In this document: positions 1-50,071 of the stretch, in pieces
Layout of the letters: each line of letters begins with the position of its first letter
Numbering within the stretch: position 1 is the first letter of the stretch
From: Planctomycetota bacterium
Lineage (GTDB): Bacteria > Planctomycetota > UBA1135 > UBA2386
Assembly: GCA_016872675.1 (NCBI GenBank)
Contig: VGZG01000020.1
Location: forward strand, 1 to 50,071
Reading direction: 5' to 3'
DNA length: 50,071 bases
The notes under the pieces: generated by a model
What the model was told of the DNA's origin: nothing
The model's input: only the letters and a program-made list of their open reading frames with translations
Database searches by the model: none
Made by a program: the position numbers and the translations under genes

Positions 1-2454
1 TGCGTCCTCGCTGCGGCGGCCGTCGCCCAATCGCCGGCCGAGCCGGTCTTCGTCGGCGCCGCCGCCGGCCCGGGCGTCGCTGCCCCGGCGCTGTGGAGCG
101 ACCGCCCGGCGACGACGTTCGTCGCGGCCTATCCGCTCGGCGACGGCCGCGTGGGGGCTTCGTGGTTCGGCGGCGTCGGACGCGACACCGTCGTGCTCAA
201 CGAGCAGACGATGTGGTCTGGGAGCCCGCAGGACGCCGACCGCCAGGACGCCAAGGCCAACCTGCCCGCCATCACCGCGCTGCTGCGCGCCGGCAAGCAC
301 GCCGAGGCCGAGCGACTGGTCAACGCGACGTTCACCTGCGCCGGCAAGGGCAGCGGCTTCGGCGGCGGCAAGGACGTGCCCTTCGGCTGCTACCAGACGC
401 TCGGCGAACTGCAGATCACCGTGCTCGGCCCCGACGGCGCGCCGCTCGGCGGCGAGGTCCGCGACTACCAGCGCGTGCTCGCGTTCGAAGGCGACGAGGC
501 CGAGCAGCGCGTCGCCTTCACCGACCGCTTCGGCCGCGCCCACGACCGCCGGCTGCGCGTCGACGGCGGCGTGCTGCTGCAACTGCGCGCCGGCGGCGAG
601 CCGCTCGACCTCGACGTCACGGTGGCGCGCGCCGAACGCGCGACGGCAACCGGCGACGGCAACGCGCGCGTCGTGCTGCGCGGCGCGCTGGCCGACGGCC
701 TGGGCGGCGACGGCGTGCGCTTCTGCGCCGCGCTCGAAGCGCAGTGCGAAGGCGGCGCGGTCGCGCGCGACGGCGCGGTGCTGCGCGTGCGCGGCGCGCG
801 CACGGTGTGGCTCGGCGTCGGCGCGATGACCGACTTCGGCGGCCTGGGCAAGCCACGGCTGCCAGCGGACCGCTTCGCGCAGGTGGCGCCGGCCGTGCCG
901 CCGTCGGCGCTGGTGTTCGCGCCGCCGTCGCTGCAGCTGCCGTCGTCGCTCGAACTCGACCTCGGCGGCCATGCGCAGCGCAAGCGCACGACGCTCGAAC
1001 GCATGGTCGCGCTGACGAAGGGCGGCGACGACCCCGACCTGTTCGCGACGTACCTGCGGTTCGCCGACCACCTGCTGCGCGGCAGCTCGCGCGAGGGCGG
1101 CCTGCCCGCCAACCTGCAGGGGCTCTGGGCGCCGGAGACGCAGACGCCGTGGAACGGCGACTACCACCTCAACATCAACGTGCAGATGAACTACTGGGCG
1201 GCGCTGCCGACCGGGCGGTTCGGCGAGCACCTGCCGCTGCTCGACCTCGTCGAGTCGCTGGTCGCGCCCGGATCGCGCACGGCGCAGGCCTACTACGGCG
1301 CGCCCGGTTGGGTCGCGCACACGATCACCAACGTCTGGGGCTTCACGTCGCCGGGCGAGCAGGCGAGCTGGGGTTCGTCGAACACGTGCAGCGGCTGGCT
1401 GTGCCGCCACCTCGCCGAGCACTTCGCGTTCACGCAGGATCCGGAGATCCTCGTGCGCGTCTATCCGACGCTGCGCGACGCGGCGCGCTTCTACCGCGCG
1501 ATCCTGGTGCCGCTCGCCGACGGCGGGCCGCTGGTCACGCCGGTGTCGAACTCGCCGGAGAATGCGTTCCGGACCGCGGATGGGCAGGTCGCCAGCGTCT
1601 GCACGGGGCCGACGATCGACCAGCAGATCGTGCGCGAACTGTTCGGCAACGTCGTCGAGCTGGCGACGCTGTTGGACGTCGACCGCGAGTTGGTGGCCGA
1701 CCTGCGCGACGCGCGCGCCCGGCTGCTGCCGCACCGGATCGGCAAGCACGGCCAGTTGCAGGAGTGGCCCGACGACCACGGCGAGCCCGAGCCGCGCCAC
1801 CGCCACGTCTCGCACCTCTACGGGCTCTATCCGGGCGACCAGATCACCCCGTTCGGCACGCCCGAGCTGGCCGCCGCCGCGCGCGTCACGCTCGAACGGC
1901 GCGGCGACGACGGCACCGGCTGGTCGCTGGCGCACAAGGCGTGCTTCTGGGCGCGGCTGCACGACGGCGACCGCGCGCTCGCGGTCTTGCAGAAGCTGCT
2001 GCGTCCGGTCGGCGTGCCGGGCTTCGAAGGCGGCCACGGCGGCAGCTACGCGAGCCTGCTGTGCGCGCACCCGCCGTTCCAGATCGACGGCAACTTCGGC
2101 GGTGCGGCGGCGATCTGCGAGATGCTGCTGCAGAGCCACCGCGAGCGCGACGGCGAGGACTTCACGCTGCACTTCCTGCCGGCGCTGCCGCAGGCCTGGC
2201 CGCAGGGCTACGTGCGCGGCCTGCGCGCGCGCGGCGCCGTCGAGGTCCTGCACCTGGGCTGGAAGGACGGCGTGCTGGAGCGGGCGTGGCTCGCGCACCA
2301 CGGTTCCCGGCCGCGGGCGCTGCGGCTGCGCCTGCGCGCGCCGATGACGATCACGCGCGACGGCGTCGAAGTGGCGCAACGCGACGGTGGTGGCGGTGTG
2401 GTGGTGGTCGACGCGCCGGCGGGGGCGACGCTGATGGTGGAGCGGAAGCGTTAG
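1..2454 (+). CDS. Alpha-L-fucosidase, glycoside hydrolase family 95 (5' end missing)
   Basis: The frame is open from the first base and begins inside what looks like the end of a signal peptide (VLAAAAVAQ), so the start lies upstream of the window and about 817 residues are visible. GH95 hallmarks are clear. Near the N-terminus there is a W-x5-A-x3-PLGDGRVGA-x-FGGV stretch followed by LNEQTMWSG. The active-site segment YHLNINVQMNYW has two Asn codons at 1171-1173 and 1177-1179 (matching the paired catalytic Asn of characterised GH95 enzymes). The Glu of SPENAF at 1558-1560 is the likely general acid, and the Asp of QIDGNFGG at 2086-2088 the likely assisting residue. The family hydrolyses terminal alpha-1,2-linked L-fucose with inversion. 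Being exported, it probably acts on fucosylated polysaccharide or glycan outside the cytoplasm. Family assignment is firm; substrate is inferred. Confidence 0.93.
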   Translation, partial: CVLAAAAVAQSPAEPVFVGAAAGPGVAAPALWSDRPATTFVAAYPLGDGRVGASWFGGVGRDTVVLNEQTMWSGSPQDADRQDAKANLPAITALLRAGKHAEAERLVNATFTCAGKGSGFGGGKDVPFGCYQTLGELQITVLGPDGAPLGGEVRDYQRVLAFEGDEAEQRVAFTDRFGRAHDRRLRVDGGVLLQLRAGGEPLDLDVTVARAERATATGDGNARVVLRGALADGLGGDGVRFCAALEAQCEGGAVARDGAVLRVRGARTVWLGVGAMTDFGGLGKPRLPADRFAQVAPAVPPSALVFAPPSLQLPSSLELDLGGHAQRKRTTLERMVALTKGGDDPDLFATYLRFADHLLRGSSREGGLPANLQGLWAPETQTPWNGDYHLNINVQMNYWAALPTGRFGEHLPLLDLVESLVAPGSRTAQAYYGAPGWVAHTITNVWGFTSPGEQASWGSSNTCSGWLCRHLAEHFAFTQDPEILVRVYPTLRDAARFYRAILVPLADGGPLVTPVSNSPENAFRTADGQVASVCTGPTIDQQIVRELFGNVVELATLLDVDRELVADLRDARARLLPHRIGKHGQLQEWPDDHGEPEPRHRHVSHLYGLYPGDQITPFGTPELAAAARVTLERRGDDGTGWSLAHKACFWARLHDGDRALAVLQKLLRPVGVPGFEGGHGGSYASLLCAHPPFQIDGNFGGAAAICEMLLQSHRERDGEDFTLHFLPALPQAWPQGYVRGLRARGAVEVLHLGWKDGVLERAWLAHHGSRPRALRLRLRAPMTITRDGVEVAQRDGGGGVVVVDAPAGATLMVERKR

Positions 2455-2493
2455 GCGGCGCGGCCGCCGCTTCTGCGCGCCGCGCGCCCTTGG

Positions 2494-2499
2494 TACCCT
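2494..2499 (+). promoter_or_regulatory. Putative -10 element (TGG-TACCCT)
   Basis: TACCCT preceded by TGG lies 25 bases before the ATG of the repeat-protein gene at 2525. The same spacing and an almost identical TGG-TACTTT sequence precede the gene at 41326. No convincing -35 hexamer is visible. The assignment rests on recurrence of TAnnnT upstream of several genes and of the tRNA. Confidence 0.4.
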
Positions 2500-2524
2500 G
2501 TGCGGCCCCTCTCCCGCCTCGCAC

Positions 2525-4999
2525 ATGACCATGAATCGCCACGAGCTCCCGCGCAACAAGCCTGCGCGCAACGCCAAGGACGAGATCGCCGACGACCTGC
2601 CGACGTTGGAGCCGGTCGCCGACGACCTGCCGACGCTGACGCCGGCGGACGACGACCTGCCGACGCTCGAGCCGATCGCCGACGCCGCGGCGCCGGAGCC
2701 GAAGGGGCCGGTGCAGGTCGCGTGCCTGCCGGCCGAGGGCGGCTTCGACGTCGTGCTGCAGGTCGACGTCGCCGACATGGACAAGAAGGCGGTCGCCGAC
2801 GCGGTGAAGGCGCCGCTCGCGCGCGCCTGCACGATGGAGTCCGGCAAGTTGCGCCACCGCAAGGCGCTCGTCCGCTTCGGCGGCGAGGCGATCATCGGCA
2901 GCGCGGCGAAGGAACTCGTCGCCGAGACGCTGAAGGCGCACAAGCCGCTGCTCGTGATCGTGCGCCGCGGCATGGGCGACGAGACGGTCGCGCAGGGCAA
3001 GCTGCCGGAGGTCGCGGTGACGACCAGCGAGCAGGCCGGCGTCACCAAGGTCGACGTCGCCACCGGCGAACTCGACGCCGCCGACCTCGCGCTGGCGCTG
3101 CAGCCGCACCACGCCGCCCTGCGCGCCGCGGCTACGGGCAAGCGCGTGCGCCTTGCCTTCACCGGCAAGATCCGTCCGGACGCGGCGCTGCGCGGCGAAC
3201 TCGCCGCCCTGCTACAGGCAGCCGGCGCCCGCGCCGCCGCGATCGGCGAGCGCGTGCTGTTCGACAAGGACCTGACCGACCGCGTGCGCGCGGCGGCGGA
3301 GGGCGCCCGCGCGCGGATCGCCGTGCAGTGCGCCGACGCCGACGAGACGACCCTCGACGCGCTGGAACTCGCGCTGCCCGAACACGCCGCGCTGTGCCAG
3401 GGCAAGGTCGTGCGCTTCGACATGTCGACGCCGGCCGCGGCACCGCGGGCGCGCTGCCTCGACTGGGCGCGTGAGCACGGCGCCGTTCGCGTCGACTTCG
3501 GCGACGAAATCGCATGGCCGCCGCTCGTCGCGCTGGTCGCCGGCGCCGAGGTCGCGCTGCGCCTGCAGGCCAACGGCCGCACGCCGACGCAGACGCTGGC
3601 GGCGCTCGTGGCCGAGGCGTCGGCGCACGCCGCCGCCTGCAAGGGCAATGCGGTACTGCTCGACTGGCCGGCCGGGTTTTCGCTCGACGCCGCCGCTGGC
3701 AAGGCGCTCTGCGAGGTCGTCGGCGTGCTGCAGCCCAAGACGTTGGTGTGCAGCTTCGGCGGCGAGCAGCGCGAGCCGTTCGTGCCCGACCCATGCGCAT
3801 TTGCCCAGGACGGCGAGGCGACGACGGTGACGCTCGACAGCGAGGCCGGCAAGCCGGTCGAGCTGCAGCGCGCGATCGACCGCCGTCTGCCCGGCAAGGC
3901 CAAGGAGCTGCGCGGCAAGGCCGTGCGCGTTCAGGTCGCCGGCGGCGGCGCGCTCTCGCGCACGCTGCTGCGCGGCGTCTGCGCGACGTTCGAGCAGGCC
4001 GGCGTCGGCCGCCTGGAACTCGCCGACAGCAACGGCGTCGACGTGCTCGTGCCGCCGATGCTCACCGTGCACAAGCAACCCGACGGCCTGCGCCTCGCCG
4101 CCCGCACCGACGGTCGGGACGAGGCGCAGCAGAAGAAGGCGATCGCGCGCGAACTCGACGCCGCCGGCGTGCAGCCGGGCGCCGTCGTGGCCATCACCGT
4201 GTCCGCGGCGACCGACGCGCTCGTCGCGGCCGTGCTCGCCAAGGGCGCTGCGCGCGTCGTGCTCGACGGCGACGCGCCGGTGCAGGTGCACCCGCCGCTG
4301 CTGGGCGCGCCCGACAAGACGGGCGCCGCCGTGCGCGTGGTCGTCACCCCCGGCGGCGACGACGCAATGGTCGGTCGTCAGCTCGACCGTGAGCTGCCGA
4401 AGCTCGTCGCCGCGCTGCCGGCGCTGGCCAACGCGACCGCGACGATGGTCTGGTCCGGCGGCGACGCCGCGTCGCCGGGCGTCGCGCGGCTGGTCGCCGC
4501 GTTCGTCGACAAGCAGGCCGCGAAGGTCCTGTTCGATCGCGGCGACGGCAAGCCACAGCAGTTGCACCCGGTCCCGCAGGTCGCGCCGTCGGCGCCGGCC
4601 GCGGCGGAGCTCCCGACGTTGCCGCTCGCCGGTCCGTCCATGCTGCAGTTGCTGGCGCGTCGCGACGACGGCGCGCTGCCGATGGTCGTCGTCGGCGTGC
4701 CCGCCGGCACCGATGCGGCGCACGTCGCCGCCGTCGAGGCCGACGTGCAGCGCCACCTGCCGCGCTTCCACGGCCGCGCCGTGCTGCTGGTTCTGCGCGC
4801 TGGCGGCCAGGACGTGCCGGTGCGCCGCATCGATCCGATGGTCGAGATGCTGCGCCGCACGGTGCCGACGACGGCGGCGGCGACGCTGGTCTTCCGCGGG
4901 TCGGACAACCAGGGCCGACCGCACTTCCAGGCGTTGCACTCGCGCGTCGATACACTGGCGGCTGGCGTGACCTTCGCTGACCCGCGGGCGCGTCGGTGA
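2525..4999 (+). CDS. Unrecognised protein made of about eight tandem alpha/beta repeats
   Basis: I do not recognise this 824-residue protein. The start at 2525 is followed by a second ATG at 2531; either may be used. Residues 24-50 hold three copies of the acidic motif DDLPTLEP/TP, and a related ELPTLP recurs near 695. From about residue 74 to 804 the chain appears to be about eight degenerate repeats of 75-95 residues (roughly 74-168, 171-258, 262-333, 334-420, 430-511, 519-592, 600-683, 708-804). A repeat typically has a strand, a helix ending in LP or similar, a G-K-x-V-R/L-type strand, a second helix ending in AGA/GAA, and a strand resembling RVxFDxG that often ends in V-x-PP. There is no signal peptide and no membrane segment, so it is probably cytoplasmic. 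A putative promoter precedes it and a hairpin follows, so it is probably monocistronic. Function unknown. Confidence 0.75.
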   Translation: MTMNRHELPRNKPARNAKDEIADDLPTLEPVADDLPTLTPADDDLPTLEPIADAAAPEPKGPVQVACLPAEGGFDVVLQVDVADMDKKAVADAVKAPLARACTMESGKLRHRKALVRFGGEAIIGSAAKELVAETLKAHKPLLVIVRRGMGDETVAQGKLPEVAVTTSEQAGVTKVDVATGELDAADLALALQPHHAALRAAATGKRVRLAFTGKIRPDAALRGELAALLQAAGARAAAIGERVLFDKDLTDRVRAAAEGARARIAVQCADADETTLDALELALPEHAALCQGKVVRFDMSTPAAAPRARCLDWAREHGAVRVDFGDEIAWPPLVALVAGAEVALRLQANGRTPTQTLAALVAEASAHAAACKGNAVLLDWPAGFSLDAAAGKALCEVVGVLQPKTLVCSFGGEQREPFVPDPCAFAQDGEATTVTLDSEAGKPVELQRAIDRRLPGKAKELRGKAVRVQVAGGGALSRTLLRGVCATFEQAGVGRLELADSNGVDVLVPPMLTVHKQPDGLRLAARTDGRDEAQQKKAIARELDAAGVQPGAVVAITVSAATDALVAAVLAKGAARVVLDGDAPVQVHPPLLGAPDKTGAAVRVVVTPGGDDAMVGRQLDRELPKLVAALPALANATATMVWSGGDAASPGVARLVAAFVDKQAAKVLFDRGDGKPQQLHPVPQVAPSAPAAAELPTLPLAGPSMLQLLARRDDGALPMVVVGVPAGTDAAHVAAVEADVQRHLPRFHGRAVLLVLRAGGQDVPVRRIDPMVEMLRRTVPTTAAATLVFRGSDNQGRPHFQALHSRVDTLAAGVTFADPRARR

Positions 5000-5031
5000 G
5001 TTGGGCGCAGCCATCGGTCGCGCCTGCGTCG

Positions 5032-5052
5032 GGGTTGCGTTCGCAGCAACCC
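5032..5052 (+). terminator. Hairpin after the repeat-protein gene
   Basis: A perfect 7-bp stem GGGTTGC/GCAACCC with loop GTTCGCA starts 32 bases after the stop at 4999. No T-run follows, as with most putative terminators in this window. Confidence 0.4.
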
Positions 5053-5091
5053 GCGCGTGACATCTGACGATCTCCCGCCGTTTCCGCGCCG

Positions 5092-6027
5092 ATGGACACC
5101 AATCGCTTGTTCGTGCCGCGCGACGCTGAGTTGCGACGCCTTGCTGAGCGCATCCATGACGAGCGTCCCGACCTGCGCGCGGCCTTCCCGGTCGCCGACG
5201 GCACGGCCTTCTGGCAGTGGCTTGGCACGCATGGCCGCCTCGAGTACCACGAGGTGGCGCAACGTCTGCTGCCCGTGCCGCCGGAGGGCTTGCGCGCCAC
5301 CGGCTGCGGCGGTGACACGGTTGCGACGCACCTCTACACCGGCGCCGAGGACTGCAAGATGCTGCTCGAACTAGCCGGGCTCTTCGGCGATGGCCCGGTG
5401 GCGTCGATCCGCTCAGTGCTCGACTTCGGCTGCGGCTGTGGCCGCGCGCTGCGCTGGTTCGCGCAAGCCCTGCCCGACGCGGCGTTGCACGGTGTCGACG
5501 TGCGCAAGGCATCGATCGATTGGTGCGCCGCGTGCCTGCCTGGGCATTACGTCTGCACCGGCATTCGCCCGCCGCTGCCGTTCCCCGATGCGTCGTTCGA
5601 CCTTGTCTACGCCCTGTCGGTCTTCAGCCATCTTAACCTGGATCAGCAGCACGCGTGGATGCGCGAACTGGTACGCGTGACCAAGCCGGACGGACTAGTT
5701 TTGGCGTCGACGCACGGCGCGTTCGCGGCGGCGATGTGCGCGCGCAGCAGGGAGCACCAGCAACTGCTGCAGATCGACGCGGCGGACGCGCGCGCGATCG
5801 TGCGCGCGCTGGCGACGGAGCCGTTCGTCCACCGCGTGCTGCCTGCAGCGATCCGCGCCAGCGCCGATGGTGTCGCGGACGACTACGGTCAGGCGTTCTT
5901 CGGCGACGCGTTCGCGCGCGGCGCCTTCGCCGCCTTCGCCGATTACCTCGGCGGCGTGCCGTGCGCGCTCAACTTGTTCCAGGACATGCACGCCTGGCGC
6001 CCGCGCCGCGGGTCAGCGCGGCCATAG
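5092..6027 (+). CDS. SAM-dependent methyltransferase, type 11 class
   Basis: This 311-residue protein carries a class I Rossmann methyltransferase core in its middle third. VLDFGCGCGRALRWF is motif I (glycine-rich SAM loop) and HGVDVRKASIDW the following acidic strand (motif II). The segment PLPFPDASFDLVYALSVFSHL corresponds to the motif III/IV region of Methyltransf_11 proteins. The N-terminal 100 residues are unassigned and may recognise the substrate. The substrate cannot be read from sequence. The gene stands alone on this strand and its 3' end overlaps the convergent DTW gene by 15 bases. Third-position use looks slightly less GC-extreme than in neighbours (for example CTT, ACT and TTT codons), which could indicate later acquisition, but I did not quantify this. 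Confidence 0.85.
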   Translation: MDTNRLFVPRDAELRRLAERIHDERPDLRAAFPVADGTAFWQWLGTHGRLEYHEVAQRLLPVPPEGLRATGCGGDTVATHLYTGAEDCKMLLELAGLFGDGPVASIRSVLDFGCGCGRALRWFAQALPDAALHGVDVRKASIDWCAACLPGHYVCTGIRPPLPFPDASFDLVYALSVFSHLNLDQQHAWMRELVRVTKPDGLVLASTHGAFAAAMCARSREHQQLLQIDAADARAIVRALATEPFVHRVLPAAIRASADGVADDYGQAFFGDAFARGAFAAFADYLGGVPCALNLFQDMHAWRPRRGSARP

Positions 6028-7200
6028 CCCCGCCAGCGCCGCCTGCTTGCCGCGCAGCCAGCGCGCGATCGCGATGGCGTTGCCCAGCCGTGCGTTGGCG
6101 CGGCCGCGCACCGGCACGGCCGCCGGCTGCAGGCCTTGCGCGGCGAGCGCGTCTTCGAGCAGGCCGGCGCTGTGGTTGATGCAGTTGCAGTAGTTGACCT
6201 TGAGCGCCGTGGTCGCCGTGCCGCGCGGCAGCATCGCCTCGCCCCAGTCGAGCGTCGTGCGCGTCCACGCCGCCACCGGCGCGCCGTCGCCGAGCCACGC
6301 CGCGAAGCGCGCCGCGGCCGCTGCGTGCGGCTCGCCGTCGGCGAGGTCGGCGAGCGACAGGCCCATGTGGCCGAGGTGGTGGTCGACCGGGGCGGGTTCG
6401 CCCGGCTGCACGAGGGTTTCGAAGACTTCGCCCGCGTCGCCATCGAGGCGCGCCGCGACCCAGTGCACGATGCGCCGCGTCGCCGCCGGATCGCCGCCCG
6501 GCAGCGCCGACTCGGCGTAGACCACCGCGAGGCGTCGGTCGGCGAGCAGGGGTGAGAGGGCGCGCGACGGCCGCTGGCGCGTCTCCTTGCGCCGGCCGAA
6601 GCGCTCGACCACGGCGGTGTGCGCGATCTGGCGGTCGATCATGCGATCGAACGCGGTGATCAGTTCATCGAGCCGCGTGTGCTCGGGCTCGAGCACGCGC
6701 AGCGCTTCGACGATGGCTTCGAGCGTCGAGACGTAGTCGGCGCGCGGCTCGCGGCGGATGCGGTAGCGGCTTGGCTGGGCCGGCTGCAGGCGGGCGTGCG
6801 GCAGCGCCCGCAGCCAGCCGTTCTCGCGGTACAAGCGCTTGGCGTGCGCCCAGGTGCCGTCGATCGCGACCAGCGTCGACGGCATGCGGTCGCGCGGCAA
6901 CTCATCGAGCAGCGGCGCGTCGGGCGACGGGTACAGCACCGCCGTGTCAGGTGGCAGGTCGAGCTTCTGTTCGAGCGTGCCGGTGAAGCCTGACCACGGC
7001 ACATGCACCTCGGAGTTGGGCATCATCAGTCGCACGAGCCGCGCCGTGCCGAACGGGTGCGTGCGCTCGTGCGGGTGCTGCAGGATGACGATGCGCGTGC
7101 GCGTCGGCACGGACGGTAGGTCGGCGCAGTGACAGAGGCGCTCCGGCCGCAGGCAGCGGTAGCAGCGGCCGCGCCGCAGCTCGGTCTCGGCGGGAGTCAC
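6013..7200 (-). CDS. DTW-domain tRNA aminocarboxypropyltransferase-like protein with exonuclease-like C-terminal domain
   Basis: Residues 10-205 are a DTW domain. The Cys cluster is CYRCLRPERLCHC (C13, C16, C23, C25), followed by a conserved LQHPHE-x-THPFGTARL stretch and the signature DGTW at 113-116. DTW proteins such as TapT install 3-amino-3-carboxypropyl on tRNA uridine using SAM, so the first half is probably a tRNA-modifying enzyme. Residues 221-394 are extra and look like a DEDDh 3'-5' exonuclease fold. They run RRLAVVYAES, then RIVHWVAARLDG, then VFETLVQPGEPAP, HHLGHMGL and AAWLGDGAPVAAW. The catalytic residues are lost: Y-A-E replaces D-x-E, and the C-terminal H-x4-D helix is replaced by RANARLGNAIAIARWL. 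I infer a non-catalytic, perhaps RNA-binding, module. The gene overlaps the convergent methyltransferase by 15 bases. Confidence 0.87.
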   Translation of the reverse strand: MTPAETELRRGRCYRCLRPERLCHCADLPSVPTRTRIVILQHPHERTHPFGTARLVRLMMPNSEVHVPWSGFTGTLEQKLDLPPDTAVLYPSPDAPLLDELPRDRMPSTLVAIDGTWAHAKRLYRENGWLRALPHARLQPAQPSRYRIRREPRADYVSTLEAIVEALRVLEPEHTRLDELITAFDRMIDRQIAHTAVVERFGRRKETRQRPSRALSPLLADRRLAVVYAESALPGGDPAATRRIVHWVAARLDGDAGEVFETLVQPGEPAPVDHHLGHMGLSLADLADGEPHAAAAARFAAWLGDGAPVAAWTRTTLDWGEAMLPRGTATTALKVNYCNCINHSAGLLEDALAAQGLQPAAVPVRGRANARLGNAIAIARWLRGKQAALAGLWPR

Positions 7201-7209
7201 GCGTTGGTT

Positions 7210-7515
7210 CTAGCCCTTCGTCCGCGCGCGCGCACGGGCGGCGCGCAGCAGCGCCGGCGGCAGGCCGTCGCGCGCGATGCGTTCCTTCTGCGCTTTGGGC
7301 AGTCGCTTGATGCGCGCTTCGACGCGCAGCGCAAGGCCAACTGCGCCGACCGGTGCGGCGAACACGAGCGCTAGTCGGCCGCGGCCGCGCAGCGCCTTGG
7401 CGCCGCTGCCGTCCTGGTGTTGAGCCAGCCGCGCTTCGACGTCGCGGGCGATGCCGCAGTACAAGGCGCCGCCGGCGGTGCGTACGAGGTAAACGTGCCA
7501 GCGGGCGCGCGCCAT
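7210..7515 (-). CDS. GIY-YIG nuclease-like protein (YhbQ/UPF0213 type)
   Basis: This small protein of 101 residues starts MARARWHVYLVRT. It has the compact GIY-YIG pattern: VYLV in place of GIY, then YCGIA in place of YIG, about ten residues apart. These are followed by DVEARLAQH carrying the conserved Arg, and by LALRVEARIKRLPKAQKERI carrying the catalytic Glu helix. The length matches the single-domain YhbQ family, thought to act on nucleic acids, with poorly defined roles. I place the start at 7515 because the ATG overlaps the TGA of the upstream mobA-like gene (TGATG on the minus strand), which implies translational coupling. The same frame stays open upstream, but that part is low-complexity Arg-rich sequence and is not the gene. 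Confidence 0.88.
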   Translation of the reverse strand: MARARWHVYLVRTAGGALYCGIARDVEARLAQHQDGSGAKALRGRGRLALVFAAPVGAVGLALRVEARIKRLPKAQKERIARDGLPPALLRAARARARTKG

Positions 7516-8141
7516 CACGCCTGCTCCTGCCGCCGCGCCGCTTCGTAGTCCGCCGCAGTGTCGACGTCGCAGAGCGCGCGTAGCTCCGGATCGAACACGC
7601 GCAGCGCCGCCGCGGGCACGCGCGCGGCGGCGTCGGCGAGCGCGCTCGGTCCGGCGTCGCCGGCGGCGAGCAGTGCGTCGATGCGTGGCAGGCAGCGCAG
7701 CCGGTAGACCGCGCACAGCGGCTCGACCCGGCCGTCGACATCTGGCATCGCCGCCTCGGCGTCGCCCAGCCGCTCGGCGAGCCCGCGCGCGAACGCGGCG
7801 TCGACGAACGGATGGTCGCAGGCGACGACGAAGGCCGCGTCGACGGACGCAAAACCGTGCGCGGCGAGCCGGCGCAGGCCGGCGGCGACGCCGGCGAGCG
7901 GGCCGCGGCCGGGCGCGTCATCGTGCGTTCGCAGCACGGCGGCCGGCAGCGGCGGCAGTGGTTGCCGCGCGTCGCGGGCGACGACGACGACAGGTTCGCA
8001 CGCCGGCGCCAGCGCCGTCGCGATGCGCGTCAGCAGCGGCGCGCCGGCGAACGGCAGCGCTTCCTTCGGACGCCCCATGCGCGCGCTGCGTCCGCCTGCC
8101 AGAATGATCGCGCCGAGCCGCATACGCTCCTTGTCCGGCAT
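7515..8141 (-). CDS. mobA: MobA-like nucleotidyltransferase (molybdenum cofactor guanylyltransferase)
   Basis: This 208-residue protein opens with IILAGGRSARMGRPKEALPF, the nucleotide-binding signature of the MobA/GlmU-like NTP transferase fold. It is followed by GRGPLAGVAAGL, VVACDHPFV (the metal-binding Asp region) and EPLCAVYR. In MobA the reaction attaches GMP from GTP to molybdopterin to make Mo-bis-MGD cofactor. Related proteins transfer other nucleotides, for example MocA with CTP. The start at 8141 gives MPDKER before the conserved core; an internal ATG at 8123 (MRLGAII) would match the usual family length slightly better. It is coupled to the downstream GIY-YIG gene, which has no obvious link to molybdenum, and no other Moco gene is present in the window. 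Confidence 0.87.
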   Translation of the reverse strand: MPDKERMRLGAIILAGGRSARMGRPKEALPFAGAPLLTRIATALAPACEPVVVVARDARQPLPPLPAAVLRTHDDAPGRGPLAGVAAGLRRLAAHGFASVDAAFVVACDHPFVDAAFARGLAERLGDAEAAMPDVDGRVEPLCAVYRLRCLPRIDALLAAGDAGPSALADAAARVPAAALRVFDPELRALCDVDTAADYEAARRQEQA

Positions 8142-8173
8142 CGCCCGGGTCGGAGCAAGCGGCGACCCGACTC

Positions 8174-8485
8174 ATGCAGCAGCCGACTCCCCGCAAGGCC
8201 GATCTCGTCTCGCCGTACGTCTTCCGCATCGAGTGGAAGGACGGCGCCGTCTCCGACTACAAGGCGCGCGACCTGCGGCTTGCCTGCCCGTGCGCGCAGT
8301 GCATCGAGGAAGGCACCGGCCGCGCGATCCTCGACCCGCGCACCGTCAAGGACGACATCCTGCTGTTCGGCGCCGAGTTGGTCGGCCGCTACGGCCTGTC
8401 GTTCTTCTGGAGCGACGGCCACAAGACCGGCATTTTCGCGTGGCCGCGCCTGCGCGAACTCGCTGGCCTCGGGACGGGCGCGTGA
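8174..8485 (+). CDS. DUF971 domain protein
   Basis: This 103-residue protein matches the DUF971 family, equivalent to the N-terminal domain of gamma-butyrobetaine hydroxylase. The core has the FRIEWKDG-x-VSDY opening, the cysteine pair LACPCAQCIEE, and the closing GRYGLSFFWSDGHKTGIFAWPRLREL. The domain commonly binds a metal through Cys/His residues and sometimes occurs beside Fe-S assembly ATPases. Here it stands alone as a small cytoplasmic protein of unknown role. It is divergent from mobA with 32 bases between the starts. Its TGA overlaps the GTG of the next gene by the GTGA arrangement, suggesting that the two are co-translated. Confidence 0.88.
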   Translation: MQQPTPRKADLVSPYVFRIEWKDGAVSDYKARDLRLACPCAQCIEEGTGRAILDPRTVKDDILLFGAELVGRYGLSFFWSDGHKTGIFAWPRLRELAGLGTGA

Positions 8486-9195
8486 AGCGGCCGACGCCGG
8501 ACCTCGCCGCGGCGCTGCAGGCCGCCAGCACCGTGCTGCGCGCGCTCGACTGGCGCGCGCTCGGGGAGGTCTACTTCCACTGGGGCGGCGAGGAGTTCTG
8601 GGCCGAGAAGCGGCCCGACGTGCTGCGGCTGGGCGAAGCGTTGGCGCGCGCGCTCGCCGGCCGGCTGCGGCGCGGCGGCCGTTCGCTGTGGGTCGGCGCC
8701 GGCGTCGCCGAACTGCCCGTGCTGCTCGTCGAGTCGCTAGCGCTGGGCCGCGAGGTCATCGCCAGCAACCTGCGCGCGGCCGAGGTCGACGCGCTCAACG
8801 CCGGACTCGCCGCCGCCGCGCCGGACGTCGCGCTGCGCTACGTCGCCGGCGACGCGCGCACGGCTGGCGGCGAAGGGACGTTCGACCACGTCGGCTGCAT
8901 CAGCGTGTTCACCGACCCGGAGATGTGGCCGACCTTGAGCGGCGTCAGCTACGGCCGGCTGCCGCCGGTGCAGATCGACGTCGAGCGCTTCGTCGCCGAA
9001 CGCGAAGCGGCGCGCGGGCTGGCGGCGGCGCTGTTCGCGCGGCTCGCGCGCCCGGGCCTCGTCACCACGTCCGCCGAGGAAGCCGCGTGGTTCCTCGATC
9101 AGGCCGAGTGCGGTGGCGCGACGATCGACGCCAGCGAGGAGATGGTCGAGACCGCCGTCGTCGGCGACGCGGTCGGCTTCCTCGCGGTGCGCTGA
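8482..9195 (+). CDS. Methyltransferase-like Rossmann-fold protein
   Basis: The protein has 237 residues from the GTG at 8482, chosen because it overlaps the preceding stop (GTGA) and because the frame upstream is shadow sequence of DUF971. LWVGAGVAELPVLLVESLALG followed by REVIASNLRAAEVDALNAGL resembles motif I and the acidic-loop region of a SAM-binding Rossmann fold, with Asn where the usual Asp/Glu sits. Later segments (GTFDHVGCISVFTDPEMWP and VTTSAEEAAWF) are consistent with the catalytic face and the last strands. I know no characterised relative, so a methyltransferase role is an inference. A 7-bp hairpin between this gene and the convergent peptidase gene probably ends both transcripts. 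Confidence 0.68.
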   Translation: MKRPTPDLAAALQAASTVLRALDWRALGEVYFHWGGEEFWAEKRPDVLRLGEALARALAGRLRRGGRSLWVGAGVAELPVLLVESLALGREVIASNLRAAEVDALNAGLAAAAPDVALRYVAGDARTAGGEGTFDHVGCISVFTDPEMWPTLSGVSYGRLPPVQIDVERFVAEREAARGLAAALFARLARPGLVTTSAEEAAWFLDQAECGGATIDASEEMVETAVVGDAVGFLAVR

Positions 9196-9201
9196 CCGCC
9201 C

Positions 9202-9219
9202 GCGCGGCGTTTGCCGCGC
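9202..9219. terminator. Shared hairpin between convergent genes
   Basis: A 7-bp perfect inverted repeat GCGCGGC/GCCGCGC with loop GTTT lies in the 38-base gap between the convergent stops at 9195 and 9234. It could terminate in both directions; no T-tract is present. Confidence 0.42.
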
Positions 9220-9233
9220 TCAGGTCGCCGCGC

Positions 9234-11117
9234 TCAGGGCGCGATCAGCAGTCCGATCGCGTTCGTCGTCGCCTGGAACAACTGCGGGCTGCCGAGCAGC
9301 GCACCGGCGAAGTGCGTTTGACCGAGCGGCAAGGCGACCGCCGGCGGCAGCGTGAACGTCGCCTGGCCGATGCCCTGCGCGTTGAGCACGCCGAGGAAGC
9401 CGCCGAACACGGGGCCGTTGAGGCCGTCGAGGCCGAGCGTCGTCAGGCCGTCGGGATTGAGCGGCAGCGTCACGCCCGGCGCCAGCGGCGCGCCCGGCGC
9501 GGTGCCCGAACCGCCCCACGCGATCAGGTACAGCGTCGACGCCGGGTTGGCGCACGGCGCCACGAACGTCGGGTGCAGCGCGCCGCCGGCGGCCAGCGAC
9601 ATCGACGCCGCGTCCGGCGGGTAGACCAGCGGATCGCGGAACTCGAGCCGCGGGCCGCAGGCCGGCGCCTGCACGAGGAAGACGAAGTTGCGGACGTTGT
9701 CGTTCTCGTTGTTTTCCGGCACGACATTGGCGCGGTCGACGACGACGAAGCCGTAGGCGACGGCCGCCGGCAGGCTCGCCGGGATCGACGCGGTGTACGG
9801 CACGAACAGCGACTGGCCGGCGGCGACGAGGTTCACCGTCTGCTTGCCGAGGTAGACGCTGGTCTGCGGCGACCACGTGAACGTCGACGACAGGAAGTAC
9901 TCGACGTCGAACGGCCCGGCGGCGGCGGGGCCGTCGTTGGCGATGGTGGCGTTGATCGCCGCCGTGCCGCCCGCGGTCACGTAGATCGCCGGCGTCGTGA
10001 CCTGCGGCACGCGCAGCTGCGCGGCGTTGGGGTTGGAGACGGTGACGTTCCAGACGTGCGACTCGCGCATCACCTGCGCCGGGTCGTTGCGCACCAGTGT
10101 CGACTGGTCGAGCACGCTGCACTCGACCGCGTGCGCGCCGGTCGGCACCGTCGTGCTGTCGAGCGTCCAGCTCAGGCCCGAAGCACCCGCGATCGTCACG
10201 CCGTCGAGCTTCCACGCGACGACCGGGTTGTTGCCCGGTGGAACGATGTGCGAGAACGAGAACGCCTGCGTGTTGGGCACTGCGACGACGAGGCTCGTCG
10301 CCGCTGGGCTCGTGATGACGATCGTGTCGACCGCGCTGTTGACGACCTTGACGATGCCCTCCTGGCAGACGCGGCACAGCGCCTGCCCGAGGCTGCGCAT
10401 CAGGCAGTTCTGCTTCGGCCGGTAGAGGCCGTACAGGTAGTACCCAGCGCCCTGGAAGGCGCTGATCGAGTCGGTGCCCCACCAGACGGACCACTTTTGA
10501 CCCACTGGTGACTTGGTGATGTTCGCCTGACCCGGCTCGCCGCCGGTGTAGGTCTGGTTGGGATAGTCGTACTCGTCGGCGAGGCCGCCGAGGCTGTGGC
10601 CGAGCTCGTGGATCTGCACCTCGGACATCAAGCCGCCGGTGTAGCTGACCGCAAACGTCGAAGCGCAGCCGCCGTAGCGCGTGTCGTTGACCATCACCAG
10701 CACGCGGCCCTCGCTCGCCGGCGCCAGCGCAGCGTCGGCGAGCGCCTGCGATGGGTTCTGGATGTAGAGGCAGCGGTCGACGCCGCCGTAGTTGTACGTG
10801 GCGTCGTAGACCGTGTTGCGGAACACCGGCGGGTTCTCGTCCGGACGGTCGGCGCCGCTGTCGACGCTGGCGCGGAACACCGTGTGCACGTTGAAGTACG
10901 CCGCGAACACGTTGTACGGCGCGCGCTGGAACAGCGCGGTCAGGAACGTGTTGCAGTGCTGGTTGAACAGCGCCTGCTGGCCGGCCTGGTAACCGTCGCC
11001 GAGGATGACCATGTCGTAGCGCGACGCGGTCGGGCCGTTGTTGATCACCGTCGTGACGGTCGGCGCCTGCGCGGCGGCGGTGGCGGCGAGCGCGAGCGCG
11101 AGCGCGGCGCGGATCAC
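9234..11117 (-). CDS. Secreted M64 (IgA peptidase family) metalloprotease with CARDB and planctomycete C-terminal domains
   Basis: This 627-residue exported protein has a signal peptide at 1-17 (ALALALAATAAAQA). Residues 20-260 match peptidase M64, opening TTVINNGP, then YDMVILGDGYQ. The zinc motif is HELGHSLGGLADEY (H170, E171, H174, with D181/E182 nearby), with a Cys-rich NCLM-x9-CRVCQE end. Residues about 262-360 look like an Ig-like beta domain. Residues about 365-475 are a CARDB-type domain including the VVVDRANVVPENNENDN segment. The last 145 residues are the Gly/Ala/Leu-rich beta-sandwich seen at the end of many planctomycete exoproteins (GFLGVLNAQGIGQATFTLP and a final NAIGLLIAP). The GTG start at 11117 overlaps the upstream TGA (GTGA), so it is coupled to the small exported protein. 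It probably degrades extracellular protein; the substrate is unknown. Confidence 0.88.
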   Translation of the reverse strand: MIRAALALALAATAAAQAPTVTTVINNGPTASRYDMVILGDGYQAGQQALFNQHCNTFLTALFQRAPYNVFAAYFNVHTVFRASVDSGADRPDENPPVFRNTVYDATYNYGGVDRCLYIQNPSQALADAALAPASEGRVLVMVNDTRYGGCASTFAVSYTGGLMSEVQIHELGHSLGGLADEYDYPNQTYTGGEPGQANITKSPVGQKWSVWWGTDSISAFQGAGYYLYGLYRPKQNCLMRSLGQALCRVCQEGIVKVVNSAVDTIVITSPAATSLVVAVPNTQAFSFSHIVPPGNNPVVAWKLDGVTIAGASGLSWTLDSTTVPTGAHAVECSVLDQSTLVRNDPAQVMRESHVWNVTVSNPNAAQLRVPQVTTPAIYVTAGGTAAINATIANDGPAAAGPFDVEYFLSSTFTWSPQTSVYLGKQTVNLVAAGQSLFVPYTASIPASLPAAVAYGFVVVDRANVVPENNENDNVRNFVFLVQAPACGPRLEFRDPLVYPPDAASMSLAAGGALHPTFVAPCANPASTLYLIAWGGSGTAPGAPLAPGVTLPLNPDGLTTLGLDGLNGPVFGGFLGVLNAQGIGQATFTLPPAVALPLGQTHFAGALLGSPQLFQATTNAIGLLIAP

Positions 11118-11614
11118 CGGCCGCCTCCCGCGAGCGCGCGCACGGTCGCGGCGTCGACCACGCCGAGCACCTGCTGCTCGGCCTCGCCCGCTTCGCCAGG
11201 GCGCGTGAACGTGTAGCGCGCGGCGTTGGCGAACGCCGGCACGTTGACCAGCATGCCGATCGCGGCGGTCGTGACCACGCAACCCTGCACGCGCGTCGGT
11301 CGCAGCAGCGCGCCTGGGGCGACGTCGAACGGGCGGACGTCGAGCGGCACGTCGGCGAGCGGCGCGCCGTCGCGGTCCTCGACGCGCAGCCGCCACGTCG
11401 AGTGGAAGCCCTTGGGCACGCCGGCCCACGGGTCGACCTTGGCGCTCGCGGCGGTGATCGTCAGCAGGTCGCGGTGGCCTTCGACGACGAAGACGTAGTG
11501 ACCGTTGGCGATGGCGGGTTCGGCGGCCGCAGCGGCGTTCGGTCGCGCGGGGGCGGTCGCCAGCCAACTGTACGCGATCAGCGCAGCACCGGAGAGGAGC
11601 GGAACGATGTGCAT
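11114..11614 (-). CDS. Small exported protein upstream of the M64 peptidase
   Basis: I do not recognise this 166-residue protein. The ATG at 11614 gives MHIVPLLSGAALIAYSW, a hydrophobic segment compatible with a signal peptide or anchor, followed by an Ala/Pro-rich stretch. The remainder looks beta-rich, with segments HYVFVVEGHRDLLTITAA, STWRLRVEDRDGAPLADV and TRVQGCVVTTAAIGM. This suggests an immunoglobulin-like or carboxypeptidase-regulatory-like fold acting outside the cytoplasm. Its stop overlaps the GTG of the peptidase gene, so the two are almost certainly co-expressed; a chaperone, inhibitor or surface-partner role is possible but unsupported. A TATCCT hexamer 39 bases upstream on this strand is a candidate -10 element. 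Confidence 0.72.
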   Translation of the reverse strand: MHIVPLLSGAALIAYSWLATAPARPNAAAAAEPAIANGHYVFVVEGHRDLLTITAASAKVDPWAGVPKGFHSTWRLRVEDRDGAPLADVPLDVRPFDVAPGALLRPTRVQGCVVTTAAIGMLVNVPAFANAARYTFTRPGEAGEAEQQVLGVVDAATVRALAGGGR

Positions 11615-11653
11615 GGTGGTCGACCGTTGCGAGGGAAGCCGATAATCGACGGA

Positions 11654-11659
11654 GGATAG
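11654..11659 (-). promoter_or_regulatory. Putative -10 element (TATCCT) for the exported-protein/peptidase pair
   Basis: On the minus strand TATCCT lies 39 bases before the ATG at 11614, inside the 78-base divergent gap shared with the Dus3-like gene. It matches the recurring TAnnnT pattern of this window. Confidence 0.3.
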
Positions 11660-11692
11660 CGGCGATGGAATCCAACGTCGTGCTCCGCCAGC

Positions 11693-12814
11693 ATGGCTCG
11701 GATGGATTTTCGCGGCCGTGTCTTCCTCGCCCCGCTGACCAAGGGCGGCAATCTGCCCTACCGCCGCCTGTGCCTGCAGCACGGATGCGCCGTCACCATG
11801 GGCGAGATGGCTTATGGCTACCAGGTCGTCCGCCGCAGCAAGTCGGAACTGGCTCTGCTGCGCAAGCACCCGGACGAAGCCTGCTTCGGCGCGCAGATCG
11901 CCGCCTCGAAGCCGGCCGACGCGATTGCAGCGGGCCGCGAAGCCGCCGCCCGCGGCGCGTCCTGGGTCGACCTCAACTGTGGCTGCCCGATCCACGACGT
12001 CGTCAAGCGCGGCATGGGCGCCACGCTGCTGCAGCGGCCGACGCAGCTCGCCAAGCTGGTCGAGGAGATGGTCAAGGGCGTGCCGGTGCCGGTCAGCGTC
12101 AAGATTCGGCTCGGTTGGACCGAGGGCGAGCAGAACGCCAGCGAGGTCGCGCGCCTCGTGCAGGAAGCGGGTGCTGCGGCGCTGACCGTGCACGGCCGCA
12201 CGCGCGAGCAGCGCTACTCGCGCGCCGCCGACTGGGACGCGATCGCGCGCATCGCCGCCGAGCGCACCATCCCGGTGATCGGCAACGGCGACCTGCTGAC
12301 GTGGTACGAGACCAAGGAACGCTGGGCGACGAGCGGCGTCGCGTCGGTGATGCTCGGCCGCGGCGCGCTGATCAAGCCGTGGCTGTTCCGCGAGATCACC
12401 GAAGGCAAGGGCTGGGAGCCCGACGCCAAGGAGCGCCTAGGCGTCTACCTCGATCTCGCGCGCAAGATGAAGGAGCACTTCCGCGACGACGAGAAGGGCA
12501 AGGAGCGGGCGATGCGCTTCCTGCCGTGGCACTTCGAGTTCTTTTGCCGCTACCGGCCGCTGTCGGCCGAGAAGTTCGTCGCGGCGAGCAAGGCGCACCC
12601 GTTGATCCAGACGCGCTTCGACGAGCAGGGCGAGGAGCTGTCGGTGCTCGAGAAGCTGCTGCGCGATCCGCGCGAAGAGGTGCATCTGCGGCTGGCGGAT
12701 TTGCTGTGGGCGGCGAGCGATCTGGACGCGGCGGAAGCGGCGGCGTTGCAGTTGGCGGCGGAGATGCCGCCGGTGGTCGGGGAGCGCGAGGAAACGCCGG
12801 TCGCGCACGGCTAG
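11693..12814 (+). CDS. tRNA-dihydrouridine synthase, Dus3-like
   Basis: This 373-residue flavoprotein reduces uridine to dihydrouridine in tRNA. It has the FMN-binding TIM barrel (FLAPLTKGGNLPYRRL at the start) and the catalytic motif N95-CGCP with the active Cys at residue 98. Downstream are SVKIRLGW, VHGRTREQRYSRAADWDAI, VIGNGDLLTW and LGRGALIKPWLFREI. The set CPIHDVVKRGMGATLL, HGRTREQRY-x3-ADW, GALIKPWLF-x-EI and FLPWHFEFFCRYRP resembles eukaryotic Dus3 (the enzyme for U47) more than bacterial DusA, DusB or DusC. The eukaryotic N-terminal zinc-finger region is absent. The last 60 residues, with EEVHLRLADLLWAASDLDAAEAAAL, are an extra helical tail. The start at 11693 or the ATG nine bases later is equally plausible. 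Enzyme class is firm; subfamily is my comparison from memory. Confidence 0.92.
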   Translation: MARMDFRGRVFLAPLTKGGNLPYRRLCLQHGCAVTMGEMAYGYQVVRRSKSELALLRKHPDEACFGAQIAASKPADAIAAGREAAARGASWVDLNCGCPIHDVVKRGMGATLLQRPTQLAKLVEEMVKGVPVPVSVKIRLGWTEGEQNASEVARLVQEAGAAALTVHGRTREQRYSRAADWDAIARIAAERTIPVIGNGDLLTWYETKERWATSGVASVMLGRGALIKPWLFREITEGKGWEPDAKERLGVYLDLARKMKEHFRDDEKGKERAMRFLPWHFEFFCRYRPLSAEKFVAASKAHPLIQTRFDEQGEELSVLEKLLRDPREEVHLRLADLLWAASDLDAAEAAALQLAAEMPPVVGEREETPVAHG

Positions 12815-12927
12815 GGGAAGGACGAGGAGGCGGTGTCGGTAGTGTGGGTCTGATGGGTTGACCCCAATCCATTGACACAGAGGTGAGGGGGAGGTCGGGA
12901 GCGGCACAGAGCGCGCGCGGGGTTGAG

Positions 12928-12950
12928 CCTCGGCGTCCTGCGCGCCGAGG
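12928..12950. terminator. Inverted repeat in convergent gap
   Basis: A perfect 8-bp stem CCTCGGCG/CGCCGAGG with a 7-base loop lies in the 188-base gap between the Dus3-like gene and the convergent 802-residue protein gene. A second GC palindrome (CGGCGGCG-GG-CGCCGCCG, 12981-12998) sits just after the minus-strand stop. Neither has a T-run. Nothing else is visible in the gap. Confidence 0.35.
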
Positions 12951-13002
12951 TCGGCGCGCAGGGGCGGGCGCTGCGTGGTGCGGCGGCGGGCGCCGCCGTG
13001 CG

Positions 13003-15411
13003 TCACTTCTTCGCTTCGACCTCGACGACCACGTCCGTCATGCTGGCGCTGTCGCGGACGAACAGCGCGCCGGCCTTGCGGTCGGCGGGGATCGTCCACG
13101 TCGCCTTGCCGGCCTCGACCTTGAGCTTGGCGACCAGCGCGCCGCCCTCGGCGGCGTCGTAGATCTCGAGTTCGTCGTCGGCCGAGCGCACGGTCAGGAC
13201 GAGGCGGTCGCCGGCGGTCGCCTTCTGCTTGTCGATCTGCAGCGAGAACTCGGCGTGGTGGCGCAGGACCTCGACGTCGGGGAACCAGCGGTGCAGCACG
13301 TTGGCGCGGTAGAGGACCCACGCGACGCCGGCGGCGAGCAGCAGCGCCAGCAGCACCCGCGGCCAGGCGCTCTTCTCCTCGGCGAACGGGTCGACGAGGC
13401 TGCGCTCGGCGCCGGCGGGCACCTTCGGCAGCGAGGTCAGCGAGCTGCCGAGCGGGATGTTGACGCGCGTCAGCGTGTTCACCGCCCAGCCGTTGGCGTC
13501 GAGGATCGGGCCGAGGTTGCGCTGGCGCAGCTTCATGTACGCGATCGACATCGACGGGCCAGAGATCAGCAGTAGCACGCCGATCAGGCCGAGCGGCATC
13601 AGGTAGCCTAGGCCGAAGAACGCCTCCAACATCGAGCCGACGATCGCGGTGATGCCGCTGATCGCGACGCTCAGGGCCGCGACCACGCCGATGTCGAGCT
13701 TCTTGGGCGCCGCCGTGGCCCCCGGCGAGCCGGTCGCTGCCGCCGTGCCGGCCTTGCTCGCCGCGTCCTGCAGCTTGCCGGTCGTGGCCGTGTCGGCCTC
13801 GGCGGCGCGCTTCTGCACCTGCTCCTCGATCCAGCGCACGAACTTCTTGTACGGCGACCAGAACGCCTGCCGGACGCTGATTGGGTTGTCGACGATCTTG
13901 ACGATCGTCGCGTCCCAGTCGTTGCCCTTGCGGTCGTAGAAGATGCCGTTGCGGCCGACGAACAGGTTGTCGCTGTCGCCGGCGGTGAAGGCGCAGGCGA
14001 CCTGCATCTTGGGGCTGCCGAGGCGCGTGCATTCGACGTAGGCGAGGAACGTCTGGGCCATCGCCGCCATCGCGCTGTGTTTGGCGGCGTCGTTGACATG
14101 GAAGCACAGGCCGAGCGAACGGCCGTCGAGCAGCAGGCGGCCGGCCTGGAAGATCGCGCCCTGGCCGGCGTAGAAGTCGGTGAAGGCGACGTAGTTGTTG
14201 AGCAGCGTGATGAAGTCGCGGTGCAGGCGGCAGAGCTTCTCGACGCGCGCCATGGCGTCGACCTTCGGCGCCTCGGCGAGGTCGTCGGTGATCGCCTGCT
14301 GCAGTCTGGCCTTGGCTGGTCCGGCGAGGATCGCGCGCACGCGGGCGATGCCGAGCTTCTCGATGGTGACACCGGCCTTCTTCTGCAGCCAGGCTGCGTA
14401 CGGCGCGAGCTTGCCGCACAGCTCGACCCACTCGGCCTCGGTCAGCGCGTTCTTGCCGGGGCAGCACGCCGCGCGCAGCGCGCCGATCGCCTCCGACCAC
14501 GCCGGGTTGACGCCGATGCCGAGCGGCAGCGGTTTGTCTGGCGCAACGATCGCCAGTGGGAAGTGCGCGACTTCGGCGGCGGTGATGGTCAGGTCCTTGG
14601 CGGCGGCCGCCATGTAGGCGTCCTCCTCGCGGTTGACTGCGGCGAGCGCGCGCGGATCGAATGCGGCGAGTCGGCAGCGGCCGAAGTAGTCGTCGACCTT
14701 GCCGCGCACGGCGGCGAGCGCCGTCCAGGCGTCGCCGGTCGCGTCGCCGAACGCGAACACGTCCTTGCGACCGGCTTCGCCCGCCTTGTGCCACGCGTCG
14801 AACTCGGCGCAGGCGGCGAAGAACGCGTCGAGCCGCGTCTGTTCGAAGCCCGGCTTGCCCGAGCGGTCCAGCGCGCCGCCGACGCAGTCGATCAGCTCGT
14901 CGGCGACCTGCTTCGACGCGGCGTCGGCGAGCGTCTCCGGCGGCACGACGCCGTCGCCGTTGCGCCGCGCGCTGGCGAAGACCTCGGCGACCTTGGCGGC
15001 GTCGGCGATGGTGATCGCGTCGAGCGGCTTCCTGAGGCTCGCCAGGATGTACTCGGCCGAGGCGCGCAGGGCCTTGCCTTCATCGGTGTCGGCGCGCAGG
15101 TCGGCGAGCGCGACGCCGTCCACGCCGGCGAGCAGGCAGTCGCCGCTCGTGAGCGCGGTGCGCAGCCAGCGCACTGCGGCCAGGATCTCCGGCGGGCGCA
15201 CGTGGCTGTCGTTGTCGCTGTCGAGCATCGCCAGCGTCTTGTCGTCGATCTCGAGGCCCTTGACCGGGCAGCTGAGCGCGATCCACAGCTGCTGGTCGAG
15301 TTGATCGAGGTTGAGCACGTCGGCGCCGGTGCGGAAGCGCACCTGGTCGACGCCGCCGGCACGGTAGAAGGACCAGCGGTGGGAGGTCGAAGCAGCGGGC
15401 GTGGTCGGCAT
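13003..15411 (-). CDS. Large membrane protein with EF-hand-like loop, unknown function
   Basis: This 802-residue protein resembles a poorly described family I recall from planctomycetes and Bacteroidetes that opens with F-x-RAGG-x-DQV and L-D-Q-x-L-W. Residues 64-75 (DSDNDSHVRPPE) fit a 12-residue EF-hand calcium loop, with Asp at positions 1, 3 and 5 and Glu at 12. A weaker second one lies at 148-159. Residues 80-540 are a mostly helical soluble region. Hydrophobic segments are at about 574-593, 600-620 and 684-701. The C-terminal 100 residues (after LHRWFPDVEV) look like a beta-sandwich, probably periplasmic. The N-terminal bulk has no signal peptide and is presumably cytoplasmic. The gene is monocistronic; a calcium- or signal-responsive membrane role is speculation. 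Confidence 0.78.
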   Translation of the reverse strand: MPTTPAASTSHRWSFYRAGGVDQVRFRTGADVLNLDQLDQQLWIALSCPVKGLEIDDKTLAMLDSDNDSHVRPPEILAAVRWLRTALTSGDCLLAGVDGVALADLRADTDEGKALRASAEYILASLRKPLDAITIADAAKVAEVFASARRNGDGVVPPETLADAASKQVADELIDCVGGALDRSGKPGFEQTRLDAFFAACAEFDAWHKAGEAGRKDVFAFGDATGDAWTALAAVRGKVDDYFGRCRLAAFDPRALAAVNREEDAYMAAAAKDLTITAAEVAHFPLAIVAPDKPLPLGIGVNPAWSEAIGALRAACCPGKNALTEAEWVELCGKLAPYAAWLQKKAGVTIEKLGIARVRAILAGPAKARLQQAITDDLAEAPKVDAMARVEKLCRLHRDFITLLNNYVAFTDFYAGQGAIFQAGRLLLDGRSLGLCFHVNDAAKHSAMAAMAQTFLAYVECTRLGSPKMQVACAFTAGDSDNLFVGRNGIFYDRKGNDWDATIVKIVDNPISVRQAFWSPYKKFVRWIEEQVQKRAAEADTATTGKLQDAASKAGTAAATGSPGATAAPKKLDIGVVAALSVAISGITAIVGSMLEAFFGLGYLMPLGLIGVLLLISGPSMSIAYMKLRQRNLGPILDANGWAVNTLTRVNIPLGSSLTSLPKVPAGAERSLVDPFAEEKSAWPRVLLALLLAAGVAWVLYRANVLHRWFPDVEVLRHHAEFSLQIDKQKATAGDRLVLTVRSADDELEIYDAAEGGALVAKLKVEAGKATWTIPADRKAGALFVRDSASMTDVVVEVEAKK

Positions 15412-15714
15412 GGGAGGGCTCGCGGGTGGCGAGTCGGGCAGCTTCGCATGGCGGCACGCGGCGATTCAACGCGGCGTGCGCGAAGCGGGCCCTCCAGGGA
15501 TGCGCGCGCCCCCTGGCCTGCGTCCGCCATAGGGATTCGCATTCCCGCTGGCGCCATCCGCGGTCCTCAGCGGCGCGCGCGTCGGATGACCCCCGTTGCG
15601 CTCCTCCGCGCGCCGTCACGACCAGAACTGGCCCGACGAGCAGATCGGGCGCGGCCGCTCGTGGAACGGCGGCGGCGGCACGCGCAGAAATCTCTGTGCG
15701 TGCGGGTCCTCGGC
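15412..15714. other. 303-base gap without a gene
   Basis: The gap separates the start of the 802-residue protein gene from the end of the glycosyltransferase operon. I see no coding frame with normal composition. It holds the probable promoter region of the minus-strand gene at 15411, although no clear TAnnnT element is close, and one strong hairpin at its right end. Confidence 0.6.
15678..15703 (-). terminator. Hairpin ending the glycosyltransferase operon
   Basis: An 11-bp stem with one G-U wobble (15678-15688 with 15693-15703) and a four-base loop begins 11 bases after the minus-strand stop at 15715. There is no downstream T-tract, but the position directly after the last gene supports a terminator. 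Confidence 0.45.
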
Positions 15715-17100
15715 TCAGCGCGCCAGTTCGCGCGCGAACGGCCGCGGATCGCCGCTGCGCACCGCTGCTTGCAGCGCGAGCGACCGGTCGATCGCCAGCG
15801 CGCCGTAGCCGAGCGGCAGCGTCGGGCCGTCGAGCTCGGCCCAGCCGGCGCCGGCGAGTTGGCCGTCGCGCAGGCTGCGCACCTGCCGCACGAGCGATGG
15901 GTCCGGCGAGTTGGCGACGAGCGCCCCGAGATTGGTCGCTGCCGGCACATAACCGGGCGCGACCTGCAGCGCGCGCTGCCAGAGGCGGAAGGCGTCGGCG
16001 GCGCCGTCGTTGCCGCGCCAGCGCACGGTGGCGAGGCCGAGCAGATTGAGCGTGCGTGGGTCCTCGGGCGCGGCAGCGTGCGCGGCGAGCGCAGCCGTGG
16101 CGATCGCGCCGCCGTCGGCCCACGTCGCCAGCATGGCGGTGGCGCGGCCGAGCGCGACGTCGGCGGCGCTGGCGGTCGGCCGCGGCTGCGTGCGTTCGCC
16201 GACGATGGCGGCGATCTCGTGCAGGCGGTTGCCGAGGCGGTGGTCCTGCACGCGGCGGTGGCCGGCGGCGGCGATGCGCGCGCAGCGGGCCGGATCGCCG
16301 AGCAGCGACCGCACGACGTCCTCGAAGTCGTCGTCGCCGTGCAGCACGCACTCCTCGCCGGGCGCGAAGAAGTCGGCGACCTCGAGGTTGCTGCGCTCCA
16401 TCAGCAACAGCGCGCCGCAGGCCGGGACCTCGAACGCGCGCAGGTTCATCTCGCCGCGGATGCTGCGGTTCCAGCCGATGCGGCAGCGCGACAGGTAGCG
16501 GCCGTAATCGCTGCCGCTGACGCCGGTGCGGACCTCGCTGCGCACGCCGTGGTCGGCCAACCGGCGCACGCGCTCCAGCCACGGCGCGCGTTCGCGCTGC
16601 ACGACCGGATTGAGGTTGCCGACGAAGCCGACGTCGACGTCGCGCGGGCCGGCGTCGGCATGCACGAAGTGGAACGGCCGCTTGTGCGCGTACTGGCACC
16701 AGTAGCGGACGTTGGCGAACGTCAGCCGCTCGAACAGCGCCACGCCGGCGCGATCGCACAGCAGCGCGTCGAAGAACGGCCACAGGCCGGCTAGTTGCGG
16801 TAGCGACAGGTTGTAGTCGGAGACGACGCCGACGACGGGCACGGGGCAGCGTTCGAGGCCGGCGGGCAGCGGCTCCTGGTCGGGCCACCACACCATCACG
16901 ACGTCGGGCGTGAAGCCCGCAGGCAGCGCGGCCTGAAGCTCCTCCCAGGTTCCGGTCGACGGGTCGAAGGCGACGTCGAACGGGAAGCGCACGCCGTCGA
17001 TCTGCATCCGTCGGGGCGGGCCGTAGGTGACCAGCTCGACGCCGCGCATCGCGGCGCGGTCGTCGAAGCACTCGAGCGGCAGGTTGCTGAGGACGCGCAC
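15715..17100 (-). CDS. CgeB-like glycosyltransferase with C-terminal TPR-like region
   Basis: The 461-residue protein opens MRVLSNLPLECFDD with no signal peptide. Residues about 60-310 match the CgeB/Glyco_trans_1_2 type of GT-B enzyme: VVMVWWPDQEPLPAGL, VVGVVSDYNLS, VDVGFVGNLNP, then RCRIGWNRSIRGEMNLRAFE, and PACGALLLMERSNLEVADFF, ending in DDFEDVVRSLLGDP. The family transfers sugar to an unknown acceptor from an activated donor in the cytoplasm. Residues about 325-425 carry helical pairs of TPR type (AAHAAAPEDPRTLNLLGLA, WQRALQVAPGYVPAATNLG). It begins 4 bases after the stop of the other glycosyltransferase, so they form one operon, probably decorating a common surface glycan or protein. 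Confidence 0.82.
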   Translation of the reverse strand: MRVLSNLPLECFDDRAAMRGVELVTYGPPRRMQIDGVRFPFDVAFDPSTGTWEELQAALPAGFTPDVVMVWWPDQEPLPAGLERCPVPVVGVVSDYNLSLPQLAGLWPFFDALLCDRAGVALFERLTFANVRYWCQYAHKRPFHFVHADAGPRDVDVGFVGNLNPVVQRERAPWLERVRRLADHGVRSEVRTGVSGSDYGRYLSRCRIGWNRSIRGEMNLRAFEVPACGALLLMERSNLEVADFFAPGEECVLHGDDDFEDVVRSLLGDPARCARIAAAGHRRVQDHRLGNRLHEIAAIVGERTQPRPTASAADVALGRATAMLATWADGGAIATAALAAHAAAPEDPRTLNLLGLATVRWRGNDGAADAFRLWQRALQVAPGYVPAATNLGALVANSPDPSLVRQVRSLRDGQLAGAGWAELDGPTLPLGYGALAIDRSLALQAAVRSGDPRPFARELAR

Positions 17101-17104
17101 GGCC

Positions 17105-18712
17105 TCAGGCGCCGCCGATCGCCGTCAGGTTTGCCGTCGCGTCCGGGTGGCCCGGCTGCAGCACGACCGCCGTCTCGAAGTTGCTGCGCGCGGCCTTGTC
17201 GTCGCCGCACTGGTAGAGCGCCACGCCGAGCCGGTTGTGCGCGTCAGCGCTGCGGTCGCCGAGCTGCATCGCCTCGGTGAACGCTGTCGCCGCCTCGGAC
17301 CAGCGGCCGAGCGCGTGCAGCGCCTCGCCGCGGCCGGCGTGCGCCGCGGCGGTGTCGCCGACGCGGGCCGCGAGGTCGTCGTAAAGCTGCAGCGCCGTTG
17401 CCGCTTCGCCGATCGCTAGCTGCGCGGCCGCGGCCGCCTGCAGCAGCGCGATGTCGTCGGGCGTCAGACCGCTGGCGGCGCGCAGCACGCGCGCCGCGCC
17501 GGTGGCCGAGCCCTTGCCAGCCAGCGCGTCGGCGAGTTCGCGCAGCGTCGCGCTCACCTGCGTCAGCGTCGCGGCGGTTTCGGCGTCGGTGGTCGCCGCG
17601 TTCGGGCTCGTGGCGGTGGTCATCGTGGTGGGGGCGTTGCAGTTCGTCGTTGTCGGGCGCGTCATCGCGTTCGTCTTCGGCGTCGTGCGCACGAAGTCGA
17701 CGAACGCCTGCTCCAGCGCCTCGCCGTGGCGATCCGGGTGGTATTGCGCCGCCAGTTCGACGCCGCCCTCGCGCAGCGCCTGACGCACGGCCGGCAGCGT
17801 GCCGGCGACCAGGATCGCCTCGGCCATCGCGGCCGGATCCTGCGGCGGCACGAACAGCGCGTAGCGATCGTGGCCGATCCTGCGTTCGTGCTCGCGGAAG
17901 CACGGGATGTCGGTCAGCACGGTCGGCACGCCGCACGCCATCGCCTCGACCGCCGGCAGGAAGAAGCCCTCTTCGGCGCCGCGGCTGGTGCACAGCATCA
18001 CGTCGAGCGAGCGGTAGAAGTCGCCCATCTGCGCCGGCGGCAGTTGCTGGTGCCACTCGATCGGCAGGCCGCAGTCCGTCTCGCCGGGGGCCGGCGGCGT
18101 GTTGCTGGCGCGCACCAGCACGAGCTGCTGGCCGGCCTGCTGCAGCAGCCGGCAGGCCGCATAGCCGGTGGGCAGGTCCTTCCACGCCACCGAGTATGGC
18201 CCGACGAGGCCGACGCGCAGCGGCTGTCCGGGCGCGCGCGCGGGGCCCGAGAAGTGCACGCCGTGATCGATGGCGTAGACGACTTCGCGTGGTTGCCGTC
18301 CGAAGCGCTCGCGCAGCAGCGTGGTGAGGTGCGGGCTGATGGTGACGTGGCGCACGCCGGGCAGCTGGTAGACCGCCTCGATGCGCGCGCGATGCGGCGC
18401 GAACTCGGGGTTGTCGCCCTCGTAGCCCTGGCAGAAGTGCACTGGCACGCCCTTTTGCGGGCCGCCGGCCGCCGCCCACGGCACCGTCGTCCAGAACGTG
18501 CCGACGATGACATCGCCATCGGGCAGGTTTTCGGCGCGGAAATCCGGCACCTTTTGGAAGGCGCACTCGATGCGCATCCATGCCGGCGGACCGGAGCGGC
18601 TGACGACGGTGACTTGATGGCCCCGGCGGTGCAGCCAGTTCGCGTTCTCGAGCGCGACCTTGACGCCGCCCCAAAGTTGATCCGCCACTTCCAACAACCA
18701 GGTGATGCGCAT
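17105..18712 (-). CDS. GT4-type glycosyltransferase with Thr-rich linker and TPR tail
   Basis: The protein has 535 residues from the ATG at 18712 (MRITWLLEVADQLWGGVK). I chose this start because GGAGG and AAGG purine stretches lie just upstream and because homologous sequence begins there. Residues 1-350 are GT-B family 4: GGVKVALENANWLHRRGHQV at the N-terminus, GLVGPYSVAWKDLPTGY opening the second Rossmann domain, and the donor-binding segment SRGAEEGFFLPAVEAMACGVP with its Glu pair. It likely uses a nucleotide-sugar donor at the cytoplasmic membrane face. A 40-residue linker rich in Thr, Ala and Asn (starting RTTPKTNAMTRPTTTN) leads to three or four TPR repeats at about 425-530 (AARVLRAASGLTPDDIALL; AHAGRGEALHALGRWSEAA; AHNRLGVALYQCGDDKAA). 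It is the first gene of a two-gene operon. Confidence 0.85.
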   Translation of the reverse strand: MRITWLLEVADQLWGGVKVALENANWLHRRGHQVTVVSRSGPPAWMRIECAFQKVPDFRAENLPDGDVIVGTFWTTVPWAAAGGPQKGVPVHFCQGYEGDNPEFAPHRARIEAVYQLPGVRHVTISPHLTTLLRERFGRQPREVVYAIDHGVHFSGPARAPGQPLRVGLVGPYSVAWKDLPTGYAACRLLQQAGQQLVLVRASNTPPAPGETDCGLPIEWHQQLPPAQMGDFYRSLDVMLCTSRGAEEGFFLPAVEAMACGVPTVLTDIPCFREHERRIGHDRYALFVPPQDPAAMAEAILVAGTLPAVRQALREGGVELAAQYHPDRHGEALEQAFVDFVRTTPKTNAMTRPTTTNCNAPTTMTTATSPNAATTDAETAATLTQVSATLRELADALAGKGSATGAARVLRAASGLTPDDIALLQAAAAAQLAIGEAATALQLYDDLAARVGDTAAAHAGRGEALHALGRWSEAATAFTEAMQLGDRSADAHNRLGVALYQCGDDKAARSNFETAVVLQPGHPDATANLTAIGGA

Positions 18713-18879
18713 GCCTTGCCTTCCTCCGCGGGGGGCGGAGCTTCGTCGATCTCCTGCCTTGATCGGCTCGATGCCATGGGCGAACTTGAGCCGTGCCCCG
18801 CCGGCGTGACCGAACGTCAAGCCGCCCTGCGCGCCCGCGTGGCGTGGGGGTAGCCCGGTCGGCATGATCCCGACCGCCC

Positions 18880-19803
18880 GTGAACCCCCTGATTCGCCTC
18901 ATCCCGGCCGCCATGGTCAGGTTCTTCGCCAGCCCGTACGTGGCCGGCGACTCGCTGCCCAAGGCCATCGCCGTGGTGAAGAAGCTGCACCTCGAACGCG
19001 GGCTGCTGTCGACGCTCGACCTGCTGGCCGAGGACATTCGCACCGACGCCCAGGCCAAGAAGAACCTCGACACCTACCTCAACATGGTCGACGCCGTGTC
19101 GACCTGCGGCTTGCCGCGCGAGGCGCTGCCGACGCTTTCACTCAAGCCATCGTCGTACACGACGCGGCCGCTGCAGGAGGGCGGCGACGCCGCCGGGTCG
19201 GTGGCGGCGATCCTGCAGATCGCGCGCCGCGCCGAGGAGAAGGGCGTGGCGTTGACCATCGACATGGAGAGCCGGCACTGGACCGACTTCACGCTCGACG
19301 CGCTGCGCCTGCTGCACAAGCAGGGCATGCGGCACGTCGGCGCCGTGCTGCAAACCCGGCTGCACCGCACCGAGAAGGATCTCGACGCGCTGCCGCCCGG
19401 CCAGCGCGTGCGGCTGGTCATCGGCATCTACCGCGAGCCCGGCGACGTCGCCCTTACGGACAAGTCGGCGATGAAGGAGCGCATGCTGCAGTTCGCCGGC
19501 AAGTTGCTACAGCGCGGGCACTTCGTCGAGTTCGCCAGCCACGACGACAGCTACGTCCGGCGCTTCGTCGACCAGGTCGCGCCGGCCGCCGGCGCCGGCC
19601 CGGACCGTTACGAGGTGCAGATGCTCTACGGCGTGCCGCGCGAGCGCGTCCTCGCCGAGTTGCAGAAGAAGGGCGTCCGCGCGCGGCTGTACGTGCCGTT
19701 CGCGGTCGGTTGGGACATGGCGATCCAGTACCTGCGACGCCGGCTCGACGAGTACCCGGCGATGACGTTGCTGGTGACCAAGAACCTGATCTTCCGCCGC
19801 TGA
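18880..19803 (+). CDS. Proline dehydrogenase
   Basis: This 307-residue monofunctional FAD enzyme oxidises L-proline to pyrroline-5-carboxylate. The PRODH barrel signatures occur in order: SLKPSSY, then LTIDMESRHWTDFTLD, VLQTRLHRTEKDL, RLVIGIYREPGDVALTDK, FASHDDSYVRRFV, YEVQMLYGVPRE, and VRARLYVPFAVGWDMAIQYLRRRLDE. The last contains the double-Arg helix that binds the proline carboxylate. The length is typical for the short bacterial PRODH lacking the PutA dehydrogenase half. No P5C dehydrogenase gene is in the window. The GTG at 18880 is used as start; an ATG at 18913 also fits. It diverges from the glycosyltransferase operon across a 167-base gap in which I see no strong promoter. Confidence 0.92.
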   Translation: MNPLIRLIPAAMVRFFASPYVAGDSLPKAIAVVKKLHLERGLLSTLDLLAEDIRTDAQAKKNLDTYLNMVDAVSTCGLPREALPTLSLKPSSYTTRPLQEGGDAAGSVAAILQIARRAEEKGVALTIDMESRHWTDFTLDALRLLHKQGMRHVGAVLQTRLHRTEKDLDALPPGQRVRLVIGIYREPGDVALTDKSAMKERMLQFAGKLLQRGHFVEFASHDDSYVRRFVDQVAPAAGAGPDRYEVQMLYGVPRERVLAELQKKGVRARLYVPFAVGWDMAIQYLRRRLDEYPAMTLLVTKNLIFRR

Positions 19804-19860
19804 CGCGCGGCCGATTGCGCCGGAAGCGGAAGTTCGCTTGGAGTTTGGGGCGGCGGTCGG

Positions 19861-19866
19861 TACGCT
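19861..19866 (+). promoter_or_regulatory. Putative -10 element (TACGCT)
   Basis: TACGCT ends 10 bases before the ATG at 19877, which would give a leaderless or nearly leaderless message. The flank (GGTACGCTATTTCGCC) resembles the TACTTTCGCC element upstream of 41326. Confidence 0.33.
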
Positions 19867-19876
19867 ATTTCGCCCC

Positions 19877-20200
19877 ATGGATCCCCTCGCCACCATCGTC
19901 GAGCGCCTCTGCGCCTGGAAGGATGTCGCCCGTGAGAATCGGGACAACAAGGACTGCTTCCTCGTTCGCGGCCAGGTCTTTGCCTACCTCGGCAAGAAGG
20001 GCGTTGTCGTCAAGCTCGCCCCGCCGCAGGTCACGGAAGCGCTGAAGATCATCGGTGCCAAGCGCATGCCCGGCGACGGCGACCCGCACTCGCGCGAATT
20101 CGTCGAGATCCCGGTCACGGGTCCCCGCGAGATCGAGCGCGCCATGATGTGGTTGCGCCGCGCCTGCCGCCTCGGCCGCACGGCCGCCGGCCCGGTCTGA
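19877..20200 (+). CDS. Small YjbR/TfoX-N-like protein
   Basis: The ATG at 19877 gives 107 residues; the frame is open further upstream but without conserved-looking sequence. The order of elements resembles the YjbR (MmcQ) and TfoX N-terminal fold: a short helix, then DNKDCFLVRGQVFAYLGKKGVVVKL (strand-turn-strand), a helix (PQVTEALKIIG), SREFVEIPV and a final helix with REIERAMMWLRRAC. These small proteins are thought to bind DNA or other partners, and most are uncharacterised. The call is tentative. It has its own putative promoter just upstream and converges on the cobalamin adenosyltransferase gene across 53 bases. Confidence 0.7.
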   Translation: MDPLATIVERLCAWKDVARENRDNKDCFLVRGQVFAYLGKKGVVVKLAPPQVTEALKIIGAKRMPGDGDPHSREFVEIPVTGPREIERAMMWLRRACRLGRTAAGPV

Positions 20201-20226
20201 GTTTTGTCCGGGCAAGGAGGCAGCCA

Positions 20227-20242
20227 GCAGGCAGCGGCCTGC
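20227..20242. terminator. Shared hairpin between convergent genes
   Basis: A 6-bp perfect stem GCAGGC/GCCTGC with loop AGCG lies in the 53-base gap between the stops at 20200 and 20254 and could serve both. Confidence 0.35.
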
Positions 20243-20253
20243 GGCGCGCCTGC

Positions 20254-20808
20254 TCAGCCGCGCGTCCAGGGCACGTCGCGGACGCCGGCCTGCATGTTGG
20301 CGCGGCGGGCCCACGAGAAGAACAGGTCCGAGAGCCGGTTGAGGTAGACACCGAGTTCCTTTGGCAGCGCCACCTCGGTGTCATCGCCGATTTCGTGTGA
20401 CAGCTTCCACACCACGCGCTCGGCGCGCCGCGCGACGGTGCGGAGCACGTGCAGCAGCGCCGCCTGCTTGCAGCCGCCCGGGAGCACGAAGCTGCGCAGC
20501 GGCGCGAGCAGCGCCTCCGACGCGTCGATCCAGCGCTCGAGTTGCTGCGTGTGCGGGACGATGCGCGGCAGCGCCGCTCGGCCGCCTTCGGTCGCGAGGT
20601 CCGCGCCGATCTCGAACAGCGCGTCCTGGATCGCCTTGAGCTGGGTGTCAAACTCGGGATCGAGGGCCTCGCTGCGCAGCAGCCCGAGGAACGAGTTGAG
20701 CTCGTCGACGGTGCCGTACGCCTCGATGCGCGCGTGTTCCTTCGGGACACGGCGGTTGCCGAACAGGCCGGTCTCGCCGTCGTCGCCAGTGCGCGTGTAG
20801 ATGGGCAT
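20254..20808 (-). CDS. pduO: Cob(I)yrinic acid a,c-diamide adenosyltransferase, PduO type
   Basis: The ATG at 20808 gives 184 residues beginning MPIYTRTGDDGETGLFG, the ATP-binding N-terminal motif of PduO/MMAB-type adenosyltransferases. The frame is open further upstream but carries unrelated sequence. Other hallmarks are EAYGTVDELNSFLG, FVLPGGCKQAALLHVLRTV, the Arg-rich ARRAER helix, and the closing YLNRLSDLFFSWAR. The enzyme transfers the 5'-deoxyadenosyl group of ATP to cob(I)alamin to make coenzyme B12, working as a trimer. No other cobalamin gene and no cobalamin riboswitch is visible nearby, so it probably serves B12 salvage or a B12-dependent mutase encoded elsewhere. The 237 bases upstream hold no other gene. 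Confidence 0.95.
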   Translation of the reverse strand: MPIYTRTGDDGETGLFGNRRVPKEHARIEAYGTVDELNSFLGLLRSEALDPEFDTQLKAIQDALFEIGADLATEGGRAALPRIVPHTQQLERWIDASEALLAPLRSFVLPGGCKQAALLHVLRTVARRAERVVWKLSHEIGDDTEVALPKELGVYLNRLSDLFFSWARRANMQAGVRDVPWTRG

Positions 20809-21045
20809 CGGGGCGGATTGTCCCCGGGGCAGGCGCCAGCGGACGCCGGTTTCGTGCGGATTTGCGCTAAACCGAGCCGGCCAAGGGGCGCGGGAGTATC
20901 GGGTCGAGCCGAGGCCAGTCAAGCCGCCACGCCCCGGCACCAAGGGTGTCCGGGCGGCGCGCCGGTTGCCGCCGGTCCGCTGGCGAAAAAGCCGTGCCGA
21001 AGCGATGCGACGGTAGCGCATAATGCGCCTCTACGAGGTACCACG

Positions 21046-22584
21046 ATGCCCGCTCACCTATTCGCCCTTGCCGCCACGACTCTCGCCGTTGCAGTGTCCG
21101 CACAGAGCCTCGAACTCAACGTTCGTGGCGGTTCGTCGCCGGGCCTAGTGCAACTCGACGCCTATCCGGCGCTCTTTCCCCTCGAAGCGATCATGATCGT
21201 GCCGTCGGGCAGCGCTGGCCCAACGCCGTGCCAGTGGTTCGACCCTAACGACTGGCGAGCGCTCGACATTGGCCTCGACCTCGTTGGCCTCGCGTGGGCC
21301 GGCCTGTCGGGACTCGACGGCCACTTCCGCGTGCAGTTCGCGCTGCCGGCGCTGCCGGCGCTGCAGGACGCGCCGCTGCACTACCAAGCGGTCACGTTCT
21401 CGTGGGGAGCAACCATCCTCGACCGCATCAGCAATCCCAATGCGATGCGCCTGGGCAATGCGGGCACCTTCCGCGACCGCAATGTGTACTCGCAATGGGA
21501 CCGCGCCTTCGCCACGGTGATCCAGCGGCTCGACCGCAAGCCGATGCTCGTCGGCGGCGCGCGTGGCGCGCTGCTCGCGCAGCAGGCGTGGGCGACGACC
21601 GAGATCTACGACATCGCGACGAACCTGTTCTCGCCCGGTCCGATGCTGACGACGCCGCGCTCGCTGCACACGTGCACGCAGTTGCAGAACGGCCAATACC
21701 TGATCACTGGCGGCGTCGGCGGGACCAACGACCCGGGCGCGACTTGCGAGCTCTACGATCCGATCGCCGACACGTTTGTGGCCACGGGCTCGATGCTGTC
21801 GTCGCGCACCGGCCACACCGCGACGCTGCTGTCGAACGGCAAGGTGCTGGTGACCGGCGGCATCCAGTCGATGCCGACGACGCCGACGCAACTGCAGCCG
21901 ATCCGCGAGATCGTCAACTCGACCGAGCTCTACGACCCGGCGACCGGCGCGTGGACGGCGGGCCCGAACATGTCGACGCCGCGCGCCGGCCACAGCGCCA
22001 TCGTGCGCCCCAACGGCCAGATCGCGCTGATCGGCGGCATCAGCTGGGACAACGTCATCATCATCGGTTGGGTGCCGGCGGTGCGCCGCTCGATGGACCT
22101 CTACAACCCGACGACCAACGCGATGACGACCGGCCCGCAGATGGCGACGGCGCGCTCGCTGATCGACCCGGTTGACCTCGGCAACGACCGCTACCTGTTC
22201 GCCGGCGGCATCAACGCGATCACGATCATCCCGTTCAATCCGGGCAACCCGACCAACGCGGCCGAGATCTACAACGCGGCGACCAACACGTGGACGTCGG
22301 TCGCGCCGATGGCGACCGCGCGCGGCAATCACCGCGGCTGGCCGATCGGCAACGGCCGGTTCGTGCTGACCGGCGGCGCCAACGGCTCGATCCTGTCGCC
22401 GACGCCGCTCAACTCGACCGAGATCTTCGACTCCGCGACCAACGCGTTCTCGCCGGGCCCGGCGATGAACTTCGCGCGCGCCGGCGCCGCCGAGACGATC
22501 AACCACCAGGGCCAGGTCCAGGTGTTCGGCGGCGGCACGACCGGCAACACGATCACAGCGTCGACGGAGTGGTGGTACTTCTGA
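21046..22584 (+). CDS. Exported kelch-repeat beta-propeller protein
   Basis: The ATG at 21046 gives 512 residues with signal peptide MPAHLFALAATTLAVAVSAQ. Residues about 25-135 form a beta-rich domain related in style to the C-terminal domain of the M64 peptidase here (LNVRGGSSPGLVQ, AIMIVPSGSAGPTP, LSGLDGHFRVQFALP, LHYQAVTF). Residues about 165-512 contain six kelch repeats of roughly 50 residues. Each has a pattern such as STELYDPATGAWTAGP, then M-x-TPRAGH, then a strand and a GG pair (VLVTGG, IALIGG, VFGGG). Six blades would close one propeller. No catalytic residues of galactose oxidase type are obvious, so I read it as a binding protein outside the cytoplasm. CATAAT at 21019-21024 is a possible -10 element. 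Confidence 0.85.
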   Translation: MPAHLFALAATTLAVAVSAQSLELNVRGGSSPGLVQLDAYPALFPLEAIMIVPSGSAGPTPCQWFDPNDWRALDIGLDLVGLAWAGLSGLDGHFRVQFALPALPALQDAPLHYQAVTFSWGATILDRISNPNAMRLGNAGTFRDRNVYSQWDRAFATVIQRLDRKPMLVGGARGALLAQQAWATTEIYDIATNLFSPGPMLTTPRSLHTCTQLQNGQYLITGGVGGTNDPGATCELYDPIADTFVATGSMLSSRTGHTATLLSNGKVLVTGGIQSMPTTPTQLQPIREIVNSTELYDPATGAWTAGPNMSTPRAGHSAIVRPNGQIALIGGISWDNVIIIGWVPAVRRSMDLYNPTTNAMTTGPQMATARSLIDPVDLGNDRYLFAGGINAITIIPFNPGNPTNAAEIYNAATNTWTSVAPMATARGNHRGWPIGNGRFVLTGGANGSILSPTPLNSTEIFDSATNAFSPGPAMNFARAGAAETINHQGQVQVFGGGTTGNTITASTEWWYF

Positions 22585-23330
22585 GCGCGCCGCAACCGTT
22601 GCTGGCGGCGCTGGGCCGCAACGTCCGCGCGCTGCGCAAGGAACGCGCGTGGACGCGCAAAGCCCTCGCCGCGCGCACCGGCATCAGCGAGCGCTTCCTC
22701 GCCGACGTCGAGTCCGGCGCCGCCAACCCATCGCTGCGGCGGCTGCAGGAACTGGCGCAGGCCTTCGGCGTCGACCTCGTGGAACTGCTGCAGACGGCGC
22801 GCGGCGGGGCGCCACGGCACGTGGCGTTGCTCGGACTGCGCGGCGCGGGCAAGAGCACGATCGGCCCGCTGCTGGCGCGCCGGCTCGGCCTGCCGTTCGT
22901 CGAGCTCGACGTCTGCGTCGAGAAGGCCTCCGGCCTGCGCCTCGGCGAGATCTTCCAGGTGCATGGCGAGTCGTACTACCGCGCTACCGAGCGCGCCGAG
23001 CTGCAGCGGCTGCTGGTTGACGCGCCGTGCGTCATCGCGGTCGGCGGCGGCATCGTCACCGACGCGCAGAGCTTCCAGTCGCTGCGCGCCCGCACGCGCA
23101 CCGTCTGGCTCAAAGCCGCGCCCGAGGACCACTGGCAGCGCGTCATCGCGCAGGGCGACACGCGCCCGATGGCCGACAACGAGCAGGCGTTCGCCGACCT
23201 GCGCCGCATCCTCGCCGAGCGCGACGGGCTCTACCGCCAGGCCGAACTGACCGTCGACACGTCGGCGCAGGGAGTCGAACAGTCCGTCGAACGCATCCTC
23301 GTCGGGCTCGGCGCGCCGCAGGCCGCCTGA
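22572..23330 (+). CDS. HTH (XRE) regulator fused to shikimate kinase domain
   Basis: The 252-residue protein has an XRE-type helix-turn-helix at about 12-70 (LGRNVRALRKERAWTRKAL, ISERFLADVESGAANPSLRRL), then a complete shikimate kinase domain. Kinase residues are all kept: P-loop GLRGAGKST (88-96), shikimate-contact D113 in VELDVCVE, R137 in YYRATE, GGG at 158-160, lid R198 in TRPM, and R222 in LYRQ. The same architecture occurs in BzdR/BoxR regulators of anaerobic or aerobic benzoate degradation, where the kinase-like part senses benzoyl-CoA. Here it could be a regulator, an active AroK, or both. No ATG is available; GTG at 22569, 22572 or CTG at 22581 would all start inside the kelch gene's last codons, implying coupling. 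I chose 22572. Confidence 0.85.
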   Translation: MVLLSAPQPLLAALGRNVRALRKERAWTRKALAARTGISERFLADVESGAANPSLRRLQELAQAFGVDLVELLQTARGGAPRHVALLGLRGAGKSTIGPLLARRLGLPFVELDVCVEKASGLRLGEIFQVHGESYYRATERAELQRLLVDAPCVIAVGGGIVTDAQSFQSLRARTRTVWLKAAPEDHWQRVIAQGDTRPMADNEQAFADLRRILAERDGLYRQAELTVDTSAQGVEQSVERILVGLGAPQAA

Positions 23331-23357
23331 CGGCCGGCGCGGTCCGCCGGCGGTCAG
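23327..23357. terminator. Palindrome spanning both convergent stop codons
   Basis: CTGAC-G-GCCGGCG, loop CGGTC, CGCCGGC-G-GTCAG forms a 12-bp stem with one G-G mismatch. Its arms contain the TGA of the plus-strand gene (23328-23330) and the TGA of the minus-strand GroES-like gene (complement of 23354-23356). It should fold identically in either transcript. Confidence 0.5.
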
Positions 23358-23740
23358 AGGTCCGTCGGCAGCTGGTCTGGCACCTTGTCGCCGCGCACCA
23401 GTACCAGGATCGCGCCGTAAGGCACCACGAGGTACTGCTCGTCCTCGAAGGTGATCTCGATCGCCGCCTTGCGGAAGAACAGCGCGTAGTCGCCGAGGCC
23501 GACCTGCATCGGCAGGAAGCGCGGCGCCTTGTAGCCTTCTTTCCACGGCTCGTGCTCTTCGCTCGGCGGCGGTAACGGCTGGCCCGGGCCGACGGCGACG
23601 ATGTGGCCGCCGCGCACCTCCTCCTTCTCCAGCACGCCGGGCGGCAGGAACAGGCCAACCTTGGTCATGGCCTCCGTCTTCTCGGGCTTGACCAGCACGC
23701 GATCGCCGACCACCAGGAGTTGCTTGTTGCCGCGCTTCAT
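23354..23740 (-). CDS. Divergent GroES-like co-chaperonin
   Basis: This protein has 128 residues from the ATG at 23740 (MKRGNKQLLVVGDRVLVKPEK). The Cpn10 fold is recognisable: GDRVLVKPEKTEAMTKVGLFLP covers the first strands and the mobile loop, GGHIVAVGPGQPLPPP the central strands, and VGLGDYALFFRKAAIEI then YLVVPYGAILVLVRGD the end. It is about 30 residues longer than typical GroES. The extra length lies mainly in the insertion PSEEHEPWKEGYKAPRFLP and the C-terminus. No groEL gene is adjacent, so it may work with a chaperonin encoded elsewhere or be an alternative subunit. TATCCT ends 8 bases before the start on this strand, suggesting a nearly leaderless transcript. Confidence 0.85.
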   Translation of the reverse strand: MKRGNKQLLVVGDRVLVKPEKTEAMTKVGLFLPPGVLEKEEVRGGHIVAVGPGQPLPPPSEEHEPWKEGYKAPRFLPMQVGLGDYALFFRKAAIEITFEDEQYLVVPYGAILVLVRGDKVPDQLPTDL

Positions 23741-23748
23741 CTGGTTGC

Positions 23749-23754
23749 AGGATA
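23749..23754 (-). promoter_or_regulatory. Putative -10 element (TATCCT)
   Basis: TATCCT on the minus strand lies only 8 bases upstream of the GroES-like ATG. The same hexamer precedes the gene at 11614. The short distance implies a leaderless or very short 5' end. Confidence 0.33.
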
Positions 23755-23806
23755 GGCCACGCCGGCGCGGCGCATCCACCCCCGATCGGCGGGCGAAGTC
23801 GCGGCC

Positions 23807-25270
23807 ATGCCCCACGCCGTGCCCGAAGTCCGTATCCGGCCATGTGGCGACCTGCCGGCGCGGACGGACGGCACGCACGTGCTGTACTGGATGACTGCCG
23901 CCCGGCGCGGCAAGGCGAACTTCGCCCTGCAGCGCGCGGTCGAGCTGGCGCACGAGCACCGTGTGCCGCTGTTGGTGATGGAGGGTCTGCGCGTCGGCTA
24001 TCGCTGGGCCAGCGACCGGCACCACGCCTTCGTGTTGCAGGGCATGGCCGACAACCGTGCCGCCTTCGCCGCTGCGGGCGTGACGTACATGCCGTACGTC
24101 GAGCCGACGCCGGGCGCGGGCAAGGGCCTGCTGGCAGCGCTCGCCGCCGACGCCTGTGTCGTCGTCGCCGACGATTGGCCGGGCTTCTTTCTGCCACGCA
24201 TGCTCGCCGCCGCCAGCAAGGCGCTGCCGGTGCGGCTCGAAGCCGTCGACGGCTGCGGCCTGCTGCCGCTGCGCGCCGCCGACAAGGTCTTCGGCCGCGC
24301 CTTCGACCTGCGTCGCTTCCTGCAGAAGGCGTTGGCGCCGCACCTCGCCGACTTCCCGGTTGGCGATCCGCTGCGCGGTTATGCGCTCGGCGAGGCCAAG
24401 CTGCCGCGCGGCGTGGCGGCCAGGTGGCCGGCCGCCAGCGCCGCGCTGCTCGCCGCCGACCCCAAGGCGCTCGCGACGCTGCCGATCGACCACTCGGTGC
24501 CGGCCGTTGCGATGCGCGGCGGCGCGGTCGCTGGCGGCGAGGCGCTGCGCAGATTCCTCGCCGACAAGCTCGCCCGCTACGGCGAGGAGCGCAGCGAGCC
24601 CGACGCCGACTGCGCCAGCGGCCTGTCGCCATACCTGCACTACGGCCACCTCGGCGTGCACCAAGTCTTCGCCGGCCTCGCCGCGAAGGAGGGCTGGACC
24701 CGCGACCGCATCCAGTCGACGACGAGCGGCCAGCGCGGGTGGCTTGGCATGAGCGATGCCGCCGAGTCGTTCCTCGACGAGTTGATCACATGGCGCGAGC
24801 TCGGTCTCAACTACGCGGCGCAGCGCGACGACTACGAGGACTTCGAGTCGCTGCCCGACTGGGCCAAGGCGACGCTCGGCAAGCACGCCGCCGACCCGCG
24901 CGAGCATCTCTACGCGCTCGAGGACTTCGCGCAGTCGCGCACGCACGACCGGGTGTGGAACGCCGCGCAGACGCAACTGCGCGCGACCGGCGTGATGCAG
25001 AACTACCTGCGCATGCTGTGGGGCAAGAAGGTGCTCGAGTGGACGCGAGCGCCGCAGGAAGCGTTCGGCATGCTGATCGAGCTCAACAACCGCTACGCGC
25101 TCGATGGCCGCGATCCCAACTCGTACACCGGCATCAGTTGGGTGTTCGGCCGCTACGACCGGCCGTGGGCGCCCGAGCGCGACGTGTACGGCGTGATCCG
25201 CTACATGAGCTCGACCAACACGGTGAAGAAGCTGCGCATGAAGGAGTACCTCGCGCAGTGGGCGCGGTGA
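23807..25270 (+). CDS. phr: Class II CPD photolyase
   Basis: This 487-residue DNA repair flavoenzyme uses blue light and FADH- to split cyclobutane pyrimidine dimers. The N-terminal alpha/beta antenna domain begins THVLYWMTAARRGKANFALQ, including the YWM-x3-R pattern typical of class II enzymes. The C-terminal FAD domain has ASGLSPYLHYGHLGVHQVF, then SFLDELITWRELGLNYA, and the diagnostic class II run ending with ELNNRYALDGRDPNSYTG, ISWVFGRYDRPW and IRYMSS. Length is in the normal class II range. It diverges from the GroES-like gene across 66 bases. The product would protect against ultraviolet damage. Confidence 0.95.
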   Translation: MPHAVPEVRIRPCGDLPARTDGTHVLYWMTAARRGKANFALQRAVELAHEHRVPLLVMEGLRVGYRWASDRHHAFVLQGMADNRAAFAAAGVTYMPYVEPTPGAGKGLLAALAADACVVVADDWPGFFLPRMLAAASKALPVRLEAVDGCGLLPLRAADKVFGRAFDLRRFLQKALAPHLADFPVGDPLRGYALGEAKLPRGVAARWPAASAALLAADPKALATLPIDHSVPAVAMRGGAVAGGEALRRFLADKLARYGEERSEPDADCASGLSPYLHYGHLGVHQVFAGLAAKEGWTRDRIQSTTSGQRGWLGMSDAAESFLDELITWRELGLNYAAQRDDYEDFESLPDWAKATLGKHAADPREHLYALEDFAQSRTHDRVWNAAQTQLRATGVMQNYLRMLWGKKVLEWTRAPQEAFGMLIELNNRYALDGRDPNSYTGISWVFGRYDRPWAPERDVYGVIRYMSSTNTVKKLRMKEYLAQWAR

Positions 25271-25324
25271 GGGGCGCGCCCGGCAGGACCCGCGAACCGG
25301 CGTCTTGCCCGTCCCCTCGAACCC

Positions 25325-25350
25325 GCCGACAGGCAATCCCTCCTGCCGGC
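25325..25350 (+). terminator. Hairpin after the photolyase gene
   Basis: GCCGACAGG and CCTGCCGGC pair with one A-C mismatch around an 8-base loop, 55 bases after the photolyase stop and before the putative promoter of the next gene. No T-tract follows. Confidence 0.33.
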
Positions 25351-25367
25351 AACGGTGCGTTCTCCGC

Positions 25368-25373
25368 TAGTCT
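25368..25373 (+). promoter_or_regulatory. Putative -10 element (TAGTCT)
   Basis: TAGTCT ends 21 bases before the ATG at 25395 and fits the TAnnnT pattern. No clear -35 sequence is visible. Confidence 0.33.
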
Positions 25374-25394
25374 GCTGGTTCCCTGATTCACCCA

Positions 25395-28300
25395 ATGCGC
25401 TCGAATCGCCCCATCGTTCTCGGCCTCGCGGCCACCCTGCTCCTCGCCACTGGCGTCTGGCTTGCCCTCGGTTCTGGCGCGCCCACCCCGCTACCGGCGC
25501 CGGCTGCGGCCCTTGGCGAGTCCCCGGCCGCCCCGGCTAGCGCCCCGCCGCCCACCGAGGCGGCGCCGCTGGCCCCGGCCAACGCGCCGGCCCCCGAGCG
25601 CGTCGCCGGCGTGGTCGGCAGCGGCGTCGACGAGCGCAATCCAGGCCTCAAGGGCCGCGTCGTCGACCCCGACGGCCGGCCGCTCGCCGGCGTCGTGGTC
25701 AGCGCCGCGCCGGGCCTTGGCTTCGCCAACGGCAACGGCCGCTTCGACCCGGAGTCCTTCGACGCGCGCGACATGGAGGACATGGTCGACGGCGGCGGCT
25801 TCGATCCTGCCGCGATGCTGCGTTCGGTGCGCGAGCAACTCACCGATCGCGTCGAGGTCAAGACCGACGCCGAAGGTCGCTTCCGCGTCGTCGCCAAGGG
25901 CAGTTCGCGCGGCGTCAGCCTGCGCGCGCTCGGCCGCGGCTTCGCCGTCCTCGATCGCCGCTTCGACCGGCCGAAGGACGTCGACGTCGACGTCGGCGAC
26001 CTGCAACTGCAGGCGGCGGGCATCGTCTCGGGCCGGGTGCTGACCGCCAACGGCGCGCCGGTCATCGGCGCGCGCGTCGACCGCGTGCAGGAGTGGGAAG
26101 GCCGCATCATGATGGGCATGGACTTCGACATTCCCGAACTGGGCGAGGTCGAGGTCCTGCGCGGTGGCGAGGCGGTGATCACCGACGACAGCGGCAACTT
26201 CGAGCTCGCGCACGTAGCGCCCGGCGACCTGACGCTGCGCGCGCGCCACCCCGAGCACCCGACGGCGAAGACGCAGCCGATGACGGTGCAAGCCGGCGGC
26301 GAGTTGCGCGGCGTGCTGGTGACCATGGCGGTCGGCGGCGTCATCGCCGGCGTCGTCGCGGGCTTGCCGGCCGACGCCAAGGGCCTGCAGGTGATGGCGG
26401 CGCGCAAGCCGCAGATGCCGCAGAACGACGCCAACGGCATGGGCGGCATGGCGGGGATGATGGGCGGCATGGGCTTCGACCTCGACGCGATGCTCGACGA
26501 GGCCGGCATCGGCTTCGGCGAGCGCACGGCGACGATCGGGCCCGACGGCCGCTTCGAGCTGCGCGGCCTCGCGCGCGAGACCTACCGCGTGTGGGTCGCG
26601 CGCACCGGCGGCGGCTTCGCCGGCAGCACGGTGTGCAGCGCGCGCGTCGAGGCGCAGCCGGGCGGCAACGTCACGTTGCGCTACGACGCCGGCGTGACGG
26701 TGACGTTCACCGTCGCCGACGCCAAGTCGGGCACGGCCGTCGAGCGCATGACCGTGCGCGACCGCCTGCGCGGCGGCGTCGGCATGGCCGACATCATGGG
26801 CCTGTGGGGCGGCATGGGCGGCATGAACAACCGCCGCGCCAGCGACTACCCGGGCGGCGCCGTCACGGTCGCCAACCTGCGGCCGAAGGCCAACCAGAAG
26901 CTGTCGTTGACCATCGAGGCGCTCGGCTACGCGCCGCTCGAACGCGGCGACATCGAACTGCCCAAGGGCGGCAACCTCGACCTCGGCTCGCTCAAGCTGG
27001 ATCCGGTGCCGGTGCTGACCGTCACCGTCGTCAACGCGATCGACGGCAAGCCGATCCAGGGCGCGTCGGTCGCGTTCGCCAGCCAGCAGGGCGGTGACGA
27101 GATGGCGGCGATACGGCGCGGCATACCGCGACAGTGGCGACGCTTCGTGCCGGGCGGCGCTGCCGGCGGTCTCGCGCAGGGGCGCACCGACCGCGACGGC
27201 CGCATCACGCTCAATCGTCCGGCGCAGCAGTCGACCATCGAGGTCGAGGCGCGCGGCTTCGCGCCGTTCGCCAGCGAGGCGTTGGCCTTCGGCGCCGAAG
27301 GCCCGAGCGAGTACACCGCGAAACTCGTCATCGGCGGCATCGCGCAGGTCGCCGTCGTCGATCCTGCCGACAAGCCGGTGGTCGGCGCGATGGTCGAGCA
27401 CCGCGCGCCGGACGGCGAGACGGCGCAGAAGCGCACCGACGCGCAGGGCCTCGCGCGCTTCGAGCACCTGACGCCCGGCAGCCACCAGTTTCGCCTCGGC
27501 GCGCCGAATGGCGGCATGCGCGGCATGTTCGCGATGCGCATGGGCGGCCAGAACGGCGGCGCGAACGCACAAGGCGCGCCGGCCGAGGAGCCGTGGACGT
27601 GGGCGCCGATCGCCGACCAGCAGACGACCGCGGTCAAACTGACCAAGACGCCGACGGCGACGCTGCGCGGCATCGTGCGCGAGAACGGCGTGGCGTTGGC
27701 CGGCGCGCGCGTGGCCTTCCGCGAGGGCCCGGCGGCCGGCGAAGGCGACGCCATTCAGGACGCGTTCGGCGGCATGGCCGAGGCCTTCGGCGGTGGCGGT
27801 CGCGGCGGCCGTGGCGGCGGCGGGCGCAACCAGCGCACCGACGACATGGGCGTCTACCAGATGGCCGAACTGCCCGAGGGCGAGCACCGGCTGCGCGTCA
27901 CGCACGGCGCGCGCGCGATGCCGACGATGGTGACGATCTTCCTGCGCAACGGCGAGAACGTCGTCGACGTCGACCTCGACATGACGACGGTGCGCGGCGT
28001 GGTGAAGGATTCGACCGGCAAGCCGATCGAAGGCGCGCGCATCCGCGTGCGCCGGCCGCGCGCTGGCGACGATCCGGCGGCGGCCATCGGCGACGCCGTC
28101 GAGGGCATCCTGCCGGGCATGAACATGGGCGGTGGCGCCGGTGGCACGATCCGCACCGACGCGCAGGGCGCGTTCGAGGTCCGTGGCGTCGATCCCGACG
28201 TCGAACTCGAGCTGCAGGCCTCGGCCAAGGACTTCGCGTCTGCGGCGGTGAAGGTCACGCCGGCGCGCGGTGCCACCACCGCCGCGCCCGAGGTCGTGCT

Positions 28301-28628
28301 GGCCGGCGCCGGCAAGGTGCGCGTTTCGGTGACCGGCAACAACGGCTTCGGCGCCGTGCGCGCGCGCTGGCTCGGCGCCGAGCCAGCGCCGGCGCCCGCA
28401 CTCGGCGTGCTGCGTCGCGGCAAGGGCACGATCGAAGGCCTGCGGCCGGGCCCGTGGGAGATCACGCTCGAATCGATGGAGTCGCTCGGTGGTCAGTTCG
28501 GCGGCCAGTTCGGCGGACGCTTCGGCGGCCGCCAGGGCCAGCAGGGCCAGAATCAGGTCCCGGTCGAACCGACGCGCAAGCGCACGGTCGAAGTGGTTGC
28601 CGGGCAGACGGTCGACGTCGAGCTGTAA
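25395..28628 (+). CDS. Large exported protein of carboxypeptidase-regulatory-like repeats
   Basis: The 1,077-residue protein starts with an uncleaved-anchor or signal segment (VLGLAATLLLATGVWLALG) and a Pro/Ala-rich spacer to about residue 70. The remainder is a series of about seven beta-sandwich repeats of the CarboxypepD_reg type, each opening with a strand such as GRVVDPDGRPLAGVVVSA, GRVLTANGAPVIGARV, AQVAVVDPADKPVVGAMV or GVVKDSTGKPIEGARIRVR, and followed by TDAEGRF-like turns (TDAQGLARFEHL, RTDAQGAFEVRG). Loops are rich in Met and Gly (GMGGMAGMMGGMG near residue 350) or Gly and Arg/Gln (residues about 800 and near the C-terminus). There is no enzymatic domain. It is probably a structural or binding protein outside the cytoplasmic membrane. 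It is followed by 144 bases without a gene before the tRNA. Confidence 0.85.
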   Translation: MRSNRPIVLGLAATLLLATGVWLALGSGAPTPLPAPAAALGESPAAPASAPPPTEAAPLAPANAPAPERVAGVVGSGVDERNPGLKGRVVDPDGRPLAGVVVSAAPGLGFANGNGRFDPESFDARDMEDMVDGGGFDPAAMLRSVREQLTDRVEVKTDAEGRFRVVAKGSSRGVSLRALGRGFAVLDRRFDRPKDVDVDVGDLQLQAAGIVSGRVLTANGAPVIGARVDRVQEWEGRIMMGMDFDIPELGEVEVLRGGEAVITDDSGNFELAHVAPGDLTLRARHPEHPTAKTQPMTVQAGGELRGVLVTMAVGGVIAGVVAGLPADAKGLQVMAARKPQMPQNDANGMGGMAGMMGGMGFDLDAMLDEAGIGFGERTATIGPDGRFELRGLARETYRVWVARTGGGFAGSTVCSARVEAQPGGNVTLRYDAGVTVTFTVADAKSGTAVERMTVRDRLRGGVGMADIMGLWGGMGGMNNRRASDYPGGAVTVANLRPKANQKLSLTIEALGYAPLERGDIELPKGGNLDLGSLKLDPVPVLTVTVVNAIDGKPIQGASVAFASQQGGDEMAAIRRGIPRQWRRFVPGGAAGGLAQGRTDRDGRITLNRPAQQSTIEVEARGFAPFASEALAFGAEGPSEYTAKLVIGGIAQVAVVDPADKPVVGAMVEHRAPDGETAQKRTDAQGLARFEHLTPGSHQFRLGAPNGGMRGMFAMRMGGQNGGANAQGAPAEEPWTWAPIADQQTTAVKLTKTPTATLRGIVRENGVALAGARVAFREGPAAGEGDAIQDAFGGMAEAFGGGGRGGRGGGGRNQRTDDMGVYQMAELPEGEHRLRVTHGARAMPTMVTIFLRNGENVVDVDLDMTTVRGVVKDSTGKPIEGARIRVRRPRAGDDPAAAIGDAVEGILPGMNMGGGAGGTIRTDAQGAFEVRGVDPDVELELQASAKDFASAAVKVTPARGATTAAPEVVLAGAGKVRVSVTGNNGFGAVRARWLGAEPAPAPALGVLRRGKGTIEGLRPGPWEITLESMESLGGQFGGQFGGRFGGRQGQQGQNQVPVEPTRKRTVEVVAGQTVDVEL

Positions 28629-28735
28629 CCCACGGCGCGGCGCCGCTCGTTGCAGCCGAACTCCGGGTCGCCGCCGCAACGCGGCGAGCGACTGCGGGAT
28701 CGGGGCTGCTGTGGGCTCGTTTCGGCGGCTTCGAG

Positions 28736-28750
28736 GCGCGATCGTCGCGC
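28736..28750 (-). terminator. Hairpin downstream of tRNA-Arg
   Basis: A 6-bp perfect stem GCGCGA/TCGCGC with loop TCG lies 22 bases beyond the 3' end of the minus-strand tRNA. No T-run is present. Confidence 0.28.
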
Positions 28751-28772
28751 TGCGCGAAGCTCGAACGCGTGG

Positions 28773-28849
28773 TGGTACGCCCGGCGGGAGTCGAACCCAC
28801 GACCTCCGGTTTAGGAAACCAGTGCTCTATCCAGCTGAGCTACGGGCGC
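28773..28849 (-). tRNA. tRNA-Arg, anticodon CCT
   Basis: Read on the minus strand, the 77-base gene folds as a standard cloverleaf with encoded CCA (complement of 28773-28775). The acceptor stem is GCGCCCG/CGGGCGT with one G-U pair. The D arm is GTAGCTCAGCTGGATAGAGC. The anticodon stem CTGGT/ACCGG has loop TTCCTAA, giving anticodon CCT, and the T arm is CGTGGGTTCGACTCCCG. It decodes the AGG Arg codon, rare in such GC-rich genes. A TAGAGT hexamer with an upstream TTGCCG lies just before the 5' end and is a plausible promoter. Confidence 0.95.
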
Positions 28850-29090
28850 GCGGACGAGGACTCTAGCGGTGGCTGCGGCGGCGCGGCAAGGCGGCCGACC
28901 GCGGGCCCGACAGGATGCGGCGGCGACCGGCCACGCTGCGCGCCAGTCCCTCGCGCCCGTCGCGGCGCCGTCCTACCTTCGCTGACTCGCTGTTCGGCTC
29001 GATGTTCGCCGCGGCGGTCGCCGGGCGACGGCGCGGCCAAGGTCTACGCGCTGATGCCGCCCGGTCTGCGCGTGCGCTGAGCGGCTGCGT
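28850..29090. other. 241-base gap with a possible gene remnant
   Basis: Apart from the tRNA promoter at the left end I see no convincing gene. A plus-strand TACCTT at 28974-28979 looks like the -10 elements elsewhere but no gene follows. A frame ending at 29080 with GDGAAKVYALMPPGLRVR reads like protein sequence, so this may be the remains of a decayed small gene. Confidence 0.4.
28860..28889 (-). promoter_or_regulatory. tRNA-Arg promoter: TTGCCG - 18 bases - TAGAGT
   Basis: On the minus strand TTGCCG (complement of 28884-28889) and TAGAGT (complement of 28860-28865) are separated by 18 bases. TAGAGT ends 10 bases before the tRNA 5' end, the expected distance for a start just ahead of the mature tRNA. 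This is the best-positioned sigma-70-like promoter in the window. Confidence 0.5.
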
Positions 29091-29750
29091 TCACGCCTCG
29101 GCGGCCGCTCTTCGCGCCGCGGGGTTCGCGGCCTTCATGCCGCGCAGCGTCGCGATCACCGTCGCGGCCCACTGCTTGGGCTCGTGGCGCCAGTCGAGCA
29201 CCAGGTCGGCGGTGGCGCGCGCTGGCTCGACGAAGCGCTCGTGCATCGGACGCACCGTCTCTATGTACTGGCGCGCCACCGACTCGACGGTGCGGCCGCG
29301 CTCGACGATGTCGCGCTGCAGCCGGCGCAGGATGCGCACATCGGCGGGCGTGTCGATGAAGACGCGTAGGTCGAAGCTGTCGGCGAACTCGGGCACGGCG
29401 AGCAGCAGGATGCCCTCGCACACGACCAGCGGCCGCGAGTCGATGTGCAGCGTCGTCGCCGTGCGCGAGTGCGTGGCGAAGTCGTAGCACGGCCGCTCGA
29501 CGGCGCGGCCGGCGCGCAACTCGCGCACGTGCCCGGCGAGCAGCGCGTTGTCGAGGCTGTCCGGGTGGTCGAAGTTGATCGCCGCGCGCTCCGTGGGCGT
29601 CAGGTGCGCGAGGTCGCGATAGTACGAATCGTGGTCCAGCCACGCGCACCGCCGCGGGCCGAGCATCTCGACGAGCGTGCGGGCGAGCGACGTCTTGCCG
29701 CTGCCGGAGCCGCCGGCGATGCCGATCGTGAGGGGGCGGTGGCGGGCCAT
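29091..29750 (-). CDS. udk: Uridine kinase family protein
   Basis: This 219-residue protein starts MARHRPLTIGIAGGSGSGKTSL, with the P-loop at residues 13-20. It continues with WLDHDSYYRDLAHLTP (metal and substrate site), the INFDHPDSLDN motif characteristic of uridine kinases, YDFATHSR and VVCEGILLL (Walker B region). Then come FIDTPADVRILRRLQRDIVERGR (lid) and YIETVRPMHERFVEP. These together match uridine/cytidine kinase, which phosphorylates uridine or cytidine to the monophosphate in pyrimidine salvage. Length fits. It has a putative -10 element only 11 bases before the ATG and diverges from the HIT gene. Confidence 0.92.
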   Translation of the reverse strand: MARHRPLTIGIAGGSGSGKTSLARTLVEMLGPRRCAWLDHDSYYRDLAHLTPTERAAINFDHPDSLDNALLAGHVRELRAGRAVERPCYDFATHSRTATTLHIDSRPLVVCEGILLLAVPEFADSFDLRVFIDTPADVRILRRLQRDIVERGRTVESVARQYIETVRPMHERFVEPARATADLVLDWRHEPKQWAATVIATLRGMKAANPAARRAAAEA

Positions 29751-29761
29751 TCTGGCCGCAA

Positions 29762-29767
29762 AGGGTA
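29762..29767 (-). promoter_or_regulatory. Putative -10 element (TACCCT) for uridine kinase
   Basis: On the minus strand TACCCT followed by TTGCGGCC lies 11 bases before the ATG at 29750. It is nearly identical to TACCCTGTGCGGCC upstream of the gene at 2525. TTCGCG 17 bases upstream is a weak -35 candidate. Confidence 0.4.
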
Positions 29768-29841
29768 GCCGCTGGCAGTCTTGGCGCGAAGGCGGGACGG
29801 CAAGTCGTCAGACGCGCTCTTGCGGCTGGCCCCTTGCGCCC

Positions 29842-29847
29842 TACTTT
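29842..29847 (+). promoter_or_regulatory. Putative -10 element (TACTTT) for the HIT-TPR pair
   Basis: TACTTT followed by CGCC lies 42 bases before the GTG at 29890. TTGCGG 16 bases upstream (29820-29825) resembles the TTGCCG found at the tRNA promoter. Confidence 0.4.
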
Positions 29848-29889
29848 CGCCCAGCCGAGCGCGCCCGCGCCCGGCCGCGACCCGCACCA

Positions 29890-30237
29890 GTGAGCTACGA
29901 CCCGTCCAACGTGTTCGCCCGTATCCTGCGCGGCGAGATCCCAGCGCCGCTGCTGCACGAGGACGACCGCTGCGTTGCCTTCCGCGACGTCAACCCACAG
30001 GCGCCGCTGCACGCGCTGGTGATCCCCAAGCAGGCGCTGCGCGGTCTCGTCGACGCTGGACCGGAAGACGAAGCGACGCTCGGCCATCTGCTGCTCGTCG
30101 GTCGTAACCTCGCCGCCAAGCTGGGCTATCCTGATGCGCGCTACGTGATCAACCACGGCGCGGGCGCCGGCCAGACCGTGTTCCACCTCCACGTGCACGT
30201 GCTCGCCGGCCGACCGCTGGCCTGGCCGCCGGGCTGA
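29890..30237 (+). CDS. HIT family nucleotide hydrolase (HinT-like)
   Basis: This 115-residue protein starts at the GTG at 29890 (VSYDPSNVFARILRGEIPA). The frame extends further upstream but with noncoding-like sequence. The HIT fold is complete: FARILRGEIPAPLLHEDDR, CVAFRDVNPQAPLHALVIPK, the glycine-containing YVINHGAGAGQTVFHLHVHVLAGR, with the histidine triad HLHVHVL carrying the nucleophilic His. HinT-type enzymes hydrolyse purine nucleoside phosphoramidates in the cytoplasm. The TPR gene begins 3 bases after its stop, so the two are probably one transcript. Confidence 0.93.
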   Translation: MSYDPSNVFARILRGEIPAPLLHEDDRCVAFRDVNPQAPLHALVIPKQALRGLVDAGPEDEATLGHLLLVGRNLAAKLGYPDARYVINHGAGAGQTVFHLHVHVLAGRPLAWPPG

Positions 30238-30240
30238 ACG

Positions 30241-32055
30241 ATGGACGAGACCTACGAACCTGGCGACGAACTCGGGCCCGAGGTGCCCGAGGTGATGTTC
30301 CTGCCGCTCGGCAAGCGACGGGGCGACTGGGGCGCCGTCGACTCCGGGTTGTTCGCGCGCCGCATCCCCGACTTCGTCCATCTCGTGCTCAACGAAGGCC
30401 AGCCTGGGCCGACGGCGATGCTGGAGATGCAGACGATGGCTGACAACGGCCCCGTCACCTGGGTCGACCTCGACCACGCGCCGGACCGCGAGGACGCCTT
30501 CGCGATGGTGCCCGCCGAACTCGGCGTGCGCGCGATCGTCGCCGGCATGCTCGAGCCGGTCGATGGCGGTCTGCGCGTCGAGTTCGCCGTGCATCACGAC
30601 GAGGATGACGACGACGCGGTGACGACGACGTTCGCCGGCATGGTCGCGGTTGACGATCCGGTGCCCGGCCTGATGAAGCTGGCGCGCCACCTCGCGCGCC
30701 ATCTCGAACTGTCGTGGCGCGAGCCGCCGTCGGGCCTGCTGACCCGCAGCGGCGCGGCGTTCGCGCTGTTCCTGCGCGGCCTCGACGGCGAGAAGCTGAT
30801 CAGTGGCGCGCTCGACATTGTCTGCCCTGACGACAAGGAAGCGTTGGTGCAGCCGTTCGTCGACGCGCTCGCGGTCGACCCGGGCTTCGGCCTCGCGCTG
30901 CGCCTCGCCAACGCCACCGCCGCGCAGGCGCTGCATGGCGAACGCCTCGACGGCGACGTCGTGCGCCGGCTGCTCGACCGTTGCTACGAGGCCAATCCCG
31001 GCGACGGCGAAGGCTGCGTCGAGGTAGCCGCGCAACTGACCGAGATGGGCGACGACCTGCGGGCGATGGCGTGGCTGCAGCGCGCCGTCGCGCTCGACCC
31101 GCCGTCGCCGCGCGGCCTCGAACACCTCGGTCTGCTGCTCGCCCGCCGCGGCGAGCGCGACGGCGCGCGCGACCTGTGGCAGAAGGGTCTCGACATCGAC
31201 GGCCACCCGGACTTCTTCTCGCACCTCGCGCAGCTCAGCTTCGCCGAGGGCCGCGCCGCCGACGCCTGGCAGTTCACGCTGCACGGCCTGCGACGCTTGC
31301 GCGAGCGCACGCTGCGCGCCGACGAATGGGACGATCCGTCGCGCGGTGGCGGCGTTCTGCTCGAGTGTCTGCACGCGCAGCTCGGTCGCCACGACGCGCC
31401 GCCGGACCTCGTGCCGGCGCTGCGCGAACTGCGCGGTCTGCTGGCCGGCGAGGACCGCGTGACCCTCGGCCTTTGTCTGCTCGCCGTCGGCGAGCGCGTG
31501 ATGGCGCGCGCCGAGATCGGCGCCGGCTTGCGCGCCGTCGAGGAACTCGAGGTGCGTGATCAGGGCGTGCGCGCGCTGTTGCAGCTCGATGTCGCCGACT
31601 TCGAGGCGCGGTTCGCGCGCGCCTGCGATCGCGCCACGCACGGCCGCAAACCGGCGGCCGCGCTCGCCGAGCTGCAGATGTGGGCGCACCTGCAGCCGGA
31701 GTTCTGGCCGGCGCACTACTACGCCGCGCTGGCGCTCGGTCGTATGCGCCGCGGCGACGAGGCGCTCGACCTGCTGCTGCGCGCGCTCGCGATCGCGCCG
31801 GGCCAGCCCGACGTGTTGTTGGCGATGGCCGAGTCGTTCGACCGGCGCCGCAATCCCAAGCGCTCGATCGAGCTCGTCGACGACGCGCTCAAGTCGCAGC
31901 CGCGCGATGCGCGCCTGCTCGGCGCCCGCATCCGCTACCTGCGCCACCTCGGCCGCGACGACGAGGCGCGCGATGGCCTGCGCGTGGCCAGCGAGCTTGG
32001 CGTCGACAGCCCGGAACTGCGCCGCCTCGCCCGCCGTTTGCGCCGCCTGCACTGA
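30241..32055 (+). CDS. TPR protein of unknown function
   Basis: This 604-residue protein has no signal peptide. The N-terminal 190 residues form a separate domain of mixed structure (EVMFLPLGKRRGDWGAVD, TAMLEMQTMADNGPVTW, an Asp-rich DEDDDDAVTTTF loop) that I do not recognise. From about 195 to the end the sequence is a helical array with many TPR-like pairs. Examples are AMAWLQRAVALDPPSPRGLE, LGLLLARRGERDGARDLWQ, YYAALALGRMRRGDEALDLL and ALAIAPGQPDVLLAMAESFD. The C-terminus is RRLARRLRRLH, strongly basic. It likely mediates protein contacts in the cytoplasm. Coupling to a HIT hydrolase gives no clear functional hint. Confidence 0.8.
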   Translation: MDETYEPGDELGPEVPEVMFLPLGKRRGDWGAVDSGLFARRIPDFVHLVLNEGQPGPTAMLEMQTMADNGPVTWVDLDHAPDREDAFAMVPAELGVRAIVAGMLEPVDGGLRVEFAVHHDEDDDDAVTTTFAGMVAVDDPVPGLMKLARHLARHLELSWREPPSGLLTRSGAAFALFLRGLDGEKLISGALDIVCPDDKEALVQPFVDALAVDPGFGLALRLANATAAQALHGERLDGDVVRRLLDRCYEANPGDGEGCVEVAAQLTEMGDDLRAMAWLQRAVALDPPSPRGLEHLGLLLARRGERDGARDLWQKGLDIDGHPDFFSHLAQLSFAEGRAADAWQFTLHGLRRLRERTLRADEWDDPSRGGGVLLECLHAQLGRHDAPPDLVPALRELRGLLAGEDRVTLGLCLLAVGERVMARAEIGAGLRAVEELEVRDQGVRALLQLDVADFEARFARACDRATHGRKPAAALAELQMWAHLQPEFWPAHYYAALALGRMRRGDEALDLLLRALAIAPGQPDVLLAMAESFDRRRNPKRSIELVDDALKSQPRDARLLGARIRYLRHLGRDDEARDGLRVASELGVDSPELRRLARRLRRLH

Positions 32056-32089
32056 GAGCCCGAGAAGAAATCCTTCTACGGGCTCTCAG
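32052..32089. terminator. Long hairpin overlapping the stop codon
   Basis: CTGAGAGCCCG (32052-32062) pairs perfectly with CGGGCTCTCAG (32079-32089), and AGAAG/CTTCT inside extends the helix around a small loop. The stem includes the TGA of the TPR gene. It is the strongest hairpin in the window and lies between convergent genes. Confidence 0.65.
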
Positions 32090-32120
32090 ATTGCCTCTGG
32101 TGGGCGCTAGCGCGGCCATG

Positions 32121-32154
32121 CAGAGCCCGAGACGCGCTTGTTTCGCCGGCTCTG
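32121..32154. terminator. Second hairpin in the same convergent gap
   Basis: CAGAGCC (32121-32127) pairs with GGCTCTG (32148-32154) around a 20-base loop. The left arm and its flank (AGAGCCCGAGA) repeat the sequence of the first hairpin's left arm, suggesting a duplicated element or paired terminators, the second serving the minus-strand protease gene. Confidence 0.5.
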
Positions 32155-32174
32155 AGCGGCGACGTGGCCACCGG

Positions 32175-33344
32175 TCACTTGCCGGGCGTCGGCGGCGTCG
32201 CGTCGACCTCGCCGCCAAGCACGTGGTCGTAGCCCTCGGCCTTCAGCCACTCATAGACCGACTCGATCGGCGTGCACAGGCCCATGTGCGGCACCACGAC
32301 CGGCGTGTTCTTGCCGTGCGTGTAGATCTTGCTGAACACGCCGATCAGCTCGCGCGTGTCAGCGCGGTAGACGCCGCCGCCGCTGTTGCCGAAGTACGCG
32401 GGCGCGTTGATCATCCAATAGTTGGCGCCGTTGAGGTCGTTCTGCAGCGAGCTGACTTCGCCGTGGCTCGGCACCGGGTCGTTGCCGAGCGGGCAGCCGA
32501 CGCAGCAGACCGGCTCCCACACCTTGACGCCCTTGGCTTGTGCGCGCGGTAGCGCGACGGCGACGAACGGCAGCTTGCGCTCGCTCTCGAGCTGGATCAG
32601 CGCGGCGTCGATCTTGACCTGGTGGGCGACCATGCGGCCCTTCACGACGAAGCGCTCGCCAGGCAGGTACACGGTCACGTCGAAGCCCTCGGCGTGGGCC
32701 TTGGGCGTGTCGGCGAGGATGTTGCGGACGACGTGGTACGAGGTCAGCGCGTAGCTCTCGACCTTGCCGTCCTTCTTGGCGTTGGGGCCGGAGAACACCA
32801 GCGTGCCCGAGCCGACGGTGTCCTCGCCGTTGAGCTGGATCGTCGGCAGCAGCATCCGCCGCGTCAGCTCGCCGGAGTCGCGCTGCAGACGTTGCTGGAG
32901 TTGCTGCAGGCTCGCCTGCGTCTCCGACAGCTTGAGCGCCGCGTCCTGTTCCTTCTTGCGCACCTCGCGCAGATAGCCGTCGACGAGCTGCCGCTGGCGC
33001 TCGAAGTCGCTGGCCAACTGGTCCTTCATCGCGGCGGCGTCGTGACGCGCCCTGGCGAGTTCGGCGGCTACCGCGGCGGCCTGCATCGAGCCGATCTGCG
33101 CCGCTTGCAGCTGCGCCTCGAGCTGGCGGACGCGAGTCTCGTTGTCGGCGGCGAGGCGGCGCAGCGCGACGAGTTCGTCGCGGGGATCGATCACCGCGGC
33201 GGACTCGGTGATCTGCGCGACCTTGCGTTCGAGGGCGCTGACGTCGTGCTGCTGGGCCTCGAGCCGGGAGACCTGCTGATGCAGCGAGGCCAGCAGCCCG
33301 AAGGCCGTAACCCCGCAGATCACTTCCAGCAGAGTACGTCTCAT
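32175..33344 (-). CDS. Membrane-anchored coiled-coil trypsin-like serine protease
   Basis: The ATG at 33344 gives 389 residues. Residues about 5-22 (LLEVICGVTAFGLLASL) are an N-terminal membrane anchor. Residues 24-165 are a long coiled coil (VSRLEAQQHDVSALERKV, then further heptads to QQLQQRLQRDSGELTRR). Residues 170-375 are a trypsin-fold domain with the HtrA-like triad: H204 in TSYHVVRN, D246 in KIDAALIQL, and S321 in YFGNSGGGVY. There is no PDZ domain. A Cys cluster (VCCVGCPLGND, near 280) replaces the usual A-I-G-S-P loop. The protease domain is probably periplasmic, held away from the membrane by the coiled coil. Its oligomer and substrate are unknown. Confidence 0.85.
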   Translation of the reverse strand: MRRTLLEVICGVTAFGLLASLHQQVSRLEAQQHDVSALERKVAQITESAAVIDPRDELVALRRLAADNETRVRQLEAQLQAAQIGSMQAAAVAAELARARHDAAAMKDQLASDFERQRQLVDGYLREVRKKEQDAALKLSETQASLQQLQQRLQRDSGELTRRMLLPTIQLNGEDTVGSGTLVFSGPNAKKDGKVESYALTSYHVVRNILADTPKAHAEGFDVTVYLPGERFVVKGRMVAHQVKIDAALIQLESERKLPFVAVALPRAQAKGVKVWEPVCCVGCPLGNDPVPSHGEVSSLQNDLNGANYWMINAPAYFGNSGGGVYRADTRELIGVFSKIYTHGKNTPVVVPHMGLCTPIESVYEWLKAEGYDHVLGGEVDATPPTPGK

Positions 33345-33554
33345 TCCCGTTGCCTCGGAACCCGGTGGCCCGACCACGCCTTTGCCGCATCTACGTTCGG
33401 TCGCGCCGTGGTCGCCGCTGGAGGGCAAACCCCAGGTCGCTCGCGCCGCGGTGCCGGCGCGCCCATGGCGCCGGCGGTTCTGCGACAGCGGCGCGACGCC
33501 GCGCTGGCCTATCAGCAGGTGAAGCGCATCGCGCGCGACTACCTCGGCATCGGC

Positions 33555-33560
33555 TAGGAT
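33555..33560 (+). promoter_or_regulatory. Putative -10 element (TAGGAT) for ribBA
   Basis: TAGGAT followed by GCGCGGCC lies 36 bases before the ATG at 33597. The flank resembles TACCCTGTGCGGCC at 2494. I looked for an FMN riboswitch in the 252-base gap upstream and saw none. Confidence 0.35.
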
Positions 33561-33596
33561 GCGCGGCCCCGCGCCCCGGTCCGACGGCGACACGAC

Positions 33597-34838
33597 ATGA
33601 CGTTTGCACCGATCCCCGAACTGCTCGACGAGCTCAAGGCTGGCCGGCCGATCGTCCTCGTCGACGACCCCAACCGCGAGAACGAGGGCGACCTGTGCTT
33701 CGCCGCCCAGTTCGCCTCGCAAGAACTGATCACGCTGCTGTCGCGCGAGGCCTGCGGCCTGGTCTGCCTCGCGCTCGACGCCGAGATCTGCGACCGCCTG
33801 CAGTTGCCGCCGATGGTCGCCGACAACACGTCGCGCTACGGCACGGCGTTCACCGTCTCGGTCGGCGCCGCGTCGGGCGTCACCACCGGCATCTCGGCCA
33901 AGGACCGCGCCCGCACCGTCCAGGTCGCCGTCGACCCGCAGTCCAAGCCCGAGGACCTGACGCGCCCGGGCCACGTCTTCCCGCTGCGCGCCCGCGAGGG
34001 CGGCGTGCTGGTGCGCGCCGGCCACACCGAGGCCGTCGTCGACCTGTGTCGGCTCGCCGGTCTACAGCCCGCCGGCGTCATCTGCGAGGTCATCAAGTCC
34101 GACGGCGAGATGGCGCGCGTGGCCGAATTGATCGCGTTCTGCCAACGGCACGGCTTCAAGCTCGGCTGCATCGCCGACCTCGTCGAGTACCGCCGCCGCC
34201 GCGAGCGCCTGATCGAGCGCGTCGCCGTCGCGCGCATGCCGACCATGCACGGCGACTTCGACTGCCACACCTACCGCAGCATCGTCGACGGCCGCACGCA
34301 CATGGCGCTGACGGTCGGCATCCCGCGCGTCGGCGAGAACGGCCGCTTTCCGCCGATCGAGGAGCCCGTGTTGGTGCGCGTGCACAGCCAGTGCCTCACC
34401 GGCGACGCCTTCGGCTCGCTGCGCTGCGATTGCGGCCCGCAGCTGCAGCTGGCGATGCAGCGCGTGCAGGAAGCCGGCCGCGGCGTCGTGCTCTACATCA
34501 GCCAGGAAGGCCGCGGCATCGGGCTGGCCAACAAGCTCAAGGCCTACGCCCTGCAGGACAGCGGCATGGACACCGTCGAGGCCAACGTGCACCTGGGTTT
34601 CCGCCCGGACGAGCGCGAGTTCGGCACCGGCGCGCAGATCCTGCACGACCTCGGCATCCGCCGGATGCAGGTGCTGACCAACAACCCCAAGAAGCTCTCC
34701 GGCCTGCAGGGCTACGGCCTCGAAGTCGCCGCCCAAGTGCCGCTGGTTGTCGCTTCTAACCATCACAACCAGAAGTACTTGCAGACGAAGCGGGAGAAGA
34801 TGGGGCACCTGTTCGAGGCCCCGCGCCCGCCGTCCTGA
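33597..34838 (+). CDS. ribBA: Bifunctional DHBP synthase / GTP cyclohydrolase II
   Basis: This 413-residue protein catalyses two early steps of riboflavin synthesis. Residues 1-200 are 3,4-dihydroxy-2-butanone 4-phosphate synthase: [19 protein letters not shown] (acidic loop), [39 protein letters not shown] and [16 protein letters not shown]. Residues 205-400 are GTP cyclohydrolase [22 protein letters not shown] (three zinc cysteines), [21 protein letters not shown] (catalytic Arg region), [20 protein letters not shown] and [14 protein letters not shown]. Motifs of both domains look intact, so the enzyme should be fully bifunctional. The sigma factor gene follows 42 bases later on the same strand, but functional linkage is unlikely. 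Confidence 0.97.
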
Positions 34839-34880
34839 CCGGGTGGGAAGAAACTGCCGTCCGGCCCCTCCAACGGGCCT

Positions 34881-35504
34881 GTGTTCGCCTTGCAATCGCG
34901 CCCCGAAAGCTCTGACGCCCACCTGGTCGAGGCCATCCTCGCCGGCAGCGAAGCGGCGTTCGCGACGCTGGTCGAGCGCTTCCAGGACCGCGTCGTCCGG
35001 CTGTGCGGTCGGTACTGCCGCGACCAGGTCGAGTGCGAGGACCTCGCCCAGGAGGTCTTCCTCAAGGTCTTTCGCAAGCTGCACACCTTCCAGGGCGACT
35101 CGCAGTTCTTCACCTGGCTCTACCGCATCGCGGTCAACGCCGCGACCGACCACCTCGCTCGCGCCAGCACGCGCCGCCTGAAGCTGGTCGATGACGACGT
35201 AGCCTTCGACGCGCGGACCGCCCGCGTCGACGACCCGTCGGCCCCCATGGTCGCCGCCGAGACCGCCGTCGCCGTGCGCGCGATCGTCGATGCGCTGCCC
35301 GAGAAGTTCCGCACGATCCTGGTGCTGCGCGAGTTCGAGGACCTGTCGTACACCGAGATCGCCGAGGTGCTGCAGATCCAGATCGGCACCGTCGAATCCC
35401 GCCTCTTCCGCGCCCGCCAGCGCGTCAAGGAGGCAATGTTGCGTCTGCACCCTGAACTGCTGCCGGGCGTCGGCGAAGCCGCGCCCCGCGGAGGCTCCCG
35501 ATGA
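34881..35504 (+). CDS. ECF (RpoE-like) RNA polymerase sigma factor
   Basis: The 207-residue protein begins at the GTG at 34881. Sigma region 2 covers about 14-90, with AFATLVERFQDRVVRL, then CEDLAQEVFLKVFRKLHTF (-10 recognition) and TWLYRIAVNAATDHL. Sigma region 4 covers about 135-190, with LPEKFRTILVLREFEDLSY, the helix-turn-helix TEIAEVLQIQIGTVESRL and FRARQRVKEAM. Its TGA overlaps the ATG of the next gene (ATGA), which encodes a single-pass membrane protein fitting an anti-sigma factor. The sigma factor is therefore probably held inactive at the membrane and may autoregulate this operon. Confidence 0.94.
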   Translation: MFALQSRPESSDAHLVEAILAGSEAAFATLVERFQDRVVRLCGRYCRDQVECEDLAQEVFLKVFRKLHTFQGDSQFFTWLYRIAVNAATDHLARASTRRLKLVDDDVAFDARTARVDDPSAPMVAAETAVAVRAIVDALPEKFRTILVLREFEDLSYTEIAEVLQIQIGTVESRLFRARQRVKEAMLRLHPELLPGVGEAAPRGGSR

Positions 35505-35974
35505 CCCTCACCCAGCGCGATGACTCCCTCCTGCAGCGGCACCTCGACGGCGAATTGCCAGCCGACGCGGCCGCAGCGTTCGCCGCCCGCCTGCTCGTCG
35601 AACCCGAACTCGCCCGCGCCGTCGACGCGGCCCGGGCCCAGCGCGCGCTGCTGCGCACCGCCGCCGGGTCGGCACGGCAGCCGTCGGCGCGTTTCGCCGC
35701 CGGCGTCGTCGCCGCCGCACGCCAGCTGCCGACTCGCCAGCAACTCGAGCAGGCGGATCTCGTCGCTACGGCGATTCGCGTCTGCCGCCAGGTGCTGGTC
35801 GCCGCTGCCATCGTGGCGGCCGTCGGCGCGCTGTGGCATGCGGGGATGATCGGCCCGACCCGAACGGACACGCTGCAGGCCTCGCCGGGGGCGCTGGAGC
35901 AGGATATCCACCAACTCGACATTCGCATCCAGTCGGGCGCTGTGCCGCCGCCGGCCACCGAGCGGAGCCGTTGA
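35501..35974 (+). CDS. Putative membrane anti-sigma factor
   Basis: This 157-residue protein overlaps the sigma factor stop by ATGA. The N-terminal region (DDSLLQRHLDGELPADAAAAF) matches the DxLLxxxLDGEL-like start of many anti-sigma factors, but the zinc-binding HxxxCxxC motif is absent. A single transmembrane segment lies at about 96-114 (RQVLVAAAIVAAVGALWH). About 40 residues follow outside, ending in a helix-like segment ALEQDIHQLDIRI. Position and topology support anti-sigma function; sequence identity alone would not. The Spy/CpxP-like protein begins 13 bases later. Confidence 0.78.
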   Translation: MTLTQRDDSLLQRHLDGELPADAAAAFAARLLVEPELARAVDAARAQRALLRTAAGSARQPSARFAAGVVAAARQLPTRQQLEQADLVATAIRVCRQVLVAAAIVAAVGALWHAGMIGPTRTDTLQASPGALEQDIHQLDIRIQSGAVPPPATERSR

Positions 35975-35987
35975 GCGGTCGCGCGCC

Positions 35988-36380
35988 ATGGCCTCGCTGC
36001 GGTTGTGGATCCTCGGCGTGGCGTCGGCGAGCTTCGTCGCCGGCGCCTTCGCGGGTTACGCCGCGGCGCCGCGCGGCGACGACCGCGAGATCCCGCCCGC
36101 GGAGCAGGCCTACGCCGCCGACCTCGGCGCGCGCTACGGCCTGCGGCAGGCCCAAGTCCGCCAAGTACTCCACGTCCTGCAGCACCAGCGCGAGCGCGAG
36201 ATCGCGATCCTGCTGACGGCCCATGGCAGCCAGCTGCCGCAGCCGCAGATGGGGGAGATGCTCGCCCTGCGGACGGCGACGGAACAACGCATTCGAGCCT
36301 TGCTCGACGACGAACAACGGGCACGCTACGACCGTGACAGCCGACCGCCCGGGCGTGAACCCGCGGCGGCCGGTCGCTGA
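35988..36380 (+). CDS. Spy/CpxP-like small periplasmic or anchored protein
   Basis: This 130-residue protein begins MASLRLWILGVASASFVAGAFAG, a signal peptide or anchor. The mature part is almost entirely helical. It has YAADLGARYGLRQAQVRQVLHVLQ, then QREREIAILLTAH, and finally MLALRTATEQRIRALLDDEQRARYDR. The final LLDDEQRARYD resembles the L-T-x-E-Q-R-x-x-Y/F motif of Spy/CpxP and heavy-metal sensor (ZraP/CnrX) proteins. In such operons these proteins often sense envelope stress and modulate the sigma factor. Placed directly after sigma and anti-sigma genes, it may be the periplasmic sensor; this is inference. Confidence 0.72.
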   Translation: MASLRLWILGVASASFVAGAFAGYAAAPRGDDREIPPAEQAYAADLGARYGLRQAQVRQVLHVLQHQREREIAILLTAHGSQLPQPQMGEMLALRTATEQRIRALLDDEQRARYDRDSRPPGREPAAAGR

Positions 36381-36431
36381 CCGCGTCCGCCGCGCGCGAC
36401 CCCCGAAGCGGCGAAGCGACAGGAAAACACC

Positions 36432-38420
36432 ATGAGGAGCATTGGCATCGACCCCGGCGACCTGGCAGTCAAGGTCGTCGAACTCGACGGCAGCTACAGG
36501 CGCGCCCGCTTGCTGCGCGTCCACGTCGGCTCCGCCGGCGCTCCGACCGCCGATCAGGTCGCGCGCTGCGCCACGGTCGCCGCCATCGCCAAGGCCGCCA
36601 TCGCCGAGGGCATGAAGGGCGAGATCGCGCTCGGCCACCCGTGCCGCGAAGCGGTCCTGCGCACGCTGGAGCTGCCGTTCCAGGGCCACGACGTGATCCG
36701 CAAGGTCGTCAAGGCCGAGATCGAGGGCGAGATCCAGAGCCAGGCGATCGACGACATGGTCGTCGACTTCCTCGAGCTCGGCGCCAGCGCCAGCGGTGGC
36801 ACGCGCGTGATGGTCGCATCGGTGCCCAAGGCCGGGCTGCGCATGCAGCTCGCCGAACTCGCGTCGGCGGGCGTCGAGCCCGAGGACGTCGACCTCGACA
36901 CCATGGCGCTCTGGCGCGCGGCCCACTTCGCCGGCGCGTTTGCGCCCGCCGAGGGTGAGGCGACGGATGTGCCGCGCATCACCGCCGTCGTCGACGTCGG
37001 CTCGCGTAGCGTCAAGGTGCTGCTCGTCGAGGGTGAGAAACTCGTCGAGATGCGGGCGCTGCGCATCGGCGAGAGCGCCGTCGCCGACGAAGTCGCGCGC
37101 AAGCACCGCCTCGACCCGGTCGCTGCGCGCGCGGCGGTGCATCAGTGCCTGCTCGCTGGCGGCGATGTCACGATCGACGCCGCGCAGGCGGCCGCGCCGG
37201 CCGTCGCTGAGGGTGAAGCGGCGGCGTCGGGCGAGCCGACTCGCACGGTGACCGTCGACCACGGCGAGATCGAGGCCGCGCAAGCCGCGTGGCTGCAGCG
37301 TCTCGCCCGCGAACTCACACGCTACCTGACCGCTTCGGGTCGCGCCGACGGCCTGCGCGCTGTCTACGTCACCGGCGGCGCCGCCGGCCTTCCCGGCACC
37401 AGCGCGATGCTCGCTGCCGTGTTCGGCGTGGCGCCGCAGCCGCTCGACGTGCTCGGCAAGCTGCAGCACGAGCTGTCGCCCGAGCAGGCCGCCGACCTCG
37501 GCCCGCGCATTGCGACCGCCATCGGCCTCGCGCTCGGGCGGCTCGGCGGCCCCGAGGGCTTCCAGCTGCGCCAGGAAGACCTCGTGCTGACGCGCGGCTT
37601 CGAGCGCGCGAAGTTCCCACTGGCGATCGCGAGCATGCTCGGGCTGCTGGCTCTGTTCGTGCAGTGGAACAGCCAGCAGGTCGAGCTCGGCAATCTCGAG
37701 CTGCGCCTGGGCAGCACCTACCAGGATCCGAAGGATCCGAAGAAGGTCAGCTTCTACGGCATGCTGAACTCGGTGTTCCGCTCCGGCTGGTTCGAGAAGC
37801 CGGACCACTTCCGCGTCGAGCAGCAGAAGGGCAAGGACTACACCAGCAAGGACCTGATGGCCGAGCTCGCGGCGATGCCGGTGCAGGACCGCGTGCGCTT
37901 CGTCCGCGACAAGCTCAAGCTCGTCGCCGAGCAGAAGCAGAAGCAGTCCGGCATCTACGAAGACGTGTCGGTCGAGTCGGGCCTTGCCGTGCTGGTGCGC
38001 TGGGCCGAGATCATGAAGGAGCTCGAGCCGACGCTCGGCCGCTTCCTGGTCACCAAGATCGACCTCAGCATGACGGCGCCGAACCGCCGGCTGATGTTCG
38101 TGATCGCCTTCCGCGGCGACGACTTCCGCTCGCGCCACGCCGCGCTCAAGTCGGCGCTCGAAGCCGAGTTGACCAAGGACGACTCGCCGTTCGAGAAGCC
38201 GGACCCGCGCAAGGGCGGCGAGAACGAGAAGGTCGACCAGTTCAAAGACGCCGCCGAGTCGGGCGTCGCCGGCGCGTACTACACGATCACGCTCGAGGTG
38301 AAGGACGCCTTCCAGGCCTTCGGCGCGAGCCGCAGCGCCGCTGCCACGAGCGTAGGCGCGGCGCCGTCGCGCGCGGACGGTTCCACCAACGAGGTCGCCG
38401 CCAAGGAGTCCGGCCGATGA
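36432..38420 (+). CDS. PilM/GspL-like actin-fold protein with transmembrane and periplasmic part
   Basis: This 662-residue protein starts MRSIGIDPGDLAVKVVEL, the phosphate-1 motif of the ASKHA fold as in type IV pilus PilM. Further motifs are AVVDVGSRSVKVLLVE (phosphate 2, about 185-200) and AVYVTGGAAGLPG (adenosine motif, about 310-322). LPFQGHDVIRKVVKAEIEGEI resembles the PilM 1C subdomain. Unlike PilM, which is cytoplasmic, this chain continues through a membrane segment at about 395-411 (FPLAIASMLGLLALFVQ) into about 250 periplasmic residues. This is the topology of GspL or a PilM-PilN fusion. AGGAAAA four bases upstream of the ATG may be a weak ribosome site. It is coupled to the next gene by ATGA. 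Confidence 0.82.
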   Translation: MRSIGIDPGDLAVKVVELDGSYRRARLLRVHVGSAGAPTADQVARCATVAAIAKAAIAEGMKGEIALGHPCREAVLRTLELPFQGHDVIRKVVKAEIEGEIQSQAIDDMVVDFLELGASASGGTRVMVASVPKAGLRMQLAELASAGVEPEDVDLDTMALWRAAHFAGAFAPAEGEATDVPRITAVVDVGSRSVKVLLVEGEKLVEMRALRIGESAVADEVARKHRLDPVAARAAVHQCLLAGGDVTIDAAQAAAPAVAEGEAAASGEPTRTVTVDHGEIEAAQAAWLQRLARELTRYLTASGRADGLRAVYVTGGAAGLPGTSAMLAAVFGVAPQPLDVLGKLQHELSPEQAADLGPRIATAIGLALGRLGGPEGFQLRQEDLVLTRGFERAKFPLAIASMLGLLALFVQWNSQQVELGNLELRLGSTYQDPKDPKKVSFYGMLNSVFRSGWFEKPDHFRVEQQKGKDYTSKDLMAELAAMPVQDRVRFVRDKLKLVAEQKQKQSGIYEDVSVESGLAVLVRWAEIMKELEPTLGRFLVTKIDLSMTAPNRRLMFVIAFRGDDFRSRHAALKSALEAELTKDDSPFEKPDPRKGGENEKVDQFKDAAESGVAGAYYTITLEVKDAFQAFGASRSAAATSVGAAPSRADGSTNEVAAKESGR

Positions 38421-39055
38421 ACAAGCTCTTTCGCGACCTGGACCTCTACAAGGGCATCGTGCTGGCCGCCTTGCTCCTGACTCCGATCGGCCTGTGGTTC
38501 GTCAACGCGCAGCAGGAACGCATCGAGGCGTGCAAGCGCGCGATATCGGACGCGACGCGCTCCGGCGGCTGGCTCGAGGAGATCGGCAGCCTGCAGCGCA
38601 AGGTCGAGATCGTCGTGCAGAACAAGCGCGGCATGTCCGACGCGATCGAGAAGCCGACGACGTACCTCGAAGGCCAAATCATCGCCGCCGGCGGCAGCGC
38701 GCTGAAGTCGAGCGACTTCGTGCTGCAGAGCCCCAAGGTCGATCCGGGCACGCTGCCGGGCAGCAAGCAGGCCGTGAACGACCATGTGCTCGACGTGCTG
38801 TGGCCGCGCAAGGACCTGTCGGTGCCGATGGACTTCCTCTACGCGGTGCTCTTCAACTGCGAGAGCGGCGCCGGGCTCGCCGCCGGCCAGGGCCAGCAGT
38901 CGGTGTGGAAGCTGCGCACGCTCGAGGTGCTCAACGCGACCGACGAGCGGCTGATGCTGGCGTTCAAGACGCCGCCGGCAGAGCTCCAGGATAGGTGGAC
39001 GATCCGGAGGATGTCGTTCGTCCGCCGCGAGCCAGCGCAGACGAAGGGCAAGTGA
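38417..39055 (+). CDS. PilN/GspM-like single-pass membrane protein
   Basis: The ATG at 38417 overlaps the preceding TGA and gives 212 residues. A short cytoplasmic start (MNKLFRDLDLYKG) is followed by a transmembrane helix at about 13-31 (IVLAALLLTPIGLWFVN). A coiled-coil-like segment follows (QERIEACKRAISDATRSGG, LQRKVEIVVQNKRGM). The C-terminal 100 residues are of alpha/beta type, like the ferredoxin-like domains of PilN, PilO or GspM. I infer that it pairs with the ASKHA membrane protein in the inner membrane. No PilP, secretin or pilin gene is in the window, so the complex served is unknown. Identity beyond topology and position is uncertain. Confidence 0.7.
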   Translation: MNKLFRDLDLYKGIVLAALLLTPIGLWFVNAQQERIEACKRAISDATRSGGWLEEIGSLQRKVEIVVQNKRGMSDAIEKPTTYLEGQIIAAGGSALKSSDFVLQSPKVDPGTLPGSKQAVNDHVLDVLWPRKDLSVPMDFLYAVLFNCESGAGLAAGQGQQSVWKLRTLEVLNATDERLMLAFKTPPAELQDRWTIRRMSFVRREPAQTKGK

Positions 39056-39056
39056 C

Positions 39057-39530
39057 GTGGTGGGGGCGCGCGCCGTCCGCTGCGCCCTGCTCGCCGCGGC
39101 GCTGGCCGCGGCCTCCTGCACGTCGGTCGTGCGCTACACCGACGCGCTGGTCGATGCCGGCCAGGGCCGATCGCTGTTCACGCGGCTGCCGGCGACAGTC
39201 GGCGGCACCGTCGGCTTCACGGTTGGAATCCCGGTCGACGTCGCGACCTTTGTGCCGCTGTGGATCTACTACCGCTCGCTGCCGCGCGAGACGCGCGACC
39301 CGCTGTCGGTGTTCCTGTTCCCGTCGTTCGTGCTGTGGAAGGTCGGCGTGCTCGTCGGCGCGCCGTTCGACGCAGTCGAGTGGGTGGCGTGGCGGTCGGG
39401 GCAAGACGCGCCGGAGATGACGCCGCAGGAGCGCGAGGCGATCGAGCGCGAGTGGGACGCGCGCGGCGCGTATCCGGTGTACCCGGTGACGCCGATCCGG
39501 CCGCGGGCCGACGGCGGAGGTCGCGCGTGA
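39057..39530 (+). CDS. Lipoprotein of unknown function
   Basis: This 157-residue protein starts at the GTG at 39057, one base after the preceding stop. The signal sequence ends in a lipobox (LAAASC, Cys at about residue 21), so it should be lipidated. The mature part has two hydrophobic stretches (VGGTVGFTVGIPVDVATFVPLW and FLFPSFVLWKVGVLVGAPF) reminiscent of the small YceK-like or planctomycete lipoproteins that fold back onto membranes. It ends in a charged tail (MTPQEREAIEREWDARG). Its position places it in the same operon as the PilM-like pair; it could be the outer-membrane component, but nothing proves this. Confidence 0.72.
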   Translation: MVGARAVRCALLAAALAAASCTSVVRYTDALVDAGQGRSLFTRLPATVGGTVGFTVGIPVDVATFVPLWIYYRSLPRETRDPLSVFLFPSFVLWKVGVLVGAPFDAVEWVAWRSGQDAPEMTPQEREAIEREWDARGAYPVYPVTPIRPRADGGGRA

Positions 39531-40540
39531 ACGACCGCTCGGTGGCGCTGAAGAAGCTCGCCGAGCGCGTGCTCGGGGAGGGCGGCGACCTGCCGCTCGC
39601 GCTGCTGCTCGAGCACCTTGTGCCGGTGAAGGCGTTGCGCGACCTCGCGCGCGAACTCGGCCTGACGCCCAAGGGCGGCTTCCGGCTGGCCAAGGCGCCA
39701 TCCCGCGTGCTGGCGCCGCTGCTCGCCGAGCAGCGCGAGCCCGAGCGCCTCGACAAGGTGCTGGCGCTGCTCGCGCCCGCCGCGCCCGTTGCCGCCACGG
39801 CAGTGGGCGATGACGAAGACGAATCCGGCGCGCCGGCGGCCGATCCGCTGCTGACGCTGCGCAACGCCGAGATCATGCGCTTGCGCGCCGACCTCGAGCG
39901 CGCCCGCGAAGCGCAGAACCGCGCGCACGAGCGCGAGACCGAGATACAGCGACGGCTCGACGAAGCGGATGCCGAACTCGCGCGGCGCCGCGCCGAGGCG
40001 AGCGCGCCGAAGGCGCCCGCGCCGTCGCCCGTGCCGCGCGACCTAAAGGACCTGCAGCGCCAGCTCAAGGAGACCGAGAGCGAGTGCGAGGGCCTGCGCG
40101 AGGCCGATCGCGCGCTGCGCCGCCAGCTCGCCGTCGGCCAGACGCGCGTCCGCGAGCTTGAGGCCGAGGTCGCCGAACTCGACGCCCTGCTGCCCAAGGG
40201 CAAGCGCCGGCGCAAGCCGCAGCCCGAGCCGATCGTGAAGGACGAGCGGCGCTTCCTGCTGCCGCGCTTCCTGCCGTCGTTCTACAAGTCGCTCGAACAC
40301 AAGGAACGCAAGGCGGTCGAGCGCGCGATCCAGGCGGTGCTGCTGTTCTGCACCGAGGGCCACGGCTACCCCGGCCTCGAGGTCAAGCAGCTGGGCGGCC
40401 AGGACACCTGGAGCCTGCGCGCGTCGCTCGGCCTGCGCGTCTACTTCCGCCATCGCGACGACGGCGACGTCGAGGTGCTCGAGCTCGCCGACCGCGAGGA
40501 CCAGCACACGGCGCTGCGGCGGCTCAAGGAACGCGGATGA
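39527..40540 (+). CDS. Coiled-coil protein with C-terminal RelE/ParE-like domain
   Basis: The GTG at 39527 overlaps the lipoprotein stop (GTGA) and gives 337 residues. Residues 1-85 are a small helical domain (RDLARELGLTPKGGFRL). Residues about 105-160 and 170-222 are a charged coiled coil (EIMRLRADLERAREAQNRAH, LQRQLKETESECEGL) interrupted by a Pro/Ala linker. A basic KGKRRRKPQPEP segment follows. Residues 243-335 resemble the RelE/ParE fold: a helix pair (FYKSLEHKERKAVERAIQA), YPGLEVKQLGG, then strands WSLRASLGLRVYFRHR and DVEVLELADREDQH. RelE-fold toxins cleave mRNA on ribosomes or inhibit gyrase. Here no antitoxin gene is adjacent, so the domain may be self-restrained or not toxic. It is coupled to aat by ATGA. 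Confidence 0.75.
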   Translation: MNDRSVALKKLAERVLGEGGDLPLALLLEHLVPVKALRDLARELGLTPKGGFRLAKAPSRVLAPLLAEQREPERLDKVLALLAPAAPVAATAVGDDEDESGAPAADPLLTLRNAEIMRLRADLERAREAQNRAHERETEIQRRLDEADAELARRRAEASAPKAPAPSPVPRDLKDLQRQLKETESECEGLREADRALRRQLAVGQTRVRELEAEVAELDALLPKGKRRRKPQPEPIVKDERRFLLPRFLPSFYKSLEHKERKAVERAIQAVLLFCTEGHGYPGLEVKQLGGQDTWSLRASLGLRVYFRHRDDGDVEVLELADREDQHTALRRLKERG

Positions 40541-41250
40541 GCAAGCACGCCGTCCCGCCGCTGCTGCTGTCGGCGCGGCCGCCGGGGCGCTTCCCCGATC
40601 CCGACGACTACGACGCCGAGGGCCTCGTCGCCTTCGGCGGCGACCTCGAGCCCGAGCGGCTGTTGCTGGCGTACCGCAGCGGCATCTTCCCGTGGTACTC
40701 CGAGGAGACAGTGCCGCTGTGGTGGAGCCCGGATCCGCGCGCGCTGCTCGACCCGGAGCGGCTGCGCGTCGCGCGCAGCCTACAGAAGACGATCCGCCGC
40801 GGCCGCTTCACGCTGACATGGAACAGCTGCTTCGAGCGCGTGATGACCGAGTGCGGACGCGGCCGCGACCGCCAGCACGGCACCTGGATCCTGCCGGAGA
40901 TGCTGGCGGCGTACACGCGGCTGCACGAACTCGGCCACGCGCACAGCCTCGAGGTCTGGCAGGGCGAGCGGCTGGTCGGCGGCGTCTACGGCGTGCAGGT
41001 CGGCGGGCTGTTCGCGGCCGAGTCGATGTTCCACCGCGCCACCGACATGTCGAAGGTCGCGCTCATCGCGCTCGTGCGCTCGCTGTTCGCCGCGGGCGTC
41101 GAGTTGTTCGACGTGCAGTTCGTCACCGAACACCTCGCGTCGCTCGGCGCCTACACGATCCCGCGCCGGGAGTATTGCCGTCGCGTCGCCGTCGCCGCCG
41201 CCCGCCGCGTCGATCTCGCCGGCCTCGTGCCGACGCTCGCCGCCGGCTGA
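40537..41250 (+). CDS. aat: Leucyl/phenylalanyl-tRNA-protein transferase
   Basis: This 237-residue enzyme transfers Leu or Phe from aminoacyl-tRNA to proteins with N-terminal Arg or Lys, creating N-degrons for ClpS-ClpAP. Signature segments are FPDPDDYDAEGLVAFGGDL, AYRSGIFPWYSEETVPLWW, SPDPRALLDPERL, TWILPEMLAAYTRLHELGHA, the LVGGVYGVQVGGLFAAESMF glycine-rich region, and DVQFVTEHLASLGAYTIPR. Length is normal. The start overlaps the RelE-like gene's stop (ATGA). No clpS or clpA gene is in the window. A small hairpin with a short T-run follows. Confidence 0.95.
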   Translation: MSKHAVPPLLLSARPPGRFPDPDDYDAEGLVAFGGDLEPERLLLAYRSGIFPWYSEETVPLWWSPDPRALLDPERLRVARSLQKTIRRGRFTLTWNSCFERVMTECGRGRDRQHGTWILPEMLAAYTRLHELGHAHSLEVWQGERLVGGVYGVQVGGLFAAESMFHRATDMSKVALIALVRSLFAAGVELFDVQFVTEHLASLGAYTIPRREYCRRVAVAAARRVDLAGLVPTLAAG

Positions 41251-41252
41251 CC

Positions 41253-41282
41253 GACTCGGGACGAGTCCGTCCTCGTCCTTTT
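41253..41282 (+). terminator. Possible intrinsic terminator after aat
   Basis: A perfect 6-bp stem GACTCG/CGAGTC with loop GGA begins 2 bases after the aat stop, and a TTTTG stretch lies about a dozen bases downstream. The stem is short, so support is moderate. Confidence 0.38.
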
Positions 41283-41294
41283 GCGCCGCTCTGG

Positions 41295-41300
41295 TACTTT
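41295..41300 (+). promoter_or_regulatory. Putative -10 element (TGG-TACTTT) of the Bat operon
   Basis: TACTTT preceded by TGG and followed by CGCCGCC lies 25 bases before the ATG at 41326, the same arrangement and spacing as at 2494-2499. It would drive the whole Bat/MoxR operon. Confidence 0.42.
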
Positions 41301-41325
41301 CGCCGCCTCGGAGACCCCTCCTGAC

Positions 41326-44300
41326 ATGCTGAACGCCCCGCGCCTGCCCCTCCCGGCCGCGATCGCCGCCGTCGCCGCGCTGCTTTCGTCCGTCTCGTCG
41401 ACGACGGCGCAGACCCCCGTGACCGGTCAGCCGGTGATCCTGCAGCGCGCGCGGTTGATCCGCGGGACGACCGTCGTCGGCAAGCCGCTGGCCATGCCGG
41501 CCGTGCCGGCCGAGACGATCGAGTCGAACGGCGCGATGGCGACTACTGCGCCGCAGGATCCTGCGGCGGCTGCCGCCGCGGCGAGCGCCAACCAGCGCGT
41601 GCAGAAGTGGAAGCAGCTGCAGTGGGATCGCCGGCCCTCCAGCATCCTGCAGGCGTGGTCGCTGCCGGAGCTGAAGCCGTACGACCCGGCCGAGGAGAAG
41701 GACAAGCCGCAGCCGGCAGGCGCAGTCGCGCCGACGCCTCCACCCGCGGCGAACGAGCAGGCAGTCGAAGGCGAGCCGTCGGCCGAAGAGCTCGCGGCGC
41801 TGCTGGCGCAGCTCGGCGGGGACGCGCCGCCCGAAGTGCGCGCCGAACTCGAGCAGGCGATCGCCGCTGCGCGCGCGAAGGCGCCGGCCGCCGGCGCTGC
41901 CGAGCTCGCTGCCGCCGCGAACGAGCAGCAGCTCGTCGAGAAGCGGCTGCAGCGCGAGTGCGAGATGGTCCAGCGCGCGGTCACGCTCGGCCGCTGGGAA
42001 GCGGTCGGCGCGTTCCTCGCGACGCTGCCCGAGAAGGAGCGCGCCGGCTGCTACGAGCACTTCCTCAAGGCGCTGCTCACCCCGCCGCCGCGCCAGGAGG
42101 ACCAGCGCGTGCCGCCGAACCTGCAGGAGAAGAACCGCTTCGGCTTCGACGACGCGCTGGCGCTCGCCGGCCTCGCGCCGGGCGGCTTCGACAAGAAGCA
42201 GGTCCCAGCGCTCGCGCCGATCGTGCAGCGCGCGCTCGAAGGCGGCAGCGTGCTCGAGGTGCTGCTGGCGCAGCTCGCCGCCGAGGTCGCCAAACCCGCG
42301 GCCGCGCAGCGGCTCGATCGCCGCGAGGCGGCGTTGCTGCTGTCGGCGATCGGCCAGGAGGTCGAGATGGGGCCGTTCCTGCCGACGCTCGCCGAGGCCG
42401 AGGCGCAGAACGACCGCGAGGCGCTCAACCTGATGGCGCGCCACGCGCTCGCGCGCTTCCAGAAGGAGAAGCGCAACGAGCACCTCGAGACCGCGTGGAC
42501 GGTGACGCAGGCGGCGCTGGCCAAGGGCGACATCGGCGAGGCCGAGAAGGCCGAGGCGCTGCGGCGCGCGGTCGAGCTGGCGCCGAAGGTGCGCGACGAC
42601 CTCGGCCCGGCGTGGCTCGCCGAGAGCTTCACCGCGCGGCCCGAGCGCGGCATGGAGATCGTCGCGACGATCGGCGGCCAGGTCGCCAAGGGCTTCAGCG
42701 AGCGGCCGGGCGACCTCGCCTACCGCGCCAATGGCCTCAAGCTGCAGAAGACCGCCGTCGAGGCGGTGCTCGCCAAGGCGCCGCAGCTCGCCGCGCAGTG
42801 GCAGCCGACGCTCGGCCTGCTGGCGTCGGGCTGGATCGTCGAGGCCTCGTACAGCCAAGCCAACTCGCAGTCCGACATGCTCGGCCCGGTGCTCGAGCGC
42901 GACGAGTTCGGCAACATGTTCTACACGCAGCGGCGGCGCGGCGGCGGTGGCCAGGTGCAGGCCATCGAGCCGGCCGACCTCGTCGAGGCGCAGCCGGGCG
43001 CCGAATGGGCGGCGCTGCTGCCCGAGGCGCTGCAGCCGCACTTCGCCACCGTCTCGGCGCAGCTGTTCCTCAAGGTCAACGAGCCGGAGAAGGCCTTCCC
43101 GTTCATCGCCAAGCTCGGCGCCAGCAATCCGCGCCTGTGCAAGGAGCTCGCCAACGAGTTCCTGCGCGTCTGGACGCGCACGCACAACCCGAACGCCGAC
43201 GGCGGCTCGCGCACCAATCCGTACATGTTCATGTACGGCTTCGACGAGCGCTCCAACGGCATCCCGCTGACGCGCAGCAAGCAGCAGCGCAACCTCGCCG
43301 AGCTCGGCGAATGGGTCGAGCGGTTGCGCGGACTGCCGATCGACGGCGTCGACGAGCAACTGCTGACGCAGGCCTTCGTCGGCGCGCACAGCGTCGCCGA
43401 GGTCTACCGCCTGGAGACCATCCAGAAGGTCTTCGGCGACGTCGGCGCAATGGACCCGGTGCTGCTCGGCTACCTGCTCGGCACGATGCGCCGCAACCTC
43501 GCCACCGTCTGGCGCCTGCCGGCGGTGCAGGAGCAGCAGAAGACCAAGCGCTCGCAGAAGGAGACGCTCGCCGAGGTGCAGAAGGGCTACGCCACGGCGC
43601 TGACGATCGCGCAGCAGGCGCTGCAGGCGCGCGGTCGCCACTGGGCGCTGCTCGCGGTCGTCGCCTCGCTGCTGCACGACGGCAACAACTTCGCCAAGGA
43701 GACGAAGCGCGACAGCGGCTTCGCCGAGGCCCGCCGCAAGGCCTTCGACCTCTTCGCCGAGGGCGCGAAGCACTACGCCGAGGTCGCGGGCGCGCTGCGC
43801 GTCGATCAGGAGACGATCCGGCCCTTCGACACGTGGTTCTACGCCGCGCTCGGCGCGTCCGACCTCGGCGCCGTCGACGAGGAGACGGTGCTGGCCGCTT
43901 CGCAGCTGCCGCTGATCCGCGCGGCGATCGACGCATTGCCCGCCGGCGCGCGCGAACGCCACCTCGGCATGTTCGCCAACCAGCTGTTCACGCGCATGTC
44001 GGCGGTGAAGCCGCAGGTCAAGTTCCGCTACCTCGAGGCCGGCTTCGCGGTGTGCGGCGACCACCCGCAGGCCGTCGAGGCCAAGAAGGTCTGGGACTAC
44101 TACCAGGACCTGCTCGGCGAGCTGAAGCTCGTCGCCAGCGTCGACGGCTCGACGCAGGTCGGCACGCAGCCGTTCGGCCTGCAGGTCGACATCGTGCACT
44201 CGCCCGAGATCGAGCGCGAGAGCGGCGGCTTCCAGAAGTACGCGACGAACCAGAACAATCAGCCGTACGCCTACAACTACGGTCGGCCGCTGGAGAACTA

Positions 44301-45273
44301 CTGCGACAAGTTCCAGGAGGCCGCGAGCGCTGCGCTCGACGAGCACTTCGAGGTGCTGTCGGTGACCTTCAACAGCGAGGGCATGGACAGCGCGCCGACC
44401 GACGACCCGGCGTGGCGCCGCAGCCCGTACGCGTACCTGCTGCTGAAGGCGCGTGGCCCGCAGGTCGACCGCGTGCCGGAGATCAAGCTGGACTTCGACT
44501 TCCTCGACACGTCGGGCTTCACCATCCTGCCGGTCGGCAGCTCGCCCGTCGTGATCGACGCGGCGGCCGCCGCCGAACCGCGGCCGTTCGCGGACCTCGA
44601 GGTCACGCAGCTGCTCGACCAGCGCAAGGCCGACGAGGGCAAGATCACGCTCGAGATCAAAGCCAAGGCCAAGGGCCTCGTGCCGGCGCTCGACGCGATC
44701 CTGCAGCTCGACCTGCCGGGCTTTCGCGTCAAGAAGACCGACGACCAGGGCGCGTCGGTGTCGCGTCTCGCGGAGGACCGCGACGGCGTCGTCAGCGAGC
44801 GCGTGTGGCTGCTGTCGCTGGAGCCGGCCGACGGCGGCGCGCCGCCGTCGACGTTCACCTTCGGCAAGCCGAAGGTCGACGGCTGCAAAGCCGTCTACCA
44901 GCGCTACGACGACGCCGACCTCGCCACCGTCGACCCGCAGGTCGCGCTCGGCCAGGTCGCCGCCGAACCGCTGTGGGCGTACTTCGTGCTCGCCGCGACG
45001 TTCGCCGCCTACTTTGGCTGGTTCTTCCTCATCCGGGCAAAGGCGCCCGGCGGCGCCGCCGGCCCGGCGATCGCGATGCCCGAGACCGTCACGCCGTTCT
45101 CGACGCTCGCCGTGCTGGCGGCCGTCGCCGCGCGCGCGCGGCTCGACGCCGCTGGCCAGCGCGAACTGGCGGACGACCAAGCCCGCATCGAGGCGGCCTG
45201 CTTCGGCCGCGCCGACGATCCCGCGCTCGACCTGCGCGCGCTCGCCGCGAAGTGGATCCACCGCGTCGGCTGA
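41326..45273 (+). CDS. Very large exported membrane protein heading the Bat/MoxR operon
   Basis: The ATG at 41326 gives 1,315 residues with a signal peptide (LPAAIAAVAALLSSVSSTTAQ). An in-frame TTG at 41281 exists but would spoil the signal. Residues about 60-190 are Ala/Pro-rich and acidic. Residues about 200-900 are long and largely helical. Residues about 920-1200 look beta-rich, with DLPGFRVKKTDD and VWLLSLEPADGG. A single transmembrane helix lies at about 1216-1238 (LWAYFVLAATFAAYFGWFFL), followed by a 75-residue cytoplasmic tail (ARARLDAAGQRELADDQARI). The periplasmic bulk with one C-terminal helix recalls BatD, but at more than twice the length and without clear sequence identity. MoxR starts 48 bases later. 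It may be a planctomycete-specific scaffold of this system. Confidence 0.8.
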   Translation: MLNAPRLPLPAAIAAVAALLSSVSSTTAQTPVTGQPVILQRARLIRGTTVVGKPLAMPAVPAETIESNGAMATTAPQDPAAAAAAASANQRVQKWKQLQWDRRPSSILQAWSLPELKPYDPAEEKDKPQPAGAVAPTPPPAANEQAVEGEPSAEELAALLAQLGGDAPPEVRAELEQAIAAARAKAPAAGAAELAAAANEQQLVEKRLQRECEMVQRAVTLGRWEAVGAFLATLPEKERAGCYEHFLKALLTPPPRQEDQRVPPNLQEKNRFGFDDALALAGLAPGGFDKKQVPALAPIVQRALEGGSVLEVLLAQLAAEVAKPAAAQRLDRREAALLLSAIGQEVEMGPFLPTLAEAEAQNDREALNLMARHALARFQKEKRNEHLETAWTVTQAALAKGDIGEAEKAEALRRAVELAPKVRDDLGPAWLAESFTARPERGMEIVATIGGQVAKGFSERPGDLAYRANGLKLQKTAVEAVLAKAPQLAAQWQPTLGLLASGWIVEASYSQANSQSDMLGPVLERDEFGNMFYTQRRRGGGGQVQAIEPADLVEAQPGAEWAALLPEALQPHFATVSAQLFLKVNEPEKAFPFIAKLGASNPRLCKELANEFLRVWTRTHNPNADGGSRTNPYMFMYGFDERSNGIPLTRSKQQRNLAELGEWVERLRGLPIDGVDEQLLTQAFVGAHSVAEVYRLETIQKVFGDVGAMDPVLLGYLLGTMRRNLATVWRLPAVQEQQKTKRSQKETLAEVQKGYATALTIAQQALQARGRHWALLAVVASLLHDGNNFAKETKRDSGFAEARRKAFDLFAEGAKHYAEVAGALRVDQETIRPFDTWFYAALGASDLGAVDEETVLAASQLPLIRAAIDALPAGARERHLGMFANQLFTRMSAVKPQVKFRYLEAGFAVCGDHPQAVEAKKVWDYYQDLLGELKLVASVDGSTQVGTQPFGLQVDIVHSPEIERESGGFQKYATNQNNQPYAYNYGRPLENYCDKFQEAASAALDEHFEVLSVTFNSEGMDSAPTDDPAWRRSPYAYLLLKARGPQVDRVPEIKLDFDFLDTSGFTILPVGSSPVVIDAAAAAEPRPFADLEVTQLLDQRKADEGKITLEIKAKAKGLVPALDAILQLDLPGFRVKKTDDQGASVSRLAEDRDGVVSERVWLLSLEPADGGAPPSTFTFGKPKVDGCKAVYQRYDDADLATVDPQVALGQVAAEPLWAYFVLAATFAAYFGWFFLIRAKAPGGAAGPAIAMPETVTPFSTLAVLAAVAARARLDAAGQRELADDQARIEAACFGRADDPALDLRALAAKWIHRVG

Positions 45274-45320
45274 TCCGCACCCCGCACCTGCATCCAACCC
45301 CGTTGTCCGCCCGCCCCGTC

Positions 45321-46325
45321 ATGATCTCCCCGCAAGCCGTCGCCGCCCCGCGCTTCCCCGAGACCCGGCAGTTCCTCGACCAGATCCGCACGCGCGTCGG
45401 CAAGGTCGTCGTCGGCCAGGACGTCGTCGTCGAGCGCGTGCTGATCGCGCTGCTGACGTCCGGCCACCTGCTGCTGCAGGGCGTGCCCGGCCTCGCCAAG
45501 ACGCTGCTGGTCGCGGCCGTCAGCAAGACGGTCGATCTCGCGTTTGCGCGCATCCAGTTCACCATCGACCTGCTGCCGTCCGACATCGTCGGCAGCGAGA
45601 TCCTCGACCAGAAGACGCACGAGTTCCGCACCCACAAGGGGCCGATCTTCACCAACCTGCTGCTCGCCGACGAGATCAACCGCGCCGCGCCCAAGGTGCA
45701 GAGCGCGTTGCTCGAGGCCATGCAGGAGCGGCGCGTGACGATCGGCAACACGACCTACCCGCTGCCGGCGCCATTCCTCGTGATCGCGACGCAGAACCCG
45801 GTCGAGCAGGCCGGCACGTTCGATCTGCCGGAGGCGCAGCTCGACCGCTTCATGCTGCTGCACCGGCTGGAGTACCTGACCGCCGAGCAGGAGAAGGAAG
45901 TGTTGCGGCGCAACGCCCAGCTCGGCGTGCGCCGCGACGGCAAGGGCGCGGTCGCGCGCACCGAGTTCGACGTGCTCGGCGAGCAGACGACGGGCAGCAG
46001 CGAGCAACTGGTGCGCGCGATGGAGGACGTCACGCAGGTGCACGTCAGCGACGCGTTCCTCGAACACTGCGTTGCCATCGTCAACCGCACGCGCAAGCAC
46101 CCGAAGCTCGCGCTCGGCTGCAGTCCGCGCGCCGGCATCTCGCTGGTCAAGGCGTCGCGCGCCCGCGCGCTGATCCACGGCCGCGACTACGTGCTGCCCG
46201 AGGACCTCTACGCGCTGGCGGAGGACGTGATCCTGCACCGCATGCGGCTGACCTACGAGGCGGTGGCCGACGGCTTCACCGGCCCGCAGGTGCTGCAGGA
46301 GATACTCGGCGAGTCGGAGAAGTGA
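45321..46325 (+). CDS. MoxR family AAA+ ATPase
   Basis: This 334-residue protein starts MISPQAVAAPRFPETRQF. The AAA+ core is complete: LLLQGVPGLAKTLL (Walker A, with A in place of the usual second G position), RIQFTIDLLPSDIVGSEIL, LLLADEINRAAPKVQSALLE (Walker B and MoxR signature), LVIATQNPVEQAGTFDLPEA (sensor 1 region), LDRFMLLHRLEYLT (arginine finger region), and GCSPRAGISLVKASRARALI (sensor 2). MoxR proteins act as chaperones that activate VWA-domain proteins, here the DUF58 and VWA proteins encoded immediately downstream. The stop overlaps the next GTG (GTGA). Confidence 0.95.
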   Translation: MISPQAVAAPRFPETRQFLDQIRTRVGKVVVGQDVVVERVLIALLTSGHLLLQGVPGLAKTLLVAAVSKTVDLAFARIQFTIDLLPSDIVGSEILDQKTHEFRTHKGPIFTNLLLADEINRAAPKVQSALLEAMQERRVTIGNTTYPLPAPFLVIATQNPVEQAGTFDLPEAQLDRFMLLHRLEYLTAEQEKEVLRRNAQLGVRRDGKGAVARTEFDVLGEQTTGSSEQLVRAMEDVTQVHVSDAFLEHCVAIVNRTRKHPKLALGCSPRAGISLVKASRARALIHGRDYVLPEDLYALAEDVILHRMRLTYEAVADGFTGPQVLQEILGESEK

Positions 46326-47239
46326 GCGCGCGCGTGGCCACGACCGGAACGACCGAAGGACGCGTGCCGGCTCGGGACCTGCCCGGACGGCTGCCGGCCG
46401 TCGAGCCGATGCAGGCGCGCAAGTTCGCGATCGCCGTGCGCCGCCTCGCCGACGACCTGACCTACGGCCTCGACGGCTCGCGCTTCCTCGGCTCGGGCAT
46501 CGACTACGTGCAGTCGCGGCTCTACCAGGCCGGCGACCCCGTCAAGTCGATCGACTGGCGCGTCACCGCGCGCTCGGCCAAGGTGCACGTCAAGGAGTAC
46601 GAGGCGCAGCGCCGCATCCCGGCGTGGCTCCTGATCGACACCTCGGCGTCGATGGTGGCTTCGTCGCTCGCGCGCAGCAAGTACGAGACGGCGCTGCACG
46701 TCGCCGGCGGTCTCGCGCTCGCGTGCCTCGATCGCACCAGCCCGGTCGGCGTGATGGGGCTCGGCTCGCGTGAGGTGCGCGTGGAGCCGAGCCTCGCCAA
46801 GGACCAGGTCATGCAGTGGCTGCTCGAGCTGCGCCGGCACGCGTTCGACGAGTCGACGCGCATCGTGCGCCGCCTGCAGCAGTTGCGCCCGACGCTCGGC
46901 AGCCGCTCGATCATCATCGTGCTCAGCGACCTGCACGAGCCCGGCGCCGCGCAGGCGCTGGCGCTGCTGGCGCAGCAGCACGAGGTCGCCGTCGTGCAGT
47001 TCGTCGATCCGGCCGAGGTCATGCTGCGCGGCGTGGGCTTCCTGCGCGCGCAGGAAGCCGAGACCGGCCGCGGCTTCGTCGCGCGCGGATCGTCCGTCGG
47101 CGTCGACCACCGGCGCATCGCCGACGACCTGCGCCGCGGCGGCGTCGACCACATGCTCCTGCGCACCGACCAGCCGTTCGTGCATCGCCTGCGCCAGTTC
47201 TTCCGCAACCGCGGCTTCGCCGGCAGGGGGGCGCGATGA
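46322..47239 (+). CDS. DUF58 protein
   Basis: This 305-residue protein starts at the GTG overlapping the MoxR stop; a second GTG twelve bases on is possible. The DUF58 core has YGLDGSRFLGSGIDYVQSRL, then YQAGDPVKSIDWRVTARSA and VKEYEAQRRIPAWLLIDTSAS. The last contains a MIDAS-like D-T-S-A-S (residues 106-110), so the VWA-like metal site is preserved. The rest (VGVMGLGSREVRVEPS, SRSIIIVLSDLHEP, VAVVQFVDPAEV) continues the VWA-type Rossmann fold. There is no membrane segment, so it is probably cytoplasmic and works with MoxR. The next gene overlaps by ATGA. Confidence 0.93.
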   Translation: MSARVATTGTTEGRVPARDLPGRLPAVEPMQARKFAIAVRRLADDLTYGLDGSRFLGSGIDYVQSRLYQAGDPVKSIDWRVTARSAKVHVKEYEAQRRIPAWLLIDTSASMVASSLARSKYETALHVAGGLALACLDRTSPVGVMGLGSREVRVEPSLAKDQVMQWLLELRRHAFDESTRIVRRLQQLRPTLGSRSIIIVLSDLHEPGAAQALALLAQQHEVAVVQFVDPAEVMLRGVGFLRAQEAETGRGFVARGSSVGVDHRRIADDLRRGGVDHMLLRTDQPFVHRLRQFFRNRGFAGRGAR

Positions 47240-48051
47240 GCCGCCTCGCCGTCGCGGCGGCCGCCGCCATCGCGCTGCTCGCCGCGCCGCTGTGCGCGCA
47301 GAAGCGCGACGAACGCGCCGCCACCGTCGGCATGCGCGCGGTCGTCGAGCAGGTTGTGCTGCCGGGCACGGAGCTCGTGCCGGCGCCGACGACGCTCAAG
47401 GCGCCGCTGGCGCTGCGCGTGCTGAGCACATGGCCGCACGGCGAGCTGCTGCGTTACGACTTCGAGTGGACCGCGCTCGAGCCGGGCCGCTACGATCTCG
47501 CCAAGGCGCTCGTGCGCAAGGATGGCAGCGCGCTCACCGGCCTGCCCGAGGTTTGGGTCGAGGCGAGCAGCGTGCTGGCGAAGGACGCGCGCGAGGTCAG
47601 CGAGCCGCCGCCGGTAGCGCCGCAGCGCCTGCACGGCTACACGCGCCTGCAGTGGACGCTCGGCGCGCTGTGGGGGATCGGCTTGCTGGCGATCCTGTTC
47701 GTCGGTCGCAGGCGCAAGGCCGCGGCCGCCGCCGCCATCGCGCCGCCGACGCTCGCCGATCGCCTGCGCCCTCTGTGCGAAGCGGTCGCGCGCGGCGACG
47801 CCAGCAGCGGCGCCAAGGCCGAGCTCGAGCGCTTGCTCGTCGCCTTCTGGCGGCAGCGGTTGGGCCTCGGCGAGCAGAAGGCCGACGCGGCGATCGCCGC
47901 GATCAAGGCGAATGCCGAGGCTGGCGCGCTGCTGCGCGCCGTTGAGTTGTGGCTGCACGCGCCAGCGCAGCAGGCGCCAGCCGACCTGCCGGCGCTGCTG
48001 ACGCCATATCGCGGCGTCGTTCCGCCAGCGCCGACGGAGGCGACGCGCTGA
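47236..48051 (+). CDS. DUF4381/BatD-tail-like membrane protein
   Basis: This 271-residue protein has a signal peptide (VAAAAAIALLAAPLCAQ), a short beta-rich periplasmic part (LPGTELVPAPTTL, WPHGELLRYDFEWTALEPG) and a transmembrane segment at about 139-157 (WTLGALWGIGLLAILFVG). An Arg-rich stop and a cytoplasmic helical tail follow (LADRLRPLCEAVARGDASS, ELERLLVAFWRQRLGL). The arrangement is like the DUF4381 or BatD C-terminal proteins that sit between DUF58 and VWA genes in Bat operons. Its stop shares one base with the next ATG (TGATG). Function within the complex is unknown. Confidence 0.78.
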   Translation: MSRLAVAAAAAIALLAAPLCAQKRDERAATVGMRAVVEQVVLPGTELVPAPTTLKAPLALRVLSTWPHGELLRYDFEWTALEPGRYDLAKALVRKDGSALTGLPEVWVEASSVLAKDAREVSEPPPVAPQRLHGYTRLQWTLGALWGIGLLAILFVGRRRKAAAAAAIAPPTLADRLRPLCEAVARGDASSGAKAELERLLVAFWRQRLGLGEQKADAAIAAIKANAEAGALLRAVELWLHAPAQQAPADLPALLTPYRGVVPPAPTEATR

Positions 48052-48962
48052 TGTTCGGTCGGCCCTGGATGCTGCTGTTGCTGGCGCTGCCGCTGCTGCA
48101 GCTGTGGTGGACCTGGACGCGCCAGGGCGGCCGCGTCGTGCTGCCGTACGACCGCGGCCCGCGCGGCAGCGGCCGGCTCGTGCGCGCCCTGCTCGGCGTC
48201 GCCGAGTCGCTGCCGGCGCTGCTGCTCGCGGTCGCCGCGGTGCTGCTGGCGCAGCCGCAGGAGCTGGCGGCGCCCAAGGAGAAACGGTCGCTGACCAACA
48301 TCCAGTTCGTCGTCGACATCTCGGCCTCGATGACGGCCAAGTTCGGCGCCGGCACGCGCTACGACGCGTCGATGGCGGCGATCAACCAGTTCCTCGACTA
48401 CCGCAAGGGCGACTCGTTCGGGTTGACGTTCTTCGGCAACAACTACCTGCACTACGTGCCGCTGACGTCGGACCCGAGCGCCTTCCGCTGCGCGATCCCG
48501 TTCATGCGCCCGGAGAACTACATCCCGGGCTTCGGCGGCACCGAGATCGGCAAGGCTGTGCTCGGCTGCCGCGAGGTGCTCACCTCGCGCGCCGAGGGCG
48601 ACCGCATGATGGTGCTGGTCACCGACGGCTTCAGTTCCGACCTGATGAACGGCGCCGACGTCGAGATCGCCAAGCGCCTCAAGCGCGACGGCATCACGCT
48701 GTTCGCCGTCAACATCCAGGACAGCGACGCGCGCGGCGAGATCGTCAACCTCGCGCGCCTGACCGGCGGCGAGGTGTTCAACCCCGACGACACCAAGGCG
48801 CTCGCCGACGTCTTCGTGCGCATCGACGAGATGGCCAAGGCCAAGATCGAGCAGGGCACCGCCGAGCTGTGCGACTGGTTCCTGCCGTTCTGCGTCGCCG
48901 GCCTCGCGCTGCTGCTGCTGCACGTTCTGGCCCAGCTCGGCCTGCGGTGGACGCCATGGTGA
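48051..48962 (+). CDS. BatA-like VWA membrane protein
   Basis: This 303-residue protein has two N-terminal membrane segments (WMLLLLALPLLQLWWTW at 6-22; PALLLAVAAVLLAQ at 55-68) and a VWA domain from about 82 to 265. The MIDAS motif is intact: VVDISASM (D89, S91, S93), a Thr in FGGTEIGKAV, and the Asp in VLVTDGFSSDL. A final membrane helix (FLPFCVAGLALLLLHVLAQL) closes the protein. This is the BatA/BatB layout, with the VWA domain outside or inside depending on topology. It overlaps the next gene by seven bases. It likely forms a complex with the second VWA protein and is matured by MoxR. Confidence 0.9.
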   Translation: MFGRPWMLLLLALPLLQLWWTWTRQGGRVVLPYDRGPRGSGRLVRALLGVAESLPALLLAVAAVLLAQPQELAAPKEKRSLTNIQFVVDISASMTAKFGAGTRYDASMAAINQFLDYRKGDSFGLTFFGNNYLHYVPLTSDPSAFRCAIPFMRPENYIPGFGGTEIGKAVLGCREVLTSRAEGDRMMVLVTDGFSSDLMNGADVEIAKRLKRDGITLFAVNIQDSDARGEIVNLARLTGGEVFNPDDTKALADVFVRIDEMAKAKIEQGTAELCDWFLPFCVAGLALLLLHVLAQLGLRWTPW

Positions 48963-49933
48963 CCCTCGCCGCCGTCGCCCTCGCCGTCGTGCTGACGCTG
49001 GTCGGCGAGCTGCTGCACGCCCGCCGCGTCGCGCGCGTCGCCGCGCTGGTCTTCGGCCCGGGCGGCCGCCCGGCGCCGATCGCGCTCGCCGCGCCGCTGC
49101 TGCGGCCGCTCGCCGTCGGCCTGCTGGCCTGGGGCCTCGCCACGCTGCTGCAGCTGCCGCCCAAGATCCACCGCGGCGAGGAGGTGCCGCCCGAGGAGTG
49201 GCGCCACCTGATCCTCGTGTACGACGTCTCGCCGAGCATGCTGCTCAAGGACGCCGGCGTTGGCGGCGACCAGTCGCGCGCCGCGCGGGCCAAGGAGCTC
49301 GTCGAGTCGCTGTTCGAGCGCGTGCCGCTCGGCAAGTTCAAGGTCACCGTCATCGCGACCTACAACGGCGCCAAGCCGGTGGTGGAGGACACGACCGACC
49401 TCGAGGTCGTGCGCCACGTGCTCAGCGAGGTCGACCTGCGCTTCGCCTTCAAGGCCGGTTCGACCAAGCTGTTCGACGGCATCGCCGAGGCCGCGCGCAT
49501 CGCCAAGCCGTGGCGCGCCGGCAGCACGCTGCTGGTCATCGTCAGCGACGGCGACACCGTGCCGGCGAGCGGCATGCCGGAGCTGCCGCCGTCGATCGGC
49601 GGCTCGATGGTGATCGGCGTCGGCGACCATCTCGCCGGCAAGTTCATCGCCGGCCACCAGTCGCGCCAGGACGAGAGCACGCTGCGTCAGGTGGCCAATC
49701 GCCTGGGCGGCGAGTTCCACAACGGCAACAAGCGGCACGTGCCGAGCGATGTGCTCTCCATCGCGGCCGCTGACTCGCGCAAGCCGCTGCTGCAGCGACT
49801 GACGCGGCGCGAGTACGCGCTGATCGCCATCGTCGCGGCGGCGACCTTGCTGGCGGCGCTGCCGCTGCTGCTGGCAGCCTTCGGCAGCCGGCTGCGCGCC
49901 GGTGTCCGGCTGCTGCCCGCGGCGGCGGCGTGA
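48956..49933 (+). CDS. BatB-like VWA membrane protein
   Basis: This 325-residue protein starts with a hydrophobic segment (LAAVALAVVLTLVGELL) and a second one at about 43-65 (ALAAPLLRPLAVGLLAWGL). The VWA domain follows from about 85, with MIDAS Y-D-V-S-P-S-M (D90, S92, S94), AGSTKLFDGIAEA (Thr site) and LLVIVSDGDTVP (Asp site). A C-terminal transmembrane helix (LIAIVAAATLLAALPLLLAA) is present at about 290-310. The ATG lies inside the end of the preceding gene and the stop overlaps the next GTG (GTGA), so it is tightly coupled on both sides. It pairs with the preceding VWA protein as in other Bat operons. Confidence 0.9.
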   Translation: MVTLAAVALAVVLTLVGELLHARRVARVAALVFGPGGRPAPIALAAPLLRPLAVGLLAWGLATLLQLPPKIHRGEEVPPEEWRHLILVYDVSPSMLLKDAGVGGDQSRAARAKELVESLFERVPLGKFKVTVIATYNGAKPVVEDTTDLEVVRHVLSEVDLRFAFKAGSTKLFDGIAEAARIAKPWRAGSTLLVIVSDGDTVPASGMPELPPSIGGSMVIGVGDHLAGKFIAGHQSRQDESTLRQVANRLGGEFHNGNKRHVPSDVLSIAAADSRKPLLQRLTRREYALIAIVAAATLLAALPLLLAAFGSRLRAGVRLLPAAAA

Positions 49934-50071
49934 GCGCCGCCGCGCCGCCGCCGCCGCGCCGGCGCCCGGTCGTGGCGCTGGCCCTGGCCACGACGATCGC
50001 GCTCGGCCTGCTGTCGCGGCGCTTCCCGCTGCCCGGCGTGTTCGCCGAACACACCGGCGACGCGCTGTGGA
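49930..50071 (+). CDS. DUF2809 family membrane protein (3' end beyond window)
   Basis: The GTG at 49930 overlaps the stop of the second VWA gene (GTGA) and 47 codons are visible before the window ends. After a proline/arginine start comes the membrane segment VVALALATTIALGLLSRR, then FPLPGVFAEHTGDALW. The pattern LGLLSRRFPLP-x-GDALW matches the start of DUF2809 proteins, small multi-pass membrane proteins of unknown function. Coupling to a Bat operon is not something I recall as usual, but operon membership here is clear from the overlap. Confidence 0.75.
   Translation, partial: MSAAAPPPPRRRPVVALALATTIALGLLSRRFPLPGVFAEHTGDALW

Follow-up and report, generated by a model that had tools for sequence, protein, structure and literature searches.

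The open reading frame at positions 2525 to 4999 (+ strand) of the 50,071-nucleotide stretch of Planctomycetota DNA analyzed here (the window) encodes an 824-residue protein, which belongs to a new repeat family confined to one Planctomycetota lineage. Profile comparisons show that seven of its alpha/beta units share a common origin, as judged from their sequences, with an eighth being marginal. We propose, with a probability of roughly 0.5, that the protein is a cytoplasmic, non-enzymatic, multivalent scaffold in which a chain of eight domains is combined with a motif-bearing disordered tail. The open reading frame is a real gene: GC content at the three codon positions (0.80/0.51/0.94) follows the same pattern as that of the neighboring GH95 gene (0.76/0.51/0.95), a pattern unlike that of an overlapping 766-residue antisense reading frame. 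The gene is single copy, with no paralogs in its own genome, and has the following parts:

2525..4999, + strand: whole gene, 824-residue repeat protein (open reading frame with ATG start; GC3 0.94; orthologs in 25 genomes)
2525..2707, + strand: N-terminal tail, mostly disordered, residues 1-61 (low pLDDT; alignment; net charge about -9)
2594..2617, + strand: tail motif copy 1, DLPTLEPV, residues 24-31 (motif conserved in 19 of 22 orthologs)
2624..2647, + strand: tail motif copy 2, DLPTLTPA, residues 34-41
2654..2677, + strand: tail motif copy 3, DLPTLEPI, residues 44-51
2720..2995, + strand: repeat unit U1, residues 66-157 (unit HMM, E 1e-20; AF2 secondary structure)
3014..3268, + strand: repeat unit U2, residues 164-248 (unit HMM; AF2 secondary structure)
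3281..3523, + strand: repeat unit U3, residues 253-333 (unit HMM; AF2 secondary structure)
3524..3790, + strand: repeat unit U4, residues 334-422 (unit HMM; AF2 secondary structure)
3791..4057, + strand: repeat unit U5, residues 423-511 (unit HMM; AF2 of the whole protein and of the unit alone)
4058..4297, + strand: repeat unit U6, residues 512-591 (unit HMM; AF2 secondary structure)
4307..4573, + strand: repeat unit U7, residues 595-683 (unit HMM; AF2 secondary structure)
4577..4633, + strand: disordered linker with a non-conserved ELPTLP, residues 685-703 (pLDDT below 50)
4646..4978, + strand: divergent repeat unit U8, residues 708-818 (AF2; HMM match at 714-762, E 0.0067)

When the profile built from 22 orthologs was compared with itself using hhalign, off-diagonal alignments of 587, 407, 374, and 262 columns were obtained; self-alignments at shifts of one, two, three, and four units had raw scores of 218, 158, 136, and 62, respectively, and the maximum score in 40 column-shuffled controls was 29.4. 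Unit-versus-unit profile comparison links U1 to U7 with scores of up to 78, relative to a null maximum of 18.7 over 420 comparisons, and U8 is marginal with a best score of 21.7. Moreover, seven copies of a unit HMM, with the boundaries listed above for U1 to U7, cover residues 66-683 with hardly a gap, and a genome-level search shows the same tiling. U8 was left out of the training set of this HMM and is nonetheless matched over part of its length. At the threshold used, seven or eight units are found in 20 of the 22 orthologs and six units in the other two. The C-terminal end of U8 is well conserved in the ortholog alignment, where the family consensus reads AAATLVFRGPDAQGRPHFQ...DPR.

AlphaFold2 modeling of the full protein on the ortholog alignment (pLDDT 85.4, pTM 0.49) predicts the element order strand-strand-helix-strand-helix-strand-strand eight times over, in units of 80-92 residues except for U8, which has about 110; U5 folded alone adopts the same pattern (pLDDT 78, pTM 0.64). 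At this pTM value the model does not define the relative placement of the units, and a string of flexible beads is just as compatible with it as a rod. Residues 1-61 are mostly unstructured in the model, with a short helix predicted at residues 16-23. Residues that are invariant or at least 90% conserved in the ortholog alignment include the junction prolines P161, P332, P421, P510, P590, and P682, and the remainder are spread over all of the units. An initial annotation of this DNA had described about eight very divergent alpha/beta repeats, and the profile self-comparison, the unit HMM, and the AF2 prediction all bear this out. It had also set six or more superimposable domains as the number to look for in a structural model, and had named one large non-repetitive fold as the contrary outcome; the prediction contains eight copies of one pattern and no such fold. 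The layout that it gave for the unit holds as an alpha/beta repeat, but not in its opening on a single strand, because a two-strand hairpin opens the unit and a second hairpin ends it.

A basic motif, M[TS]..RH.LP.K.P, is conserved at the start of the N-terminal tail and is followed by the acidic motifs. Between one and three tail copies of [DE]LPxLEP, usually with a hydrophobic residue next, are present in 19 of the 22 orthologs, and altered forms are seen in the other three. DLPxLEP has three further DNA matches in the host genome, none of them in a tandem or tail context. The three N-terminal motifs had been read as copies of DDLPTLEP; three motifs are indeed present, but their forms are DLPTLEP, DLPTLTP, and DLPTLEP. 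ELPTLP does precede the last unit of the window protein, as had also been noted, but it is not a conserved feature given that a counterpart (LPTLEP) occurs in only 1 of 21 orthologs. The suggestion that these are short binding motifs therefore retains the support of conservation for the N-terminal copies and loses it for the copy before the last unit. No hydrophobic segment was found in the tail, the 19-residue hydropathy being at most 0.58 in all 22 orthologs, and the absence of such a segment near the N-terminus is the sole reason for placing the protein most likely in the cytoplasm. In P0001, one 19-residue stretch at 554 reaches a hydropathy of 2.11, but a strand and a helix of U6 are predicted there.

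Orthologs, either full-length or partial, are present in 24 of the 34 genomes of the host's family-level group. A single ortholog comes from a different family within the order (29% identity pairwise, 27% in the alignment). This gene lies on contig 64 of G042 (L037:8319-10820, - strand), and its presence there may reflect transfer, old inheritance with losses, or misbinning. No further orthologs were seen in the rest of the order, for which 154 genomes were searched in all, and two additional matches within it, both short and with E of 1e-4 to 1e-3, were treated as noise. The phylum-wide scans scored a few candidates per genome: a sample of 392 genomes yielded no orthologs beyond these, and when 246 genomes were searched at the unit level, the matches outside the known orthologs were all at E 1e-4 to 1e-3 and were also taken as noise. 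Scanning 84,980 species genomes with the conserved patterns derived from the alignment identified 17 loci, all labeled as Planctomycetota or as unassigned MAGs; a pattern derived from the single protein gave no match in the species genomes. Several near-complete genomes within the family-level group (G010, G015, and G017) lack the gene, which hence is accessory rather than essential across the group. Simple counting against four orthologs gives dN/dS values of 0.47-0.67, which indicate moderate constraint and are rough owing to GC bias.

In a tree of 153 units, the units cluster according to position rather than species: U1, U2, U4, and U5 each form one clade with 22 of 22 members, and U3, U6, and U7 nearly do so. 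This pattern implies that the unit order is older than the split between these genomes and that the copies are not being homogenized. One ortholog (L022:9785-12037, + strand) lacks the 80 residues equivalent to residues 543-622 of the window protein. Its reading frame is preserved and the junction falls inside helix 1 of two neighboring units, so that the loss is in register and amounts to about one unit. In another (L036:9126-11402, - strand), a proline/glutamate-rich stretch (PEPEPLPEPEPEPEAEE) takes the place of most of U7. Tandem alpha/beta domains that have one ancestor and yet are distinct by position are good systems in which to study specialization in repeat proteins. In addition, the unit here is unclassified, the lineage boundary is clear, and some natural copies have lost one unit, so that the number and order of units are directly testable.

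Searches against Pfam and NCBIfam gave no match to the 824-residue protein at E<=1, nor at the curated cut-off, and no Pfam family recurs consistently among the 22 orthologs or among the units. Given that a PDB sequence search with the whole profile also found no match, the statement in the initial annotation that no described family has this arrangement stands in these three resources, and no strong match to a known domain over the whole length has come to light. Foldseek searches with the whole protein (PDB and BFVD) gave an acetyl-CoA carboxylase filament as the best of the PDB matches (E 5e-5); with a TM score of 0.10, these were rejected as artefacts of the long repetitive query. For a single unit, Foldseek gave no match at E<=0.001, and the better shapes among the 50 matches listed are STAS proteins, the MinC N-domain, Csx3, ExbD, and crotonases. 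The MinC N-domain and Csx3 have the highest TM score among the matches listed, 0.60, but E is 0.07-0.12, RMSD is 3.7-5.2, and there is no sequence support.

When the unit profile was compared with PDB sequences, the best matches were designed proteins with E-values near chance, among them M7 (2JVF), which we take to be akin to Top7. The element order of Top7 is beta-beta-alpha-beta-alpha-beta-beta, and AF2 predicts this order both for the full protein and for a unit folded alone. Top7-type proteins (Top7 and M7) also have a length of about 92 residues in common with the repeat unit, and M7 is aligned with the unit HMM over nearly its full length, although the E-value of 0.05 is at chance level. 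The absence of Top7 among the 50 Foldseek matches listed for the unit counts against this likeness. Top7 consists of two helices and five strands (PMC8776091), and PMC10442233 names it as the one new fold that had been designed, up to the time of that study, outside those occurring in nature. In direct coupling analysis (DCA) of 152 units, 2-1-3-5-4 comes first among 60 sheet orders in four of the six settings and in 14 of the 40 bootstraps, but it falls to rank 4-7 under heavier down-weighting of similar sequences, and the best total score lies within the shuffled range. Mutual information favors other sheet orders, including the consecutive order 1-2-3-4-5 in two settings. The sheet order obtained by covariation is robust neither to weighting nor to method. 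That the unit is a natural domain with the topology of Top7 (sheet order 2-1-3-5-4), repeated eight times along the chain, we consider very improbable; were this true, it would be relevant to the question of whether that fold occurs in nature.

Two known families resemble the unit in the order of their elements, and each suggests a different function for the array. The units may be degenerate STAS/SpoIIAA-like domains, which would make the protein a single-chain, stressosome-like signaling platform, but this seems unlikely. STAS domains such as those of RsbV and RsbR have the strand-strand-helix-strand-helix-strand order and similar size in common with the unit; RsbV, SpoIIAA, TM1442, and STAS chains of the Listeria stressosome were matched by Foldseek over 82-86 columns (TM 0.45-0.57), STAS proteins are present in the genome, and the preference of mutual information for consecutive sheet order in two settings points the same way. 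STAS domains, however, have a third helix where the unit has its terminal hairpin, the units stand eight in tandem per chain, none of the Foldseek matches reaches E<=0.001, and no ortholog has a STAS Pfam match. The sequence-profile similarity was evaluated using domains from related genomes, gap-stripped columns, and 100 shuffles, with response regulators as a control, which was at chance level (36 of 100 shuffles as high). Against 30 STAS domains (PF01740) the profile score is 10.3, a value reached by 4 of 100 shuffles, and the probability is 0.3%, which is not significant. The periplasmic domain of ExbD/TolR (PF02472) has the same strand-strand-helix-strand-helix-strand order. ExbD chains are among the Foldseek matches (prob 0.66-0.87), and the top-scoring profile alignment keeps the structural elements in register from helix 1 to strand 4, with a score of 12.1 that 2 of 100 shuffles reach. 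This last figure is not significant given that three families were compared, the hhalign probability is 0.8%, and there is no ExbD Pfam match. Moreover, ExbD proteins carry an N-terminal transmembrane helix, whereas the repeat protein has no membrane anchor and arranges its units in a tandem array. Descent from, or imitation of, this domain to give a peptide-binding array is therefore highly doubtful. Because both comparisons are at most weakly above shuffled controls, we file the protein under neither family, nor under any of the other folds named above.

An alternative without appeal to either family is that the protein is a multi-domain enzyme or nucleic-acid-binding protein in which several units together form an active or binding surface, as might be suggested by the invariant charged residues R110, K129, R148, E153, D247, R352, E364, R479, R531, and D714. 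These residues are scattered over all of the units, however, which are on average neutral to acidic, and no enzyme domain was matched significantly in fold, making this alternative improbable. The spread of conserved residues, which are not clustered as in a catalytic site, counts in favor of the non-enzymatic scaffold, as do the conservation of the tail motif, the lack of a hydrophobic segment in the tail, and the differing neighbor genes. In that scaffold, eight diverged beta-beta-alpha-beta-alpha-beta-beta domains of about 90 residues would form one chain, the short proline-containing junctions would fix the angle between neighboring domains, and partners would meet eight surfaces along the chain, no two of them identical; the tail peptides might serve as docking sites for a repeated partner or for a further chain of the same kind. 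The grouping of units by position across species implies that each position has a long-kept identity, as expected for differing surfaces, and the loss of about one unit in L022, together with the absence of most of U7 from L036, is consistent with a modular array. On the other hand, the pTM of 0.49, the moderate dN/dS, and the absence of the gene from several near-complete genomes count against the scaffold. The architecture and the motif conservation are shown, whereas we infer the rod shape, the docking, the non-enzymatic role, the scaffold function, and what the protein binds.

Genes for a GH95 fucosidase and a methyltransferase are the neighbors in the window, and those in other genomes encode a subtilase, band-7 proteins, VWA proteins, and others, so that operon context is not conserved. 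As a result, the gene is not part of a fixed pathway operon, and its context gives no function. In ten relatives, a gene for a protein of 201-229 residues without Pfam match lies convergently downstream (for example, L025:12399-13079, - strand); it is not in the window. Elsewhere in the window, a DTW-domain protein (6013-7200, - strand; PF03942 at residues 11-191) has about 200 C-terminal residues without Pfam match, and a 1077-residue protein (25395-28625, + strand) has four matches to carboxypeptidase-regulatory-like domains. A 1330-residue open reading frame (41281-45270, + strand) has no Pfam match, and a PilM-like type IV pilus/secretion assembly protein (36432-38417, + strand; PF11104) carries a C-terminal extension of about 430 residues without Pfam match.
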